Notes under the pieces: generated by a model
Told to the model about the DNA's origin: nothing
Seen by the model: only the letters and a program-made list of their open reading frames with translations
Databases searched by the model: none
Made by a program: the position numbers and the translations under genes
Shown: one piece after another, positions 1-64,000 of the stretch
How positions within the stretch are numbered: position 1 is the stretch's first letter
How the letters are laid out: every line of letters begins with the position of its first letter
DNA from: Pannonibacter sp. SL95
Lineage (GTDB): Bacteria; Pseudomonadota; Alphaproteobacteria; Rhizobiales; Stappiaceae
DNA length: 64,000 bases
Assembly (NCBI RefSeq): GCF_026672425.1
Contig: NZ_JAPPRC010000003.1
Coordinates: 1,222,501-1,286,500, forward strand
Direction: 5' to 3'

Positions 1-369
1 AACGAATACATCTCGAGGTTGCGGCGGCGGAATTCGGAGCGGCAAGTCCGCGATTTCTCGGCCGACATCTACGAGGACAGCACGGCAGACATGGCCGACA
101 GCCGCCCGAGCCAGGAACATCTTCTCTGGCAGCAGGAAGCGCTCGCCAGGGTGATGCGGCTGATCGACCGGTTGCCGGAGGAGCACCAGAGGATCTTCGA
201 GATGCGCTTCTGCGATGAGCTGGGCTACCGCGAGATCGCTGCTGACCTGGGTATTTCGGAGGCCCTGGCGCGCAAGCGGGTACAGAACCTGCGGCAGATG
301 CTGCGAGCAGGTCTCGAACATGCGGAAGAGCCGAAGCTGATCCCGCCGCCGTCACGGCGGAAAGGGTGA
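1..369 (+). CDS. RNA polymerase sigma-70 family factor, C-terminal part (5' end outside window)
   Basis: The reading frame is already open at base 1, so the gene begins to the left; 122 residues are visible. The C-terminal half reads LPEEHQRIFEMRF, then YREIAADLGISEALARKRVQ, a typical sigma region 4 helix-turn-helix that contacts the -35 element. The upstream part is the acidic linker expected between regions 2 and 4. The tail KLIPPPSRRKG is basic. It ends 48 bp before the first RebB gene on the same strand. Reb loci in other proteobacteria are often accompanied by their own regulators, so it may direct transcription of the R-body genes; that link is inferred from position only. ECF-type or another sigma-70 group cannot be decided without the N-terminus. 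Confidence 0.85.
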   Translation, partial: NEYISRLRRRNSERQVRDFSADIYEDSTADMADSRPSQEHLLWQQEALARVMRLIDRLPEEHQRIFEMRFCDELGYREIAADLGISEALARKRVQNLRQMLRAGLEHAEEPKLIPPPSRRKG

Positions 370-417
370 AACGTCCAGAGGGATACGGCAATCGCGAGCT
401 GAACAGGAAAATCTACC

Positions 418-642
418 ATGGTCGATCTTGTAAACGCACAAATCACCGATGCAGTCACCCAGACCAATGTGAAGGTTGTGGCGGAGGCGCCGGCCCAGGC
501 GATCGCCAGTCTGTATCAGGTCAGCAGCCATGCGACCGGTCTTTCGATCCAGAACGCCGTGCACAGCCAGCAGGCCATGAACCAGATCATGACGGCGGTC
601 GTGTCGAAAGCAGTGCAGCTGATCATGGACATCGGAGAGTAG
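418..642 (+). CDS. RebB-family R-body protein
   Basis: A 74-residue protein. Its first half, NAQITDAVTQTNVKVVAEAP followed by AQAIASLYQ and a TGLSIQNAV segment, is the RebB (R-body) family signature. RebB-family proteins are the building blocks of R-bodies, the coiled protein ribbons of Caedibacter and other proteobacteria that unroll into needles. This copy ends earlier than the two copies at 3383 and 3874 and lacks their Ser/Thr/Ala-rich tail. The start at 418 has a weak upstream AGGA. It is the first reb gene after the sigma factor and probably heads the operon. Family assignment is firm; polymerisation is not shown. Confidence 0.9.
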   Translation: MVDLVNAQITDAVTQTNVKVVAEAPAQAIASLYQVSSHATGLSIQNAVHSQQAMNQIMTAVVSKAVQLIMDIGE

Positions 643-768
643 CGGCTGCGCGCCACGGGCCGGAGCTATTTCCCGGCCGGCGTGACGGAAGCGCCCCTCG
701 TCCTGTTGCGGTAACCCGCCGGCGGTCAGTGGACCTGTCGCCGGGATCGATTCCACGGGAGACGGATC

Positions 769-1776
769 ATGTGGCTGGCGTCAGGACTCCAGCGTCTGAA
801 GTCATTCTTTGACGGACCGCCGCAAGCCGCTCCAGCTGGTGCGGAGCACGGTGCGGATTGGGCCGACGGCGGAAACGATGGCTGGACTGCCGATTGGGTG
901 CCCGACCGGCCGCGGCGGCGCCTGACTGCTGATGGTCTTGCCGGAGCGCCGAACGGAACGCGCGCCACGGCACATGTCATGGAAGGGGCCTCGCGTGGGG
1001 CGAGCGTCAGCCGTCCGCGCCCGCAAACCGACGCGCCCACCACAAGCAACCGGGAAACCCGCGACAAACAGGGAAGGTCTGACATGGACATTCAGGGTCA
1101 AGGCAGCCTGGCCGCCGAAGGCAGGATGAACGGAGCGGCTGCACATGGTGCATTCGCCGCCCTGTCGGAAGACAACGACGCGCCGGCGCGACCGCAGAGG
1201 ATGACCGGCGAGGACATGGTGCGCCGCAGTCCTGCCCCGAGCCGGAGTGCTGAACCGGCCATCGCCCTTGCGGCAGCACCAGGCGGTGGTGGCAAGGGCA
1301 CGGGCGGGCTTGGTGCCGGTATCGGCGGCAATGGTCTTGGTGACGGGGGCGGCGATGGTACGGGCGATGATCCTCCGGCGCCTCCCGCGCCTCCTGCCCC
1401 TCCCGCGCCATCGGGTGGCAGTACCTCGGCACTGAACCAGCAGGTGGTTCAGGCCGTCCAGTTTTCCAATACGGAGAACCTTGCCTATGGCATGAAGATG
1501 GCCGTAACGCCGCCGGAAATCATGGTGGGTCAGACCACCGGGCAGGCGGTGCAGGATGCAGCCAGTTACATGAACGCCATCATGCAGATCGCGGTCGCAG
1601 CCCAGGCCATTGCGATCAAGAAGGCCGCGCAGGGTCCTGTTGGTGAAGCCGAGGCGGTCCCGCTGCTGGCTGAAATCCAGAGCATGGTGACCGCCGCCGT
1701 GCAGGTCTACGGGTCCGTGAGCACGACGGCCGGCCAGTCGGCCCAGACGATCTTCAGCGATCTCAAGACACCCTGA
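769..1776 (+). CDS. Large RebB-like protein with Gly/Pro hinge
   Basis: A 335-residue protein in the Reb cluster. Residues 1-165 are low-complexity and rich in Arg, Ala and Pro; 171-200 are Gly-rich; 202-214 are a Pro-Pro-Ala repeat. Residues 221-335 resemble RebB: NQQVVQAVQFSN matches the VTDAVTQSN core, and GQTTGQAVQDAASYMNA matches the STGILFQNAV segment. This suggests a modified structural subunit or capping protein in which a RebB-like domain is tethered through a flexible hinge. The start at 769 has GGGAG upstream. An internal ATG at 1084 also has a good site (GGAAGG) and would give 230 residues, so the true start is uncertain. RebB relationship is by eye; function unknown. Confidence 0.7.
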   Translation: MWLASGLQRLKSFFDGPPQAAPAGAEHGADWADGGNDGWTADWVPDRPRRRLTADGLAGAPNGTRATAHVMEGASRGASVSRPRPQTDAPTTSNRETRDKQGRSDMDIQGQGSLAAEGRMNGAAAHGAFAALSEDNDAPARPQRMTGEDMVRRSPAPSRSAEPAIALAAAPGGGGKGTGGLGAGIGGNGLGDGGGDGTGDDPPAPPAPPAPPAPSGGSTSALNQQVVQAVQFSNTENLAYGMKMAVTPPEIMVGQTTGQAVQDAASYMNAIMQIAVAAQAIAIKKAAQGPVGEAEAVPLLAEIQSMVTAAVQVYGSVSTTAGQSAQTIFSDLKTP

Positions 1777-1865
1777 CCGTCTCATCGGTCCGGACACGAC
1801 CAGACCCTTGCGAAGCAGTCTTCGCCGGGCAGGGACCACGCATGCCCGAAAAAGGAGCGGTGATC

Positions 1866-2393
1866 ATGGAACTCGAAATCAATGTCATCTGTACCGAACT
1901 GGACAGCCTGCTGGCTGACTTTCTGACCAGCTGGGCCGAGGATCTGGGCAAGGAGCGCGACGCTGCCGAGCTTGAACGGCTCTACTGCATGTATCCGCGC
2001 GTGATCAGCCAGATCGCCAGCGCCCGGGCCTCGTTGTGGGGCGCAGACCAGATGATGGCGGTCGCCCGCAATCTGCGCTTTGCCCCGGCACCTGAAGTCG
2101 AGCTGCGGGCCATGCATGTGAGCGGTGGATGTGGCCATCCCTGCAGCTCCGGCGTGAGCGGGGTCTATGTCGCCCGCAGCGGCGATCATGGCTGCCGCTG
2201 CCATGAACATGCGGATCCGCGCGGTACTGAGCGGACCTCCGACCGGGATGTGATCCGTCCGTCTGACCGTGACTATGAGCGGGAAGTCAGCAGCGCAACC
2301 GCAAGGGCTTCGGGCCGGGATGCCGGCCGCGAGGATGACCGCAATTCCGAGGAGAGCAGCGATGACCGAAACGCTGATCGTTTCCGCGCCTGA
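1866..2393 (+). CDS. Unrecognised Reb-locus protein with Cys/His segment
   Basis: A 175-residue protein I do not recognise. The ATG at 1866 is preceded by AAAGGAG at 1851-1857, which favours it over the in-frame ATG at 1842. The N-terminal 80 residues look helical and acidic (ELEINVICTELDSLLADF, then WAEDLGKERDAAELERLY). A middle segment has clustered cysteines and histidines (GGCGHPCSSG, then DHGCRCHEHADPRG) that could bind a metal. The C-terminal 60 residues are highly charged, rich in Arg, Asp, Glu and Ser, and probably disordered. It sits between RebB-type genes on the same strand, and its 3' end overlaps the next gene by 32 bp, indicating co-transcription. A role in R-body assembly or control is only inferred. 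Confidence 0.6.
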   Translation: MELEINVICTELDSLLADFLTSWAEDLGKERDAAELERLYCMYPRVISQIASARASLWGADQMMAVARNLRFAPAPEVELRAMHVSGGCGHPCSSGVSGVYVARSGDHGCRCHEHADPRGTERTSDRDVIRPSDRDYEREVSSATARASGRDAGREDDRNSEESSDDRNADRFRA

Positions 2394-3255
2394 AACCCCG
2401 ACGCTCGTCGCGCCGAACGTTGTGGCACCAACGGTTCCGATCCCGACCGCTGATGCGCCCGAAGTGACTGCGCCCGTGGTGCCCGTGCCCAAGATCGAGG
2501 TGATGGTTGGCGGGGTTCCCGAGCCGGAAACCCCGCCGCCCGCATCTGCTGCGCCTGCGGCATCTGCCAGCGGCAGCGAACCGTCCGTTGCCCAACCTGC
2601 GGTGCCCCCGGTGGCGCCTGGCCCGGCGGGTGATCCTGCTGCTGCTGCGGCGGCGGGATCGGGGCCGGCGTCCGGGCTCAGCGTGCCGGAAGGCGACCAG
2701 CTGATGCGCCGCCTCCTGCAGGATCATCTGAAAGTGGCGGCCTTGCAGGCGGGATATCAGGCCGTTTCCCGCTCATTGCCGGCCATTCTGGCAGCCGGAA
2801 TTGAAGCCGGGCGTCAGAAGCGCGCGGCTGATGCGGCGTTCGAGCAGGGCATCGCGACAGCGGCCAAGATCCTGGCTGCCACGCGCGATACGGCCGCGCA
2901 GCTGTCGACCTCGATGCGCAGCGAGCACGAAACCATGCTGCGTCTCCTGTCGGACAAGGACCTGCTCGGACAGCTCACATCATCTGCCTCTGTCGCACTC
3001 GCCGCAGCCAACACGCTTGGACATGGGCTCGGGGCACCCCCGGGGAGTGAACCGGCACCAGCAGCCGGACAAGGGCAACCTGCAGCCCAGGCAGGTGCCA
3101 TGCCCCAGGCGACGCCCAGGGGCATGGCCATGCAGATGAACCAGAGAATGGGCGATGTCCGCGGGGTCGTTGCCCAGGAAGTCGACCGGAAGATCTCCGG
3201 TCTGCTGGCCCAGCTTGCCGCCCGACTGGAGCAGAAACGCGCCGGCCGGGGATAG
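2362..3255 (+). CDS. Unrecognised Pro/Ala-rich helical Reb-locus protein
   Basis: A 297-residue protein. The ATG at 2362 has GAGGAG at 2349-2354. Residues 1-110 are rich in Pro, Ala and Val with repeated VxAPxVxxP patterns and look extended or disordered. From about residue 115 it becomes helical (GDQLMRRLLQDHLKVAALQA onward), with a long alanine-rich stretch and a C-terminal amphipathic helix (EVDRKISGLLAQLAARLEQK). The helical half recalls the helical segments of RebB proteins, but I see no clear RebB core. It overlaps the preceding gene and precedes the tandem rebB pair. It may be a scaffold or linker for the ribbon; I do not assign a function. Confidence 0.6.
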   Translation: MTETLIVSAPETPTLVAPNVVAPTVPIPTADAPEVTAPVVPVPKIEVMVGGVPEPETPPPASAAPAASASGSEPSVAQPAVPPVAPGPAGDPAAAAAAGSGPASGLSVPEGDQLMRRLLQDHLKVAALQAGYQAVSRSLPAILAAGIEAGRQKRAADAAFEQGIATAAKILAATRDTAAQLSTSMRSEHETMLRLLSDKDLLGQLTSSASVALAAANTLGHGLGAPPGSEPAPAAGQGQPAAQAGAMPQATPRGMAMQMNQRMGDVRGVVAQEVDRKISGLLAQLAARLEQKRAGRG

Positions 3256-3382
3256 GTGCATTGGGGTGAAATCCCGAAAAAGAATAACAAAAATAATGAG
3301 TTAGTTTTCACGTAAGCCAAGTTCAGGCGTCGATATGAAGGCAACGGGGAGGGCATCACCCCCCGCAATCAGGAGCAAACAG

Positions 3383-3703
3383 ATGGCCGTACCTGTCACC
3401 GTGAATCCGATGGTCACCGACGCCGTGACCCAGTCCAACCTCAAGGTCGTGGGCGAAGCCCCGGCGATCGCCATCAGCACGCTGTATCAGGCGATGGCGC
3501 ATTCCACAGGCATCCTGTTCCAGAATGCCGTGCAGGCGCAGCAGCAGCAGACCTCGCTGGCCCAGGCCGCGGTCAACCAGGGCATCATGCAGATCTATTC
3601 GCTCGACACCACGGCTGCCGCCGGTGCGACCGAAAAGATCGCCCAGACCGGCACGAGCGACAGCCTGACCAGCCTGCTGACGATCCTCAACTCGTTCAGC
3701 TGA
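3383..3703 (+). CDS. RebB-family R-body protein, tandem copy 1
   Basis: A 106-residue RebB-family protein with the core VTDAVTQSNLKVVGEAPAIA, then STLYQAMAHSTG and a QAQQQQTS stretch, followed by a Ser/Thr-rich tail. The ATG at 3383 has AGGAG at 3371-3375; a start further upstream would add residues not shared with copy 2. It differs from the copy at 3874 at 9 of 106 aligned positions, so the pair is a recent duplication or kept alike by conversion. R-bodies elsewhere are built from several small RebB-type chains, so these two are the best candidates for the main structural subunits. Confidence 0.92.
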   Translation: MAVPVTVNPMVTDAVTQSNLKVVGEAPAIAISTLYQAMAHSTGILFQNAVQAQQQQTSLAQAAVNQGIMQIYSLDTTAAAGATEKIAQTGTSDSLTSLLTILNSFS

Positions 3704-3723
3704 CCGGATCGCCGTGGCCCCCG

Positions 3724-3746
3724 CCGGCCTGGCAACCCCAGGCCGG
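3724..3746 (+). other. Stem-loop between the two rebB copies
   Basis: A perfect 9-bp stem (CCGGCCTGG, loop CAACC, CCAGGCCGG) lies 20 bp after the stop of rebB copy 1. No T-run follows, so it is more likely an mRNA-stabilising or partial attenuating hairpin than a full terminator. Confidence 0.5.
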
Positions 3747-3873
3747 ACACGCATCGCGATCGACTGAAAAGATAAAGAAACCCAGTGCTTTCCCGTCACA
3801 ACACCCCATCAGGGGCGTCCTATCAGATGCAAAGGCCGAGTGACGAGCGGCCACCCTCAAAGGAGCAAGACCC

Positions 3874-4203
3874 ATGGCAGATCCCGTAACCGTCAACCCG
3901 ATGGTCACCGATGCGGTGACGCAGTCCAACGTCAAGGTCGTGGGTGAAGCCCCGGCCATTGCCATCAGCACGCTGTACCAGGCGATGGCGCACTCCACCG
4001 GCATCCTGTTCGAGAATGCTGTGCAGGCGCAGCAGCAGCAGACGTCGCTGGCCCAGGCTGCTGTCAACCAGGGCATCATGCAGATCTACTCGCTCGACAC
4101 CACGGCTGCCGCCGGTGCGACCGAGAAGGTCGCCCAGACTGGCGTTGCCGACAACCTCACCAGCCTTCTGACCGTTCTGAACGCCTTCAGCGGCGGTCGC
4201 TGA
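3874..4203 (+). CDS. RebB-family R-body protein, tandem copy 2
   Basis: A 109-residue RebB-family protein nearly identical to the copy at 3383. It has an FENAVQAQQQQTS segment where copy 1 has FQNAV, and three extra residues (GGR) at the end. The ATG at 3874 follows AAAGGAGC at 3859-3865. It is the last gene of the Reb cluster; an imperfect hairpin with a T-run follows. Both copies keep the Gln-rich helix and the IYSLDTTAAA segment, so both are probably functional structural subunits. Confidence 0.92.
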   Translation: MADPVTVNPMVTDAVTQSNVKVVGEAPAIAISTLYQAMAHSTGILFENAVQAQQQQTSLAQAAVNQGIMQIYSLDTTAAAGATEKVAQTGVADNLTSLLTVLNAFSGGR

Positions 4204-4239
4204 CGGCATCCTCCCGGCTTCCTCCCGGGACCAAACTGG

Positions 4240-4286
4240 GACGCTTTCCGCTGGCTCCCTGGCCGGAGGCAAGCGTTCCTTTTTGC
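4240..4286 (+). terminator. Probable terminator of the Reb operon
   Basis: An imperfect inverted repeat with outer arms ACGCTT and AAGCGT encloses a GC-rich interior and is followed by TCCTTTTTGC. It lies between the last rebB gene and trhO. The stem has mismatches, so strength is uncertain. Confidence 0.45.
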
Positions 4287-4342
4287 GTTTTGCCAGCTTT
4301 GGGGGCATACAGTCCGCATCCAGACCTTGCTGACGCCGGACC

Positions 4343-5134
4343 ATGACCCAGTTTCTTGTTGCTGCCCTTTACAAGTTCGTTCCGCTTGAGGACTACGCCG
4401 ACCTTCGCCTGCCCCTCCACGAAGTTTGCACAACGAACGGGGTGTTTGGCAGTCTTCTGCTCGCGCGCGAGGGTGTGAATGGAACGATCGCCGGGCCTGA
4501 ACAGGGGATCCGGGCGGTTCTGGAGCATATGCGCGGCGATCCGCGCCTTGCCGATCTGGTGCATAAGGAAAGCTGGTGCGAGCACATCCCGTTCAAGCGC
4601 ATGAAGGTGCGGCTGAAAAAGGAGATCGTGACGCTGGGTGTTCCAAGCGTGGACCCGCGCAAGCACGTCGGCACCTATGTCTCGCCGCAAGACTGGAACA
4701 GCCTGATCAGCGAGCCGGATGTGCTGATCATCGACACCCGCAATGACTATGAATTCGCCTTCGGGACGTTCAAGGGCGCGGTCAATCCAGAGACACGGTC
4801 GTTCCGCCAGTTTCCGGACTGGCTCAAGCAGCAGCGCGATCTCGGCAAGGCCAGTAAGGTCGCGATGTTCTGCACAGGTGGCATCCGCTGCGAAAAGTCG
4901 ACGTCCTACCTGATGGATCTGGGGATTGAGAACGTGTTCCACCTGGACGGCGGCATCCTCAACTATCTGGAGAAGATGCCGCAGTCCGAAAGCCTGTGGT
5001 CCGGCGAATGCTTCGTCTTCGACGAACGCGTCTCGGTCGACCATGACCTCAAGCCTTGCTGGGGCAAGGTCATCCCTGAAGCGGCCAAGGGCTTCGTCCG
5101 GGCCGGACGGGACGTCTCGGACGAAGCTGCCTGA
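4343..5134 (+). CDS. trhO: tRNA uridine(34) hydroxylase TrhO (YceA family)
   Basis: A 263-residue rhodanese-fold enzyme that hydroxylates the wobble uridine of certain tRNAs, a step towards 5-methoxyuridine-type modifications, in the cytosol. Residues 1-95 form the N-terminal ferredoxin-like domain ([14 protein letters not shown]). The rhodanese domain follows from about residue 120 ([11 protein letters not shown]) and carries the conserved loop [10 protein letters not shown] with Cys177 and Cys183. It is shorter than the roughly 350-residue E. coli protein and lacks most of its Cys-rich C-terminal extension, as in other short family members. It is convergent with the SMP-30 gene. Confidence 0.92.
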
Positions 5135-5141
5135 GGACGCG

Positions 5142-5161
5142 GCGCGGGCTCAGGCCCGCGC
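5142..5161. terminator. GC-rich hairpin between convergent trhO and SMP-30 gene
   Basis: GCGCGGGC, a 4-base loop and GCCCGCGC form an 8-bp perfect stem lying across the last codons of the minus-strand gene. No T-run is present on either side, so termination is only suggested by placement between convergent genes. Confidence 0.35.
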
Positions 5162-6034
5162 GCCGAAGCGATAGGTGGGCAGGCCGCGTACGCCCGGTAC
5201 GGCGTGGAACAGGCTGCCCGACTGCGGCGCTGCCTCAATGGCCGCTGCATCGTCCGGGCGCAGGCTCGTCAGCACCAGATCCGACAGGTCCGGGCCGCAG
5301 AAGCAGGGCATCGTCGGGCGCGGAACCGGAACGGCATAAGCCCCAATCTGCGTGCCATCTGGCGCAAAGCAGTTGAGAACACCCGCAGACACACCGGCAT
5401 TCCAGTAGTTGCCGTTGCTATCAACGGTACCGCCATCCGGACGGCCGGTCTCGGTGACGAGCTGTGCGAAGCGGCGGCGGTTCGATGCCTCACCGCTGGC
5501 CGGGTCGAAATCCCAGGTGTCAATCCAGCCGGGGCCGCTGTCGGCGTGATACAGGGTGTGGCCGTCCGGCGACCAGGCCAGTCCGTTGGAGACGCGCAAC
5601 TCGCCGATGATCCGGGTGAGGGATCCGTCAGGGCTGATACGATAGAGGCCACCAACAGGTTCGCGCGGGGTGCGGATGTCCATTGTGCCGACCCAGAAGG
5701 CGCCATCGGGGCCAACCTTGCCATCATTCAGCCGGGTATGCGGCAGGTCAGCTTCGATGCTGGCCAGATGCTCCCGGGCGCGGGTCGCCGGATCGAAGAG
5801 ATAGACTTCGTCCCACTCTGCCACGACGAAGCGCCCGTCCGCTGCCAGCCCGAAGGAGCCGACCTCACGCTCGAAATGCCAGCTTGCCGTGAGGACGCGG
5901 CTTGCCCACTCCAGCGCATGGATCGTCTTGCCCTTGATGTCGACGAAGTAAAGCGTGCCGGTCTTCTCGTCCCAAGTCGGGCATTCGCCCAGGGCATAGC
6001 GGCCATCGAGCAGGCAGGTGAAGTCAAGCGACAC
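5150..6034 (-). CDS. SMP-30/gluconolactonase family lactonase
   Basis: A 294-residue six-bladed propeller protein of the SMP-30/gluconolaconase/LRE family, which hydrolyses sugar lactones with a divalent metal. Typical features are LGECPTWDEKTGTLYFVDI near the N-terminus with the metal-ligand Glu, TRLNDGKVGPDGAFWVGTMD around residues 100-120, VSNGLAWSPDG with the metal Asn, and RPDGGTVDSNGNYW. The start is GTG at 6034, supported by GAGGAG eight bases upstream. A site resembling those ahead of pgi, edd and zwf lies directly upstream, so the substrate may be a glucose-derived lactone. It could supply the 6-phosphogluconolactonase or gluconolactonase step; L-arabino- or xylonolactone remain possible. 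Confidence 0.85.
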   Translation of the reverse strand: MSLDFTCLLDGRYALGECPTWDEKTGTLYFVDIKGKTIHALEWASRVLTASWHFEREVGSFGLAADGRFVVAEWDEVYLFDPATRAREHLASIEADLPHTRLNDGKVGPDGAFWVGTMDIRTPREPVGGLYRISPDGSLTRIIGELRVSNGLAWSPDGHTLYHADSGPGWIDTWDFDPASGEASNRRRFAQLVTETGRPDGGTVDSNGNYWNAGVSAGVLNCFAPDGTQIGAYAVPVPRPTMPCFCGPDLSDLVLTSLRPDDAAAIEAAPQSGSLFHAVPGVRGLPTYRFGARA

Positions 6035-6049
6035 GCGGAAACTCCTCAG

Positions 6050-6067
6050 ATTTTCAATCGATTCAGG
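6050..6067 (-). promoter_or_regulatory. LacI-like operator, glucose-regulon copy 1
   Basis: On the minus strand the site reads CCTGAATCGATTGAAAAT, with a near-palindromic core around the central CG. It ends immediately before the ribosome binding site of the SMP-30 gene. Related sites precede pgi, edd and zwf. The cognate regulator is not in this window. Confidence 0.6.
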
Positions 6068-6088
6068 CTGGCCGGACTATAGCGGCGG

Positions 6089-6592
6089 TCAACCGGTGCG
6101 TCGACCGCCCTCGTCATTCGGCCGCCCCTGCGCGTCAAGCGAGAAGGCGGTCTTGCGGACAATGGGCCGGATGGCAAAGGAGGACTTCATGCGGGAGACG
6201 CCCGGCAGGCGGGCGAGGGTTTCGCGGTGGATGCGCTCGAAATCATTCGGGTCTTCTGCGGTCAGGCGCAGGAGATAATCCGCGTCTCCGGCCATCAGGT
6301 AGCATTCCATGATTTCCGGGTACTGCGCGACGGCCTGTTCAAAGGCATTGAGCACCTCGTTGGCTTGTCCGACCAGCGAGATCTCGACGAAGACGTCCAT
6401 GCGCCGGCCGATCTTGCGCTGGTCCAGCAGGGCGACATAGCGGCTGATGACGCCGGTTTCCTCCAGCGCCCGCACCCGGCGCAGGCAGGCGGAGGCGGAA
6501 AGGCCGACCTTTTCGGCAAGATCTGCGTTCGGGATACGGCCATCCTGTTGCAGGACGGCGAGGATGCGCTTGTCGAGTCTGTCGAGCTTCAT
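6089..6592 (-). CDS. Lrp/AsnC-family transcriptional regulator, likely of ald
   Basis: A 167-residue Lrp-type regulator. Residues 1-60 are the winged helix-turn-helix (LDKRILAVLQQDGRIPNADL, then GLSASACLRRVRALEETGVI), and residues about 70-145 form the RAM/ligand-binding domain (ECYLMAGDADYLLRLTAEDP). It is transcribed divergently from alanine dehydrogenase across a 149-bp gap containing several TTCG...CGAA repeats. Lrp-family regulators commonly activate ald in response to alanine, so this is almost certainly the ald regulator. The ATG at 6592 has only a weak ribosome binding site. Confidence 0.92.
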   Translation of the reverse strand: MKLDRLDKRILAVLQQDGRIPNADLAEKVGLSASACLRRVRALEETGVISRYVALLDQRKIGRRMDVFVEISLVGQANEVLNAFEQAVAQYPEIMECYLMAGDADYLLRLTAEDPNDFERIHRETLARLPGVSRMKSSFAIRPIVRKTAFSLDAQGRPNDEGGRRTG

Positions 6593-6601
6593 TGCGGAAC
6601 T

Positions 6602-6690
6602 TTCGAATATTCTGCGAAGTTGAGGGTTTCAGTTCGCAGAATGTTGCGAGTTTACGTATTCCTTCGCATAGAACGCAATCCAATTCGAAA
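6602..6690. promoter_or_regulatory. Lrp-type operator array between lrp and ald
   Basis: Three related inverted elements lie between the divergent genes: TTCGAATATTCTGCGAA at 6602-6618, TTCGCAGAATGTTGCGAG at 6633-6650 and TTCGCATAGAACGCAA at 6663-6678, with a further TTCGAAA at about 6684. The first two centres are about 30 bp apart, as expected for Lrp octamers wrapping DNA. Confidence 0.6.
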
Positions 6691-6741
6691 GCTGCTCCGC
6701 TACTGTCGACAAATCGAACTTAGTCCATAGGGGGGCAAGCA

Positions 6742-7860
6742 ATGCGTATCGGTGTACCGAAAGAAATCAAAAACCATGAGTATCGCGTCGGCTTGACGCC
6801 AGATAGCGTCATGGAAGTCGTCGCGCATGGACACGAAGTATTTGTAGAAACCCAGGCCGGTGCTGGCATCGGAGCTGATGATGCAGCCTATGTCGCTGCT
6901 GGGGCCAAGATCCTCAAGACCGCTCGGGAAGTCTTTGACAGCGCCGAGATGATCGTCAAGGTCAAGGAGCCGCAGGCCGTCGAGCGCGCCATGCTGCGCC
7001 CGGACCACACGCTCTTTACCTATCTCCACCTTGCTCCGGATGCAGAGCAGACCGCTGACCTCGTCAAGTCGGGCGCGACCTGCATCGCCTATGAAACCGT
7101 CACCGACGGTCGCGGCGGTCTGCCGCTGCTGGCCCCGATGTCGCAGGTCGCTGGCCGCCTGTCGATCACGGCTGCTGCCAACGCGCTGCAGAAGGCCAAC
7201 GGCGGTTCGGGCATTCTCGTCGGCGGCGTCCCGGGCGTTGCTCCGGCCAAGGTCGTTGTCATCGGCGGCGGTGTCGTTGGCGCGCATGCCATCACCATGG
7301 CTCTTGGCCTTGGCGCGGAAGTTACCGTTCTGGATCGCAACGTCGACGTTCTCGCCAGCCTGTCGCGCTCGTTTGGCTCTGCCCTGCGCACCGTCTACTC
7401 CACCAAGGCTGCTCTTGAGCAGTACGTTCTGGATGCCGACGTTGTCATCGGCGCGGTCCTGGTTGCCGGTGCTGCTGCTCCCAAGCTCGTCACCGCTGAC
7501 ATGATCAAGCGGATGAAGAACGGCTCCGTCGTCGTTGACGTCGCCATCGACCAGGGCGGCTGCTTCGAGACGGCGCATGCCACGACCCACGCCGAGCCGA
7601 CCTATGTTGTCGACGGCGTCGTGCACTACTGCGTTGCCAACATGCCGGGCGCGGTTCCGCGCACCTCGACCTTCGCGCTCAACAACGTCACGCTGCCCTA
7701 CACGCTGGCGCTGGCTGACCACGGTGCAAAGAAGGCGCTGCTGGCCAACCCGAACTTCCTGCCGGGCCTGAACGTCTACAAGGGCAAGGTCACCTGCAAG
7801 GCCGTGGCTGACGCACTTGGCTACGACTACGTCGCGCCGGAAGCGGCCCTGAGCGCCTGA
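6742..7860 (+). CDS. ald: Alanine dehydrogenase
   Basis: A 372-residue NAD-dependent enzyme interconverting L-alanine and pyruvate plus ammonia in the cytosol. The N-terminal signature [20 protein letters not shown] carries the pyruvate-binding Arg; the Rossmann motif [19 protein letters not shown] lies at about residues 170-190; [16 protein letters not shown] is the conserved C-terminal segment. Length matches the family. A GGGGGGC stretch lies just before the start. The divergent Lrp regulator and operator array indicate alanine-responsive expression. A strong terminator follows. Confidence 0.97.
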
Positions 7861-7890
7861 TTGCATCATCGGGTTAGCCCTAGAAAACAG

Positions 7891-7922
7891 AAAAGCCCCG
7901 GGTGACTGGCCCGGGGCTTTTT
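7891..7922 (+). terminator. Rho-independent terminator of ald
   Basis: AAAAGCCCCGGG, a 7-base loop and CCCGGGGCTTTTT form a perfect GC-rich stem with a T-run, 30 bp after the ald stop codon. Confidence 0.9.
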
Positions 7923-7956
7923 CCTTTGGGATTGTCCAGACATCAGGCTCTGCCGG

Positions 7957-8238
7957 TCAGGGGCAGGGGACCTTGTAGGGGTTCCGGTTGGCGTCGCGGG
8001 CGATGCATTCGCGTGGGGCGGTCGCAGCCCCGATCAGGCCACCGCCGACGGCACCGATGGCAGCGCCTGCCAGTGCTGCGCCAGCGGTCGAACCGGCTGC
8101 AGCGCCAATCGCTGCGCCCGTTGCAGCGCCAAGACCCCCGCCCACCAGAATCCGGTCGCGTTGGCTGGTGCTCGAACAGGCGGCAAGGCTGCCACAAATC
8201 AAGAGAACGGAAATGTGCGCGAGACGGCGCAATGCCAT
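7957..8238 (-). CDS. Glycine-zipper lipoprotein A
   Basis: A 93-residue predicted lipoprotein. The signal peptide MALRRLAHISVLLICGSLAAC ends in lipobox LAAC, so Cys21 would be lipidated. Residues 35-80 are an alternating Gly/Ala glycine zipper (GGGLGAATGAAIGAAAG), a helix type that packs in membranes. The tail CIARDANRNPYKVPC has two Cys that could pair. The ATG at 8238 has GGAG upstream and is preferred over the TTG at 8268. It is a paralogue of the next gene upstream (8326-8598), with the same layout including SQRDR after the lipobox. Cell-envelope location is likely; role unknown. Confidence 0.8.
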   Translation of the reverse strand: MALRRLAHISVLLICGSLAACSSTSQRDRILVGGGLGAATGAAIGAAAGSTAGAALAGAAIGAVGGGLIGAATAPRECIARDANRNPYKVPCP

Positions 8239-8325
8239 GCTGCGGTCTCCAGCGTCACGGAAAGGCAAGACGAGCCCGGCCGGGCGGCGAAAGCCAAACC
8301 CGGCGCGGGCCTTGATCTGATCCGA

Positions 8326-8598
8326 TTACGGGCAAACCACGCGGTACGGACGGCCATACCGGTCGTAGGCAACGCAGTTCTTCGGAGTGGTTGCCGAGCC
8401 GACGATCGCGCCACCGGCACCGCCGATCACGCCGCCGACCAGAGCGCCGCCGACATCGCCGGTTGCTGCTGCGCCGATGATGGCGCCGGTCGCTGCACCC
8501 AGGCCACCGCCGACCAGAGCACGGTCACGCTGGCTGTCAGACTGGCAAGCGGCCAGTGCGAGGCCTGCCACGGCCAGGACTACAAACTTCTTCATCAT
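8326..8598 (-). CDS. Glycine-zipper lipoprotein B
   Basis: A 90-residue predicted lipoprotein. The signal MMKKFVVLAVAGLALAAC ends in lipobox ALAAC. It is followed by SDSQRDRALVGGGLGAATGA, then a long Gly/Ala zipper and the tail NCVAYDRYGRPYRVVC with paired cysteines. GGGAG precedes the start. It is the tandem paralogue of 7957-8238, sharing the order lipobox, SQRDR, zipper, C-x(n)-C tail. Related small proteins in Rhizobiales are annotated only as glycine-zipper or hypothetical lipoproteins; function is not known. Confidence 0.82.
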   Translation of the reverse strand: MMKKFVVLAVAGLALAACQSDSQRDRALVGGGLGAATGAIIGAAATGDVGGALVGGVIGGAGGAIVGSATTPKNCVAYDRYGRPYRVVCP

Positions 8599-8706
8599 GG
8601 GTCTCCCATAACCTGCGGACGAGGCGTCAATGTCCCGCAGCCAATGCCCTAGCCGATACTAGGCTAACTTGGCGATAATGCGGTGATCTAAATCACTTGG
8701 TCAACG

Positions 8707-8740
8707 CGCAGGGCCCCGGATTTGTTCCCGGGTCCCTGCG
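8707..8740 (-). terminator. Hairpin downstream of pgi
   Basis: A 13-bp stem with one mismatch (CGCAGGGCCCCGG against CCGGGTCCCTGCG) lies 38 bp beyond the pgi stop. No strong T-run follows on the minus strand, so it is a probable rather than certain terminator. Confidence 0.5.
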
Positions 8741-8777
8741 TCATGTTTGGGGCAGAAGCCTGCATCGCGCAAGAGCG

Positions 8778-10403
8778 TCAGTTCTGTTTGAGCGCCTGCA
8801 GCAGGCCGCGCGTGGAGCTGTCCTTCGCCGCCGGATCCGCTTCGCCCTTGACCATCGGCAGCAAGGCAGTCGCCAGTTCCTTGCCCAGCTCGACGCCCCA
8901 CTGATCAAACGAGTTGATGCCCCAGATGACGCCTTCCACGAACACCCGGTGTTCATAGAGGGCAATCAGACGGCCGAGCGCAAAGGGCGTCAGCTGGTCG
9001 TGGACGATGGTGATCGACGGGCGATCGCCCGGGAACACCTTGTGCGGAGCCAGCTGATCGATCTCTTCCGGCGACAGGCCTGCGGCTGCCAGCTGAGCGC
9101 GGGCTTCAGCTTCGGTTCGGCCCAGCATCAAGGCTTCCGACTGAGCCAGGCAGTTGGCCACCAGCATTTCGTGGTGGTGGGCAAGGTCCGACTCATGCCC
9201 CTGCGCAGCGACGATGAACTCGCACGGGATCACCGTCGTGCCCTGGTGCAGCAGCTGGTAGAACGCGTGCTGGCCATTGGTGCCGGGCTCGCCCCAGACG
9301 AGCGGGCCGGTCTCGACGCTGACCGGAGCGCCATCGAGGGTCACGCCCTTGCCGTTCGATTCCATGTCGAGCTGCTGCAGATAGGCGGGCAGGCGCGACA
9401 GGCGCTGGTCATAGGGCAGGACGGCGCGGGCAGCATAGCCAAGCGCGTTGCGGTTCCAGACGCCAACCAGCCCCATCAGCATCGGCAGGTTGTCCTCGAC
9501 CGATGCGGTCTGGAAATGCAGGTCCATGGCATGGGCGCCCTCGAGGAATTCCGCGAAGGCGTCCGGGCCAATGGCGATCATCAGCGGCAGGCCGATGGCC
9601 GACCAGACAGAATAGCGGCCGCCAACCCAATCCCAGAAGCCGAAGACGCGCGAGGGTTCGATGCCAAAGGCCGCGACCTTGTCGATAGCGGTGGAGACGG
9701 CAGCAAAATGGTCGCCCACGGCCCGCTCGCCGAGCGCATTGGCCACCCAGAGACGGGCGGAGCGGGCGTTGGTCATGGTCTCGATCGTGGTGAAGGTCTT
9801 CGACGCGACGATGAAAAGGGTTGTTTCCGAGTCGAGCGCCTTCAGCGTGTCGGCAAGATGCGCGCCGTCCACGTTGGAGACGTAATGCAGGCGCGGGCCA
9901 TCATGGTAGGGCGCAAGCGCCAGGGTGGTCATGACCGGACCGAGATCCGAACCGCCGATGCCGATGTTGACGACATCGGTGAATGCCTTGCCCGTCGCGC
10001 CGGTGATCTCGCCGGCCCTGAGGCCTTCGGCAAAGTCCCCAAGCGTCGCCAGCACTTCGCGCACGTCCGGCATGACATCCTCGCCGTCGACGATGACCGG
10101 ATTGTCGGACAGGTTGCGCAGGGCGGTATGCAGGACGGCGCGCTTTTCGGTCGCGTTGATCTTCTCGCCGGCGAACATGGCATCGCGGCGGGCTTCGACG
10201 CCGGCTTCACGCGCGAACCGGCAGAGCAGTGCCAGCAGCTCCGGCGTCAGGCGTGACTTCGAGAAGTCGATCAGGAGATCCGCGTCAGACCGGCTGAGTT
10301 CTGCGAAACGATCCGGGTTGGCGGCGAAGAGCTGCCGCAGGCTGGTGCCCTTGAGGGCTTCGGCGTGAGACTTCAGCGACTGCCAATGATCAGCGGTGAA
10401 CAT
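8778..10403 (-). CDS. pgi: Glucose-6-phosphate isomerase
   Basis: A 541-residue enzyme interconverting glucose 6-phosphate and fructose 6-phosphate. The signatures are present: [49 protein letters not shown] and, near the end, [18 protein letters not shown]. Length is typical. The ATG at 10403 has AGGAG six bases upstream. A 12-bp perfect palindrome lies immediately upstream of that site. With the Frc importer it can channel fructose phosphate back towards Zwf and the Entner-Doudoroff route. Confidence 0.98.
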
Positions 10404-10412
10404 GCGAGCTCC

Positions 10413-10434
10413 TAAATCGATTTAAATCGAAATC
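10413..10434 (-). promoter_or_regulatory. LacI-like operator, glucose-regulon copy 2 (pgi)
   Basis: TAAATCGATTTA at 10413-10424 is a perfect 12-bp palindrome overlapped by a second half-site (TTTAAATCGAAATC). It abuts the pgi ribosome binding site, a position that would block transcription or translation start when occupied. It matches the sites before edd, zwf and the SMP-30 gene. Confidence 0.7.
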
Positions 10435-10521
10435 CACCCTGAGGGCGGCGCGGGCTTGGGATAGCACAGACCGCTGCCGATTGCAGGCGGAAATGACCGG
10501 TTCCAGTTGGGGCTGCGTCCG

Positions 10522-11115
10522 TCAGGAGCTCTTCTTGACGAATTCGGTGAGGATGACGATCCGCTGGTCGTTGACCCGGCCTTCAATCTGTTCCGGATTG
10601 TCGGGAACAAGGGCAATGTTGCGCACGGCAGTGCCGCGCTTGGCGGTGAAGTTGGCGCCCTTGACCTTGAGATCCTTGATCAGGGTCACGGTGTCGCCGG
10701 CGTTCAGAACCGCGCCGAACGTATCCTTGTGCTGGCTGCCTTCGTCCGCGCCGGCCTCTGCTTCGGCCTTGGCATGGACCCAGGCCATCGTCTCTTCGTC
10801 GAGGTAGAGCTGCTCTAGGAGATCGCGAGCCCAGTCCTCGCTGCTCAGGCCTTCGAGCGTACGCCAGGCGACGACCTGGACAGCAGGCACCTGGCTCCAG
10901 GCGCTTTCTGTCAGGCAGCGCCACCGGTGATCGGGTTCTGCAACACCGTTCAGGCCGTCCCGGCACGCGCGGCAAGCGAGGATCGATTCGTCGGCAGTGT
11001 CGCCCGGTCGCGGAGCCACAGCAAAGGCAGCCAGTTCTGTGGTTGCACCGCAAAGCTCACAGCATCCGCCGGCCCGTGTGATCAGAAGGTCGCGCTCGGC
11101 GGCAGAAAGGGGCAT
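10522..11115 (-). CDS. PhnA-family zinc-ribbon protein (YjdM-like)
   Basis: A 197-residue protein. The N-terminus has a zinc-ribbon-like CELCGATTEL and a later CRACRDGL pair. The C-terminal 70 residues are the PhnA domain (DTVTLIKDLKVKGANFTAKR, then VPDNPEQIEGRVNDQRIVI). Despite the name, PhnA/YjdM proteins are not shown to act in phosphonate breakdown generally, and the precise role is unknown. The ATG at 11115 has GGAG upstream; the alternative TTG at 11121 is less likely. No phosphonate genes are nearby. Confidence 0.85.
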   Translation of the reverse strand: MPLSAAERDLLITRAGGCCELCGATTELAAFAVAPRPGDTADESILACRACRDGLNGVAEPDHRWRCLTESAWSQVPAVQVVAWRTLEGLSSEDWARDLLEQLYLDEETMAWVHAKAEAEAGADEGSQHKDTFGAVLNAGDTVTLIKDLKVKGANFTAKRGTAVRNIALVPDNPEQIEGRVNDQRIVILTEFVKKSS

Positions 11116-11296
11116 TTGCAACTCCGGATCCTGAAGAATTTTGCGTCCCTTACGCCATTTGATCCGTTTGCGATAGGCCGTAGCTCTGCCTAGGCTGTTT
11201 TAGGCCGGGAAGGGCTTGTCAGGTTTGTAGGGCAGGCACCACTGTTGGCAAGAACAGAGGAGGTCCGCATTACGGCGGATACGCAAGGAGGGGCAC

Positions 11297-11695
11297 ATGC
11301 CACAGGAGATCACGACAGGCTATCAGGCGCTTCTGGATGCAGCCAATGCTCGGGTCAGGGCGGTGCCGCCGCAGGAGGCGAAATCGCTTCTGGGCCGGGA
11401 GGATCACATCTTCATTGATCTGCGCGATCCGCGCGAACTGGAGCGTGAAGGCATGATGCCCGGGGCCTTCCATTGCCCGCGCGGCATGCTTGAGTTCTGG
11501 ATCGATCCGGCAAGCCCCTATCACAATGACGTCTTTGCCAGGGATGCGACCTTTGTCTTCTTCTGCGCGGGTGGCTGGCGTTCAGCGCTTGCGGCTGCAA
11601 CAGCCCTCGATATGGGGCTGAAGCCGGTGGTGCACCTGGAAGGTGGCTTTTCCGCCTGGACGAAGGCCGGCGGCAAGGTGGAGCGGCGCGCCTGA
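11297..11695 (+). CDS. Rhodanese-like domain protein
   Basis: A 132-residue single rhodanese domain. IFIDLRDPRELEREG is the first conserved block, FFCAGGWRSALAAA holds the catalytic-loop Cys, and HLEGGFSAWTKAGG is the C-terminal signature. Such proteins move sulfane sulfur in the cytosol; the acceptor is unknown. AAGGAGGGG lies just before the ATG. It is convergent with the antiporter gene. Confidence 0.9.
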   Translation: MPQEITTGYQALLDAANARVRAVPPQEAKSLLGREDHIFIDLRDPRELEREGMMPGAFHCPRGMLEFWIDPASPYHNDVFARDATFVFFCAGGWRSALAAATALDMGLKPVVHLEGGFSAWTKAGGKVERRA

Positions 11696-11716
11696 CGCGC
11701 GCCGGTCCTGAAGACG

Positions 11717-12655
11717 TCAGACTGCGGGTGTCTGTGTAAAGAGCCAGGCACAATAGCCGACATAGAGCAGCATGAAACTTGCGCCGATAGCCCGAGACAG
11801 GCTCTTGGCGGCGAGCAGCAGGGCGACCAGCATCAGCGTCACACCCAGCATCAGCGGAATGTCGAAGGCCGCCATCGTCGGTGCGATGGTGACGGGGTGC
11901 AGCACCGCCGTGATGCCCAGAATGCCCAGGATGTTGAAGATGTTCGAGCCGATGACATTGCCGATGGCAATTTCCGAATGCTTGCGGAACGCCGCCACCG
12001 CTGAGGTCGCCAGTTCCGGCAGGCTGGTGCCGACCGCGACGATCGTCAGGCCAATGACCGCTTCCGGAATGCCAAAGCTGCGGGCAATCGACGTTGCACC
12101 AGTGACAAGCAGGTCCGCGCCATAGACGAGGGCTGCCAGACCGACGACGATGAACGCCAGCTGCTGCCAGAGCGGCATGTTTGTCGGCTGACTGCCTTCG
12201 TCAGCATCCTGCTTGCCGGACAGGGCAGCGTAAGCGATGTAGCCAACAAGAGCAGCGAACATCAGGCCGCCCGTTAGGCGATCCAGTGCGCCCATGTAGC
12301 CGAGGCCGAGTGTCAGGACAGCAACTGCCAGCATGACGAAGAGGTCGCGCCGGATGCCGGGGATGGACGTCGGGATCGGATAGATAACCGCCGCAATGCC
12401 GAGGATGAGCAGGATGTTGGCCGTGTTGGACCCAACCACATTGCCGACAGCAATGTCAGGCGATCCGGCAAAAGCTGCCTTCAGCGAAACAACCAGCTCC
12501 GGCATCGAGGTGCCAAATCCGACGACCGTCAGGCCGATAAGCAGGGGAGACATGCCGAGACGGGCAGCCAGTGCGACAGCGCCGCGGACGAGCCCTTCGC
12601 CACCGGCGAAGAGCAGGACGAGGCCGACCAGGAGGAAAACGATATCAAGCGCCAT
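11717..12655 (-). CDS. Calcium/sodium antiporter (YrbG/CaCA family)
   Basis: A 312-residue inner-membrane exchanger with about ten hydrophobic segments in two inverted halves. Each half has an alpha repeat: GFGTSMPELVVSLKAAFAG with GNVVGSNTANILLILG, and AVGTSLPELATSAVAAFRK with GNVIGSNIFNILGILG. The acidic residues of the (S/T)xPE motifs are the ion ligands. The ATG at 12655 begins right at the first membrane segment and has AAGGGA upstream; an extended start would add a basic leader without a site. It probably expels Ca2+ in exchange for Na+. Confidence 0.92.
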   Translation of the reverse strand: MALDIVFLLVGLVLLFAGGEGLVRGAVALAARLGMSPLLIGLTVVGFGTSMPELVVSLKAAFAGSPDIAVGNVVGSNTANILLILGIAAVIYPIPTSIPGIRRDLFVMLAVAVLTLGLGYMGALDRLTGGLMFAALVGYIAYAALSGKQDADEGSQPTNMPLWQQLAFIVVGLAALVYGADLLVTGATSIARSFGIPEAVIGLTIVAVGTSLPELATSAVAAFRKHSEIAIGNVIGSNIFNILGILGITAVLHPVTIAPTMAAFDIPLMLGVTLMLVALLLAAKSLSRAIGASFMLLYVGYCAWLFTQTPAV

Positions 12656-12908
12656 TGCGTGGCATGTCCCTTGTTCAAACATGTGCCGGATCGGCCGGCG
12701 GTGACGGATCGTCGCTGCCGTATTCACACGACAGACCTGAATCCGAGCGAATTGTGGCTGGGTGCGAGGGGTGCCGCTGAAAATACGTGAAACCCCTTAC
12801 GACCGCCCGCCGTTGCCGCGCGGACATAAGGAAGACGGGCAGCCTTTTCAAGGCCGCCCGCGCGGATTGTGGCAACTTTTTGGCGAAGGGGGAGTCGACG
12901 TTCCCCGA

Positions 12909-13547
12909 TTACCGCGGCAAGCCTGCTGCTTCACGCGCCCGAGCTTCGATGCCGGACCAGTCTCCAGCCTCGATCGCCTTTGCGTCGGCAATCCAGGATC
13001 CGCCGACGCACAGGACATTCGGCAGGGCAAGATAGGTCGGAGCCTTGTCGAGGCTGATGCCGCCGGTCGGGCAGAATTTCACCTGCGACAGCGGCGAAGA
13101 CAGCGACTTGAGATAGGCAGCGCCGCCGGCCTGTTCGGCCGGGAAGAACTTCAGCCGCAGGTAACCGCGTTCGATCAGGGCCATGACTTCCGATGCGGTC
13201 GCAGCGCCAGGCAGCAGCGGGACATCATGGTTCGCGGCAGCATCCAGCAGTTTCGGGGTCGCGCCCGGAGACACGATGAACTTTGAACCGGCCTTTACCG
13301 CGGCCTCATACTGTGCGGCATCCAGAACGGTGCCGGCACCGGGGATCGCCCCTTCAACATGATCGGCAACGGCCTTGATGGCCTCGAGCGCACGCGGGGT
13401 CCGCAGAGTGATCTCGATTGCCGGCAGACCGCCCCGGACCAGAGCTTCTGCCATCGGCACGGCGCTCTTCGGATCATCGACGATCAGTACCGGGATGACG
13501 GGGGCTGCACGCATGACAGCTTCGATACGGGCGGTATCCTGGGCCAT
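12909..13547 (-). CDS. eda: KDPG/KHG aldolase
   Basis: A 212-residue class I aldolase that cleaves 2-keto-3-deoxy-6-phosphogluconate to pyruvate and glyceraldehyde 3-phosphate, the last Entner-Doudoroff step. The general-base Glu lies in AIEITLRTPRALEAI, the phosphate region is IVSPGATPKLLDAA, and the Schiff-base Lys is in RLKFFPAEQAGG. It starts 43 bp after the edd stop on the same strand, so edd-eda is one operon. It has no operator of its own. Confidence 0.96.
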   Translation of the reverse strand: MAQDTARIEAVMRAAPVIPVLIVDDPKSAVPMAEALVRGGLPAIEITLRTPRALEAIKAVADHVEGAIPGAGTVLDAAQYEAAVKAGSKFIVSPGATPKLLDAAANHDVPLLPGAATASEVMALIERGYLRLKFFPAEQAGGAAYLKSLSSPLSQVKFCPTGGISLDKAPTYLALPNVLCVGGSWIADAKAIEAGDWSGIEARAREAAGLPR

Positions 13548-13590
13548 TCCTGAATTTCCTTATGCAATGATGGTCGGGGTGCCGGTACGA

Positions 13591-15411
<1,821 letters not shown>

Positions 15412-15495
15412 GGACCTCTCCCTCAGGCTGCCCCCGATGCCGTCCCCAGCCCAGTGCCGATATCGGGGTCACGCGAATGCGCGATGCAAGCAGTT

Positions 15496-15515
15496 GATTT
15501 CAATCGATTTAAAGC
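15496..15515 (-). promoter_or_regulatory. LacI-like operator, glucose-regulon copy 3 (edd)
   Basis: On the minus strand the site reads GCTTTAAATCGATTGAAATC, nearly the same as the sites before zwf and pgi. It lies in the edd promoter region. Confidence 0.7.
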
Positions 15516-15522
15516 TAGTGCC

Positions 15523-15547
15523 GGAAAAGGCCCCCGAAGGGCCTTGC
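15523..15547 (-). terminator. Rho-independent terminator of zwf
   Basis: On the minus strand AAGGCCC-TTCG-GGGGCCTT forms a tight tetraloop hairpin followed by TTCC. A second stem-loop (arms CGGTGACGGCG and CGCCGTCACCG, 15561-15588) lies between it and the zwf stop. Confidence 0.75.
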
Positions 15548-15597
15548 CGTGCCGCCGGTCCGGTGACGGCGGCGTCTCGCCGTCACCGTTTTCGGTA

Positions 15598-17070
<1,473 letters not shown>

Positions 17071-17113
17071 TAGCCAGATCTCCCGAGACAGGCGCCAAAT
17101 CAGGGCAGCCAGA

Positions 17114-17133
17114 AATTTTCAATCGTTTTAATA
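17114..17133 (-). promoter_or_regulatory. LacI-like operator, glucose-regulon copy 4 (zwf)
   Basis: On the minus strand the site reads TATTAAAACGATTGAAAATT. It lies 44 bp upstream of the zwf start and shares the ACGATTGAAAA half with the SMP-30 and edd sites. Confidence 0.65.
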
Positions 17134-17185
17134 AGGGAAGCGGTTCTTTTGTGCAATGCCGAAGGACGCAGACTTCCGTTACGGC

Positions 17186-17212
17186 GAAAGCCCGCCGGAG
17201 GAGCTGGCGGGC
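17186..17212 (-). terminator. Terminator of the frc operon
   Basis: On the minus strand GCCCGCC and GGCGGGC form a 7-bp stem followed by TTTCG, 24 bp after the frcA stop. Confidence 0.6.
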
Positions 17213-17235
17213 CAGCGCGTGGAGCACGGCGCAGA

Positions 17236-18030
17236 TCAGGCTGCCAGATCCTGCGGCGGTTCCTTTGCCCCGGTCATGATGGCCACGGCATCGGACATGC
17301 TGTAGTCCTGCGGGCGGATGACGCAGGCGCGCCTGCCGAGGCGGTGGATGTGGATCCGGTCCGCCACCTCGAACACATGCGGCATGTTGTGGCTGATCAG
17401 GACAATCGGCAGACCACGGGCGCGCACGTCCTTGATGAGGTCGAGCACACGCCGGCTTTCCTTCACGCCCAAGGCGGCGGTTGGCTCATCCATGATCACC
17501 ACCTTTGACCCGAAAGCGGCGGCGCGGGCGACCGCGATGCCCTGGCGCTGCCCGCCGGAGAGGGTCTCCACCGCCTGATTGATGTTCTGGATCGTCAGGA
17601 GACCCAGTTCGCTCAGCTTTTCGCGGGCGATCCGCTCCATTGCCTTGCGGTCGAGGGTGCGCAGATACTTTCCGAGAAAGCCGGGCTTGCGGATCTCCCG
17701 CCCCATGAACAGGTTGTCGGCGATGGACAGGGCAGGGGAGAGGGCCAGGTTCTGGTACACTGTCTCGATCCCTGCCTCACGGGCCTGCATCGGTGAGGTG
17801 AAGTTGATTGTCTGGCCCTCGAGCCGGATCTCGCCCTCGTCCGGCGTTACGGCACCGGAAATGGCCTTGATCAGTGTCGACTTGCCAGCGCCGTTGTCAC
17901 CGATCACGGCCAGGATCTCGCCGGGATAGAGGTCAAAGTCGGCGTGATCGAGCGCGACGACGCGGCCATAGCGCTTGACGAGGCCGCGGGCTGTGAGAAC
18001 CGGCGCGGGGTGAGCGTGGGTCTGGCTCAT
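17236..18030 (-). CDS. frcA: Sugar ABC transporter ATP-binding protein (FrcA-like)
   Basis: A 264-residue ATPase of a carbohydrate importer. Walker A is GDNGAGKSTLIKAISG, the signature VETLSGGQRQGIAVARAAAF, Walker B VVIMDEPTAALG, and the switch His lies in VLISHNMPHVF. It is a single-cassette protein like FrcA, not the double-cassette RbsA/MglA type. The ATG at 18030 overlaps the permease stop (ATGA) and has AAAGG upstream. The order binding protein, permease, ATPase matches the fructose/mannose/ribose FrcBCA system of Sinorhizobium. The name is by family resemblance. Confidence 0.88.
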   Translation of the reverse strand: MSQTHAHPAPVLTARGLVKRYGRVVALDHADFDLYPGEILAVIGDNGAGKSTLIKAISGAVTPDEGEIRLEGQTINFTSPMQAREAGIETVYQNLALSPALSIADNLFMGREIRKPGFLGKYLRTLDRKAMERIAREKLSELGLLTIQNINQAVETLSGGQRQGIAVARAAAFGSKVVIMDEPTAALGVKESRRVLDLIKDVRARGLPIVLISHNMPHVFEVADRIHIHRLGRRACVIRPQDYSMSDAVAIMTGAKEPPQDLAA

Positions 18031-19100
18031 GACGCAACCTTTCTGATCCACTGGTCAATGGCGACGGCGGCGATGATCAGCGCGCCGATGAGGAGATAGG
18101 TCCACTGCGGGTCGGTGCCGATGAGGCGCAGGCCCAGCGAGAACACGCCAACGATCAAGGCCCCGAAGATCATGCCGAGGATCGACCCGCGGCCGCCAAA
18201 GAGCGAGATGCCGCCGATCACCACGGCCGTGATGGATTCGATGTTGGCGAACTGGCCGGCCGTCGGCGACACCGAGCCGATGCGGCCGATCAGGGTCCAG
18301 CCGGCAAAGGCGCAGATCAGGCCAGCCAGTGTGTAGACCGAGATCCGGACCCTGGAGACCCGGACGCCTGCCAGTTCGGCGGCATCGGGGTCATCGCCAA
18401 TGGCATAGACATGGCGGCCCCAGGCGGTGTGGTTGAGCAGGTAGTTGAACAGCAGCACCAGCAGGATCATCAGGATGACGCCGTAGGTGAACACCGCGCC
18501 GCCGATATTGATCTTCTCGCCGAAGAACTGGAGGATCGGCGCTTCAGCCGAGATGTCCTGGCTGCGGATCGTTTCGTTCGCTGAATAGAGGAAATTCGAG
18601 GCCAGCACGATCTGCCACATGCCGAGCGTGACGATGAAGGGTGGCAACCGCATGACGGCAACCAGAACGCCGTTGATGAAGCCGCACAGCGCCCCGACTG
18701 CCAGGCCGCAGAGCACAGCAATTTCCGCCGGCAAGCCGTATCGGAAGGTGAACTGCCCCATCACCACCGACGACAGCACCATGATCGCGCCGACTGAAAG
18801 GTCGATGCCGGCGGTGAGGACCACCAGCGACTGCGCGACGCCGACGATGCCGACGACGGCAACCTGCTGCAGGATCAGGGTGAGTGAAAACGGGGTGAAG
18901 AACTTCTCGCCGAGGATGATGCCGAAGATCAGCACCGATGCGCTCAATACGATCAGCGGAACGCCGGCCGGGTTGGCATGAAGGGCGTGTTGCAGCCGCG
19001 CCAAGGGCGATCGGTCCTGGGTTTCGAAACTGGCGACGCGCGTGGCGCTGCCCTCCAGTCCCTTTTCGAAATCTTGTCGCGCCGGACTTTGTTCGCTCAT
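18027..19100 (-). CDS. frcC: Sugar ABC transporter permease (FrcC-like)
   Basis: A 357-residue inner-membrane permease of the RbsC/FrcC (BPD_transp_2) family. About ten hydrophobic segments follow a 45-residue cytosolic N-terminus. AVVGIVGVAQSLVVLTAGID with LSVGAIMVLS is characteristic, as is SLFGGRGSILGMIFGALIVG near the end. A GAGGGGGAGAG run precedes the ATG. It overlaps frcA by 4 bp. A stem-loop separates it from frcB. Confidence 0.9.
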   Translation of the reverse strand: MSEQSPARQDFEKGLEGSATRVASFETQDRSPLARLQHALHANPAGVPLIVLSASVLIFGIILGEKFFTPFSLTLILQQVAVVGIVGVAQSLVVLTAGIDLSVGAIMVLSSVVMGQFTFRYGLPAEIAVLCGLAVGALCGFINGVLVAVMRLPPFIVTLGMWQIVLASNFLYSANETIRSQDISAEAPILQFFGEKINIGGAVFTYGVILMILLVLLFNYLLNHTAWGRHVYAIGDDPDAAELAGVRVSRVRISVYTLAGLICAFAGWTLIGRIGSVSPTAGQFANIESITAVVIGGISLFGGRGSILGMIFGALIVGVFSLGLRLIGTDPQWTYLLIGALIIAAVAIDQWIRKVAS

Positions 19101-19128
19101 GCTCTCCCCCTCAGCGTGGCTGGCCAGT

Positions 19129-19155
19129 GATCCCCGGCCCGTGAGGCCGGGGATC
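19129..19155 (-). other. Intercistronic stem-loop between frcB and frcC
   Basis: A perfect 10-bp stem (GATCCCCGGC and GCCGGGGATC) lies between the binding-protein gene and the permease gene, without a T-run. Hairpins here commonly protect the upstream mRNA so that the periplasmic protein is made in excess; that role is inferred. Confidence 0.65.
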
Positions 19156-19186
19156 TGGTGTCAGGTCAGGTCAGACGGCGCCAGGG

Positions 19187-20203
19187 TCAGCCCCAGCACT
19201 TGTTGAGACCTTCCTTGGTGTCGATCGACTGAACGCCGGCAGCCGGCTTGTCGGTGACCAGCGAAACGCCGGTGTCGAAGAAGGCCTTGCCTTCGGTCGG
19301 CTTCGGCTTCGCGCCGGTGTCGGCAAAGGTCTTGATGGCTTCGATGCCAAGGGCCGCCATCAGCAGCGGATACTGCTGCGACGTGGCACCGATGACGCCT
19401 TCGGCAACGTTCTTCACGCCCGGGCAGCCGCCGTCGACGGACACGATCAGTACGTCCTTTTCACGGCCCACGGCCTTGAGCGCCTCATAGGCACCGGCAG
19501 CGGACGGCTCGTTGATGGTGTAGACGACGTTGATCATCGGATCCTTGGTCAGGAGGTTTTCCATCGCCTTGCGTCCGCCTTCCTCGTTGCCCGAGGTGAC
19601 TTCGTTGCCGACGATGCGCGGATCCTTTTCGTCGCCCCACTTGTTCGGGTCGGCGACGTCAATGCCGAAACCGGTCAGGAAGCCCTGATCGCGCAGTACG
19701 TCGACCGACGGCTGGCTGATGGACAGGTCCAGCATGGCGATCTTGGCGTCCTTGGTCTTGTCGCCCAGCGTTGCCTTGGCCCAGGACCCGATCAGCGTGC
19801 CGGCCTTGAAGTTGTCGGTGGCGAAGGTCATGTCGGCGGAGTCGATCGGCTCCAGCGGGGTGTCGAGTGCGATCACCAGAATGCCGGCGTCGCGCGCCTG
19901 CTTGACGCTGTCGACAATGGCCTTGGTGTCCGATGCCGTGATGAGAATGCCTTTCGCGCCGTCGGCGATGCAGGTCTCGATGGCAGCGACCTGGCTTTCA
20001 TGGTCGCCATCGATCTTGCCGGCATAGGCCTTGAGCGTGACGCCAAGCTCGGCGGCCTTGGCGGTCGCGCCTTCCTTCATCTTGACGAAGAAGGGATTGG
20101 TATCGGTCTTGGTGATCAGGCAGGCGCTGGTTCCGGCTGCCTGCGCGGGCATTGCGCCCATGGCGGCGAGAATGGAACCGGCGAGAAGCATCTTGCGGAT
20201 CAT
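19187..20203 (-). CDS. frcB: Sugar ABC transporter substrate-binding protein (FrcB-like)
   Basis: A 338-residue periplasmic protein of the ribose-type (Peripla_BP_4) family. The signal peptide [18 protein letters not shown] ends at about AQA. The mature protein begins with a strand reading [20 protein letters not shown], and later [24 protein letters not shown] and [13 protein letters not shown] line the sugar cleft. The ATG at 20203 has GGAGG seven bases upstream; a start further upstream would bury the signal peptide. Fructose is the best guess from similarity to FrcB; mannose or ribose are possible. Confidence 0.9.
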
Positions 20204-20308
20204 TGGTTTTCCTCCCTGGCCGTTGGCAACAGTCCTCCCGTCCGCAGGCCGACCAGTTGCCTGCAGGGCGATTTCGGGCGTGCAGCGCACGCATGTCCAG
20301 TTTCCCCG

Positions 20309-21601
20309 TCAATCCCGGGGCAGCATCTCCGGTCGTGCGTTGCCGTTCACGGCAACTGCCTGGGCCCCACCAGTCAGGATCGAGGCCCTTGGAGAGAAGT
20401 TGAAGAACATCGGCAGGCTGGCGGCGCCAAGCGCACCGGCATCCTGACCGAAACTGCCGCGTGCAACGCGCGGCGCGTGCCTTGCCTCCGGCGCTCCAGC
20501 CTCCAGGGCCGCCTGCAGCCGGGCGAGCAGCGTCGTCAGCAGGCCGCCATCGACATCGCAGTCGACCACGACCAGCGGCACATCCAGCAGGGCGTGTCCG
20601 GCCTGGATCGTCGGGGTCAGGGCGTCAATGCAGTCGTCAAGCCATTCGGCCACTTCCGGCCGGCCAGCCGAGATCGCCTGTTCGAGATCGGAGCGCAGGG
20701 GCCGCAGGCCCGTGCCCGGCGTCAGATGACGGGCCAGCGCACCCAGCGAGGCCCGTGTCAGCAGGATATCCCACTGTCCCTTGGGCCGTGGCGCACTGGC
20801 GAGACGGCTCGGCAGGACCGGCATGACGGCAACATCGGCTGCGTTGCCGGTGCGGCCGCGAACCACATCGCCGTGCAGGATCAGGCCACCGCCGATGGCC
20901 GGGCCAATGAACAGGTACAGAAAGTCGTCTTCATTGCGTCCGATGCCATAAAACAGCTCTGCGACAGCGGCGGCGGTGCCGTCGTTCTCTGCGAAAACCG
21001 GCAGCCGGGTCGCCTGCTCCAGTGCCGAGGCCACATCGACCTCGTCCCACGGTTTGAAGTTTTCCGCCGGCAGACCAAGTTCCCGCAGCCAAGCGCCCAG
21101 GTTGAAGGGTTGCGCCAGGCCAATTCCGGTGATGCGCCGGCGCTCGGCCGGCGTGAGCAGTTCATGCAGGCCTTCGATGTCGCGCCGCATGATGTCGATG
21201 GCCTTGTCCGGAACTGGCAGGACCATGTCATGTGCGCTGCGTCCGATGACGCGGCCTGCAAAATCGACCAGCACGGTTTCGATGCCAGCGCGGCCGAGCC
21301 GGACGCCGAAGCCGAAGGCCCCGCGCGGTGCCAGACGCAGCATTGTCGCCGGCTGTCCCCGGCCACCATCATGGCGCTTGCCGACGTCCTCGATCAGTCC
21401 CTCGGTGTCGAGATCCTGAATGATTGCACCAATCGCTGCATTTGTGAGGTTGGCGGCACGCGCAAGATCTGCCTTCGAGGCCTCGCCGGCGCGCCGCAGG
21501 ATCTGCAGCACAAGGCGCTCATTGTACCGGCGCAATTGGGCCGAGTTGCTGCCGCGCCCCGCCCCTGTGCCCGACTGTCCGGCTGTTCCTGCCCTGCTCA
21601 T
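20309..21601 (-). CDS. ROK-family transcriptional regulator, likely of frc operon
   Basis: A 430-residue ROK-type repressor. An N-terminal helix-turn-helix (residues about 20-80: YNERLVLQILRRAGEASKAD, then NLTNAAIGAIIQDL) is followed by a sugar-kinase-like ROK domain (FGFGVRLGRAGIETVLVDFA, GIGLAQPFNLG). The ATP-binding and catalytic segment is degenerate, as in regulators. It sits directly upstream of frcB on the same strand with a 105-bp gap, so it probably senses the imported sugar. AT-rich inverted sequence upstream (21640-21670) may be its operator. Confidence 0.88.
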   Translation of the reverse strand: MSRAGTAGQSGTGAGRGSNSAQLRRYNERLVLQILRRAGEASKADLARAANLTNAAIGAIIQDLDTEGLIEDVGKRHDGGRGQPATMLRLAPRGAFGFGVRLGRAGIETVLVDFAGRVIGRSAHDMVLPVPDKAIDIMRRDIEGLHELLTPAERRRITGIGLAQPFNLGAWLRELGLPAENFKPWDEVDVASALEQATRLPVFAENDGTAAAVAELFYGIGRNEDDFLYLFIGPAIGGGLILHGDVVRGRTGNAADVAVMPVLPSRLASAPRPKGQWDILLTRASLGALARHLTPGTGLRPLRSDLEQAISAGRPEVAEWLDDCIDALTPTIQAGHALLDVPLVVVDCDVDGGLLTTLLARLQAALEAGAPEARHAPRVARGSFGQDAGALGAASLPMFFNFSPRASILTGGAQAVAVNGNARPEMLPRD

Positions 21602-22141
21602 TCAGCGTCCTCCCTGCCGGGAAAGTTCCGCCGGCAGCACCGAATAATTATTGTTGGATTAATTAATAGACGCGACGCCGTCTGGGTCAATGAGGAAACT
21701 GTTTTGCAGTGCCGCATTTCGACGGTGCGATGCGAGAAAGATCAGGAAAGCCCTGCGGCATGCACGTAAGAAACATCGGTTTGCGCCCCTATCGTGCCGC
21801 CGGGTGCGGTCACGGTGCCGTTCTCCCCGAGGTTGCGCTTGGCCACATCCTGACGCAAATTTATTTAGCTGCAAGGTGTTTTGTTGACAGTACATGCTGA
21901 CTGGCATCAGCCTGTGCGCAGAGCATGATTTTTTGGCCAGGTGCCGTTACGTTGCGGGTTGACGCAAACGGAAGGCCTGATCAAAGCTGACGCTGACTGT
22001 TCTGGACAGAAGGGAACACCCTCCTGCCTGCGGACTGTACGACGGGGAAGGACATCCGGGTGACCGGATCGGCGGGTTGAGGAGCCCGCTGACGTCGGCG
22101 GACTGGACGAGGCAGGCGGAATAACCACGGTGGAGACCGCC
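21602..22141. other. 540-bp intergenic region between divergent ROK gene and fadD
   Basis: I see no convincing gene. The AT-rich stretch at about 21640-21670 (AATTATTGTTGGATTAATTAAT) next to the ROK start is a plausible operator region. A TTGACA occurs at about 21883. The remainder near fadD shows no recognisable element. Confidence 0.5.
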
Positions 22142-23803
22142 ATGACGACTGCGGAGGAATTTGGCCCGGTATTCCGGGCGCGTGCGGTGCATGAGTATCT
22201 GGAGGAGACTGTTCGCAGCTATGGCAAAAGCCGGGCTGTCGACTTCCTGGGCAAGACCTGGACCTATGCCGAGATCGGCGCACTGACGAACCGCACGGCG
22301 GCCGGTCTGCAGGCCATGGGCGTGACCAAGGGCACCAAGGTCGGGCTCTGCCTGCCCAACACGCCCTACTACACGATCTTCTATTTCGCGCTGCTCAAGA
22401 TCGGCGCCACGGTGGTCAACTTCAATCCGCTCTATGTCGAGCGCGAGATCGCCTTCCAGACCCGTGATGCCGATGCGCGCATCATGGTGACGCTGGATCT
22501 CAAGGTGATCTACGACAAGGTCGAGGCCGTCCGCCGCGACGGCATGCTCGAGAAGATCATCGTCTGCCCCTTCACAGATATCCTGCCGCAGCCGAAGAAA
22601 TTCCTGTTCTCGCTGTTCAAGGGCAAGGAACGGGCAAAGGTTCCGGACGATGCCGCGCATATTCCTTTTGCCTCGCTCCTGACCCGGGGCGGCAAGGTCA
22701 CGCCTGTTGCCATCAATCCGGAGGAGGACGTGGCCGTCCTGCAGTACACCGGCGGCACCACCGGTGTGCCGAAGGGGGCGATGCTGACGCATGCGAACCT
22801 TTCGGCCAATATCGAGCAGATGAAGCTGGTTTTCCATGCCGCCGAGATGGGCAAGGAAAAGATGCTCAGCGTGCTGCCGTTCTTCCACGTCTTTGCCATG
22901 ACGGTGGCGCAGAACCTTGCCGTGGTGCTTGGGGCGGAAATGGTGCTGATGCCGCGGTTCGAGCTGAAGATGCTGCTCGACACGATCAAGCGCACCCGGC
23001 CCACCCTGTTCCCGGGCGTGCCGACGATCTACACCGCGATCAACAACTCGCCGATGACGGCCAATTACGACCTCACCTGCATCAAGCTCTGCCTGTCGGG
23101 CGGTGCGCCGCTGCCGGTTGAGGTGAAGGAAAAATTCGAGAAGCTGACCCATTGCGTTCTGGTCGAAGGCTATGGCCTCACGGAGTCCTCGCCGGTTGCC
23201 GCCGTGAATCCGCTTGATGACACGCGTCGTGCCGGTTCGATCGGCCGGGCCGTGAGCTGGACCACCATCGAGTTCCGTGCCCTTGATAATCGCTCGGTGG
23301 CGGTTGCGGAAGGCGAAAAGGGCGAGCTCTGCATCAAGGGTCCGCAGGTGATGAAGGGCTACTGGAAGCGGCCGGACGAAACCGGGCAGAGCATCGAGGA
23401 CGGTTTCCTGCACACCGGCGACGTTGGCTACCGCGATCCGGATGGCTTCATCTACCTGGTTGATCGCATCAAGGACCTGATCCTGTGTTCCGGCTACAAC
23501 GTGTACCCTCGTGTGATCGAGGAAGCGCTGTATCAGCACCCGGCGGTCGAGGAGACGATCGTGATCGCTGTTCCTGACGAGTATCGCGGACAGGCGCCAA
23601 AGGCCTTCATCAAGGTTCGCGGTGGGCATTCCGTCTCGGCCGATGACATCAAGACCTTCCTGAAGGGACATCTGTCTGCCATCGAACTGCCGCGCGAGAT
23701 CGAGTTCCGCGAAGCGCTTCCGAAGACCATGGTCGGCAAACTGTCCAAGAAGGAACTGGTCGAGGAGGAAGCCGCCAAGCGGGCGAAGGCACCAGCGGCC
23801 TGA
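22142..23803 (+). CDS. fadD: Long-chain fatty acid--CoA ligase
   Basis: A 553-residue acyl-CoA synthetase of the ANL superfamily. The P-loop-like AMP motif is VLQYTGGTTGVPKGAMLTHA, the second motif VEGYGLTESSP, and the hinge and C-terminal motifs are FLHTGDVGYRDPDGF and KDLILCSGYNVYPRVIEE with the catalytic Lys in PKTMVGKLSKKEL. It activates fatty acids for beta-oxidation or lipid synthesis at the membrane. The ATG at 22142 has GGTGGAG upstream; the GTG at 22130 is an alternative. A FadL-type porin gene lies 15 kb away. Confidence 0.93.
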   Translation: MTTAEEFGPVFRARAVHEYLEETVRSYGKSRAVDFLGKTWTYAEIGALTNRTAAGLQAMGVTKGTKVGLCLPNTPYYTIFYFALLKIGATVVNFNPLYVEREIAFQTRDADARIMVTLDLKVIYDKVEAVRRDGMLEKIIVCPFTDILPQPKKFLFSLFKGKERAKVPDDAAHIPFASLLTRGGKVTPVAINPEEDVAVLQYTGGTTGVPKGAMLTHANLSANIEQMKLVFHAAEMGKEKMLSVLPFFHVFAMTVAQNLAVVLGAEMVLMPRFELKMLLDTIKRTRPTLFPGVPTIYTAINNSPMTANYDLTCIKLCLSGGAPLPVEVKEKFEKLTHCVLVEGYGLTESSPVAAVNPLDDTRRAGSIGRAVSWTTIEFRALDNRSVAVAEGEKGELCIKGPQVMKGYWKRPDETGQSIEDGFLHTGDVGYRDPDGFIYLVDRIKDLILCSGYNVYPRVIEEALYQHPAVEETIVIAVPDEYRGQAPKAFIKVRGGHSVSADDIKTFLKGHLSAIELPREIEFREALPKTMVGKLSKKELVEEEAAKRAKAPAA

Positions 23804-23834
23804 ACCTTCTCATTTTGCTCGACTGAACCTGCAG

Positions 23835-23868
23835 AAAGCCCTCGTCCGGTCGTCCGGGCGGGGGCTTT
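23835..23868. terminator. Bidirectional terminator between fadD and devA
   Basis: AAAGCCC and GGGCTTT close a GC-rich inner stem between the convergent genes. Confidence 0.6.
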
Positions 23869-23869
23869 G

Positions 23870-24580
23870 TCATGCTGCGTGCCGGGTGGTGTCGGACTTG
23901 AGGCGTCCGTCTTCCATGACGATGATCCGGTCGGCAAGGTCGAGGATCCGGTTGTCATGGGTCACCATCAGGATGGTGGTGCCCGTGCTGCGGGCGCGTT
24001 GCAGGAACAACTGCACCACTGCAAGGCCGCTGTCCTTGTCGAGCGCCGCCGTCGGCTCGTCGGCAAAGATCAAGGGCGGGTTCGCCACCAGCGCGCGGGC
24101 GATGGCCACACGCTGTTTCTGTCCGCCGGACAGGCGGGAGGGGAGATAGTTGAGGCGCTCGCCGAGCCCGAGCTCGCCCAGCATGGCGCGGGCTTTGCTC
24201 TCCCAGTCTCTCATCGCTGCCCGGCCATGCACCTCAAGTCCCATGCGCACGTTTTCCAGCGCGGTCAGGCTTTCGTGCAGATTGTGCGCCTGGAAGATGA
24301 AGCCGAGCTGGCGCCGGCTGGTGATCAGTGTTGCCTCGCTCGCTCCGGACAGTTCCCGTCCCAGCAGACGAATGCTGCCGGACTGCACCGAGCGCAGGCA
24401 GCCGGCCAAGGTCAGCAGGGTTGTCTTGCCGGAACCGGACGCGCCCATGAGAATGACGAGTTCACCCGGCTTCAGCGTCAGGTTGATGTCATGCAGCACC
24501 TGCTTCTGTGCCTCGCCCTCGCCGAACCAGTGATTGAGTCCCATGACGGTGAGGACATCGGAGCTGGAATGCGCGTTCAT
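23870..24580 (-). CDS. ABC exporter ATP-binding protein (DevA family)
   Basis: A 236-residue ATPase of the MacB/LolD-like DevA family. Walker A is LMGASGSGKTTLLTLAGCL, the Q-loop FIFQAHNLHESLTALENV, the signature LPSRLSGGQKQRVAIARALV, Walker B LIFADEPTAALDKDSG, and the switch His lies in MVTHDNR. The ATG at 24580 has GAGGA upstream. It is the last gene of a devB-devC-devA set. DevBCA exporters were first described in cyanobacteria, where they move glycolipids with a TolC-type channel; the cargo here is unknown. It is useless as an exporter unless the permease gene is intact. Confidence 0.9.
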   Translation of the reverse strand: MNAHSSSDVLTVMGLNHWFGEGEAQKQVLHDINLTLKPGELVILMGASGSGKTTLLTLAGCLRSVQSGSIRLLGRELSGASEATLITSRRQLGFIFQAHNLHESLTALENVRMGLEVHGRAAMRDWESKARAMLGELGLGERLNYLPSRLSGGQKQRVAIARALVANPPLIFADEPTAALDKDSGLAVVQLFLQRARSTGTTILMVTHDNRILDLADRIIVMEDGRLKSDTTRHAA

Positions 24581-24596
24581 GCGTTGGATCCTCGCA

Positions 24597-25800
24597 TCAG
24601 AACAGGTCAGCCGGGTCGGCAGCATTGAGGCGCCGGGTGGCAAGCGCGCCGGAAAGTGCACAGGCGGCAATTGTGCCGATCAGCACCGCGCTGGCCCGCA
24701 TCATGTTCATCTCGAGCGGCAATCCGGTTGCCTTCGAGACCACGGCGTAAAACCCGGTGGCGATGAGGAGGCCCGGCACGAAGCCGAGCAGGGCCAGCAG
24801 CACGGCTTCTTCAAAGACGATGCCAAGGAAGAACCGGCGCGGATAGCCCATCGCCTTGAAAGTCGCATATTCCTTCAGGTGATCGGCGACGTCGGTCGAC
24901 AACACCTGATAGACGATGATGATCCCGACCAGCATGCCGATGATGACGCCAAAGCCGAAGACGACGCCGACCGGACGCTTTGTCGTCTGGTAGCTTTGGT
25001 CCTTGGCTATGGCGCTCGCGAGCGTCTCGACGCGGGTGTCTTCCGCTGGCAGCACCTGGCGCAGGTCTGCGGCGACAGGGTTTGCCAGCGTCCCGTCCGT
25101 CTTGCGCAGCAGGATGTGGTTCGGTGCGCCGGGGCTTCTGGCGGGAAACAGCCGCATGAAGGTCTGGTCCGAGACGATCAGATAGCCATCTGCTTCGAAA
25201 CCGCCACCGATCCGGAAACCGCCGATCAGATCCAGTTGCCGGCCGGTCAAGCTCCAGTGACACGGGGCTGGTGAGCGAGGCACCGGCGAAACGGGAGCTG
25301 TCCAGCGTGCGCGCTGCCATGTCGAGCAGGGCGGTATCGGGGACGGACAACGCCGTCAGCTGGGCATTCAGCTCCTGTGACCGGAATGGCCGCGTTGCCG
25401 GGTCAAAGCCAAACACCTGCAAGGAAATCGACTGCCCCGGAGCCAGATCCCAGTCCAGCTTGCCTACATACCAGGCGTGTCCGCCCTCTATGTCGGGCCG
25501 TGCCAGAGCCTCGTACAGCCGCTGGCGGGGAAGATAGCTGCCGTCTGTCAGGGTGTTGGCGTCTGCGGCCGTCAGGAAGATGTCGGCGTCCAGCAGGCGG
25601 TAGGGCATCCGGATTGTCTCCAGCAAGGCCCCGAAAAAGCCGAGCTGCATAAAGACCAGAATGTTGGCGAAGGCCACGCCGCCAACTGCGGCGATCAGGC
25701 GCGTCCTGTTGTGCGTCAGCTGCAGCCAGCCGATCGGCAGCCGTCCCAGCAGAAGCGTCAGGACGCGCGCAATGATCGGCTTGCGCGTCGCCGTCATCAT
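24597..25800 (-). pseudogene. DevC-type ABC exporter permease, frameshifted
   Basis: Two overlapping frames together make one FtsX/MacB-type permease. The first frame (25800 downward) has the N-terminal membrane segment after RLPIGWLQLTHNRTRLIAAV and the periplasmic domain, ending in real sequence at about SLTSPVSLELD. The second frame (to 24597) resumes at GRQLDLIGGFRIGGGFEADG and supplies the rest of the periplasmic domain and three membrane helices (VFGFGVIIGMLVGIIIVYQV). The junction is at about 25240-25250, in CCGGCCGGTC; one extra base explains it. Either the gene is broken or this is a sequencing error; intact neighbours favour error or very recent mutation. Confidence 0.85.
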
Positions 25801-26972
25801 TGGCCACCTTGCGTGGTCTGGTTTCCGGACGCGTGCCCGGAGGCGATCCGCGCCAGCGCCTGCAGTCCGATCAGGCGGCCGGCAAGGACTGTGGACGGGC
25901 CGTCCAGCGTGATGTCGACTTCAATCACCCGGGCGTCGGTGTTGGCGGCGGGGTTCTTGTCGATGATGCTCTGGCGCTGCACCTGCAGTCCGATGCGTGA
26001 CACCGTGCCTTGCAGCTCGTGCGAGAGGGCGGAGGACTGAAGCGTCGCTTTCGCACCCAGGACCACTGACGCAATGCTGGTTTCATAGATCTCCGCGCGG
26101 CCAATCATGTGGGACGTATCGGCCAGCTCCAGAATGCCGCTGCCGGATGGCTTTTCGCCCGCACGGGCATGGATGGCGATGATCGTGCCGTTGATCGGGG
26201 CGCGAATGTAGGCCTGCTCCAGATCCTGCCGGCTCGCATCGAGCTGGCGTTCGGCCTGGTCGAGGTTGCTGAGCGCAAGCCGGATGTCGCCCTGTTCCAG
26301 CACCGAGGCGGGGAGGCCTTCGCCAGTGACATAGCGTGACAGAGTGGCACTGGCCGCTTCCACGCGCTGGCGGGCCTGGCTGGCCGTTGCCTCGGCCTGG
26401 TCCAATGCGGCCTTGGCAACGAAGTTGCGATTGAAGAGACTGCGGGTGCGCTCCAGTTCCTGGTCTGCGACCAGCGCTGCCGCTTCCTCGCGGGCGAGTG
26501 CAGCGCGGGCCTCGCCGATGCTCGCCTGATTGCGGTCGCGCGCCAGATCCAGCTCGGCCTTGCGCACATTGACGGTTGCTTCTGCCAGCCGGACGGCGTG
26601 CTGCAGCCGTCCCTCATTGTCGAGCCGGGCGAGAACGTCGCCGGCCTTGACCTGATCCCCAAGCTCCACGTCCAGAACGGCAATTCGCGCGTCTGTCGAG
26701 CCGGAGGGCAGGGCGAGGGTGCGGATCTCGCTTGCGGGCAATAGTGTGGCAAGACCAATGGCGGCATCCCGTGGCGCCGGCCGCACCACTATGGGGCTGG
26801 CCGCAATCGGAGCACTCAGCAGCCGCTGCCGAGCCACATAGCCGCCAGCCGCCACCAGCCCGATCAGCGCAACGCCAACCACCAGACGGCCCCAAAGTCC
26901 GCGTCGGCGCGAGGGCTGGGCGGGATGCACGGGCGCAGGCTGCGTGCTCGCGACATGAGGCTGGCTGTCCAT
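25797..26972 (-). CDS. ABC exporter membrane-fusion protein (DevB/HlyD family)
   Basis: A 391-residue periplasmic adaptor. One membrane segment lies at residues 28-45 (GRLVVGVALIGLVAAGGY). The first lipoyl half (VLDVELGDQVKAGDVLARLD) follows, then a long coiled coil with heptads from about residue 110 to 250, then the second lipoyl half (AYIRAPINGTIIAIHARAGE) and a beta-barrel. The ATG at 26972 has AGGGA upstream; a longer start would run into the regulator region. Its stop overlaps the permease start (ATGATGA). It would link DevC/DevA to an outer-membrane TolC-type channel not encoded here. Confidence 0.9.
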   Translation of the reverse strand: MDSQPHVASTQPAPVHPAQPSRRRGLWGRLVVGVALIGLVAAGGYVARQRLLSAPIAASPIVVRPAPRDAAIGLATLLPASEIRTLALPSGSTDARIAVLDVELGDQVKAGDVLARLDNEGRLQHAVRLAEATVNVRKAELDLARDRNQASIGEARAALAREEAAALVADQELERTRSLFNRNFVAKAALDQAEATASQARQRVEAASATLSRYVTGEGLPASVLEQGDIRLALSNLDQAERQLDASRQDLEQAYIRAPINGTIIAIHARAGEKPSGSGILELADTSHMIGRAEIYETSIASVVLGAKATLQSSALSHELQGTVSRIGLQVQRQSIIDKNPAANTDARVIEVDITLDGPSTVLAGRLIGLQALARIASGHASGNQTTQGGQ

Positions 26973-27014
26973 TGTGTTCCCTGTCGGTTCGGGACATCTT
27001 GAGGGAGATCTTTT

Positions 27015-27034
27015 TAATGACCCATGAGTCATTA
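27015..27034. promoter_or_regulatory. TetR-type palindromic operator
   Basis: TAATGACCCATGAGTCATTA is a 20-bp palindrome with one mismatched pair, located between the divergent devB and TetR genes. It is the expected place for autorepression and repression of the exporter operon. Confidence 0.75.
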
Positions 27035-27065
27035 ATATCGTTATAACCGCGACGAGGCAACTGGC

Positions 27066-27716
27066 ATGATCGACGACGCAGCGGCGGGAACCGCACCACC
27101 GAAGCCGAGACAACGCCGCAGGGAACAGCGGCCGGGCGAAATCATCGCCGCAGGTTTTGCGGAGTTTGCGGCGAATGGCTTTGAAGGCACGCGGCTGGAG
27201 GACGTTGCGGCGCGGGCCGGGGTCGTCAAGGGAACGATCTATCGCTACTTCGACAGCAAGGAGGCGCTGTTCGAGGCCGTCGTCCGCTCCCGCCTGACAA
27301 GCAATCTCGACGCGATCGGCATGGCGATTTCAAGCTACCCGGGCAGTGCTACGGCCTTGCTGGAGCACATGATCGGGCAGCTTTATGAGCTGGTTCTGAA
27401 GTCGGAGGCACATGTGCTGATGCGCATCCTGATTGCCGAGGGACCACGGTTTCCCGGCATCACCGAATTCTATCACCGCGAGGTCATCAGCAAGGGTACG
27501 GCGCTGATCGGTGCTGTGGTCCGTCTGGGCGTGGAGCGCGGCGAGTTTCGCGATGGGCCGTTGGCCCGCCTGCCGATGGTTCTCTTTGCCCCGGGACTGA
27601 TGGCGGCGATCTGGCAGCTGACCTTTGCGCGGCACCAACCCATTGATCTGGACGCGTTCAAGGCGGCCCATGTCGATCTGGTGCTGAACGGACTGAAGCT
27701 GAACGAAAGCGCGTGA
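27066..27716 (+). CDS. TetR/AcrR-family regulator of the Dev exporter
   Basis: A 216-residue repressor. The N-terminal helix-turn-helix is GFAEFAANGFEGTRLEDVAA, then GVVKGTIYRYFDSKEALFEA; the remainder is the ligand-binding helical domain. It is divergent from devBCA with a palindrome between. TetR proteins paired with DevBCA-type exporters usually respond to a lipophilic compound; the ligand here is unknown. Confidence 0.9.
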   Translation: MIDDAAAGTAPPKPRQRRREQRPGEIIAAGFAEFAANGFEGTRLEDVAARAGVVKGTIYRYFDSKEALFEAVVRSRLTSNLDAIGMAISSYPGSATALLEHMIGQLYELVLKSEAHVLMRILIAEGPRFPGITEFYHREVISKGTALIGAVVRLGVERGEFRDGPLARLPMVLFAPGLMAAIWQLTFARHQPIDLDAFKAAHVDLVLNGLKLNESA

Positions 27717-27841
27717 GACAGGTGATGCCTGGCAGGGGTGGTCGGGGCGGCATCCGCGCGCTATTCTTTCCGCAATGCAAGACAAGCCTGCGGCTTCTTC
27801 CCCCGTCGCCGGCTTCCCCCAAAGCTTGAGGCCGCCTCCAG

Positions 27842-30145
27842 ATGAACGACATGACGCCGAAGAAGTTCGGAATCGGGGCACCGATCCGGCGCAAGGAAGA
27901 CGCGACCCTGATCACCGGGCGCGGCCGCTACACCGACGATTTCGCGCCCGAGGGCGTGCTGCAGGCCTTCGTGCTGCGCTCGGCCATGGCCCATGCCACG
28001 ATCAAGCTGGACGGGCTCGACGCCGCCCGGGCCGCGCCCGGCATCCATCTGGTGCTGACCGCCGCCGATCTCGGTACGATGAAGCCGATGCCGACCAAAG
28101 CCGTGATGCGGCAGGTCGATGGCACCACGCACAAGGTGCCTGAGCGGCCTGTCCTGTGCTCAGACACCGTCCGCCATGTGGGCGACGCCATCGCCTTCAT
28201 CGTCGCCGACAGCGTCAATGCCGCGAAATCCGCTGCGGAGCTGATCGAGGTGGACTACACGCCGCTGGATGTGGTGGTGGACATCGAGGCGGCACTGCAG
28301 GATGACGCACCGCTCGTCTGGCCCGAGTTCGGCACCAACCGCGCCTTCACGCTCGGCCATGGTGATGCCGCAAAGACGGGAACGGCCTTTGCCTCGGCCG
28401 CACATGTGTCGCAGATCAAGCTGCACAACAACCGGCTTGTGGCCAACTACATGGAGCCGCGCGCCTGCGTTGCCGAATTTGATCCGGCGAGCGGACGCTA
28501 CACGCTGACCGCCGGCACCCAGGGCGGCCACGGCATGCGCGACATCATCGCCCGCGACATCCTCGGCATCGAACCTTCGCAGCTGCGCATTGTCACGCCC
28601 GAGGTCGGCGGCGGCTTCGGCACCAAGATGTTCGTCTACCGCGAGTATCCGCTCTGCCTGTTTGCGGCCGAGAAACTGCGCCGGCCGGTGAAGTGGACCG
28701 GGGAGCGCATGGACCACTTCGTCACCGATGCCCATGGCCGCGACAACGTGACGACGGCGGAGCTGGCACTCGACGCAAACGGCAAGATCCTCGGCCTGCG
28801 CATTCATGTGCTGGCGGCGATGGGGGCGTATCTGCACCAGTTCGGGCCGTTCATTCCCCTTGTCGGCACGTCCATGTCGACCGGGCTCTACGACATCCCC
28901 GCGCTGCATGTGACGGCGACGGGCGTTTATGCGCATACGGTGCCGACCGATGCCTATCGCGGCGCCGGACGACCGGAGGCGGCCTATCTGATCGAGCGGC
29001 TCATCGAGCAGGCTGCCCTGGATCTGGGCCTTGCCTGCGACGAGATCCGCCGCCGCAACTTCATCCCGAAGGAGGCGCTGCCCTATCGCACGCCGACGGG
29101 ACGCCTCTACGACACGGGTGACTTCACCGCCCACATGGACAAGGCGTTGCAGGTGGCCGACTGGGCCGGCTTTGCCGCGCGCAAGGCCGACAGCGCCGCC
29201 CGTGGCAAGTTCCGCGGCATCGGCATGTGCTGCTACATCGAGGCTTGCGCCTTCCCGGGCGGGGAGGAAGCGACCGTCGAGCTGAATGGCAACGGCACGG
29301 TGACGCTTTTGATCGGCACGCAGACCAACGGCCAGGGCCATGCCACCTCCTATGCCCAGGTCATCGCCGAGGAACTCGGTCTCGACATGGACCGGATCGA
29401 GGTCATCCAGGGCGACACTGACCGGGTGCGCAAGGGCGGGGGCACAGGCGGCTCGCGCTCCATTCCGCTGGGGCTGCCGTCCGTGCTGAAGGCGTCGAAG
29501 AGCCTCGTGCAGAAGATCAAGGACCAGGCGGCCGAGAAGCTGGAGGCCGGGCCGGAGGATCTGGAGCTGGTCGATGGCACCGTGCGGGTCGTCGGCACGG
29601 ACAGGATGGTGACGCTGGCCGAGATCGCCGCCGGTGCGCCCGAGCCGCTTGCCGGTCAGGAGGAAGTCAAGCAGGTCGAGGCGACCTATCCGAACGGGAC
29701 GCATGTCTGCGAGCTGGAGGTGGACCCGGAGACGGGCGACATCACCATCACCAACTACACCATCGTTGACGATTTCGGCGTCACGGTGAACCCGATCCTG
29801 CTCGCCGGCCAGGTAATCGGCGGCACGGCCCAAGCTATCAGCCAGGCGCTGTGCGAAGAGACCGTCTACGATGCCGACGGCCAGCTGCTGACGGCCTCGC
29901 TGCTCGACTACCGGCTGATCCGCGCTGCCGACCTGCCGGACATCCATTTCGAGACCAACAACATCCCCTCCACCACCAATGCGCTGGGCATCAAGGGCGC
30001 CGGGGAGGCGGGCACCATCGGCGGCTGCGCCTCCGTGATGAATGCGCTGCAGATGGCGCTGCGCGAGGGCGCGGGCGTGCAGCACATCGACATGCCAGCC
30101 ACGCCGCAGAAGGTGTGGCAGGCGATCCAGGCGGCGCGGGGCTGA
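27842..30145 (+). CDS. Orphan molybdopterin-binding subunit, xanthine oxidase family (CoxL-like, form II)
   Basis: A 767-residue molybdenum hydroxylase large subunit. The N-terminal domain starts GIGAPIRRKEDATLITGRGR and YTDDF. The active-site loop at residues 371-377 is AYRGAGR, the form II type, not the AYxCSFR of true CO dehydrogenase. GTQGGHGMRD, PEVGGGFGTK and GTQTNGQGHATSYAQ bind the molybdopterin. The catalytic Glu lies in GAGEAGTIGG (Glu722). The usual iron-sulfur and FAD subunits are not adjacent on either side, so it must pair with partners elsewhere. Substrate unknown; an aromatic or aldehyde substrate is more likely than CO. Confidence 0.9.
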   Translation: MNDMTPKKFGIGAPIRRKEDATLITGRGRYTDDFAPEGVLQAFVLRSAMAHATIKLDGLDAARAAPGIHLVLTAADLGTMKPMPTKAVMRQVDGTTHKVPERPVLCSDTVRHVGDAIAFIVADSVNAAKSAAELIEVDYTPLDVVVDIEAALQDDAPLVWPEFGTNRAFTLGHGDAAKTGTAFASAAHVSQIKLHNNRLVANYMEPRACVAEFDPASGRYTLTAGTQGGHGMRDIIARDILGIEPSQLRIVTPEVGGGFGTKMFVYREYPLCLFAAEKLRRPVKWTGERMDHFVTDAHGRDNVTTAELALDANGKILGLRIHVLAAMGAYLHQFGPFIPLVGTSMSTGLYDIPALHVTATGVYAHTVPTDAYRGAGRPEAAYLIERLIEQAALDLGLACDEIRRRNFIPKEALPYRTPTGRLYDTGDFTAHMDKALQVADWAGFAARKADSAARGKFRGIGMCCYIEACAFPGGEEATVELNGNGTVTLLIGTQTNGQGHATSYAQVIAEELGLDMDRIEVIQGDTDRVRKGGGTGGSRSIPLGLPSVLKASKSLVQKIKDQAAEKLEAGPEDLELVDGTVRVVGTDRMVTLAEIAAGAPEPLAGQEEVKQVEATYPNGTHVCELEVDPETGDITITNYTIVDDFGVTVNPILLAGQVIGGTAQAISQALCEETVYDADGQLLTASLLDYRLIRAADLPDIHFETNNIPSTTNALGIKGAGEAGTIGGCASVMNALQMALREGAGVQHIDMPATPQKVWQAIQAARG

Positions 30146-30165
30146 CGGGCAGCACGCACAGGCGC

Positions 30166-30200
30166 GGGAGCTGAGACGGGCAGAGCCCGTCGCAGCTCCC
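30166..30200. terminator. Hairpin between convergent coxL-like and bacA genes
   Basis: GGGAGCTG and CAGCTCCC close an inner ACGGG/CCCGT stem. No long T-run is present. Confidence 0.5.
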
Positions 30201-30226
30201 TTGTGCTCAGGGGCCCGTCTTGCGTG

Positions 30227-31228
30227 TCATGCCGCGGCGACGGGGGCTGCGGCCTTGGCCAGCCGGATACGTTCCTCGAAGGCGGCGAGGCGCTTGTAGA
30301 TCGAGATCAGCTCGATGATGGTCGACCACGAGTTGACCAGGAACTGGAACGAGCTCTCGACCCGGTCGAAGGCCCGGGTGATCTGCTGCATCACGCCCAG
30401 CGTGATCGTGCCGCTGACAACCGTCGGCCCGAGCGCGATGTAGGGCACCAGCACGGTGGCCTGCAGATAGCTCCACTTGGCGACATCGAAGTAGAGGTAG
30501 TGGAAGAACAGCCGGAAGTAATTTTTCCGGACCTGCGCGAACAGTTCGACCACCGTCTGCGGCGACGCGCGGTCTGCATTGTCCTCGCCATAGACCAGTT
30601 CCTTGCGGTAGGCCGCCTCTACCTTCTGGTTCTGGAATTCCAGCCCCGGCAGTTTGACGCCGACAACGGCCAGAAGCACCGTGCCGAAGGCGGCCGACAG
30701 CAGCGCGACGAAGACCATCGAATGGGGCACCGGCCCGATCCAGGGCAGCTCGGTCACCTTTTCGGACAGGCCCCACAGCAGCGGTATGAAGGCAGCGAGA
30801 GTCATCAGCGAGCGCATGAACAGGACGCCGAGGCCCTCCATGATGCGCGCGAACCGCATCGTGTCCTCCTGCACGCGCTGAGCCGCGCCCTCGACATCAC
30901 GCACGAGGTGCCAGTTGGCCATGTAGAAATCGTTCATCGCATGACGCCAGCGGAAGATGAAATGGCGGACGAAGAATTCCAGCACCACGGCGATGACGAT
31001 GTAGAGGCCCGCGATCCGCAGGAAGGTCGACATCTCGCCCAGATAGCTTTCGAGGGTCACGGCTCCGGGCGTGCCAAGCGCCTTCTGGACCATGTCGAAG
31101 AAGCTGCCGAACCATTCGTTGATCTGGACATCGAGCTGGACCTTGTACCAGGTCACCGACAGGATCAGCGCTGACCCCAGCCAGGCCCAGAAAAACCACT
31201 GCCTGCTCATGAAAAAGGATCTGAACAT
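30227..31228 (-). CDS. SbmA/BacA-family peptide transporter
   Basis: A 333-residue inner-membrane protein. Family blocks include FFVRHFIFRWRHAMNDFYMA, NWHLVRDVEGAAQRVQEDTM, VKLPGLEFQNQKVEAAYRKE and RAFDRVESSFQFLVNSWSTI. It has about seven membrane segments and no ATPase domain, as in BacA. BacA/SbmA imports peptides using proton motive force and also affects very-long-chain fatty acid lipid A in Rhizobiales. The ATG at 31228 has GGAGGG; the longer TTG start is unlikely. It is slightly shorter than typical BacA. Confidence 0.9.
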   Translation of the reverse strand: MFRSFFMSRQWFFWAWLGSALILSVTWYKVQLDVQINEWFGSFFDMVQKALGTPGAVTLESYLGEMSTFLRIAGLYIVIAVVLEFFVRHFIFRWRHAMNDFYMANWHLVRDVEGAAQRVQEDTMRFARIMEGLGVLFMRSLMTLAAFIPLLWGLSEKVTELPWIGPVPHSMVFVALLSAAFGTVLLAVVGVKLPGLEFQNQKVEAAYRKELVYGEDNADRASPQTVVELFAQVRKNYFRLFFHYLYFDVAKWSYLQATVLVPYIALGPTVVSGTITLGVMQQITRAFDRVESSFQFLVNSWSTIIELISIYKRLAAFEERIRLAKAAAPVAAA

Positions 31229-31580
31229 GACGAAACCCTCCTGACGTTGCAAAAGGGTAGGGGGAGAATCGCGTCATGTTCATCATGACTTTCTGTGATC
31301 GGGGCGAGTTATCCCGTAAAATTGCAGCGGATTTACTCTGACCGACCTGCAGGACCGGCATGTGTTGCCGACGTGCTTCCGCTGCTGGACCCGCACCGCG
31401 TGCGAAAGCCGTCGTTGCCTCCGCCTTGGCCTTTCCATTGCCACTTTTTGCGGTTCAAACCGGGGAATGCTGGTATGACCAGTCGGGCCAACGCGGGGAA
31501 TCGCGGCGCTGACTGGGCGCCGTTCTGCGCCAGCTTTCTCCGGACAGCCCATCATTCACCGGACAGGAAGGACGTATACG
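31229..31580. other. Divergent intergenic region between bacA and EamA gene
   Basis: 352 bp with no recognisable gene. It should contain both promoters; I could not pick out convincing -35/-10 pairs. Confidence 0.4.
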
Positions 31581-32618
31581 ATGGCGTTGAGAGACGCTGG
31601 AGAGCCGCCGGCCCCGCAGGGAGAGCCTGACCACGGCAACCAGGTGGCCGCTTTAGCTTCGGTTATCGACCGGACGGAGCACAAGCCTCTCCTCGGCATC
31701 GGCCTGAAGGTTGCGTCCACGCTTGTTTTTTCGATCATGGTGGTCGCGCTCAAGATCGCAGCCGAGCGGGTGCCGATCGGACAGGTTGTGTTCGCTCGCA
31801 ACTTCTTCGGCATTGTTCCGGTTCTGGTCATCCTGCTCTGGCGACGTGAACTGGTTTCGGCAATGCACACCCGCCAGCCGCTCGGGCATATCGGGCGCGC
31901 GACCGTGGGCATGCTGGCCATGGCCTGTTCCTTCACCGCGCTGAGATACTTGCCTCTGCCCGATGCCACGGCGATCGGTTTTGCCTCGCCGCTGTTTACC
32001 GTCGTTCTGGCTTTCCTGTTCCTGGGTGAAACGGTCCGCGTCTACCGCTGGAGTGCGGTGGCTGTCGGATTCGCCGGGATCATGATCATCCTGTCGCCGC
32101 ACATGGGCGGATTGCAGATCACGGAAGCGACCTGGTTTGGCGCCCTTGCGGCTGCCGTCGGGGCGCTGTTCTCCGGCATGGCGATGATTTTCGTGCGCAA
32201 GCTGTGCGAGACCGAGCGGACATCCACGATTGTTCTCTGGTTCTCGGCCAGCGCATCGCTGATGGCATTGCTGACGATCCCGGCTGGCTGGTTTGATCCT
32301 GCCTATGCCTGGGTGCTGCCGGACTGGGAGACCGCAGGGCTCCTGATCTTCGTCGGGCTCGCCGGCGGGGTTGGGCAGATCATCATGACCGAGTCCTACC
32401 GCTATGCCGACGCCTCGACGATTGCCCCGTTCGATTACACCAACATGATCTGGGCAGTGCTGCTGGGCTGGATGTTCTTTGCCGAGGTTCCGGTCTGGCA
32501 GGTCATCGTCGGCTCGCTCATCGTGACGGCCGCAGGTCTTTTCGTGATGTTCCGCGAACGGCAGCTTGGCCGCGACGACACACGGGCGCGCAAGGCCGGA
32601 GGGCCAATGCGGCCGTGA
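31581..32618 (+). CDS. EamA/DMT-family transporter
   Basis: A 345-residue inner-membrane protein with ten hydrophobic segments in two EamA repeats (VVFARNFFGIVPVLVILLWR, YLPLPDATAIGFASPLFTVV, and the second repeat around YADASTIAPFDYTNMIWAVL). A 35-residue polar N-terminus precedes the first segment. Drug/metabolite transporters of this type export amino acids or metabolites; the substrate cannot be read from sequence. AGGAAGG lies before the ATG. Confidence 0.9.
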   Translation: MALRDAGEPPAPQGEPDHGNQVAALASVIDRTEHKPLLGIGLKVASTLVFSIMVVALKIAAERVPIGQVVFARNFFGIVPVLVILLWRRELVSAMHTRQPLGHIGRATVGMLAMACSFTALRYLPLPDATAIGFASPLFTVVLAFLFLGETVRVYRWSAVAVGFAGIMIILSPHMGGLQITEATWFGALAAAVGALFSGMAMIFVRKLCETERTSTIVLWFSASASLMALLTIPAGWFDPAYAWVLPDWETAGLLIFVGLAGGVGQIIMTESYRYADASTIAPFDYTNMIWAVLLGWMFFAEVPVWQVIVGSLIVTAAGLFVMFRERQLGRDDTRARKAGGPMRP

Positions 32619-32673
32619 TGGCGTCCTCCGGCGGCGTTCTTGCGCGGTTGTTCCGTAAAGGTCGGGCCTGCGC

Positions 32674-32910
32674 TCAGAAGGCCTTGAAGGTGATGATGGT
32701 GCGCGTGTCGCGAATGCCATCGAGGCAGTGCAGCTTCTGGTTCACGAAGTGGCCGATGTCCTCGCCGTCTTCGATGTAGACCTTCACCAGGAGGTCATAG
32801 TCGCCGCTGGTCGAGTAGATTTCCGAGGCAATCTCGGCATCGGCAATCGCGTTGGCCACCTTGTAGGTGTCGCCCAGGTTGCACTTGATCATGATGAAAA
32901 ACGGCTTCAT
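32674..32910 (-). CDS. Stand-alone Lrp/AsnC ligand-binding (RAM) domain protein
   Basis: A 78-residue protein consisting only of the Lrp/AsnC C-terminal domain: MIKCNLGDTYKVANAIADAE, then EIYSTSGDYDLLVKVYIEDG and the final strand RDTRTIITFKAF. No helix-turn-helix is present. The ATG at 32910 has GAGGAG upstream. Such stand-alone domains bind amino acids or co-assemble with full Lrp proteins. It lies convergent with the EamA gene and upstream of, but divergent from, the TPP riboswitch. Confidence 0.88.
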   Translation of the reverse strand: MKPFFIMIKCNLGDTYKVANAIADAEIASEIYSTSGDYDLLVKVYIEDGEDIGHFVNQKLHCLDGIRDTRTIITFKAF

Positions 32911-33034
32911 GGCGGCTCCTCGCGGGGCAGCTTCCGGATGCTGCCCTGTGACAGGTGGAATGGCCGATCGGCGCGGCCGCGTCAACACATGCCATCGCCT
33001 CTTGCATTGCGCCGCCGCTCTTGTTAGCTGTCTT

Positions 33035-33124
33035 CCCGTCTCATGGGGGTGCCCGATATCCGGGCTGAGAGGCATCGTGCCAACTCCTTGAACCTGATCC
33101 GGGTCGTGCCGGCGGAGGGATTTG
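33035..33124 (+). ncRNA. TPP riboswitch (THI element)
   Basis: The conserved blocks appear in order: GGGGTGC at about 33046, GGGCTGAGAGGCA at 33062-33074, then CTTGAACCTGATCCGGGT at 33087-33104 and GCCGGCGGAGGGA at 33108-33120. These match the thi-box and pyrophosphate-sensor helices. It should turn off thiM-thiD when thiamine pyrophosphate is abundant. The 3' GGAGGGA doubles as a Shine-Dalgarno sequence for the ATG at 33127. Confidence 0.97.
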
Positions 33125-33126
33125 GG

Positions 33127-33246
33127 ATGACAGGCCAGACGTATTCGGCCGCGCCTTCGATGCGCTGCCAGATGAATTCCTCGACATTGCTGCTGCCCTT
33201 CGCTGAGCATCCGCGCGCCTTTCATCTATTTGGAGAGGCGGCATGA
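33127..33246 (+). CDS. Possible 39-codon leader ORF between riboswitch and thiM
   Basis: An ATG six bases after the GGAGGGA at the aptamer's 3' end opens a 39-codon frame (MTGQTYSAAPSMRCQ...). Its TGA stop at 33244-33246 overlaps the thiM ATG at 33243 as ATGA. The spacing is ideal for translation. If translated, TPP binding would hide its ribosome site and translation of thiM would be coupled to it. It is out of frame with thiM, so it is not an N-terminal extension. Expression is unproven, and the peptide has no recognisable function. Confidence 0.5.
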   Translation: MTGQTYSAAPSMRCQMNSSTLLLPFAEHPRAFHLFGEAA

Positions 33247-33995
33247 ACGCTGCGATCGATCACTCACGTGAGGCGCTTTCGGACGCCATGGCCGGCGTCC
33301 TGGAGCGTTTGCGCCAGCGGGCTCCGCGCGTCCATTGCCTGACCAACGCCGTTGCCCAGGCCTTCACCGCCAACGTGCTTCTGGCACTCGGGGCCATCCC
33401 TTCGATGACGCTGGCAGCCGAGGAAGTCCCGGCCTTTGCGGCAAGTGCCGATGCCTTGCTGCTCAATCTGGGCACGCTGGATGACACACGCCGCACCGCC
33501 TTTGCCCTCGGGCTGGAGGTCGCCGAACGGGACGGCAAACCGTGGGTGCTCGATCCAGTCTTCGTTGACCGCTCGCCGCCCCGTCTGGCACTGGCCGGGG
33601 ACCTGCTTTTGCGGAGCCCAACCCTGCTCAAGGTCAACGCCGGCGAACTTGCGGCGATGGGCGGGGCGGATCGGCTGGGTGCCAGTTCCTATGCCGTGAC
33701 AGGGGCCGTCGACGTCGTGTCCTGCGGCGGCCGCCAGCTCCGTCTTGCCAATGGCGATCCGATGATGGGCCGCGTGACGGCCACGGGCTGTGCAGCTGGT
33801 GCCGTGCTGGGGGCCTGCCTGGCGGTGGAGCCTGATCCGCTGCTGGCAGCCGCGAGCGGTCTCAGCTTTGTGGCGATTGCAGGGGAGCTGGCTGCGCGTG
33901 AGGCGAGGGGACCGGGCAGCTTCGTGCCCGCGTTCCTCGATGCGCTCTACGGCCTCGACGCCAGAACCCTCGCGGCGCAGCTGCGTCTCGCCTGA
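33243..33995 (+). CDS. thiM: Hydroxyethylthiazole kinase
   Basis: A 250-residue ribokinase-fold enzyme phosphorylating 4-methyl-5-hydroxyethylthiazole, a thiamine salvage step. RVHCLTNAVAQAFTANVLLA with LGAIPSM is the substrate site, WVLDPVF the strand before the catalytic region, and MMGRVTATGCAAGAVLGA carries the anion hole and the catalytic Cys. GGAGAGG lies at 33232-33238. It is controlled by the upstream TPP riboswitch and followed 37 bp later by thiD. Confidence 0.95.
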   Translation: MNAAIDHSREALSDAMAGVLERLRQRAPRVHCLTNAVAQAFTANVLLALGAIPSMTLAAEEVPAFAASADALLLNLGTLDDTRRTAFALGLEVAERDGKPWVLDPVFVDRSPPRLALAGDLLLRSPTLLKVNAGELAAMGGADRLGASSYAVTGAVDVVSCGGRQLRLANGDPMMGRVTATGCAAGAVLGACLAVEPDPLLAAASGLSFVAIAGELAAREARGPGSFVPAFLDALYGLDARTLAAQLRLA

Positions 33996-34032
33996 CTGAC
34001 TTTTCCTGTCTCCTCAAACCTGGGGCATCCCG

Positions 34033-34845
34033 ATGACAGCAATTGCCTTGACCATTGCGGGCTCGGATTCCGGCGGCGGTGCCGGCATTCAGGCCGATCT
34101 CAAGACCTTTTCGGCGCTCGGCGTCTACGGCGCCAGTGTTCTGACCGCTTTGACGGCGCAGAACACCCACGGCGTCACCGCGATTCATGATGTGCCGCCG
34201 CAGTTCGTTCGGGCGCAGATGGATGCGGTGCTGGAGGATCTGTCGGTCGATGCGATCAAGATCGGCATGCTGTCCCGTCCGGACGTCATCCTCGCCGTTG
34301 CGGCCGGGCTTGATGCCTACAAGCCGCGTCCGGTGGTTCTCGACCCCGTGATGGTGGCGGCGTCCGGTGATCCGCTGCTGGTGCCTGAGGCGGTGCAGGT
34401 GATCATCGCGGAGCTGCTGCCACGGGCGTCGCTCATCACGCCCAATCTTCCCGAGGCCGCGCGCATGCTCGGCGCTCCCGCAGCCATCAGCCGCGATGAC
34501 ATGCGGATCCAGGCTGGAGCACTGCTCGGCCTTGGCGCCCGCGCAGTTCTGCTCAAGGGCGGTCATGGCGAAGGTCCGGAGAGCGAGGATCTGCTGCTGA
34601 CCGCTGAGGGCAGCGAGAACTGGTTTTCGGCGCCGCGTCACACCACACGCAACACCCACGGCACGGGCTGCACCCTGTCGTCGGCCATCACGGCAGGACT
34701 GGCCCGCGGGCTCGCGCTGCCGGATGCCGTTGCCGCAGCCAAGGCCTATGTGACCGCGGCCATTCGTGCCGCCGATCATCTTGCAATCGGCACCGGACAT
34801 GGACCGGTGCACCATTTCCACGCCGTCTGGGAGACTGCTGAATGA
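34033..34845 (+). CDS. thiD: Hydroxymethylpyrimidine/phosphomethylpyrimidine kinase
   Basis: A 270-residue kinase phosphorylating HMP and HMP-P for thiamine synthesis and salvage. The N-terminus [20 protein letters not shown] is diagnostic, [13 protein letters not shown] follows, and [20 protein letters not shown] holds the catalytic Cys. Its last bases overlap the TRAP binding-protein start (ATGA). With thiM it forms a salvage pair; no thiE is in the window. Confidence 0.97.
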
Positions 34846-35948
34846 CTCGTGATCTGACACTGTCCCGCCGCAAGGCGCTTGGCCTTGGTCTGGCTGGCGC
34901 TGCAGGCACGCTTTCCGGCACGCTTGCGGCGCCCGCACTCGCCCAGGGGCTTGCTACCATCGAATGGAAGATGGTGACATCCTGGCAGAAGAACCTGCCA
35001 GGTCCGGGCGTGACAGCACAGCGCATTTGCGACCAGATCGGCAGGCTGTCGGGTGGCCGCATGCGGGTGCAACTGGCCGCTGCCGGCGAGCTGGTGCCAG
35101 CGCTCGGCGTGCTTGATGCTGTCTCCTCCGGCACGGCACAGATGGGGCACACCGCATCGTTCTTCTGGCAGGGCAAGATGCCGGCCGCCGTGTTCTTCAC
35201 CGCCATCCCCTTTGGCCTGACACCGCTCGAACACATGACGTGGATCGAACAGGGGGGCGGTCAGGCGCTGTGGGATGAGCTTTATGCTCCCTTCGGCATC
35301 AAACCGGTAATGGCCGGCAACACCGGCGTGCAGATGGGCGGCTGGTTCAAGCGTGAGATCACGTCGCTGAATGATCTGGCTGGCCTCAAGATCCGCATGC
35401 CGGGACTGGGCGGTGAAGTGCTGCGGCGGCTTGGCGCAACTCCGGTGGCGCTGCCGCCTGGCGAGATTTTCCAGGCACTCCAGTCCGGCGTGATTGATGC
35501 GACCGAGTTTCTGGGGCCATGGAGTGACCAGGCCATGGGCTTCCAGAAGGTGGCGAAATACTACTACGCCCCTGGGTTCCACGAGCCGAACGGAACCGGC
35601 GAGGCCCTGTTCAACAAGGTGGCGCTTGACGGTCTGCCGGAAGATCTTCGCGCGATCGTGCTTGAGGCCTGCCGCGCGGAAAACGCGTTGGCTCTGACCG
35701 AAAGCGAGTGGATGAACGCCGGCTCACTCGCCACCCTGCAGCAGAAGGATGGCGTTGAGGTGCGTTTCTATCCCGATGACGTGCTGGCTGGCCTGCGCAA
35801 GGAAAGCGAAGCGGTGCTTGCCGGCTTTGCCGACAAGGATCCGCTGTCGGCGAAGATCCTTGAAAGCTATCAGGCCGCAGTCGCGCGGCTCGCGCCTTGG
35901 AGCCGAGTCTCGGTTCAGCGCTTCCTGTCGGCGCGCGACGGCGCCTGA
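34842..35948 (+). CDS. TRAP transporter substrate-binding protein (TakP/DctP family)
   Basis: A 368-residue periplasmic binding protein. A Tat-like signal [20 protein letters not shown] ends near ALAQ. The mature part has [20 protein letters not shown], the central helix-to-strand region [20 protein letters not shown] with the anion-binding Arg, and [20 protein letters not shown], all typical of the alpha-keto acid TakP subgroup. It overlaps thiD by 4 bp, so it is translated with the thiamine salvage genes. No dctQ or dctM membrane genes are present. A keto acid is the default ligand; a thiamine-related ligand is suggested only by operon position. Confidence 0.88.
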
Positions 35949-35963
35949 GTGATGCCAGGTGAG

Positions 35964-35987
35964 GGCAGGCGCTTGGCAGCGCCTGCC
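35964..35987. terminator. Terminator after the thi operon
   Basis: GGCAGGCGC, a 6-base loop and GCGCCTGCC form a perfect 9-bp stem followed by TTCG, placed between convergent genes. Confidence 0.6.
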
Positions 35988-35996
35988 TTCGTCAGC

Positions 35997-36842
35997 TCAG
36001 GCATCAGCGACAACGGTCTGGCGCTGCGTGCCCAGTCCGGAAATGCCAAGCTGCATCACGTCGCCAGCCTTCAGGTAGACTGGTGGCTTCTTGCCCATGC
36101 CGACGCCGGGAGGCGTGCCCGTGGTGATGACGTCGCCGGGTTCCAGCACCATCTTGTGCGACAGGAAATGCACCAGGGTGGCGACGGGGAAGATCATCGT
36201 CCGGGTGCTGCCGGTCTGCACGCGTGTGCCGTTGAGATCGAGATACAGATCAAGCGCCTGCGGGTCCGGAACCTCGTCCGAGGTCACAATCCACGGGCCG
36301 AGCGGGCCGAAGGTCGGGGCGCTCTTGCCCTTGATCCATTGGCCGGTCCCCTCGATCTGCCAGGCCCGTTCCGAAACGTCGTTGCAAATCATGTAGCCAG
36401 CAACATGCGAAAGGGCATCCGCCTCGCTGACCTGCCAGGCCCGGGTGCCGATCACGAAGGCCAGTTCAACCTCCCAGTCGAGCTTCGTTGAACCTTTGGG
36501 GATGATGACGGCGTCGTCTGGACCACAGATGCAGCTGGGTGCCTTGGAGAACACCACCGGCTCGGCCGGCACGGGCATTCCGGATTCGGCCGCATGATCG
36601 GCGTAGTTCAATCCGATGGCGATGAAGTGTCCGGGGCGGCGGATCGGTGACCCGAACCGGACTTCCCCCTCGACGCGCGGCAGGCTGTCGAGGTCCAGCG
36701 CCGACAGGCGGGCGAGGCTGGCAGCACTCCAGGCATCGGCATCCAGGTCCAACATATGTGCACTGAGGTCACGCACGCTGCCATCGGCCGCGATGATGCC
36801 CGGACGTTCTGCGCCGGCTGGTCCGAATCGACAAAGCTTCAT
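35997..36842 (-). CDS. Fumarylacetoacetate hydrolase-family protein
   Basis: A 281-residue member of the FAH superfamily, metal-dependent hydrolases, isomerases or decarboxylases of 2-oxo acids. The conserved GHFIAIGLNYADHAAESGMP starts the catalytic domain; LDWEVELAFVIG carries metal-binding Glu residues, SHVAGYMICNDVSERAWQ and GDVITTGTPPGVGMGKKP complete the site. The first 70 residues form the small N-terminal domain. The ATG at 36842 has GGGAG upstream. The substrate is unknown; such genes often act on aromatic ring-cleavage products or acylpyruvates. Confidence 0.9.
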   Translation of the reverse strand: MKLCRFGPAGAERPGIIAADGSVRDLSAHMLDLDADAWSAASLARLSALDLDSLPRVEGEVRFGSPIRRPGHFIAIGLNYADHAAESGMPVPAEPVVFSKAPSCICGPDDAVIIPKGSTKLDWEVELAFVIGTRAWQVSEADALSHVAGYMICNDVSERAWQIEGTGQWIKGKSAPTFGPLGPWIVTSDEVPDPQALDLYLDLNGTRVQTGSTRTMIFPVATLVHFLSHKMVLEPGDVITTGTPPGVGMGKKPPVYLKAGDVMQLGISGLGTQRQTVVADA

Positions 36843-37290
36843 AACTGCATCTCCCTGGTCAGGAACGGGCATTTTCGCTCCGCGCCCCTCGTGGCGGCGA
36901 TTGTCGACGCAGCGCCCGTTTGCGCAAGGCCACCGCCTGTGTTTTTCGACCACTCTGCCCGCTTGCAAGATGTTGCAGTTTGGCAACGCGGTTGGTGAAA
37001 ATATGTCGGTTCTGTGTCTGGTTGAATTTGCCTAAAAAGTAGGCATTCACGCGTAGTCGTTCTTGCGGGCTGCCGGAATGGCCGTCCAGAAGTGGAAATT
37101 GACGTTATCGGAAGGGGTGACGTTGCGATACTCGGTTAAGTTCAGGTCATTTTTGCACTGCAACATGCAAATCCGATGCGCTGCCTCGCTGATTTTCGCA
37201 ATTGCACTTGGCGCGGGTTTTATTGATCCTGTTTTCAATAGTGAAAGCTAGGCAGGGCTGACACGAATGTTTTTGGGAGGGAACTTCGAT
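36843..37290. other. Intergenic region upstream of fadL
   Basis: 448 bp without a convincing gene. It is less GC-rich than its surroundings from about 36995 and probably holds the fadL promoter. A single TTTGCA-N8-TGCAAA inverted repeat at 37152-37171 could bind a regulator. Confidence 0.4.
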
Positions 37291-38601
37291 ATGAACCGTG
37301 CATTGAAGGCTGCTGCACTTTGCGGCTCGGCGCTGAGCCTGATCGCGGTGGCTACCCAGGCACAGGCCGGTGGCTTCGCATTGCGCGAACAGAGCGCCTA
37401 CTACCAGGGCATGTCCTTCGCCGGTAATGGCACCACCGGCCCGAGCATTTCCTCGATCTTCTGGAACCCGGCGACCATCACCGGCGCTGGCGACGGCATC
37501 ACCTTTGAATCGCACAGCTCGTTCATTGTCCCGAACGCGGATCTGGACGCGACCTTCACCAAGGGCGCTATTCCGTGGATCGGCTCCGGCTCCGGCAAGA
37601 CGGGCGACATCGGGTCCGACGCCTGGATCCCGGCGAGCTACAACGCCTACAAGATCAACGACGACCTCTTCGTCGGCATGTCGATTACCGCGCCGTTTGG
37701 TCTTGCCACCAAGCCGAACCCGAACTGGGCTGGCAAGTGGTACAACCGTTCGTCCGAAGTGTTCTCGGTCAACTTCAACCCGACCGTGGGCTACAAGATC
37801 AACGACATGATCTCCGTTGGTGCCGGCATTCAGATCCAGTACCTGCAGGTCCGCCTGAAATCCGCATTCCCGCTGTCGTCCTCTGCCCAGACCGCAGAGG
37901 TCAAGGGTGACGACATCGGCTTCGGCTTCAACGCCGGTGTGACCATCAAGCCGACTGACGGCACCGAGTTCGGTCTCGGCTTCCGCTCCGCCGTGTCGCA
38001 CAAGCTGGATGGCGAATACATTCAGCCGGCAGGCGTCTCCCTGCCGTCCGGCACCCCGTTCGCGGCCTCCACGACCGGCATCACCGCATCCACGATGACC
38101 CCGGAAATGCTGACCTTCTCGGTCAAGCAGCGCGTGACCGATGCGTTCCGGGTTGCCGGTACGGTCGAGTGGACGAACTGGAGCCGTCTGGGCACGATCC
38201 ACACCAAGCCGAAGTCCGGCTCGATGGCGACGCCGGATCTGAAGTTCAACTACAACGACGGCTGGTTCTTCGCCCTCGGTGGTGAATATGACTACAATGA
38301 GAAGCTGACGCTGCGCGCCGGCCTCGCCTACGAACTGTCGCCGATTGACGAGAAGATCCGCTCTGCGCGTCTTCCGGACAACAACCGGTACTGGCTGTCG
38401 GCGGGCCTGAGCTACAAGGTCATGGAGAACATGTCTCTCGACCTCGGCTACACGCACATCATTCCCGAGAGCACCAAGATCAACATCGGCCCCGGCCATC
38501 AGGACTACAACCCGGCCGTCGGCCGTCTGACCGCGAATGTTGACAGCAACGTCAACATCTTCACGGCGGCCTTCCGGTATCGCTGGGGCGGCAAGCTCTG
38601 A
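37291..38601 (+). CDS. OmpP1/FadL-family outer-membrane transporter
   Basis: A 436-residue outer-membrane barrel. The signal peptide MNRALKAAALCGSALSLIAV ends at AQA. The mature N-terminus GGFALREQSAYYQGMSFAGN with ISSIFWNPA forms the FadL hatch with its NPA box. Alternating beta strands fill the rest and the last strand ends in YRWGGKL. The ATG at 37291 has GGGAGGG upstream; the upstream in-frame ATG at 37267 is less good. It takes up long-chain fatty acids or other hydrophobic compounds; FadD at 22142 could act on them. Confidence 0.92.
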   Translation: MNRALKAAALCGSALSLIAVATQAQAGGFALREQSAYYQGMSFAGNGTTGPSISSIFWNPATITGAGDGITFESHSSFIVPNADLDATFTKGAIPWIGSGSGKTGDIGSDAWIPASYNAYKINDDLFVGMSITAPFGLATKPNPNWAGKWYNRSSEVFSVNFNPTVGYKINDMISVGAGIQIQYLQVRLKSAFPLSSSAQTAEVKGDDIGFGFNAGVTIKPTDGTEFGLGFRSAVSHKLDGEYIQPAGVSLPSGTPFAASTTGITASTMTPEMLTFSVKQRVTDAFRVAGTVEWTNWSRLGTIHTKPKSGSMATPDLKFNYNDGWFFALGGEYDYNEKLTLRAGLAYELSPIDEKIRSARLPDNNRYWLSAGLSYKVMENMSLDLGYTHIIPESTKINIGPGHQDYNPAVGRLTANVDSNVNIFTAAFRYRWGGKL

Positions 38602-38626
38602 GACTGAAGTCCTTCGGGATCATGAG

Positions 38627-38654
38627 AAGGCCGGCGTACCACGCCGGCCTTTTT
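38627..38654 (+). terminator. Rho-independent terminator of fadL
   Basis: AAGGCCGGCG and CGCCGGCCTT flank a short loop and are followed by TTT. Confidence 0.88.
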
Positions 38655-38831
38655 CTATTGCCGGGCCGTCATGCCCGGACGGCCAGTGTTAAGTATGTTG
38701 TCATAATGGCTTGCTGAATTGAGCCGGGAAGCTGCCAAGTGCGGCGGGAAACCGCCACTTCCGCAGATGTGTCATATTCCTGATACCTGAATCGCGTCTA
38801 AGGATCCCGACTTTGACGTGGAGTGCGGGCG

Positions 38832-39635
38832 ATGACAGCGCGACAGGAAGCGCGGCACTATCGGGCCTTGTTCATTTCCGATGTTCATCTTGGTACCCGG
38901 GGTTGCCAGGCTGATCTCTTGCTTGATTTTCTCAAGTACAATGACGCCGAAACCATCTACCTCGTTGGCGATATCGTCGACGGCTGGCGGCTGAAGCGTG
39001 CCTGGCACTGGCCTCAGGCGCACAACGACGTGATCCAGAAGATCCTGCGCAAGGCCCGCAAGGGCGCCCGGATCTTTTACATCCCGGGCAATCACGACGA
39101 GTTTCTGCGCGATTTCCTTGGCACGCATTTCGGCGGCGTCGAGGTTGCCGACAGTGTCGTGCATACGTCAGCGGATGGCCGGCAGTATCTCGTCATCCAT
39201 GGCGACCAGTTTGACGTGGTGATCCGCCATGCCAAGTGGCTGGCCTTCTTCGGTGACAAGGCCTATGTCGCTGCGCTTGGGTTGAACACGACCCTGAACT
39301 TCCTGCGCCGGCGGCTCGGCCTGACCTACTGGTCGCTCTCGGCCTGGGCAAAGCTCAAGGTGAAGAACGCGGTCAGCTTCATCGGGCGTTTCGAGGAAGC
39401 GTTGTCGGACGAAGCGCGCCGCCAGGGCACTCATGGCGTCATCTGCGGCCACATCCACCACGCTGCAAGCCACATGACGCATGGCATCCATTACATCAAT
39501 ACCGGTGACTGGGTTGAGAGCTGCACGGCTGTTGCCGAGCATCATGACGGAACCTTCGAGGTGATCCGATGGGTGGAACACGCGAAGCCGGAAACCCTGG
39601 ACGAGGCGGCGCAGGAGCAGCCCGTCGCGGCATGA
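38832..39635 (+). CDS. Calcineurin-like metallophosphoesterase (LpxH/LpxI-like family)
   Basis: A 267-residue metallophosphoesterase. The metal motifs are ALFISDVHLG (DxH), VGDIVDGW (GDxxDG), IPGNHDEF (GNHD) and VICGHIHHA (GHxH). Rhizobial members of this group are annotated UDP-2,3-diacylglucosamine diphosphatase, but the group extends beyond true LpxH. It overlaps a glycosyltransferase by 4 bp, a pairing seen with glycolipid synthesis genes, so a lipid-linked pyrophosphate substrate is plausible. The ATG at 38832 has GGAG; the GTG at 38823 is an alternative. Confidence 0.85.
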   Translation: MTARQEARHYRALFISDVHLGTRGCQADLLLDFLKYNDAETIYLVGDIVDGWRLKRAWHWPQAHNDVIQKILRKARKGARIFYIPGNHDEFLRDFLGTHFGGVEVADSVVHTSADGRQYLVIHGDQFDVVIRHAKWLAFFGDKAYVAALGLNTTLNFLRRRLGLTYWSLSAWAKLKVKNAVSFIGRFEEALSDEARRQGTHGVICGHIHHAASHMTHGIHYINTGDWVESCTAVAEHHDGTFEVIRWVEHAKPETLDEAAQEQPVAA

Positions 39636-40693
39636 CCTCCGTTCTCATCGTGACGGATGCATGGCATCCGCAGGTCAATGGTGTGGTGCGCTCGCTGGAG
39701 CGAACGGCTGAAGAGCTGCAGCGCATGGGTGTGCGCGTCGAGTTCCTGACGCCACAGCTGTTCCGCACCCTGCCGTGCCCGACCTATCCGGAGATCCGCC
39801 TGTCGCTGACAACGCGCGGGCGGGTGGCGCGGATCATGCGTCAGTTCAGCTGCGACCATCTGCACATCGCCACTGAGGGGCCGCTCGGCATTCTGGCGCG
39901 CAGTGTCGCCTTGAAGGCTGGCCAGGTCTTTACCACCAGCTACCACACGCGCTTCCCGGAGTATCTCTCCGCCCGCCTGCCGGTCCCGCTGGACTGGACT
40001 TACGCCTGGCTGCGCCGGTTCCATAACGCCGGACAAGGCTGCATGGTGGCGACGCGTTCGCTTGAGGACGATCTGACCGCGCGGGGCTTTACCCATCTGA
40101 TGCGCTGGTCGCGTGGTGTCGATGACACGATGTTCCAGCCGTCCAGCGACTCCGTCCTGCCGGCGGATCTGCCGCGTCCGATCTTCATGAATGTCGGCCG
40201 TGTTGCGGTCGAGAAGAACATCACGGCATTCCTCGATCTGGATTTGCCGGGAACGAAAGTCGTGGTTGGAGAGGGGCCACAGCTTGAGTCGCTCCGCAAG
40301 GCCTACCCGGACGTGGTCTTTACGGGGGCGAAATTCGGCGCCGACCTCGCGCGCCATTACGCGGCTGCGGATGTGTTCGTGTTTCCCTCCCTGACCGATA
40401 CGTTCGGCAATGTGCTTCTCGAGGCGCTGGCCTGCGGCGTGCCCGTTGCGGCCTATCCGGTCATGGGGCCGCTGGATGTCATCGGCGAGAGCGGTGCCGG
40501 CGTTCTCTCGAACGATCTGCGAGAGGCAGCGCTGGCCGCGTTGGATATCCCGCGGGACTTCTGCCGCAAGGTCGCGCAGGGCTACTCCTGGGCGAACAGC
40601 TCGCGGCAGTTCCTTGAGAATGCCGAACGGGCGCATGAGATCGGCAAGGGCAGGCAAGCTGCCGCTGCAGCCGTGGCATCAGCTGCAGAGTAG
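39632..40693 (+). CDS. Glycosyltransferase family 4 protein (GT-B fold)
   Basis: A 353-residue glycosyltransferase. The N-terminal domain begins VLIVTDAWHPQVNGVVRSLE, the acceptor side, like MgtA/PimB-type mannosyltransferases. The donor domain has FMNVGRVAVEKNITAFLDLD and the nucleotide-sugar motif VFVFPSLTDTFGNVLLEALA with EX7E-like acidic residues, then GVPVAAYPVMGP. ATG and the previous TGA overlap, so it is cotranslated with the phosphoesterase. It probably builds a glycolipid; the sugar is unknown. Confidence 0.9.
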   Translation: MTSVLIVTDAWHPQVNGVVRSLERTAEELQRMGVRVEFLTPQLFRTLPCPTYPEIRLSLTTRGRVARIMRQFSCDHLHIATEGPLGILARSVALKAGQVFTTSYHTRFPEYLSARLPVPLDWTYAWLRRFHNAGQGCMVATRSLEDDLTARGFTHLMRWSRGVDDTMFQPSSDSVLPADLPRPIFMNVGRVAVEKNITAFLDLDLPGTKVVVGEGPQLESLRKAYPDVVFTGAKFGADLARHYAAADVFVFPSLTDTFGNVLLEALACGVPVAAYPVMGPLDVIGESGAGVLSNDLREAALAALDIPRDFCRKVAQGYSWANSSRQFLENAERAHEIGKGRQAAAAAVASAAE

Positions 40694-40768
40694 CCCAGAG
40701 TAGCCTGTTCGCCTTGTTCCTTTCTTCCGGTGCTGATACGCCCTTGGGGTGGCCTTGGAGGAACAGAC

Positions 40769-41746
40769 ATGACAGATGCACCGAGTTTGGCGACCATCCT
40801 TGCGGCTCAGAAGCGCCTTGCTGGCCACGCCGTGGTCACCCCGTTGCTGCGGTTTCCTGTTCTTGATGCTGTGGTCGGGCGTCCGGTGCTGGTGAAGCCG
40901 GAAACGCTGCAACGCACGGGGTCCTTCAAGTTTCGCGGCGCCTTCAACCGGGTGTCGATGATCCCGGTTGAGGATCGGGCGCGGGGCGTTGTGGCCTGTT
41001 CGTCCGGCAACCACGCTCAGGGCGTCGCGGAAGCCTCCCGCATCCTTGGGCTCAAAGCCACGATCATCATGCCGGAAGATGCGCCTGCCATAAAGCTGCA
41101 GCGGACGCGTGCGCTTGGGGCCGACGTCATCACCTATCGCCGCGGCGTGGACAACCGCGATGAGATCGCGGCGGGTATCTGCGAGCGCACGGGAGCGACC
41201 TTCGTGCATCCTTACGAGGATGCTGGCGTGATCTCCGGCCAGGGAACGGTCGGGCTGGAGATTGCCGCCCAGGCAAAGGCGCTTGGCATGGTTCCGGACG
41301 TGATCGTCGCCTGTACGGGCGGCGGCGGGCTCACCAGCGGCATTGCGCTCGGGGTCGGGCAGGACGCGCCGGACGCCCTTGTCTGCACATGCGAACCTGA
41401 GGGCTTCGATGACTATGCCCGCTCGCTGGCAAGCGGGACGCGCCAGGGCAATGCCGCCGCCAGCGGGTCGATCTGCGATGCCATCCTGACAGACCGCCCC
41501 GGCGAAACCGCCTTCGGCATCCTGAGTGACCGCAAGGCACAAGGGCTCGTGGTGACGGACCGCGAGGCGCTCGCCGCCGTGGCCTTTGCCTTTACCGAGC
41601 TGAAGCTCGTCGTGGAACCAGGTGGCGCTGTCGCGCTCGCCGCGCTGCTCTCCGGCAAGGTGCCGGGCGGAACAGGGCCTGTTGCCATTGTCCTGTCGGG
41701 TGGAAATGTCGATCCGGCGATGATGCAGCGCGCGCTCCAGGGCTAG
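40769..41746 (+). CDS. Threonine/serine dehydratase family protein (PLP-dependent)
   Basis: A 325-residue fold-type II PLP enzyme. The Schiff-base Lys lies in LQRTGSFKFRGAFNRVS, the substrate loop is ACSSGNHAQGVAEASR, and the phosphate-binding glycine loop is VACTGGGGLTSGIALG. There is no C-terminal ACT regulatory domain, so it resembles catabolic threonine dehydratase or related serine dehydratases and racemases. GGAGGA at 40757-40762 supports the ATG at 40769. Confidence 0.9.
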   Translation: MTDAPSLATILAAQKRLAGHAVVTPLLRFPVLDAVVGRPVLVKPETLQRTGSFKFRGAFNRVSMIPVEDRARGVVACSSGNHAQGVAEASRILGLKATIIMPEDAPAIKLQRTRALGADVITYRRGVDNRDEIAAGICERTGATFVHPYEDAGVISGQGTVGLEIAAQAKALGMVPDVIVACTGGGGLTSGIALGVGQDAPDALVCTCEPEGFDDYARSLASGTRQGNAAASGSICDAILTDRPGETAFGILSDRKAQGLVVTDREALAAVAFAFTELKLVVEPGGAVALAALLSGKVPGGTGPVAIVLSGGNVDPAMMQRALQG

Positions 41747-41794
41747 CGCAGCGCAATCCGCGGGCAACGTCTGACGGACAGCGGGGCGGGAAGC

Positions 41795-42829
41795 CTAGAC
41801 AAAGACGAGCCGACGACCCGTGCGGAAGCGAAGGATTTCGTCCGGGATCGTGCGCGGGCTGCGATTGAACCAGACGCAGCGCGCTTCAAGGAACCTGCGA
41901 TAGGTCTTGTGATCGATGCCGGTGTCCCGCATCAGGTTTGTGACGGCGCTGTCGGCATCGGACTTGATGATTTTCGTGACCGTGCTTTCGGGCATGTTGA
42001 TCTTGCGCGCGATCAGCCAGCAGCAGGCATCGTGCCGGTTCTGGTCGATCAATGTCAGAAGAATGGAATCGAAAGATAATTCGCCTGACGCGATCTGGAT
42101 GTGGGCCTCGTGGCAAGACACCGAACGGCCGTCGATTTCGAAGTCCGCGGTCTTGCCATCCGAGCTCGCCTTGCGGGCAAGCCGCTCCAGGTCGTCTTCT
42201 TCCATGGCGCGCGCCAGTGCCGGCGGAACAAGCGGACACTGCGCATCAATGATGGTCTGCAGATCCGAATGAAAACCGGGATCCTGAAGGGCACGCAGGG
42301 CGATCCCGCCCAGAACGGGTTCCTCGACATTGGCGAAGATCAGCAGGGCGAGGATGCCTCTGGCAGAGAACGGAGCGTTCAGGTTTCGCAGCAGGATGTG
42401 CGTCACCGGACGGCTGGCCCTGGCGATCATCGTGTCGACGAGCGCGTCGCTCAGATCGTTCCGGCGCGCGATCGCTGCCCGGTGCCGGTCGGACCGGTTG
42501 TTGACGATCTCACGCAGGGCAGTGGTGCTGATCGTCGGTGAAAACTCCAGCACCGGCTCACTAAGCTCGAAGTCCTCCTGGGCCAGGCGATCCGCGAGTG
42601 CGGAGGTGATCCGGTTCGTCTTGGCGAGGCGCACCACCAGATCGAAACGTGTCGGTCGGTCCAGCTGATGAAAGACATCGAGAACAAGGGCCGAAAACAG
42701 CTCGCGCTCCATCGGAGACGGATCCGGGTTCGCCGGGCTGGAGAATTCGGCGCCCAGGGTCCGGATCAGCTCGGATCGTGCTGACGCGTCCCTGTTTCTG
42801 GCAAGTTGTTCTAGACGGTTCAGGAGCAT
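41795..42829 (-). CDS. DUF2336-domain protein
   Basis: A 344-residue cytosolic helical protein of the DUF2336 family, found mainly in alphaproteobacteria. It has HEAT-like helical pairs (DRPTRFDLVVRLAKTNRITS, then ALREIVNNRSDRHRAAIARR) and a C-terminal all-helical region ending in ILRFRTGRRLVFV. No catalytic motif is visible. Function of the family is not established. It precedes nothing obvious; the CheZ-like gene is upstream on the same strand. Confidence 0.85.
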   Translation of the reverse strand: MLLNRLEQLARNRDASARSELIRTLGAEFSSPANPDPSPMERELFSALVLDVFHQLDRPTRFDLVVRLAKTNRITSALADRLAQEDFELSEPVLEFSPTISTTALREIVNNRSDRHRAAIARRNDLSDALVDTMIARASRPVTHILLRNLNAPFSARGILALLIFANVEEPVLGGIALRALQDPGFHSDLQTIIDAQCPLVPPALARAMEEDDLERLARKASSDGKTADFEIDGRSVSCHEAHIQIASGELSFDSILLTLIDQNRHDACCWLIARKINMPESTVTKIIKSDADSAVTNLMRDTGIDHKTYRRFLEARCVWFNRSPRTIPDEILRFRTGRRLVFV

Positions 42830-43028
42830 TGGCCCACTTGCTCTGTGATGTCGCCGATCTTTGGGCTTGTTCTGTTTATCTCCGTAGATTTGCAGATAAG
42901 AGTGAATTATTCGTTCTGGCAGAATGCCGCGTCAACATGCGCTGGTTATGCAACCACAGCGAAAACGCCTTTTTGATCTCAGAATAAGCTTGATGATTGG
43001 GTGGGATTTTTTCACGGCCAAAGCAAAG

Positions 43029-43060
43029 TGAAAAGGCCCCGGAAACCGGGGCCTTGAAAA
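43029..43060 (-). terminator. Rho-independent terminator of cheZ-like gene
   Basis: AAGGCCCCGG-AAA-CCGGGGCCTT is a perfect 10-bp stem; on the minus strand it is followed by TTTTC. Confidence 0.85.
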
Positions 43061-43079
43061 CTTCCTGGATTGGCGTGTC

Positions 43080-44156
43080 TCAGCTGAAAAGAGCCTGGCG
43101 TTCGTTCTCGGACAACATGGCAAGCGGATCATCGCCATCTGCTGCTGCCATGACTTCCTCTTCTTCCCAGGCTGCGTCTGCCGAGGCTTCCTCGACTGCA
43201 TCGGCACCCGAGGTGTCCGTGTCGAAGAGCGCCGCGATGTTGTCGGCGTCCATCACTTCATCGGCGCTGTCGTCTTCGTCGGCCGTGGCAAAGTCGTCGC
43301 CGGTTTCATCGAAAATTGCCTCGATGGTGGCAGCGTCCAGCTGTTTGGCCGACGTGGTGATATTGACCGGCTCATCGGCCTCGGGCGCAGTATTGTCATT
43401 GCGCACGAATTCCATGTCGAAGGGCTCGGCGGCTTGCGTGGCTGCGGCCGACATGAACAGCATGTCATCGACTTCGTTCTGCTTGACGCCCTTGCCGTCG
43501 AGCTGCGGGCCGTTCAGCAGATGGGCATCCGGACGCGTGTCGACCGGACCAGCCTTGTCTTCCGCCTTCATTTCGGCGATGCCCCAGATGCCGATCATCA
43601 GGTTGATGCGGCTTTCCAGGTAGCGCATGACCTGAACGACCTTCTGGGTGCGCTGGCCGGTCAGGTCCTGGAACGAGCAGGCCATGAAGATTTCGGTCGC
43701 CTTGGCGTCGATCTCGTCGCAGACGCTGTCGTCCGCGCCGTTCTCGCGCAAGGTCCAGGCTTGTTCCTGGATGCGCTCGGCTGCAGCCAGGATGTCCTGA
43801 GTCGCCCGTTCAGTCTGGGTGACGATGGCATCGAGTTCGCTGGATGTATTGGTGAAGCGGTTGCCGTCATCTTCTTCCAGCTTGATATTGGCGATCTCGC
43901 GCTTGGTGCGCTCGATCGCCTCCTGCATGTCTGCAAGATCAAGCTTGATGCGGTTGAGATCGGGAACGGTGCGTTCCCGGTGCATCACTCGTTCCAGACG
44001 TCCGATTGCGTCCAGAATGGTGTTTGTTTCCGAGCTGCGATGCCGGCGCAGATACTCGGCGAGAAAACGGCGACCACGATCAGACTCAATAAGTGTCTGC
44101 TCGAGAACGGTGTACTCGGTTTCCTGGATCAGGACTGGCGGTTCGATTGCTGCCAT
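43080..44156 (-). CDS. CheZ-like protein phosphatase
   Basis: A 358-residue protein with a CheZ core. A long helical hairpin (LNRIKLDLADMQEAIERTKR to about residue 150) leads to EIFMACSFQDLTGQRTQKVV, where the QDLTGQ motif contains the catalytic Gln that removes phosphate from CheY-type receivers. After about residue 190 the chain becomes acidic and low in complexity (many D, E, A) for more than 120 residues and ends in MLSENERQALFS, a possible receiver-binding tail like the CheY-binding end of CheZ. The ATG at 44156 is preferred over 44228. No che cluster is nearby, so its receiver target is unknown. Confidence 0.85.
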   Translation of the reverse strand: MAAIEPPVLIQETEYTVLEQTLIESDRGRRFLAEYLRRHRSSETNTILDAIGRLERVMHRERTVPDLNRIKLDLADMQEAIERTKREIANIKLEEDDGNRFTNTSSELDAIVTQTERATQDILAAAERIQEQAWTLRENGADDSVCDEIDAKATEIFMACSFQDLTGQRTQKVVQVMRYLESRINLMIGIWGIAEMKAEDKAGPVDTRPDAHLLNGPQLDGKGVKQNEVDDMLFMSAAATQAAEPFDMEFVRNDNTAPEADEPVNITTSAKQLDAATIEAIFDETGDDFATADEDDSADEVMDADNIAALFDTDTSGADAVEEASADAAWEEEEVMAAADGDDPLAMLSENERQALFS

Positions 44157-44284
44157 CGTAAACGTCTCGATGTCCTCTTCGCCGCGTTCGGCCCGTGATT
44201 CGACGCAAACGCCGATACTCTCAGGCAAAGTTAGGCCTCAACAGTTAACATCTCTTTAGGCCCGAACCGCTTGGGTCACCGATC

Positions 44285-45454
44285 ATGATAAAAATTCAAA
44301 CCGGCTTGTCTACACGCGTCAGTGGTCTTTTCTGGGCCCACTTCGTTGGGTCTGGCCTTTTTCTGCCCTTTTTCCCGCTTCTCCTGAGCAATCGCGCGCT
44401 TTCCGTTTCGGAAATTGCGACCGCTCTGGCGCTTGCAACCTTCGCTCGCATTCTGGCCGCACCGATTCTGACTTCACTTTCGGACAAGACTGGACGTCGA
44501 AGACTGTCGATCTTTCTCTATTCGCTGGCTGGGGTGGTTTTCCTCGCGCTGTTCGCGTTAACGGACAGCTACATCGCAACGCTCATTGCCGTGGCTGGCC
44601 TGATGATCTTCTGGGCTCCGATCATTCCCCTGGCGGATGCCTATGCGCTGGATGTGGTGCGCAAGTCGGGCGGCCAGTACGGCCGTATGCGCCTGTGGGG
44701 GTCGGTGGCTTTCATCGCGGGCAATCTTGCCGGCGGCTGGCTCATCTCTTTCGCGACTGACCTACCGTATCTTTCTGCGATCCTGATGTCCCTGCTGGCA
44801 ACCGCCGTGGTGGCCATCACCTTGCCGCCAGCCGGCGCGCGGGAGGGGGGCACTCCTGCGCAGGATGCACAGCGGCCGGTCGTATTCCGGCAGGCGTGGT
44901 TCCTGGCTCTCCTCGGTGGCATCGGCCTCATCCAGGCAAGCCATGCTGGCTATTATGCTTTCGCGACCATCTTCTGGCGCGCCTCTGGCGTTCCGGACAC
45001 GGCGATCGGCCTGGTCTGGTCCCTGGGCGTCGTGACGGAAATCTGTCTTTTTATCTACGCCAGCCGCCTGCCATCCTGGTTCACACCGCTGCGGCTCATT
45101 CTGATCGGCGGGCTGGCCGGGATTTTGCGGTGGACATTGTTTGCGCAGGCGACAGACCTGACCTTCATCATCGCCCTGCAGGGGCTGCACGGGCTCAGTT
45201 TCGGGGCGGTGCATCTGGGAACGGTCAGCCTGCTCGGCCGCATCGTCCCGCCGCGCTGGTCGGCGACCGGGCAAAGCCTGATGGCCACGTCAATCGGCCT
45301 GTTGAATGCGCTCGCCACCTGGGGCAGCGGCCCCCTCTATGCGGAAGCTCCGGCGCACGCCTTCTGGGCAATGGCCGGGCTGTCTTTGCTGGGCGTCCTC
45401 GCCCTGCTTGTTCTTGCAAGGCGCGTCACGCTGGCAACGGCCAACGCTCCCTGA
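44285..45454 (+). CDS. MFS transporter (MFS_1-like)
   Basis: A 389-residue inner-membrane transporter with twelve hydrophobic segments. The start GLFWAHFVGSGLFLPFFPLL and ILTSLSDKTGRRRLS (the loop between helices 2 and 3) fit the MFS_1-like/HcaT group. It is divergent from the CheZ-like gene and convergent with dgcA, with only 4 bp between stops. The substrate is unknown. Confidence 0.9.
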   Translation: MIKIQTGLSTRVSGLFWAHFVGSGLFLPFFPLLLSNRALSVSEIATALALATFARILAAPILTSLSDKTGRRRLSIFLYSLAGVVFLALFALTDSYIATLIAVAGLMIFWAPIIPLADAYALDVVRKSGGQYGRMRLWGSVAFIAGNLAGGWLISFATDLPYLSAILMSLLATAVVAITLPPAGAREGGTPAQDAQRPVVFRQAWFLALLGGIGLIQASHAGYYAFATIFWRASGVPDTAIGLVWSLGVVTEICLFIYASRLPSWFTPLRLILIGGLAGILRWTLFAQATDLTFIIALQGLHGLSFGAVHLGTVSLLGRIVPPRWSATGQSLMATSIGLLNALATWGSGPLYAEAPAHAFWAMAGLSLLGVLALLVLARRVTLATANAP

Positions 45455-45458
45455 CGCC

Positions 45459-46442
45459 TCAACCCCAGAGCGAACTGTCCGGCGGGATCAGTGTGCTTCC
45501 CTCAAACACCAGGCCACCGGCCCGGTCCTGGGACAAGAGCAGCGGTCCGTCGAGGTCGACATAGTCGGCCTGCTGGGCCACCAGGACCGCCGGGGCCATC
45601 CCCAGCGACGTGCCGAGCATGCAGCCGACCATGACCTTGAAGCCGAGGCCGCGCGCATCCGAATAAAGGGCGAGCGCCTCCGTCAGCCCGCCGGCCTTGT
45701 CGAGCTTGATGTTGACGGCGTCGTAGCGCTGGCGCATGGCGGGCAGGTCACCGCGCACATGCAGGCTCTCGTCGGCGCAAACCGGGACAGGCCGGGGCAA
45801 GATCTCTAGAGCTGCATCCTTGCCTGCGGGGAGCGGCTGTTCGATCAGCTCGACTTGTGCTGCGGCACAGGCGGCCATGTTTTCGGCATAGCAGTCCTCG
45901 GTCCAGGCTTCGTTGGCATCGACCACCAGACGAGATCTGGGCGCATTCGCGCGCACAGCTGCAATGCGCTCGGCATCGCCCGGTCCGGCGAGCTTCACCT
46001 TCAGCAGCGGCCGATCCGCTGCCTTGCGGGCGGCCTCGGCCATGGCATCCGGGGTCCCGACGCTCAAGGTAAAGCAGGTGATCAAGGGCCTCAGTGGACC
46101 GACACCGGCGAGATCCGCGGCGCGGCGTCCGCTGCGCTTGGCTTCGAGGTCCCACAACGCGCAGTCGATGGCATTGCGCGCCGCGCCCGCCTTCAGCTGC
46201 GCCGCCAGCGTCTGCCGGTCGAGACGTCCGTCAAGCGTTGCGGTCGTCTGCCGGATCGCTTCCATGACGCTGTCGATGCTCTCGCCATACCGCGGATAGG
46301 GGACGCATTCGCCGCGTCCCACATGCGTTCCGTCAGTCAGGGTCACGACGACCACGTCGGCATGGGTTCGGCTGCCGCGCGAGATCGTAAAACCTCCGGC
46401 GATCTCGAACCGCTCGTGGGTAACCTCGACCCGGATCATCAT
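45459..46442 (-). CDS. dgcA: N-acetyl-D-glutamate racemase / dipeptide epimerase family (DgcA)
   Basis: A 327-residue enolase-superfamily enzyme. The first metal region begins RLVVDANEAW (Asp), then LIEQPLP (Glu) and VCADESLH (Asp), with the catalytic Lys pair in LLKVKLAG and NIKLDKAGGL. This is the L-Ala-D/L-Glu epimerase group. It overlaps dgcN by 4 bp, the pairing recently described for D-glutamate catabolism, where DgcN acetylates D-glutamate and DgcA racemises the product. The pairing makes this function more likely than muropeptide epimerase. Confidence 0.85.
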   Translation of the reverse strand: MMIRVEVTHERFEIAGGFTISRGSRTHADVVVVTLTDGTHVGRGECVPYPRYGESIDSVMEAIRQTTATLDGRLDRQTLAAQLKAGAARNAIDCALWDLEAKRSGRRAADLAGVGPLRPLITCFTLSVGTPDAMAEAARKAADRPLLKVKLAGPGDAERIAAVRANAPRSRLVVDANEAWTEDCYAENMAACAAAQVELIEQPLPAGKDAALEILPRPVPVCADESLHVRGDLPAMRQRYDAVNIKLDKAGGLTEALALYSDARGLGFKVMVGCMLGTSLGMAPAVLVAQQADYVDLDGPLLLSQDRAGGLVFEGSTLIPPDSSLWG

Positions 46443-47452
46443 GCGCCTCCGAACTCGGTCGCGAGGCGGTCGATCACCGGTCCCATGCCGTAACGAACCG
46501 GATCGGTTGCCGGTAGGGAGTATTTCTTTTCAAGGTCTGCCAGATAGGTCCGGGCCTCGGCGTCGCCGAGCGCGGCCGTGTTGACGGACAACCCGATGCA
46601 CCGAATGGCGGGATTGGTCAGCTTGCCGCACTGGATCGTCAGATCGATCACCGCCTGGATCGAGGGCAGGGGTGTTTCCACGCCGCGCATCGTCCGGCGT
46701 GTCGGCTCATGGCAGACGATGAAGGCGTCCGGCTGCGCGCCATGCAGCAGGCCCAGCGTGACGCCGGCGAAAGACGGGTGGAACAGCGAGCCCTGACCCT
46801 CGATCACGTCCCACCGACGTTCATCCATGGCCGGGGACAGCCATTCGACTGCTCCTGAAATGAAATCTGCCACGACCGCGTCGATTGCGACGCCTCTGCC
46901 CGAAATGAACACGCCTGTCTGGCCCGTGGCCTTGAAGTCACAGGCATATCCGCGCTCGCGCATGTCGCGTTCCATTGCCAGGGCCGTGTACTTCTTTCCG
47001 ACCGAACAGTCGGTGCCGACGGTCAGGATCCGCCGGCCGGAGCGCTTGTTGCCCTTGCCCGTGGCGAAGGTCTCGCTGCTGTGCCGCACGTCAAAGAGCT
47101 TGCGTCCGTTGCGCTCGGCGGCCTCGCGAATGGCCGGGATCGACCCCAGCTTCACATGCAGTCCGCTGGCGACATCCATGCCGGCATTAAGGGCTGCGAC
47201 GATGGAGGCCACCCAGTGGTCGGGCAACCGGCCGCCCGCATTTACCGCGCCGACGATCATGGTGCGCGCGCCGGCCTTTGCTGCTGCCTCGATGGACATG
47301 TCCGGAAGACCGGCATCGGCCTGGCATCCGGGCAGGCGATTCTGGCCCAGGCACCAGTCGCGGCGCCAGTCGACGACACCGAGCGCGGTTTTCGCGGCCA
47401 GCGCATCTGGCACGTCGCCGAGGAACATCAGGTAGGGGTTTGCAATATCCAT
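46439..47452 (-). CDS. dgcN: D-glutamate N-acetyltransferase DgcN (DUF1611)
   Basis: A 337-residue DUF1611 protein. The P-loop-like RRILTVGTDCSVGKKYTALA is at about residue 145, followed by FKATGQTGVFISGRGVAIDA and DVIEGQGSLFHPSFAGVTLG. The N-terminal half binds the ligand (ALGVVDWRRDWCLGQNRLPG). DgcN is reported to form N-acetyl-D-glutamate. It is cotranscribed with dgcA and divergent from the Mla genes. Confidence 0.87.
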   Translation of the reverse strand: MDIANPYLMFLGDVPDALAAKTALGVVDWRRDWCLGQNRLPGCQADAGLPDMSIEAAAKAGARTMIVGAVNAGGRLPDHWVASIVAALNAGMDVASGLHVKLGSIPAIREAAERNGRKLFDVRHSSETFATGKGNKRSGRRILTVGTDCSVGKKYTALAMERDMRERGYACDFKATGQTGVFISGRGVAIDAVVADFISGAVEWLSPAMDERRWDVIEGQGSLFHPSFAGVTLGLLHGAQPDAFIVCHEPTRRTMRGVETPLPSIQAVIDLTIQCGKLTNPAIRCIGLSVNTAALGDAEARTYLADLEKKYSLPATDPVRYGMGPVIDRLATEFGGA

Positions 47453-47563
47453 GGTCGTATCCGCCTTTGCCGAGGCTGCAGGTCCAGTGTGGCTGGACGC
47501 CCTGCGGTCCTCTCAGGTATAGGGGGTTGTCCTTCACAGCGGCAAGGGGCTCGCCACCGCGCC

Positions 47564-48712
47564 ATGGCCTTTCTCAATCAACTGAACGAGCCTGGATGCG
47601 CCCTTCGGCATGAGGGGGAGCGTGTCATCCTGTCGTTGTCAGGCGACTGGACCATTCTTTCGGCCATGGCTGCTGAAACACTGGTCGAGCCGCTTTGTAC
47701 TGACCTGCATGCGGTCGTTGCCGTGGTCGATTTCTCGGCCATTGGTCGCCTTGACACAGCAGGAGCCTGGGTTCTGCACAAGCTGCGCGGCCGGATCGAG
47801 TTTGCCGGCACGCGGGTGCAGCTGGCAGGTCTTACCGATGAGCACCGGCTCTTGCTGAACGAAGTGGATGCGCATCATCCGCCCGGCTTCGTCCCGGACG
47901 TCCACCGCTTTTCCATCGTTCGTGCCTTCGAGCTGACGGGACGATCCGTTGTCGAGGCGTGGCAAGACTTCATTGCAATGCTGCATATCCTGGGCTCGCT
48001 CAGCATGGTCGTTGCGACGGTGCTGTTCCATCCCAAGCGGCTGCGCGGGATTGCCATTGCAGTCCAGTTCGACAAGACCTGCATTGGCGCGGTTCCGATT
48101 GTCGCACTCATGAGCTTCCTGATTGGCGCTATCATTTCGCAGCAGGGCGGCTTCTATCTGCGCCAGTTCGGTGCTGATCTGTTTGTCGTCGATCTGGCCG
48201 GTGTTCTGGTCCTGCGTGAAATCGGCGTGCTTCTGACTGCAATCATGGTTGCCGGCCGGTCTGGCTCTGCCTTCACCGCTGAACTCGGCGCGATGAAGAT
48301 GCAGGAAGAGATCGACGCGTTGCATGTCATTGGCCTCAACGTCACCGAGGTGCTGATCCTGCCACGTCTGCTGGCGCTGATGGCGGCGATCCCCGTTTTG
48401 ACATTCGTCTCGGACATTGCGGCGCTCGCTGGCGCTGGCCTCGTCTCCTGGTCCTATCTTGGTATTCCGCCGCAGGCCTTCCTGTCGCGCCTGCAGGACG
48501 CGATCAACCTGCAGACGTTCCTCGTTGGCATGGTCAAGGCGCCTTTCATGGCGCTGATCATTGGCCTGATCGCCTGCGTGGAAGGGCTCAAGGTTGGCGG
48601 CTCGGCGGATTCGCTCGGCCAGCACACCACCATGTCCGTGGTGAAGGCCATTTTCCTCGTCATCGTCGTCGATGGTCTCTTCGCCATCTTCTTCGCTGCC
48701 ATTAATGTATGA
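47564..48712 (+). CDS. MlaE-family lipid ABC permease with N-terminal STAS domain
   Basis: A 382-residue protein. Residues 1-100 form a STAS-like domain (RVILSLSGDWTILSAMAAET, VVAVVDFSAIGRLDTAGAWV), which is a separate protein (MlaB) in E. coli. Residues from about 130 are the MlaE permease: RGIAIAVQFDKTCIGAVPIV, LREIGVLLTAIMVAGRSGSA, AELGAMKMQEEIDALHVIGL and PLxxG-type helices. It starts the operon with mlaF, mlaD and a lipoprotein and moves phospholipid or other lipids between membranes. Confidence 0.92.
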   Translation: MAFLNQLNEPGCALRHEGERVILSLSGDWTILSAMAAETLVEPLCTDLHAVVAVVDFSAIGRLDTAGAWVLHKLRGRIEFAGTRVQLAGLTDEHRLLLNEVDAHHPPGFVPDVHRFSIVRAFELTGRSVVEAWQDFIAMLHILGSLSMVVATVLFHPKRLRGIAIAVQFDKTCIGAVPIVALMSFLIGAIISQQGGFYLRQFGADLFVVDLAGVLVLREIGVLLTAIMVAGRSGSAFTAELGAMKMQEEIDALHVIGLNVTEVLILPRLLALMAAIPVLTFVSDIAALAGAGLVSWSYLGIPPQAFLSRLQDAINLQTFLVGMVKAPFMALIIGLIACVEGLKVGGSADSLGQHTTMSVVKAIFLVIVVDGLFAIFFAAINV

Positions 48713-49523
48713 GGCCGTCGTGAGCGCCAGTGAACCGACAAATGGCAGCGTGACGGCAGCAGGCAAGGCACGTCCTGTGATCCTCTCGGCCCGTGGCGTC
48801 ACCGTGGGCTTTGGCTCCAAGCTGATCCTGGAAAACCTCGACCTCGATGTCTATCGCGGGGAAGTGCTCGGCTTCGTCGGTGGGTCCGGCACAGGCAAGT
48901 CGGTCTTGATGCGCACCATTCTCGGGCTGACCCCGCGCCGGGCCGGCCAGATTGAGGTGTTTGGTCAGGATCTTGACACTGCTACTCCGGCACAGCGCAA
49001 CCACATCGAACGCCGCTGGGGTGTCCTGTTTCAGCAAGGGGCGCTGTTCTCGTCCTTGACCGTGAAGCAGAACATCCAGGTGCCGATGCGTGAATACACG
49101 GGCCTGTCCCAGGTGCTCATGGATGAGCTGGCCTGGCTGAAGCTCGAACTGGTGGGCTTACCGCGCGATGCAGCCGACAAGTACCCGTCCGAGCTCTCGG
49201 GCGGCATGGTCAAGCGCGCAAGTCTTGCGCGCGCGCTGGCTCTGGATCCGGATCTGGTTTTCCTCGACGAGCCCACATCTGGACTGGATCCGATCGGTGC
49301 CGCCGCATTCGACAATCTCATCGCCAAGTTGCGGGAAACGCTTGGACTTACCGTTTACATGGTGACACATGACCTCGATAGTCTGCATTCGATTTGCGAT
49401 CGAATCGCAGTGCTTGGCGAACGCCGGGTCTTGTTGGCTGGAACAATCGAAGACATGATGGCGAGCGATTACCCCTGGATTAAGTCCTATTTCCGGGGCG
49501 AGCGTGCCCTTCGCCGGGTTTGA
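48705..49523 (+). CDS. MlaF-family lipid ABC ATPase
   Basis: A 272-residue ATPase. Walker A is LGFVGGSGTGKSVLMRTILG, the Q-loop VLFQQGALFSSLTVKQNI, the signature YPSELSGGMVKRASLARALA, Walker B LVFLDEPTSGLDP, and the switch His lies in MVTHDLDSL. The ATG at 48705 overlaps the permease end by 8 bp; the GTG at 48720 with GAGG upstream is an equally good start. It powers the STAS-MlaE permease. Confidence 0.93.
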   Translation: MYEAVVSASEPTNGSVTAAGKARPVILSARGVTVGFGSKLILENLDLDVYRGEVLGFVGGSGTGKSVLMRTILGLTPRRAGQIEVFGQDLDTATPAQRNHIERRWGVLFQQGALFSSLTVKQNIQVPMREYTGLSQVLMDELAWLKLELVGLPRDAADKYPSELSGGMVKRASLARALALDPDLVFLDEPTSGLDPIGAAAFDNLIAKLRETLGLTVYMVTHDLDSLHSICDRIAVLGERRVLLAGTIEDMMASDYPWIKSYFRGERALRRV

Positions 49524-49533
49524 AGGAAGTCAG

Positions 49534-51183
49534 ATGGAAACCCGCGCCAATTACGTCCTGATCGGCGGTTTTGTCCTCGGAGCGCTGTTTGCTGCGTTCC
49601 TGTTCATCTACTGGCTGGCGGCAACGTCCGACAGTTCGTCGAGCGTGAACGTGAAAGTCGTGTTCCCTGGGCCGGTCACAGGCTTGCCGGTCGGTGGACA
49701 GGTCCTGTTCAACGGCATCAAGGTCGGTGACGTTGGTACGCTCGATTTCGATCCCAAGGACCCACGCATCGTTATTGCGACCATTCGCGTCTCCCCGACT
49801 GCGCCGCTGCGCAAGGATGTCAAGGCAACGCTTGGTTTCCAAGGGCTGACGGGTGTTGCCTATGTCGATCTGAAAGGCGGCACCTCCGCGTCGACGCTGC
49901 TTCTCGACAATACCAATGGGCAGGAACCGGTCATCTACGCCGACCGCTCTTTCTTTGACGACATCATCGATCATGGCCGCGACGTGCTGAAGAAAGCCGA
50001 TCAGACGCTGTCGACTATCGATCTGGTAATTCAGGAAAACCGGCCTGCCATTTCGGCAACGGCGCGCAATGTGGAGACATTCTCTGCAGCGCTTGCGCAG
50101 AACTCGGATGGCGTTAAGGAATTCATGGCCTCGGTTGGCGAGGCGACGACCGCCTTCAAGTCGCTGGCGGGCCGGATGGAGGGCCTCGTCGTCGAAGGTG
50201 AGCGCATTCTGGCCGCGGTTCCATCCGACAAGGTCGAGGAACTGGTCGGTAATGTGACCACATTCTCCCAATCGCTGCGCGATGCCGGGCCGGAGATCAA
50301 CAAGATCGTCGCGGACGCCCAGTCCGCAACGGCGAACCTGAACCAGTTCACCGAACGGCTCAATGGCTCTCTGGCCCAGGTCGAGGCCGTCGTCGCGGCC
50401 GTCAAGCCGGAAGCGGTTGGCAAGGCTGTCGACGGGATGGGCGCGCTCGGAACCGTGCTCAGCGATCGCTCCAAGGACATCGACAGCGTGATCTCCGCCA
50501 CGGCGGGTACCATGGAAAACCTTGACCAGATCACGGACACCGTTCGCTCCCGCGAGGCGGATTTCACAACTTTGATGTCTGAAGGCCGTGCTCTCGTCAG
50601 CGAATTGCTGAAGACCGTCCAGAACGCGGGTGGTGTGGTAGCGTCCGTCGATCCGGCGCGCGTCAGCAGCATTCTGGCCAATGTCGACAAGGTCGTCGGT
50701 GACTTCGCCAGCCAGGGTGAGGCCATCACGGCGACGGTCAACTCGGCCCGCAACGCCGCTGCCGATATAGAAACGCTGGCCAAGGATCTGCAGGGCCGTC
50801 GCGGCGATGTCGATCAGATCATCTCCGATGCGAAGGTCGTGTCAGCGAACCTCAACACCGCTTCCGGCAAGCTCAATGGGTTGATGGACAACGTCAACTC
50901 CATGGTCGAAGGCAATGGCGAAGGCCTGATTGTCGAGGCGACGAAGGCAGCTGCGGCCATCCGCAAGATCGCCGAGACATTCGAGAGCCGGGCAGGCGGC
51001 ATTGCCGACGGCCTGACCAAATTCGCGCAGCAGGGATCGACCGATTTCGCTGCGACGCTGGATCAGATCAACCGCACCTTCGCGGCAATCCAGCGGGCCG
51101 TGGACAATTTTGACCGGGCACCGAACCGGGTGATCTTCGGCGGCGACGACGTGCCCCGCTTCGGCGGCGGTCAGCGGCGGTGA
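49534..51183 (+). CDS. MlaD-family MCE-domain protein with long coiled coil
   Basis: A 549-residue inner-membrane-anchored periplasmic protein. The membrane segment is YVLIGGFVLGALFAAFLFIY at residues 7-26, and the MCE domain is residues about 38-115 (VVFPGPVTGLPVGGQVLFNG, LGFQGLTGVAYVDLKGG). Residues about 150-520 form long helical repeats (VETFSAALAQNSDGVKEFMA, TVNSARNAAADIETLAKDLQ), suiting a tunnel or needle across the periplasm like PqiB/YebT. It is about three times longer than E. coli MlaD. Confidence 0.92.
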   Translation: METRANYVLIGGFVLGALFAAFLFIYWLAATSDSSSSVNVKVVFPGPVTGLPVGGQVLFNGIKVGDVGTLDFDPKDPRIVIATIRVSPTAPLRKDVKATLGFQGLTGVAYVDLKGGTSASTLLLDNTNGQEPVIYADRSFFDDIIDHGRDVLKKADQTLSTIDLVIQENRPAISATARNVETFSAALAQNSDGVKEFMASVGEATTAFKSLAGRMEGLVVEGERILAAVPSDKVEELVGNVTTFSQSLRDAGPEINKIVADAQSATANLNQFTERLNGSLAQVEAVVAAVKPEAVGKAVDGMGALGTVLSDRSKDIDSVISATAGTMENLDQITDTVRSREADFTTLMSEGRALVSELLKTVQNAGGVVASVDPARVSSILANVDKVVGDFASQGEAITATVNSARNAAADIETLAKDLQGRRGDVDQIISDAKVVSANLNTASGKLNGLMDNVNSMVEGNGEGLIVEATKAAAAIRKIAETFESRAGGIADGLTKFAQQGSTDFAATLDQINRTFAAIQRAVDNFDRAPNRVIFGGDDVPRFGGGQRR

Positions 51184-51233
51184 GACCGGTTACGGACAGG
51201 ACCAGTGCAATGAGTGAACGGGCAAGGCAGGCC

Positions 51234-51836
51234 ATGACGATGAGACGGCAATCCCCGCGCGGGACGTTGATTGCGGGCTGCGCAGGCCTCGCGCTGCTGC
51301 TGTCGGCTTGCGCGTCGACGGCACCAAATGCGCTTTACGGGCTTCAGGCACCGTCGGAATTCGAAACCGGCCAGAAGCGCTCTGTCCAGATCCTTGTTGC
51401 GGCACCGCGTGCGCTGAGTGCGCTGGACACCTCGAACATCGCCGTCGTCGACAAGGGGCCTGCCTACAGCTACTTCTCGCAGGCCGCCTGGGCCGACCAG
51501 CTGTCGAACGTGGTGCAGGCCGGGCTCGTCCAGACGCTGGAAAACACCAATCGCCTGAAGGGCGTCGGACTTCCCGGCGAAGGCCTGCTGATCGACTTCC
51601 AGCTGCAGACCGAATTGCGGGCGTTCCAGCTACAGGTCGATGGTGCGGATCGTGCAGTGGTCGAGATCGCGGCCAAGCTGGTCAATGACCGCAATGGCCG
51701 CACGGTTGACAGCCGTGTGTTCACGGCCAGCGTTCCGGCCGGCGGTGTTGGCGTCGATCAGGCGGTCGCTGCGATGAACCAGGCTGCAAGTCAGGTGTTC
51801 CGCGACATGGCGGCCTGGGTTCTGTCCAAGGTCTGA
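51234..51836 (+). CDS. ABC transport auxiliary lipoprotein (PqiC-like)
   Basis: A 200-residue lipoprotein. The signal RRQSPRGTLIAGCAGLALLL ends in lipobox LLSAC, giving an acylated Cys. The mature domain (VQILVAAPRALSALDTSNIA, then AWADQLSNVVQAGLVQTLEN and LLIDFQLQTELRAFQL) matches the ABC-type transport auxiliary lipoprotein family, related to PqiC. It sits in the outer membrane and receives the MCE protein. ATGs at 51210, 51234 and 51240 are all possible starts; 51234 has AAGGCAGG nearby. Confidence 0.85.
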   Translation: MTMRRQSPRGTLIAGCAGLALLLSACASTAPNALYGLQAPSEFETGQKRSVQILVAAPRALSALDTSNIAVVDKGPAYSYFSQAAWADQLSNVVQAGLVQTLENTNRLKGVGLPGEGLLIDFQLQTELRAFQLQVDGADRAVVEIAAKLVNDRNGRTVDSRVFTASVPAGGVGVDQAVAAMNQAASQVFRDMAAWVLSKV

Positions 51837-51888
51837 ACAGGTTTGCGCCAAGGGGCCACGTCAGTTCATCTGTGATCTATCGTTCTGC

Positions 51889-51925
51889 ATGACCCGTCGC
51901 GGATCGCGGCGGGTCATTTTGTTTT
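51889..51925 (+). terminator. Terminator of the mla-type operon
   Basis: ATGACCCGTCGC and GCGGCGGGTCAT pair with one mismatch, followed by TTTTGTTTT. Confidence 0.85.
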
Positions 51926-51973
51926 CGCTGCCAGGGCAGGGGAGGGCATAGTTCTGCCTCCTCGATCGCACGA

Positions 51974-52005
51974 AAAAGCCCGCCGGAACGATCCGGCGGG
52001 CTTTT
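51974..52005. terminator. Rho-independent terminator, bidirectional, downstream of giant gene
   Basis: AAAAGCCCGCCGGA and TCCGGCGGGCTTTT are perfect 14-base arms; A- and T-runs on both sides allow action on either strand. It lies 25 bp beyond the stop of the minus-strand giant gene. Confidence 0.9.
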
Positions 52006-52029
52006 CATTTTGTCTGGTTCAGAGCGGTG

Positions 52030-55000
52030 TCAGTCGAGACGTCCGCTGGCATGGGCGAGCATGGTGTAGACCTTGCCCGTATCCGACGTCAGGTAGGTCT
52101 GGCCCAGCATGTTGTCGCGATCATTGCGCGAGACCTGGGCAAGCAGCGCCTCGAAGTCCGCGATGTAGCGGTCCACGGCAGTCCGGAACTCCGGATCGCG
52201 GCCATACTTCTGACGGATCTCGTCGAAGGTCTGCTGACCCTGCAACGTGTAGAGCCGGCGGGTAAAGACGTGGCGTTCGCCGCGCTTGTACCGGTCCCAC
52301 AGGTCAATGAAGGTCTCATGGTCAATCGCCCGGGCGATGTCCATTGACAGCGAGTTGAGGCTCTCGACCATGTGCAACGGCGAGCGCGGAGCCTTCGGCT
52401 GGGCAGCCGGGGTTTCCTCGTCGCGGGATGCACGCCGCAGCAGATCGCTGACCCAGCCCTTGGCAGCCGTTTCAGATGCCGGAGCCGGTGCGTCTTGCGG
52501 CGCCTGCCGACGCGGGGCTTCAGCGCGCGGCTGCAGCCGTTCGATGTCGGTGCGGGCAGGAGCTGCCGGGCGCGGTGCTGGCTGCGCCGGGAAGGCTGCC
52601 GGAGCAGCTGCCGAGGCTGACACGCGCTCCTGCTGCGGACGGGAGATGTCGAGCGCATTCGACTGGCGCGACACGATCTCCGACAGCTCGCTGAGGGCAC
52701 GGATCTGCTCGTTGACGACCTTGCGCAGGGCGGCGGTGGATTCTTCCGCTTCCTCGGGCAGGTTGAGAACGCCCTGCTTCAGCTCCTTGCGGGTGCTTTC
52801 CAGCTCGATGTGCACTTCGCGGGCGACGTCGCGCATGCGCGTTGCCGCTTCGCCGAAGCGTTCGGAGGCTTCCGCAACCGTGCGGGTCATCTCCTTCATG
52901 ATCTCGTCCTGCACCGTGCGGATGGCATCGCGGGCACGCTGGCCTTCCATGCCGGCCGTCAGGCGCATCGACTCGAACTGCTCGGCCACCTGGCGCGACG
53001 CCGCTTCAGCGGCGGCTGCCAGCATGCCTGCGGCTTCCCGTGCCTTGTCGTCAGCCGTTTCCAGCGTTTCGGACAGGGTGTTGGTGAAGGTGCGCATCAG
53101 CGTGTCGACCGTTTCGGTCTTGGCCAGCAGGGTGTCGGCAACGGTCTCGATGGCGGTCTTGCGCTCGCCGATCCGGTTGTCGACCAGACGGTTGGTCTCT
53201 TCCAGATGCCGCGCTGCGGAGATCAGGCTCTGGCTCTGCTGGTCGAAGCGCGAGGTGAGGGCCTGGATGTCGGCCAGCACCACGGTGGTCACGTCGCGCA
53301 GCGCGCCGACCTGTCCATCGATGAGGTTCGTCGAGGCGCTCGTCTCGGTGACCGCCCGGTCGACGGCGTTGCGGAATTCGCCCGCACGACGCGCCAGGTT
53401 GGTCTCGACATCGGCCAGGTTCGCGCCAGCGTGGGACATGACGTCCTGCAGGGTCGAATTGGACTGGTCGAGGCGGTCGAGAATGGCCGAGACATCGGCT
53501 TCAAGCTGCTGCTTGGTCTTTTCGAGCAGGGAGACGGCACGCATCGAGCGGTCGTCGATCCCGGTGATGATGCGTTCGCCGGCGTCGACCAGCGAGCGGG
53601 TCGCTTCCAGACCGTGCTGGGCGAAGGTATCGGCAACATCGCGGCCCTTGACCGAGATGGCGTCGAGAATGGCGCGGTGGATCTCGCCGACGCGCGAGGT
53701 CAGCTCGCTCGCACGCGTCTCGATCGCGCTCACCAGTTCGTTGCCGTCCGTGCCAACAAGGCGGGCGAACTCGCCGCTGCGCGCGCCGAAGGCCTCGTTA
53801 AGCTCGGCTGCCTTGTCGAGCATCTCCTTGGCGACGGTGTTGCCGCGCTGGGACAGAAGATCCGCGGCCTGCTGCACGGCGCTGCTGACACGCGTGCGAA
53901 CGCTGTCGGCCTCGCCGGACATCAGGTTGCGCATTTCCTCGACCGTGCGGGTCAGGGTCACGCGGGCGTGCTCGCTTTCGGCGGTCAGGTTGCCGGAGAT
54001 TTCCGCGATGGTGCGCGACAGGTCCGAACGGACCTTTTCGCTTTCACCGGTCAGCGAGCCGGAGAATTCGGCCAGGGTGCCGACATACAGCGTGCGTGCC
54101 TTTTCGCTCTCGGCCGCCATGGAGCGCGCGGCTTCCGTGACAGCGGTGAGAACCAGGTCACGTACGCGGGTGCCTTCGCCGGACAGAAGCCCGGTGGCTT
54201 CCGACATGGCCGAAGTCACGGTGTCGGCCGCGCGCTGGCTCTCGCCAACGAGAACGCCGCGAGCTTCGCCGACGGCGCCCAGAACCAGCTGCCGCAGGCG
54301 TTCGCCTTCGCCAGCCAGCTTGCCGGTGACGTCGGTGAAGGTGCCGTTGACGGTCTCGACAGTGCGCTCGCGCTCGTCAGCCAGAGCCGTGGCGGCCTGA
54401 CCGACAACTTCGAGCACCATGTCGCGAACACGGTTGCTCTCGCCGGACAGCACGGAGCTGGCCTCGATCATCGCACCGGTCAGCGTGTCGCGCGCCTTTT
54501 CGGTTTCGCTGGACAGCGTGCCCGAAATGGCGGTGAGACGTTCATTGAGCACGGCCTCGAGCTGGCTTGCGCGAGTGTCGAGCGTCTCTGCGACTTCGAA
54601 CACCTTGGCACCCAGGGAGACATTGATCTCGGCAATGCGTTCGGACAGGGACTCGGTGAGTTCCGCGCTCTGGCGGGCCAGCACGCTGCCAGCTTCGTCC
54701 AGGCGGCTGTCCAGGGCGTTGGTCATTTCCGCCTGGCCGTCAACGAACGCCTTGGCGATTTCGCGGGTGCGGGAGATCAGCGTCTCGCTGATCTGGCGGG
54801 CGCGGTTGTCCAGGGTCTGGTCGATGCGTTCAGTGCCGGCGGCCATGCTCTGGGCAAGGTGTTCGGCCTTGTCGCTGATCGAGCTGGCGGCGATGTCAAC
54901 ACGCTCACCGATCAGGGACGTCGCGACATCGACGCGTTCGCCGATCATGCTCGTTGCAATTTCAACGCGTTCGCCGATCGAGGTGGCAGCCACTTCGACC

Positions 55001-57459
55001 TTGTCGGCAATGATCTGACCAACAAGCTCTGCGCGTTCGACCAGCTGCTCACCGGCGGAGTCAACGCGGCGCGACAGTTCGTAGGTGATCGCGTCAGACC
55101 GGTCAGCGAGCACTTCGGCGATGGTGCGGGACTTCTGCTCCAGCGTGTCGCTGAGGGCTTCGGTCCGGGTGCTGATCGCCTCGGCCAGCAAGGTGGTGCG
55201 GGATTCCAGCGCAGCTTCAAACGAGGCGGTGCGCTGTTCCAGCGTCAGGTCAAGGCTGCTGATCCGGCTGTCGAGCGAGGAGTCGAGCCCGCCAACACGG
55301 GTTTCGAATGTTGCATCAAGGCTTTCCAGGCGGCTGTCGAGCGTCTGGGCGAGAACCTGCGCCCGGCCGTCGAAGGACTGCACCAGGTGCGAGCCGCGCT
55401 CCGCAACGATCTTCTCGAGTTCCGTCAGGCGGGCAGACAGGCCTTCCTGCAGAGCCTGGCCACGCTCGTCGAGAGTTGCAGCGATACGGTCACCGACGGT
55501 GCCGATATCCGTGCTGACCCGGTCGCCGCGCGTGCCGATGAGGCGAGCGAGTTCGGTGCCGGTTTCTGCCAGCTTCTGGGCCAGATCAGTCGTCCGCTGG
55601 CCAAGCGTGGTCGAGATTTCAGACGAGGCGGCGGCAAGTGTCTCACGGAAGCCGATGGTCTGGCTCTCGATGAGCAGGGCCATCTCGGTGCCGCGGGCAC
55701 CCAGGCGATGATCCAGCTCTTCGCCATGTACGGTGATGGCGGTTTCGATGCGGTCGCTGATCGTGCCGAGGCGCTCGGCCAGTGCGCCGCCATGAACGGT
55801 GATCGTCTGCGTCAGGCTGGAAGATGTCTCGTCCAGCTTGGCAGCAATCTCGCCGCCGCGCAGCGACAGGTCGACGACGATGGATTCGCCGGTTCCGCGC
55901 AGGATTTCCGCCACTTCGGCGCTGCGCTCGGACAGGGTCTCGACGATCTCGGCGCCCTTGACCGAAATGGTATCGGTCACCTGCTGTCCGCGCTGGGAAA
56001 TGCTCTCGACAACGCGGCTGCCGGTTTCGTTCAGCGAATTGTCGAGGTGGGTGACGCGGGTGTCGACGGTGGTGATCAGTTCCGTCGTCCGGGCGGTGAT
56101 GGTGTCGATCAGGCGACCGCTGGTGAGGGCGAGGGTCGCGTTGATCTCGTCACCGCGCAGCGCGATGGTGTCGCCGACGGACGTACCCGTGCGGTCAAGC
56201 GCTTCGGTGAATTCCTGGGTCCGCTGCGACAGCGTCGAGTTGATCTCGTTGCCACGGATCGACAGGGTTTCGACGAACTCCTTCGCCGTCGAGGCGAAGC
56301 GCTCGTTCACGTCCTGGCCACGCAGGCTGAGGGTTTCCCAGAGCTCGTTGCCGGTGCGCGACAGGTTGTCGACCATTTCGCTGCCCGAAGCCGTCAGACG
56401 CGCAACATAGTCGCCCGCGCGGTCGGTCAGAGCCTCGACCAGTTCCGAACCGGAGGTGTTGAGCGAGGAATTGAGCGCTTCGATGCGGCTGTCCACGGAA
56501 CCGGTGAGGTCGTTGATGCGATCCTCGACGGCGCTGACGAGGCGCGACGTGGCGGTGTCGACCGTGCGCGAGATCTCTTCCGAGGTCGAGGAGAGCTGGC
56601 CGGCGAAGCTTTCATGCGCACCGGAGATCGTCTCGCGGACGCGCTCGGCGTTGGCAATGATTGCCTCGCGCTGCGAGATCAGCTCGTCGATCAGTGCGCG
56701 GATCTTGAGTTCGTTGTCGTTGTAGGACCGCTCCAGCGAGGACACCTCGTTGTGGACCAGAACCTCGAGTTCACTGGCGCGGGCAATGGCGCGCTCGATG
56801 CCGTCTCCCATGGCCGCAACTTCGCGGCGAATGGCCTGGCCGACCGACAGCACGGACTCCTTGGCCATGTCTTCCGGTTCTGCAAGGCGCAGGGCGACTT
56901 CGGTCATGCCACGGGCGACAATGCGCATTTCCTGCGCGCGCCAGATCATCATGGCCATGACGAAGAAGAACAGGATCGGGACAACGATGCCGACGCCGGA
57001 GAGAACGAGGGCCGGGGAGGCGGCGAGGCTGCCGGCACCGTTGAGCGCGGCGATCTCCGCGCTGAAGCCGGACAGAACCAGGGTCGTGCCGATCGCACCC
57101 CATGCAATGCTGAGTGCGAGGGCGACCCAGAACGGGGCGGCCGACGGGCGGCTCTGCAGGGCGAAGATCAGGTTGCCGATGCTGCGGCGATCATCGTTGG
57201 CGGCGGGCGGACGTCCGCCACGGCCACGGCCACGACGGCCTTCAGCGGGGCCGGCATCATTTGCCGAAGTGCGCTCGCCTGTTCCAAGAGCCGGCTTTTC
57301 CGCCAGAGCTTCGCCGAGGGCAGCGCGCGCGCCATCACGGGTCGCATCGTCGCCATTGGCTGCCGCCTTGTCCGGGCCGCCGAAGTCAAGCTTCAGCGCC
57401 TCTTCGACAGCGGACAGAGCCGCTTCCGCAGGATCTTTCACCTTCGGGGGATTTGCCAT
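52030..57459 (-). CDS. Giant membrane-anchored repeat protein, candidate growth-pole ring (GPR/RgsE-like) protein
   Basis: A 1809-residue protein. The ATG at 57459 has GAGGCG upstream. Residues 1-105 are polar with an Arg/Gly patch (GRRGRGRGGRP). Two membrane segments follow at about 108-130 (WVALALSIAWGAIGTTLVL) and 150-173 (GIVVPILFFFVMAMMIW). The rest is almost wholly helical. Ten consecutive 22-residue repeats run from LSLRGQDVNERF to ITVHGEELDHRL, and exact 11-residue units (IGERVDVATS, IGERVDIAAS) come later, as in apolipoprotein-like proteins. The C-terminal 230 residues have a Pro/Ala-rich stretch and a folded end. Size, anchor and repeats match GPR of Agrobacterium and RgsE of Sinorhizobium, which organise polar growth. 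Homology is by architecture from memory, not by alignment. Confidence 0.8.
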   Translation of the reverse strand: MANPPKVKDPAEAALSAVEEALKLDFGGPDKAAANGDDATRDGARAALGEALAEKPALGTGERTSANDAGPAEGRRGRGRGGRPPAANDDRRSIGNLIFALQSRPSAAPFWVALALSIAWGAIGTTLVLSGFSAEIAALNGAGSLAASPALVLSGVGIVVPILFFFVMAMMIWRAQEMRIVARGMTEVALRLAEPEDMAKESVLSVGQAIRREVAAMGDGIERAIARASELEVLVHNEVSSLERSYNDNELKIRALIDELISQREAIIANAERVRETISGAHESFAGQLSSTSEEISRTVDTATSRLVSAVEDRINDLTGSVDSRIEALNSSLNTSGSELVEALTDRAGDYVARLTASGSEMVDNLSRTGNELWETLSLRGQDVNERFASTAKEFVETLSIRGNEINSTLSQRTQEFTEALDRTGTSVGDTIALRGDEINATLALTSGRLIDTITARTTELITTVDTRVTHLDNSLNETGSRVVESISQRGQQVTDTISVKGAEIVETLSERSAEVAEILRGTGESIVVDLSLRGGEIAAKLDETSSSLTQTITVHGGALAERLGTISDRIETAITVHGEELDHRLGARGTEMALLIESQTIGFRETLAAASSEISTTLGQRTTDLAQKLAETGTELARLIGTRGDRVSTDIGTVGDRIAATLDERGQALQEGLSARLTELEKIVAERGSHLVQSFDGRAQVLAQTLDSRLESLDATFETRVGGLDSSLDSRISSLDLTLEQRTASFEAALESRTTLLAEAISTRTEALSDTLEQKSRTIAEVLADRSDAITYELSRRVDSAGEQLVERAELVGQIIADKVEVAATSIGERVEIATSMIGERVDVATSLIGERVDIAASSISDKAEHLAQSMAAGTERIDQTLDNRARQISETLISRTREIAKAFVDGQAEMTNALDSRLDEAGSVLARQSAELTESLSERIAEINVSLGAKVFEVAETLDTRASQLEAVLNERLTAISGTLSSETEKARDTLTGAMIEASSVLSGESNRVRDMVLEVVGQAATALADERERTVETVNGTFTDVTGKLAGEGERLRQLVLGAVGEARGVLVGESQRAADTVTSAMSEATGLLSGEGTRVRDLVLTAVTEAARSMAAESEKARTLYVGTLAEFSGSLTGESEKVRSDLSRTIAEISGNLTAESEHARVTLTRTVEEMRNLMSGEADSVRTRVSSAVQQAADLLSQRGNTVAKEMLDKAAELNEAFGARSGEFARLVGTDGNELVSAIETRASELTSRVGEIHRAILDAISVKGRDVADTFAQHGLEATRSLVDAGERIITGIDDRSMRAVSLLEKTKQQLEADVSAILDRLDQSNSTLQDVMSHAGANLADVETNLARRAGEFRNAVDRAVTETSASTNLIDGQVGALRDVTTVVLADIQALTSRFDQQSQSLISAARHLEETNRLVDNRIGERKTAIETVADTLLAKTETVDTLMRTFTNTLSETLETADDKAREAAGMLAAAAEAASRQVAEQFESMRLTAGMEGQRARDAIRTVQDEIMKEMTRTVAEASERFGEAATRMRDVAREVHIELESTRKELKQGVLNLPEEAEESTAALRKVVNEQIRALSELSEIVSRQSNALDISRPQQERVSASAAAPAAFPAQPAPRPAAPARTDIERLQPRAEAPRRQAPQDAPAPASETAAKGWVSDLLRRASRDEETPAAQPKAPRSPLHMVESLNSLSMDIARAIDHETFIDLWDRYKRGERHVFTRRLYTLQGQQTFDEIRQKYGRDPEFRTAVDRYIADFEALLAQVSRNDRDNMLGQTYLTSDTGKVYTMLAHASGRLD
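54891..55022 (-). repeat. Four 33-bp tandem units coding 11-residue repeats
   Basis: DNA at 54891, 54924, 54957 and 54990 repeats with 33-bp spacing around the core ACGCGTTCGCCGATC, encoding GERVDIA-type 11-mers in the giant protein. The last unit has diverged. Confidence 0.75.
55672..56331 (-). repeat. Ten 66-bp units coding 22-residue repeats
   Basis: Translated, the stretch divides evenly into ten 22-residue units that mostly start with L or I (LSLRG, LSIRG, LDRTG, LALTS, VDTRV, ISQRG, LSERS, LSLRG, ITVHG, ITVHG). Periodicity is clear at protein level and weaker in DNA, so the repeats are old and under selection. Confidence 0.8.
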
Positions 57460-57719
57460 CTTGGATCGCCTCACATCCGTACGCATTACAAGTCGGGGGC
57501 CGAAGCCACCGAACACGGTCCCTGCAACGTTGAGCCAGCCAACTTGGCTGACGGTCGCCGCATGGGGTGAAGCAAGGCCGGGTGCCGCCGCATCTGCTGT
57601 CCGCCGCATCGCCGGACAGCCTTTTCCCCACCTTGCCGCATTACTCAATCTAATGGCACAATCCGCGTTAAGGAACAAGAAACGCCGTTATGCATCAGGT
57701 CTCTCGAGGGGCTGGAGCC

Positions 57720-58040
57720 ATGCCGGAACGCAGCGTAAAATCCCGCAACAATGCCTCTTTTCGCGAGAGCGGAGAGCAGGGCGGGAGGCATCTTCGCCCT
57801 ACGCTTGTGCAGTTGCGATGGCTGCGCCGGGGGCTCGATCAGGCCGGCGGCAAGCTCCCGCTTTTTGACGAGGCAGGGCGGCAGGTCTCCCCCAGAACCA
57901 TCCGCGCGTGCATTGCTGCCGGATGGGCAGAGCCTTGGTTTTTCAATCCAATTAAGCCTGACTGGCTTGTGTGCCGTCTGGCGGATGACGGTCGGGCTGT
58001 CGCCGGAGTGGCGGGTGATGCGGGCACTGATGCGGTCTGA
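57720..58040 (+). CDS. Conserved small protein of unknown function
   Basis: A 106-residue protein divergent from the giant gene. The core is RPTLVQLRWLRRGLDQAGGK, then LPLFDEAGRQVSPRTIRACI and AAGWAEPWFFNPIKPDWLVC. I recall similar short proteins annotated hypothetical in Rhizobiales; no function is known to me. The aromatic/basic centre suggests a small compact fold. The ATG at 57720 has GAGGGG upstream; the ATG at 57690 is weaker. Competing frames across the same DNA look like shadows. Confidence 0.65.
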   Translation: MPERSVKSRNNASFRESGEQGGRHLRPTLVQLRWLRRGLDQAGGKLPLFDEAGRQVSPRTIRACIAAGWAEPWFFNPIKPDWLVCRLADDGRAVAGVAGDAGTDAV

Positions 58041-58287
58041 AACGACGAATTCAAGCGCTGTCTGGAGCCTCGTCAGGACAGGCATGCTGCGCCGCGAGAC
58101 TCGTTTTACGGGTATTGTTAAGTCGCGTTAACCAAAGATTCACTTTGTTGGGGAGAGTTGCCCGTCTGCACAGTCGGGGCGGCCATTTCTTAACCCCGAA
58201 TTTCCGGAACCGGGCGCAAATTGTTCTAAACATTCTGCTTGTTTGCTGTTCGCGCAGTTTGCGTCCAGCCGTCGCCGGGAGAATCAG

Positions 58288-58659
58288 ATGGCCCCTTCTG
58301 CCGAGGCCGAGGCGGACATGAGCCGGGAACGCTATGGTCCAGTCGCCCCAGTCGACCGAACCGTCCTGGCCGTCAGTACCTTTGGCAATGCCGAGCTTGA
58401 ACAGGAGGTGCTGCGGCTGTTCCTGTCGCAGTCCCAGATGCTGATCAGCCGCATCGCCGAGGCCAGCGCGACAGTTGAAGCGGCCGACCACGTTCATACC
58501 CTCAAGGGCTCGGCCCGGGCGATTGGGGCAGGCCGACTTGCGGATGTCTGCGAGACCGTCGAGGAAGAGCTGCGCGCTGGCGAGGGCCCCGCGCTCCTGA
58601 CCCTCGTCAGCCTGGTCGAGGAAACCTGCGACTACATCCGGCACCAGCTGCTGCGCTGA
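58288..58659 (+). CDS. Hpt (histidine phosphotransfer) domain protein
   Basis: A 123-residue single Hpt domain. The phosphorylated His is in ADHVHTLKGSARAIGAGRLA, within a four-helix bundle (ELEQEVLRLFLSQSQMLISR before it, VEETCDYIRHQLL after). The ATG at 58288 has GGGAG upstream. It passes phosphate between receiver domains in a phosphorelay; partners are not in the window. It follows the small conserved gene on the same strand. Confidence 0.9.
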   Translation: MAPSAEAEADMSRERYGPVAPVDRTVLAVSTFGNAELEQEVLRLFLSQSQMLISRIAEASATVEAADHVHTLKGSARAIGAGRLADVCETVEEELRAGEGPALLTLVSLVEETCDYIRHQLLR

Positions 58660-58768
58660 TCCGCCAAGCCGCGGCACCTTCGGCTGCGGCAGCAAGCTTG
58701 CTTGACCTTTTGCCGTGAACCGTTATCTCGGGAAGGTCAGACTTTTCTTATCGGACGGACGCGTTTTC

Positions 58769-59089
58769 ATGCCTCACATCACTTTCGTTTCCGCAGACGG
58801 CTCGCGCCACGAGGTTGACGCCGCTGCAGGCGCCACCGTCATGGAAAGCGCCATCAAGCACATGGTTCCCGGCATCGAGGCCGAGTGTGGCGGCGCCTGC
58901 GCCTGCGCCACCTGTCATGTCTATGTCGACGAGGCCTGGATGGCGAAGGCCGACAGCCCGGAGCCGATGGAAGAGGACATGCTGGACTTCGCCTATGATG
59001 TCCGCCCGACGTCGCGCCTGTCCTGCCAGATCAAGATGTCCGACGCGCTCGACGGCATCGTCGTGCATGTGCCCGAACGCCAGGCCTGA
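58769..59089 (+). CDS. 2Fe-2S ferredoxin (adrenodoxin type)
   Basis: A 106-residue electron carrier. The cluster ligands are in [14 protein letters not shown] (C-x5-C-x2-C) and the fourth Cys in [25 protein letters not shown] and [10 protein letters not shown] are typical of the adrenodoxin/putidaredoxin group, which serves cytochromes P450 or Fe-S/heme biosynthesis. No isc genes are adjacent. A terminator follows. Confidence 0.95.
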
Positions 59090-59129
59090 TTGAGCCAGCT
59101 GTCACTGCTGGCGCGGCCCCTGGAATAGA

Positions 59130-59163
59130 GAAAACGCCCGCGCTGGGAGACGCGGGCGTTTTC
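59130..59163 (+). terminator. Rho-independent terminator after ferredoxin gene
   Basis: GAAAACGCCCGCG and CGCGGGCGTTTTC are perfect 13-base arms; the stem is symmetric and could also serve the convergent MFS gene. Confidence 0.88.
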
Positions 59164-59176
59164 GTGTGTCCAACCC

Positions 59177-60403
59177 TCACTCCGCCGGTCGGGCGGGCGT
59201 GCTGCTCCAGGGCAGGACAACTTCATGGCCCACATCCGGGGCAAGGGGAACCAGTCGCGACAGGGCGAGACTGCACAGCGCCATCGCGGCACCGGCCAGG
59301 AAAACGGCTGCGGGTGAAATCAGCCACAGCAGCCCGAACACCACCGGGATGAACACCGCCGCGATGTGGTTGATCGTGAAGGCGACGCCGGCCGTCGGTG
59401 CGATGTCGGCCGGATCGGCGATCTTCTGGAAATACGTCTTCATGGCGATCGCGATGGCAAAGAACATGTGGTCGATCACATAGAGTGCGGCCGCCGCCGT
59501 CGCGTCCGAGACGAAGGCATATCCGACGAACACCAGGAACAGCCCGCTGTATTCGATCGCCATGGCGCGTCTTTCGCCGATGCGCCCGATCATCTGTCCG
59601 ATCTTGGGTGCGATCAGCATGTTGACCGCTCCATTGATCAGAAACAGCCCGGCGACTTCGTGCACGTCATAGCCGAAGCGTTCGACCATCAGGAACCCGG
59701 CGAACACCGTGAAAATCTGCCGCCGCGCGCCGGCCATGAAGGTCAAGGCGTAGTACAGCCAGTAACGCTTGCGCAGGATCAGCTTCTTGTGCTGCGGCAC
59801 ACCTTCTCGGAACTTCGGGAAGATGATCAACAGGGCCGCAAGCGCCACGATGGTGGTCGCGCCGGAGATCAGGAATACGGTCTCGAACGTCAGCCCGAAG
59901 GTCTTCCAGCCAAGCAGGATCAGGGAATAGGCGATCAGCTGGGCAAAGGCGCCGACGGCGAGGATCTTGCCCATGCCCGCCGCGGCCGTCTGCTTGGGCA
60001 GCCACTGCATCGACAGGGACTGCGCCATGGTCTCGTAGTAGTGGAAGCCGACCGACATCAACAGCGTCGTCACATAGAAACCGAATGCAGTCGGGAAGTA
60101 GCCCGTCACCGCCACGCCAATACCGAGGCAGGCGAGCGAAACATAGGCCAGCGTCTGCTCGCGCATCAGCAGCAGTAGATACACGGCGGTAAAGGCAAGG
60201 AACCCCGGGATCTCGCGGATTGACTGCTGGATGCCGATTTCCCGTCCGGTGAACTGCAGTTCCTGGACTGCGAAATTGTTGACCAGGTTCCACCAGCCGG
60301 CGAAGGACAGCTGCATCGCGCCGGCCATCACCATCAGCAGCACGAGCGGCGAGCGCCAGCCGGTGGCGGTCATCGGGTCGCTGGCGCGTGTGAAGTAACT
60401 CAT
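59177..60403 (-). CDS. MFS transporter, divergent from AraC regulator
   Basis: A 408-residue inner-membrane transporter with twelve hydrophobic segments (LVLLMVMAGAMQLSFAGWWN, TAVYLLLLMREQTLAYVSLA). The loop between halves is LIIFPKFREGVPQHKKLILR. The family is general MFS; substrate unknown. It is divergent from an AraC-type gene 181 bp away, so the regulator probably controls it. Confidence 0.88.
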   Translation of the reverse strand: MSYFTRASDPMTATGWRSPLVLLMVMAGAMQLSFAGWWNLVNNFAVQELQFTGREIGIQQSIREIPGFLAFTAVYLLLLMREQTLAYVSLACLGIGVAVTGYFPTAFGFYVTTLLMSVGFHYYETMAQSLSMQWLPKQTAAAGMGKILAVGAFAQLIAYSLILLGWKTFGLTFETVFLISGATTIVALAALLIIFPKFREGVPQHKKLILRKRYWLYYALTFMAGARRQIFTVFAGFLMVERFGYDVHEVAGLFLINGAVNMLIAPKIGQMIGRIGERRAMAIEYSGLFLVFVGYAFVSDATAAAALYVIDHMFFAIAIAMKTYFQKIADPADIAPTAGVAFTINHIAAVFIPVVFGLLWLISPAAVFLAGAAMALCSLALSRLVPLAPDVGHEVVLPWSSTPARPAE

Positions 60404-60584
60404 GTGAAGGAACCCGTGTGAGGTAGCTTGTGGGCCTGTCCGGTCAGGTCGGGCCGCGCGGCGACAGAGGTTGCGAACCGTACGGTACGGTCCAGTTCTC
60501 TCTTAATTATCGCCTTGTGCGCCTTGCGCGTTAGCGTCGTTTTGTCATCATATGTCGCTGACTTGCCAAAACGCGGGGAGCGGC

Positions 60585-61373
60585 ATGGCCATTCATCCCG
60601 AGTTGCACCGGTTGCCGGACGGCCCCGTGCTGTCACCGATCTACGCCTATACGACGCAGGAAACGGCGGGCGAGGTGACACTCCTCCATTGCCACGATGC
60701 TGCGCAGCTGTTCCATGTCGTGCGCGGATCCCTAGCCATCGACACGGAGCGGGGCACCTTCTTCGTGCCGCCGGAGCGGGCGGTCTGGATGCCGCCCCGA
60801 TTTGCGCATGAGACGCGCTATCTCACACAGTCGGAAGTGCGCTACCTCTACATCAGCCGCAGCGTGGCAGCCCGCCTGCCGCAGGAACCCAGGATCCTGC
60901 AGATGACCGCGCTGCTGCGCGAACTGATCCTCGCCTACATGACCTATCCGCGCGCCCAGACGGTTTCCGGCCCCGCGGCCCGGATTGGCGAGGTCATTCT
61001 GGACCAGCTTGACCTGCTTCCGGCGCAGGGACTGGAGCTGCCATTACCCGTTGAAGGGCGTTTGCGCGGGGTGTGCGAGGCGATCGTGCAGGATCCGGCA
61101 AAGGCGCCTGTACTTGCCGATGCCGCTGCTGCATGTGCCCTGTCGGTCCGCTCTTTCGAACGGCGCATCCAGGCCGAGACCGGGCTCTCCTACCGCAGCT
61201 GGTGCCGGCAAGCGAAACTGTTCCGGGCGCTGGAACTGCTCGCCTCCGGTGACAGCGTGTCGGATGTCGCCTTCCGCCTCGGCTACGAAGGTCCAAGTGC
61301 CTTCGTATCCACGTTCCGCAAGGCATTCGGCGTCACGCCCGGTCGATATTTCGATACTGTTGCGAGATCTTGA
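60585..61373 (+). CDS. AraC-family transcriptional regulator
   Basis: A 262-residue regulator. The N-terminal cupin senses the ligand (EVTLLHCHDAAQLFHVVRGS, FFVPPERAVWMPPRFAHETR). The C-terminal double helix-turn-helix has CALSVRSFERRIQAETGLSY and VAFRLGYEGPSAFVSTFRKA with FGVTPGRYF. The ATG at 60585 has GGGGAG upstream. It is divergent from the MFS gene and probably activates or represses it on sensing an exported compound. Confidence 0.92.
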   Translation: MAIHPELHRLPDGPVLSPIYAYTTQETAGEVTLLHCHDAAQLFHVVRGSLAIDTERGTFFVPPERAVWMPPRFAHETRYLTQSEVRYLYISRSVAARLPQEPRILQMTALLRELILAYMTYPRAQTVSGPAARIGEVILDQLDLLPAQGLELPLPVEGRLRGVCEAIVQDPAKAPVLADAAAACALSVRSFERRIQAETGLSYRSWCRQAKLFRALELLASGDSVSDVAFRLGYEGPSAFVSTFRKAFGVTPGRYFDTVARS

Positions 61374-61441
61374 TCCATCTCAACGTCAGTCCTTGCAGGG
61401 AGTGCAACTGTTTGCCCCGCAGTACCTTAGAGGAGGGATTG

Positions 61442-61873
61442 ATGTTCAAGACGATTGTCGTGCCGGTGGATCCGGGCGAACCGAAATTCTCCGCCCCCGC
61501 GCTGGATGCGGCCAGCCGCTTTGCCCGTGACTATGGCAGCCGCCTGCATCTGGTCGCCGTGCTCGCCCATTCGCAGGGCTTTGTCGCCAGCTATTTGCCG
61601 GCCGATTTCGAGGAAAAGGCGATCTCCGATACCCGCGCGATGCTGGATGATCTGGCGCACGGGCTTGGCCTGCCGAAGGACAAGGTCGCCGTCTCCGTGC
61701 GGGTTGGATCGATCTATCATGAGGTCATCGAAGAAGCGAAAGAGACGGGCGCCGACCTGATCGTGATGGAATCCCATCGCCCGGACCTGTCGACCTATCT
61801 GCTTGGTTCCAATGCGGCCAAGATCGTCCGGCACTCGACCTGTTCGGTGATGGTGCTCCGGCCGACCAAGTAA
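61442..61873 (+). CDS. Universal stress protein (UspA family)
   Basis: A 143-residue single USP domain. It begins MFKTIVVPVDPGEPKFSAPA and ends with the ATP-binding signature LLGSNAAKIVRHSTCSVMVL preceded by GADLIVMESHR. AGGAGGG lies at 61431-61437. Residues suggest nucleotide binding, as in UspFG-type proteins. Stress role inferred from family. Confidence 0.93.
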   Translation: MFKTIVVPVDPGEPKFSAPALDAASRFARDYGSRLHLVAVLAHSQGFVASYLPADFEEKAISDTRAMLDDLAHGLGLPKDKVAVSVRVGSIYHEVIEEAKETGADLIVMESHRPDLSTYLLGSNAAKIVRHSTCSVMVLRPTK

Positions 61874-61949
61874 GCGCCCAACCCCGGGCGGAGGCTGACA
61901 CCTCTGCCTGGGCCGATCTCCAGATGCAGGAGGTTGCAGCCGGGCTGGT

Positions 61950-63125
61950 TCAGCGGGCGAGGTCGCGCATGGCGTCGGTCAGGCCTTCCAGCGTCAGGCC
62001 ATACATCCGCCCACCCATCAGCTCGCGCATCATGCGGATGGAGTGGGTGTAGTCCCAGTGCTGTTCCGGCACCGGGTTTAGCCAGGCCGAGCGGTGATAG
62101 ATGTTCAGCACCCGCTGCATCCAGGCGCTGCCCGGCTCTTCGTTCCAGTGTTCCACCGAGCCGCCGGGATAGGCGATCTCGTATGGGCTCATCGAGGCGT
62201 CGCCGACAAAGATCGCCTTGTAGTCGGCAGGATACTTGTGCAGCACGTCCATCGTCGGCAGCCGCTCGGAATGGCGGCGGCGGTTTTCCTTCCACACATG
62301 CTCGTAGAGGCAATTGTGGAAGTAGAAATGCTCCATGACCTTGAACTCGGACCGCGCCGCTGAAAACAGTTCCTCGCAGACGCGGATATGATCATCCATA
62401 GAGCCGCCGATGTCGAAGAACAGCAGCACTTTCACCGCGTTGCGCCGCTCGGGCCGCATCTTGACGTCCAGCATGCCCTTGTGGGCGGTCGACCGGATCG
62501 TGTCATCGAGATCCAGTTCGTCGGCTGCACCGGTGCGGGCGAACTTGCGCAGCCGCTTAAGCGCCACCTTGATGTTGCGCGTGCCGATTTCGACGCTGTC
62601 GTCGAGATCCTTGAACTCGCGCTGGTCCCAGACCTTGACCGCGCGGCGATGGCGGCTTTCCTTCTGGCCGATGCGCACGCCTTCCGGGTTGTAGCCGTAA
62701 GCACCAAAGGGAGATGTCCCGGCCGTGCCGATCCACTTGTTGCCGCCCTGGTGGCGCTCCTTCTGTTCTTCCAGCCGCTGCTTCAGCGTTTCCATCAGCT
62801 TCTCGAAGCCGCCGAGGCTTTCGATGAGGGCTTTTTCTTCTTCGCTGAGGTGCTTCTCGGCCAGCTTGCGCAGCCAGTCTTCCGGGATCTCGGCACCCGG
62901 GGCCTCGCTCATCAGGTCGAGGCCCTTGAAGACATGCCCGAACACCCGGTCAAAGCGGTCGAGATGCGACTCATCCTTCACCAGCGCCGTGCGGGCGAGA
63001 TAGTAGAAATCCTCGACCTTGCGTCCGGCAAGGTCGAGTTCCAGAGCCCGCATCAGGTCCAGATATTCGCGCAAGGAAACCGGAACGCCGGCCCCCTTCA
63101 GCTCAGTGAAGAAGGTGATGAACAT
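61950..63125 (-). CDS. VWA-domain protein (CoxE-like)
   Basis: A 391-residue cytosolic protein. The N-terminal region FFTELKGAGVPVSLREYLDL is typical of the CoxE/VWA group. The von Willebrand A domain begins at about residue 230 with VKVLLFFDIGGSMDDHIRVC, whose DxGxS is the MIDAS metal motif. The usual MoxR-type AAA ATPase partner is not adjacent. CoxE-type proteins help mature molybdenum hydroxylases or other complexes, but this gene is 32 kb from the CoxL-like gene, so no link can be claimed. Confidence 0.85.
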   Translation of the reverse strand: MFITFFTELKGAGVPVSLREYLDLMRALELDLAGRKVEDFYYLARTALVKDESHLDRFDRVFGHVFKGLDLMSEAPGAEIPEDWLRKLAEKHLSEEEKALIESLGGFEKLMETLKQRLEEQKERHQGGNKWIGTAGTSPFGAYGYNPEGVRIGQKESRHRRAVKVWDQREFKDLDDSVEIGTRNIKVALKRLRKFARTGAADELDLDDTIRSTAHKGMLDVKMRPERRNAVKVLLFFDIGGSMDDHIRVCEELFSAARSEFKVMEHFYFHNCLYEHVWKENRRRHSERLPTMDVLHKYPADYKAIFVGDASMSPYEIAYPGGSVEHWNEEPGSAWMQRVLNIYHRSAWLNPVPEQHWDYTHSIRMMRELMGGRMYGLTLEGLTDAMRDLAR

Positions 63126-63190
63126 ATCTTGAAGGTAGGCGGGCCCGCCCGGCTTGTCGAGGGGCTGGCCCGGTCGGCGTTGGTTCCCTC

Positions 63191-64000
63191 TCAGCCGCCG
63201 GTGTCGCCGGACTTCAGCTCCGGATGCAGCTTCTTGCCGAGGATATGCGTGCTCTGGCCAATCACGTGATGCGCCGCGCCGACGATCAGCGGATCCGGTG
63301 TCCCGACCAGATGATGATCCTTGTCGGGATAGGGCAGGGAACTGAGGAAATGCTCCATGCAGTTGAGACGCGCGCGCTTCTTGTCATCGGATTTCACGAT
63401 GGTCCAGGGCGCATCCGCCGTGTCGGTATAGAAGAACATTGCCTCCTTGGCCTCGGTGTAGTCGTCCCACTTGTTGAGTGACGCAAGGTCGATCGGGGAG
63501 AGCTTCCACTGCTTCAGCGGATCTGTCTGGCGTTCGGTGAAGCGCTTTCGCTGTTCTTCCTGGGTGACCGAGAACCAGTATTTGAACAACCGGACCCCGT
63601 CCCGCACCAGCATGCGTTCGAATTCCGGACACTGGCGCATGAATTCCAGATACTGGCTGGCGGTGCAGAACCCCATGACGCGCTCGACGCCGGCCCGGTT
63701 GTACCAGGACCGGTCGAACAGCACCATTTCTGCCGGCAGAGGGAAGGTGCTGGATGTAGCGCTGGAAGTACCACTGCGTTGCCTCGCGCTCGGTTGGCTT
63801 CTGCAAAGCAACCACGGTCGCGCCGCGCGGATTGAGGTGTTCCATGAAGCGCTTGATGGTGCCGCCCTTGCCGGCAGCGTCACGGCCTTCGAACAGGATG
63901 ATCACCCGTTGTCCGGTTTCCTTGATCCAGCGTTGTGCCTTCAGAAGCTCAGCCTGCAGCTTCGCCTTGCGTTTCTCATAGGGGTCGGATCGCATGCGTG
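63191..64000 (-). pseudogene. ppk2: Polyphosphate kinase 2, frameshifted and cut by window end
   Basis: Two frames together make a PPK2-family enzyme that phosphorylates nucleoside diphosphates from polyphosphate or the reverse. The first (from the right edge) has [20 protein letters not shown], the Walker A, and [20 protein letters not shown]; it loses sense after YIQHLPSAG. The second resumes at [20 protein letters not shown] and continues through the lid and C-terminus ([20 protein letters not shown]). The junction at about 63728-63735 is explained by one extra base. The N-terminus may extend beyond base 64000. Error and real mutation cannot be told apart here. Confidence 0.88.

What the first reader, a model, noticed from the sequence alone, without database searches (positions are those of the whole stretch)
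1..4203. R-body locus with its own sigma factor and two unrecognised genes
Three clear RebB proteins and a large RebB-like protein lie in one strand-coherent cluster behind a sigma-70-type factor, with two further proteins of no recognised family interleaved and one 32-bp overlap. R-bodies are contractile protein ribbons linked to killing or host interaction. The set suggests a self-regulated machine with parts beyond the known RebA-D set. Grouping is seen; regulation and assembly are inferred.
Basis: partly seen in the sequence, partly recalled or inferred. Interest (0 to 1): 0.8.

Follow-up and report, generated by a model that had tools for sequence, protein, structure and literature searches.

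The report
R-body operon with dedicated sigma-factor promoters
A bacterium, probably a Pannonibacter, carries a full gene set for R-bodies (coiled protein ribbons that some bacteria use against eukaryotic cells), and matching promoters in front of the set's own sigma factor and its main genes suggest a self-amplifying switch; the gene set is of a known type, while I found no description of the promoter or of one accessory gene.

Summary
Window 1-4203 is one strand-coherent R-body (reb) operon: an ECF sigma gene (start 233 bases left of the window), three RebB proteins (93-96 bits, cut-off 24), a 230-aa distant Reb relative (RapA/S4 type), and two proteins without a family, X (175 aa) and Y (297 aa), overlapping by 32 bp. 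The kind is known: Raymann's 'Group 2' reb cluster, described also in Labrenzia alexandrii, where R-bodies were seen by EM, and in Pseudomonas aeruginosa PA14. X and Y are not passengers: among 87 family genomes X occurs in 34 of 40 with RebB and 1 of 47 without, Y in 37 of 40 and 0 of 47; profile comparison links both to genes at the same place in Gamma- and Betaproteobacteria. New as far as my searches show: a two-block promoter (TCAC, exactly 16 bp, CGTC/CGTT) stands before the short reb gene in 77 of 80 named loci and before the first long reb in 70 of 73; it occurs in 42 of 42 reb loci with the sigma gene on the reb strand and 1 of 21 without. The window locus has four copies, one before the sigma gene itself: predicted positive autoregulation. 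All computed; nothing tested at the bench.

The parts
1..369 (+). ECF sigma factor gene, 3' part (whole gene 200 aa, GTG start at G000:C3:1222267, 233 bases left of the window)
   Evidence: Sigma70_r2 46.3 bits, Sigma70_r4_2 44.8 bits on the whole gene; present in 38 of 43 first-set loci
352..375 (+). Predicted sigma-dependent promoter P2 (TCAC-N16-CGTC), 42 nt before the short reb gene; overlaps the sigma gene's end
   Evidence: such a site before the short reb in 77 of 80 named loci
418..642 (+). Short RebB (RebD-like), 74 aa
   Evidence: PF11747 94.8 bits; 100% identical in Pannonibacter carbonis, 83-84% in many of the listed Pseudomonas
1084..1776 (+). RapA/S4-type Reb-like protein 'BIG', 230 aa, Pro/Gly-rich N-terminal half
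   Evidence: No Pfam; alpha versus gamma/beta profile E 4.6e-33; versus short Reb profile E 4.5e-5, versus long Reb profile not significant
1866..2393 (+). X, 175 aa: helical hairpin (residues 2-71) plus disordered Cys- and charge-rich tail
   Evidence: X in 34 of 40 RebB+ and 1 of 47 RebB- family genomes; AF2 pLDDT above 90 over residues 1-70; profile link to gamma/beta genes E 9.1e-7
2362..3255 (+). Y, 297 aa: disordered Pro-rich N-terminus, helices 110-197, 199-220, 252-295; overlaps X by 32 bp; probable HP2.2 of Raymann 2013 (inference)
   Evidence: Y in 37 of 40 RebB+ and 0 of 47 RebB- family genomes; AF2; profile link E 8.6e-8; dN/dS 0.064
3308..3331 (+). Predicted sigma-dependent promoter P3, 51 nt before the first long reb
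   Evidence: such a site before the first long reb in 70 of 73 named loci
3383..3703 (+). Long RebB (RebP-like), 106 aa
   Evidence: PF11747 93.0 bits on the longer frame 3335-3703
3796..3819 (+). Predicted sigma-dependent promoter P4, 54 nt before the second long reb
   Evidence: this one is little conserved: before the second long reb in 4 of 26 alpha and 2 of 41 gamma/beta loci
3874..4203 (+). Long RebB (RebP-like), 109 aa
   Evidence: PF11747 96.0 bits

Best explanation
A complete and probably working R-body operon of the known Group 2 type. The ECF sigma factor directs RNA polymerase to four promoters of one design (TCAC, 16 bp, CGTC): its own, one for short reb-rapA-like-X-Y, and one for each long reb gene. 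Because the sigma gene has the same promoter, a small amount of sigma raises its own synthesis: a positive loop that would make expression all-or-none per cell. The long Rebs then polymerise into the coiled ribbon, with the RapA-like protein bound to it. X and Y, encoded as an overlapping pair, are most likely helical adaptor or assembly proteins of the ribbon, not enzymes. Shown here by computation: genes, conservation, co-occurrence, promoter copies and their link to the sigma gene. Inferred: sigma binding to the motif, autoregulation, ribbon formation in this organism, and the roles of X and Y.
For: RebB scores of 93-96 bits, cut-off 24. Fixed order sigma-short reb-BIG-X-Y-reb-reb in 34 of the 38 first-set loci that have sigma and BIG. 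X 34/40 versus 1/47 and Y 37/40 versus 0/47 family genomes (Fisher 7e-17 and 2e-21). Block pair with spacing 16 before the short reb in 77/80, first long reb in 70/73, sigma gene in 18/27 alpha loci; other spacings 0-3. It tracks the sigma gene: 42/42 reb loci with it on the reb strand, 1/21 without (Fisher 1.6e-15). In the own genome 22 sites fit the narrow pattern; 4 lie in this locus, on one strand, 42-54 nt before an SD-supported start. Purifying selection against P. carbonis: dN/dS 0.026 sigma, no amino-acid change in short reb and the second long reb, 0.086 BIG, 0.157 X, 0.064 Y, 0.093 first long reb. A locus that fits R. alexandrii DFL-11, where EM shows R-bodies, has X and Y. In PA14 the cluster's sigma factor FecI2 is required for reb transcription, which is stochastic (0.26% of cells), and RapA co-localises with RebP1 (passages).
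Against: No expression or EM data exist here for this organism. The fixed letters of the motif are not over-represented in the window (3 found, 3.27 expected); the weight comes from position and conservation across species, which are not independent samples. Gamma/beta sigma genes mostly lack the motif (3 of 52), 9 of 27 alpha loci lack it at the place tested, and in two of the 18 it falls at the assumed start, so autoregulation is a prediction for part of the alpha group. Three of the 21 'no sigma' loci (L142, L147, L150) do have a sigma gene on the other strand and no site, and several of the 21 are on short contigs. BIG's link to Reb is weak: E 4.5e-5 to short Rebs, not significant to long Rebs. 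The alpha X and Y profiles find only 7 and 4 of 53 gamma/beta loci one by one; the cross-class link rests on profile-profile comparison. X was missed in 6 of 40 RebB+ genomes (one of these, G318, had given a match). 7 of the 18 other own-genome sites also have an SD-supported start within 130 nt, so further targets are not excluded. The K/R/V letters of the narrow pattern were chosen after seeing the sites.
Confidence: 0.8

Rival explanations
1. X and Y are not assembly parts but the active payload, or a payload with its protector, carried by the ribbon.
For: X has a faster-changing tail rich in Cys and charge (dN/dS 0.41 for residues 81-175 against 0.18 for 1-80, versus L050); the same stretch of the operon holds enzymes in relatives; the toxin is called unknown in a 2026 paper (passage).
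Against: Neither shows an enzyme family in Pfam, NCBIfam or PHROGs; AF2 gives only helices and disorder; a Y-like gene is in 65 of 73 named loci with a defined slot, and also where an enzyme gene lies beside it (13 of 13, 7 of 8 and 5 of 6 in the three enzyme classes), which fits a structural role better.
Confidence: 0.15
2. The TCAC-N16-CGT block pair is the operator of another regulator (for example a Crp-like protein), not a sigma-factor promoter.
For: Some gamma/beta clusters have a Crp-like gene beside the sigma gene: 4 of the 10 upstream frames scanned, from 9 loci, and RcgA is needed in PA14.
Against: The two blocks are not inverted repeats of each other, their spacing is 16 bp as between -35 and -10 boxes, reb starts follow at 32-126 nt, and the motif is as constant in alpha loci; no Crp-like gene is among the 10 frames scanned around the own locus; it tracks the sigma gene.
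Confidence: 0.12
3. A decayed or silent locus kept by chance.
For: 47 of 87 family genomes have no RebB match, so it can be lost; two loci are split (L075, L085).
Against: All frames open, SD-supported starts, dN/dS below 0.2 for every gene against P. carbonis, all four promoter sites intact.
Confidence: 0.05
4. X and Y merely hitch-hike beside reb genes.
For: The locus sits at one chromosomal place (between ilvI and trhO) in the alpha loci tested, so shared descent alone could keep neighbours together.
Against: Relatives of both keep this place in Gamma- and Betaproteobacteria (the one Pseudomonas locus tested has neither flank) and they are absent where reb is absent.
Confidence: 0.03

Closest known systems
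Group 2 reb clusters (Raymann et al. 2013, PMC3583457; abstract, one section and passages seen)
   Same: Reb genes with a sigma factor (HP2.3) and two conserved hypotheticals (HP2.1, HP2.2, about 205-220 aa). Dorr 2026 (PMC13430693; Results and passages seen) names rapA as a Reb-related S4 protein and lists HP2.2-HP2.4 as unrelated to Reb; so HP2.1 fits BIG and HP2.2 fits Y (my inference; no sequences compared).
   Different: No Crp-like gene (HP2.4) among the flanking frames scanned; nothing like X is listed for Group 2 in the section read, nor a promoter.
reb cluster of Labrenzia (Roseibium) alexandrii DFL-11, R-bodies seen by EM (Fiebig et al. 2013, PMC3764935; passages seen)
   Same: ECF sigma gene, a RebB, hypotheticals, then two RebB; the three Reb lengths 76, 109 and 122 aa are also those of locus L070, which has X and Y.
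   Different: Four hypotheticals there, three here; the extra one would be a small frame (96 or 102 aa in L070) that the window lacks. The paper lists the three lengths in another gene order than L070 shows.
Pseudomonas aeruginosa PA14 reb cluster (Wang et al. 2021, PMC8322103; abstract, passages and Discussion seen)
   Same: fecI2 sigma gene, rebD, rapA, small genes, rebP1, rebP2: by locus-tag numbers the same order as sigma, short reb, BIG, X/Y, long reb, long reb.
   Different: PA14 has the regulator RcgA; its genes 27675/27660/27650 are reported as not conserved. PA14's sequence was not among the loci I had, so I could not test whether they are X and Y.
Azorhizobium caulinodans reb operon (Matsuoka et al. 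2017, PMC5527310; abstract and one section seen)
   Same: Several reb genes with co-transcribed genes of unknown function; R-bodies shown.
   Different: Controlled by PraR and a Crp-Fnr activator RebR; no sigma factor is mentioned in what I read.

Membership tests
RebB family (PF11747) | Pfam score above gathering cut-off (24 bits) | tested here: met
   94.8, 93.0 and 96.0 bits
Group 2 reb cluster (Raymann 2013) | Sigma factor and two conserved hypotheticals beside reb genes | tested here: met
   Full order in 34 of 38 first-set loci with sigma and BIG; in the named set 79 of 80 have the sigma gene and 79 of 80 BIG on the reb strand. That these are the same hypotheticals as HP2.1 and HP2.2 is inferred
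Group 2 reb cluster (Raymann 2013) | Crp-like regulator HP2.4 (frequent, not universal) | tested here: not met
   Ten flanking frames scanned: serA-, ilvH-, ilvI-, rhodanese-, SMP-30-, Lrp/AsnC-, ald-like, a glycine zipper and two without a family; none Crp-like above cut-off. The rest of the genome was not scanned for it
RapA / Dorr group S4 | Reb-related protein with extended N-terminus, between rebD and the long reb genes | tested here: met
   BIG: position, alpha-gamma/beta profile E 4.6e-33, link to short Reb E 4.5e-5, to long Reb not significant. PA14 RapA itself was not compared
ECF sigma factor | Sigma region 2 and region 4 only | tested here: met
   Sigma70_r2 46.3 bits, r4_2 44.8 bits, TIGR02937 79.2 bits
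R-body producer | Coiled ribbons in cells by EM | not testable with these tools
   Needs microscopy; published images are of a relative, L. alexandrii
Azorhizobium-type reb operon (PraR/RebR) | Crp-Fnr activator inside the operon | tested here: not met
   No Crp-like family in the seven frames of the locus nor in the flanking frames scanned

The most novel reading that the evidence does not exclude
R-body operons of Alpha-, Gamma- and Betaproteobacteria share one private transcription circuit (ECF sigma plus TCAC-N16-CGT promoters, self-amplifying in much of the alpha group), and X, Y and RapA form a docking module beside which lineages swap in different enzymes (papain-like, phage lysozyme, phospholipase and others), so that the ribbon is a general chassis with exchangeable payloads; the Pannonibacter locus is the bare chassis.
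Probability: 0.3. Interest if true: 0.8.

Novelty: new member of a known kind. Interest (0 to 1): 0.5.

Why it matters
How R-bodies are switched on, which proteins besides Reb they need, and what the killing agent is are open questions (the toxin is still called unknown in 2026; passage). This locus offers a compact case in which each can be tested: a predicted promoter for one sigma factor, two conserved accessory families (I found no name for X), and a place in the operon where relatives carry enzymes that are candidates for what the ribbon delivers or uses to open the cell. Positive autoregulation would also give a simple cause for expression in few cells, as seen for rebP1 in PA14, though PA14's own sigma promoter was not examined here.

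Tried and rejected
Pfam, NCBIfam, PHROG and PDB searches for X and Y gave nothing at the limits used. No solved structure matches the one long Reb searched. Fold search of the AF2 models was not run: X is a two-helix hairpin and Y long helices of middling confidence (pTM 0.41 and 0.31), for which matches would mean little. A plasmid search with a RapA-like protein of a Pseudomonas locus (L193) found three records, Burkholderia and Ruegeria, each covering part of it. Phage records hold no match to the short Reb. A first own-genome promoter search had the spacing wrong by one base; it found 32 sites and none of the four cluster sites and serves only as an off-register control; the right spacing is. 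Window-wide counting of the motif shows no excess. The 18 further own-genome sites were looked at by script: 17 lie inside some frame of 150 aa or more, but so do the four cluster sites, so that test says nothing; 7 of the 18 have an SD-supported start within 130 nt; none was followed further. The idea that X and Y are related to Reb or to each other was not supported (hhalign probabilities 0.1-0.2% for X-Y, X-Reb, Y-Reb and 1.5% for Y-BIG). The search in the class of G725 gave 3 of 303 genomes; the neighbourhoods of the two new ones (G1151, G1273) were not fetched.
Full report
WHAT IS THERE. The window is G000:C3:1222501-1286500 of a 5.04-Mb genome. Its left 4.2 kb hold one operon-like cluster on the + strand: ECF sigma gene (whole gene 200 aa, start outside the window), short RebB 418-642, a 230-aa protein 'BIG' 1084-1776, X 1866-2393, Y 2362-3255, long RebB 3383-3703 and long RebB 3874-4203. 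The short Reb is 100% identical to that of Pannonibacter carbonis, and ilvI beside the locus is 97.8% identical, so the organism is probably a Pannonibacter (inference). The three RebB proteins score 93-96 bits with a cut-off of 24 and are the only ones in the genome.

HOW COMMON. RebB (PF11747) was found in 40 of 87 genomes of the family, 7 of 297 of the order, 13 of 337 of the class, 11 of 398 of the phylum and 3 of 303 of the class of G725. I fetched neighbourhoods of 39 family and 3 order genomes besides the own one: 38 of these 43 loci have the sigma gene and BIG, and 34 of the 38 show the full order sigma-short reb-BIG-X-Y-reb-reb, some with one or two further reb genes. Of the other four, L060 and L077 lacked a detectable X at that step (X of G337, the genome of L077, was found later) and L075 and L085 are split on two strands. 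Five loci (L051, L052, L086-L088) have reb genes without the rest. The cluster lies beside ilvI and trhO in six of nine loci tested (Pannonibacter, Roseibium, Pseudovibrio), beside trhO alone in two, and beside neither in the Pseudomonas locus; so it is old in the family and has been lost in many genomes (inference).

X AND Y BELONG TO THE SYSTEM. With an X profile, 34 of 40 RebB-positive and 1 of 47 RebB-negative family genomes have a match; the single exception scores 22 bits inside a 468-aa frame and looks like chance. With a Y profile: 37 of 40 and 0 of 47. Fisher values are 7e-17 and 2e-21; genomes are related, so these are not strict probabilities, and the profiles contain members from some of these genomes, so the absences are the informative side. 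Against P. carbonis, dN/dS is 0.157 for X (residues 1-80: no amino-acid change, four silent ones) and 0.064 for Y; against the more distant L050 it is 0.29 and 0.24. X and Y overlap in 19 of the 25 loci listed (recounted; starts there were chosen by a simple SD rule, and some may be wrong), by 32 bp in the window, P. carbonis, P. indicus and P. phragmitetus; the overlap thus belongs to the layout. Structure prediction gives X a helical hairpin (residues 2-71, block means of pLDDT 91-97) and a disordered tail, and Y a disordered Pro-rich start, helices over 110-220 and a helix 252-295 at middling confidence. No library that I searched names either.

BEYOND THE FAMILY. I of them alpha and 53 gamma/beta. 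The sigma gene lies on the reb strand in 79 of 80 and BIG in 79 of 80; 73 have BIG followed by a long reb on that strand. Between them ('slot'), a Y-like gene is found in 65 of the 73: 25 alpha loci and 40 gamma/beta loci, the latter forming their own BLAST cluster. The alpha profiles alone find X in 25 and Y in 27 of 27 alpha loci but X in only 7 and Y in 4 of 53 gamma/beta loci; the gamma/beta X-like genes measured have 66-70 codons. Profile-profile comparison supports homology: X alpha versus gamma/beta E 9e-7 (91%), Y E 9e-8 (94%), BIG E 5e-33; reversed-sequence controls gave at most 2%. BIG occupies the place of PA14 rapA, and Dorr 2026 counts rapA as a Reb-related S4 protein. By elimination, HP2.1 of Raymann would be BIG and HP2.2 would be Y; X has no counterpart in the passages I read.

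THE PROMOTER. Reading the DNA before sigma and reb genes showed one repeated pair of blocks. Counted over the 80 named loci, TCAC-N16-CGT[CT] lies within 180 nt before the short reb in 77 of 80 (27/27 alpha, 50/53 others), before the first long reb in 70 of 73 (24/26, 46/47), before the sigma gene in 18 of 27 alpha and 3 of 52 other loci (start taken as 600 nt before the frame's end). Spacings 12-15 and 17-20 give 0-3 per class; shuffled DNA gives 0-0.5. Over 168 sites, besides the letters fixed by the pattern, only the T before TCAC (1.2 bits), the A after it (1.3) and the base after CGT (1.0) reach one bit; the bases between and around carry little. In sigma loci 116 of 201 genes have a site, in the others 1 of 76. 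Of the 42, 38 are family loci, many of them the same genomes as named ones; L117, L120, L121 and L144 come from other families and played no part in finding the motif. Three of the 21 (L142, L147, L150) have a sigma gene on the opposite strand and no site. In the own cluster there are four sites, at G000:C3:1222193-1222217, 1222851-1222875, 1225807-1225831 and 1226295-1226319, followed after 42-54 nt by the starts of sigma, short reb and the two long reb genes. The narrow pattern has 22 sites in the genome; a reversed control pattern gives 39, so the 18 elsewhere fit chance, though some could be real. By simple count the motif is not enriched in the window; position and conservation make the case.

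HOW IT PROBABLY WORKS. The simplest reading is a private ECF circuit: the sigma factor recognises these promoters and, in much of the alpha group, its own. Positive feedback, with no anti-sigma family among the frames scanned around this locus, would make cells switch on singly; the stochastic rebP1 expression in PA14 that depends on FecI2 and RcgA would fit, though gamma/beta sigma genes seldom have the motif and four of ten upstream frames scanned there are Crp-like instead. The Rebs make the ribbon (published for other Rebs), the RapA-like protein rides on it (PA14), and X and Y are best seen as helical adaptor or assembly proteins. These last roles are inference.

WHAT IS KNOWN. Sigma genes and conserved hypotheticals beside reb genes are in Raymann 2013 and Fiebig 2013; FecI2, RcgA and RapA in Wang 2021. 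L070 fits R. alexandrii DFL-11: three Rebs of 76, 109 and 122 aa, four frames between, a first contig of 5,300,256 bases against the published 5,299,280-bp chromosome; this identity is an inference. I found no report of the promoter or of X: searches, passages; most subscription papers are not in that library, so this is weak evidence of absence.

VERDICT. A sound observation of a known kind of system, with two additions that can be tested at once (the promoter circuit and the X family). Interest 0.5.

Noticed in passing
L194, L212, L215, L226 and 9 other Pseudomonas loci, in the slot between BIG and the long reb genes: A gene of about 212 aa with weak likeness to permuted papain-like YaeF/YiiX enzymes (L212 scanned: Pfam C92 E 0.044, NCBIfam E 1.4e-4, both below cut-off) sits in the slot of 13 loci by BLAST clustering.
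   Followed up: partly
L184-L187, L209, L222 (cluster of 6), also L191, L193: A protein of about 730 aa fills the same slot; the two examples scanned (L184, L191) have no Pfam family, and L191 no NCBIfam family.
   Followed up: partly
L210, L230, L233, L235, L236, L238-L240, in the slot: In Chromobacterium, Paraburkholderia and Trinickia the slot carries a phage-type lysozyme (PF00959, 185.8 bits in L230; 8 loci by clustering), a small holin-like protein (by eye; no Pfam in L235) and a PHB-depolymerase-like protein (L230, below cut-off); L236 also has a patatin-like phospholipase (70.4 bits) with a relative in L233. This looks like a lysis cassette inside an R-body operon.
   Followed up: partly
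L117, L120, L121 (same-class family f65): Six, seven and seven copies of the block pair on the reb strand of these 13-14 kb loci; in L117 and L121 a Y-like frame (E 5e-5 and 3e-5) lies before the sigma gene.
   Followed up: partly
window 1866-2393 and Roseibium X genes: X tails contain Cys clusters (CCPCCGG in several Roseibium, CGHPC and CRCH here); a metal-binding or cross-linking role was not tested.
   Followed up: no
window 418-642, 3383-3703, 3874-4203: All three RebB proteins match phrog_32040 (62.5-64.3 bits), so a Reb-like protein exists among the viral families of PHROGs, although no phage record matched the short Reb.
   Followed up: no
L075 (G330) and L085 (G360): Clusters split on opposite strands several kb apart: Y and one reb on one side, sigma-short reb-BIG on the other.
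   Followed up: no
window 7957-8268 and 8326-8598, minus strand: Two adjacent small Gly-rich proteins with near-repeated sequence (by eye); the second matches the glycine-zipper family PF13488 (28.9 bits).
   Followed up: partly
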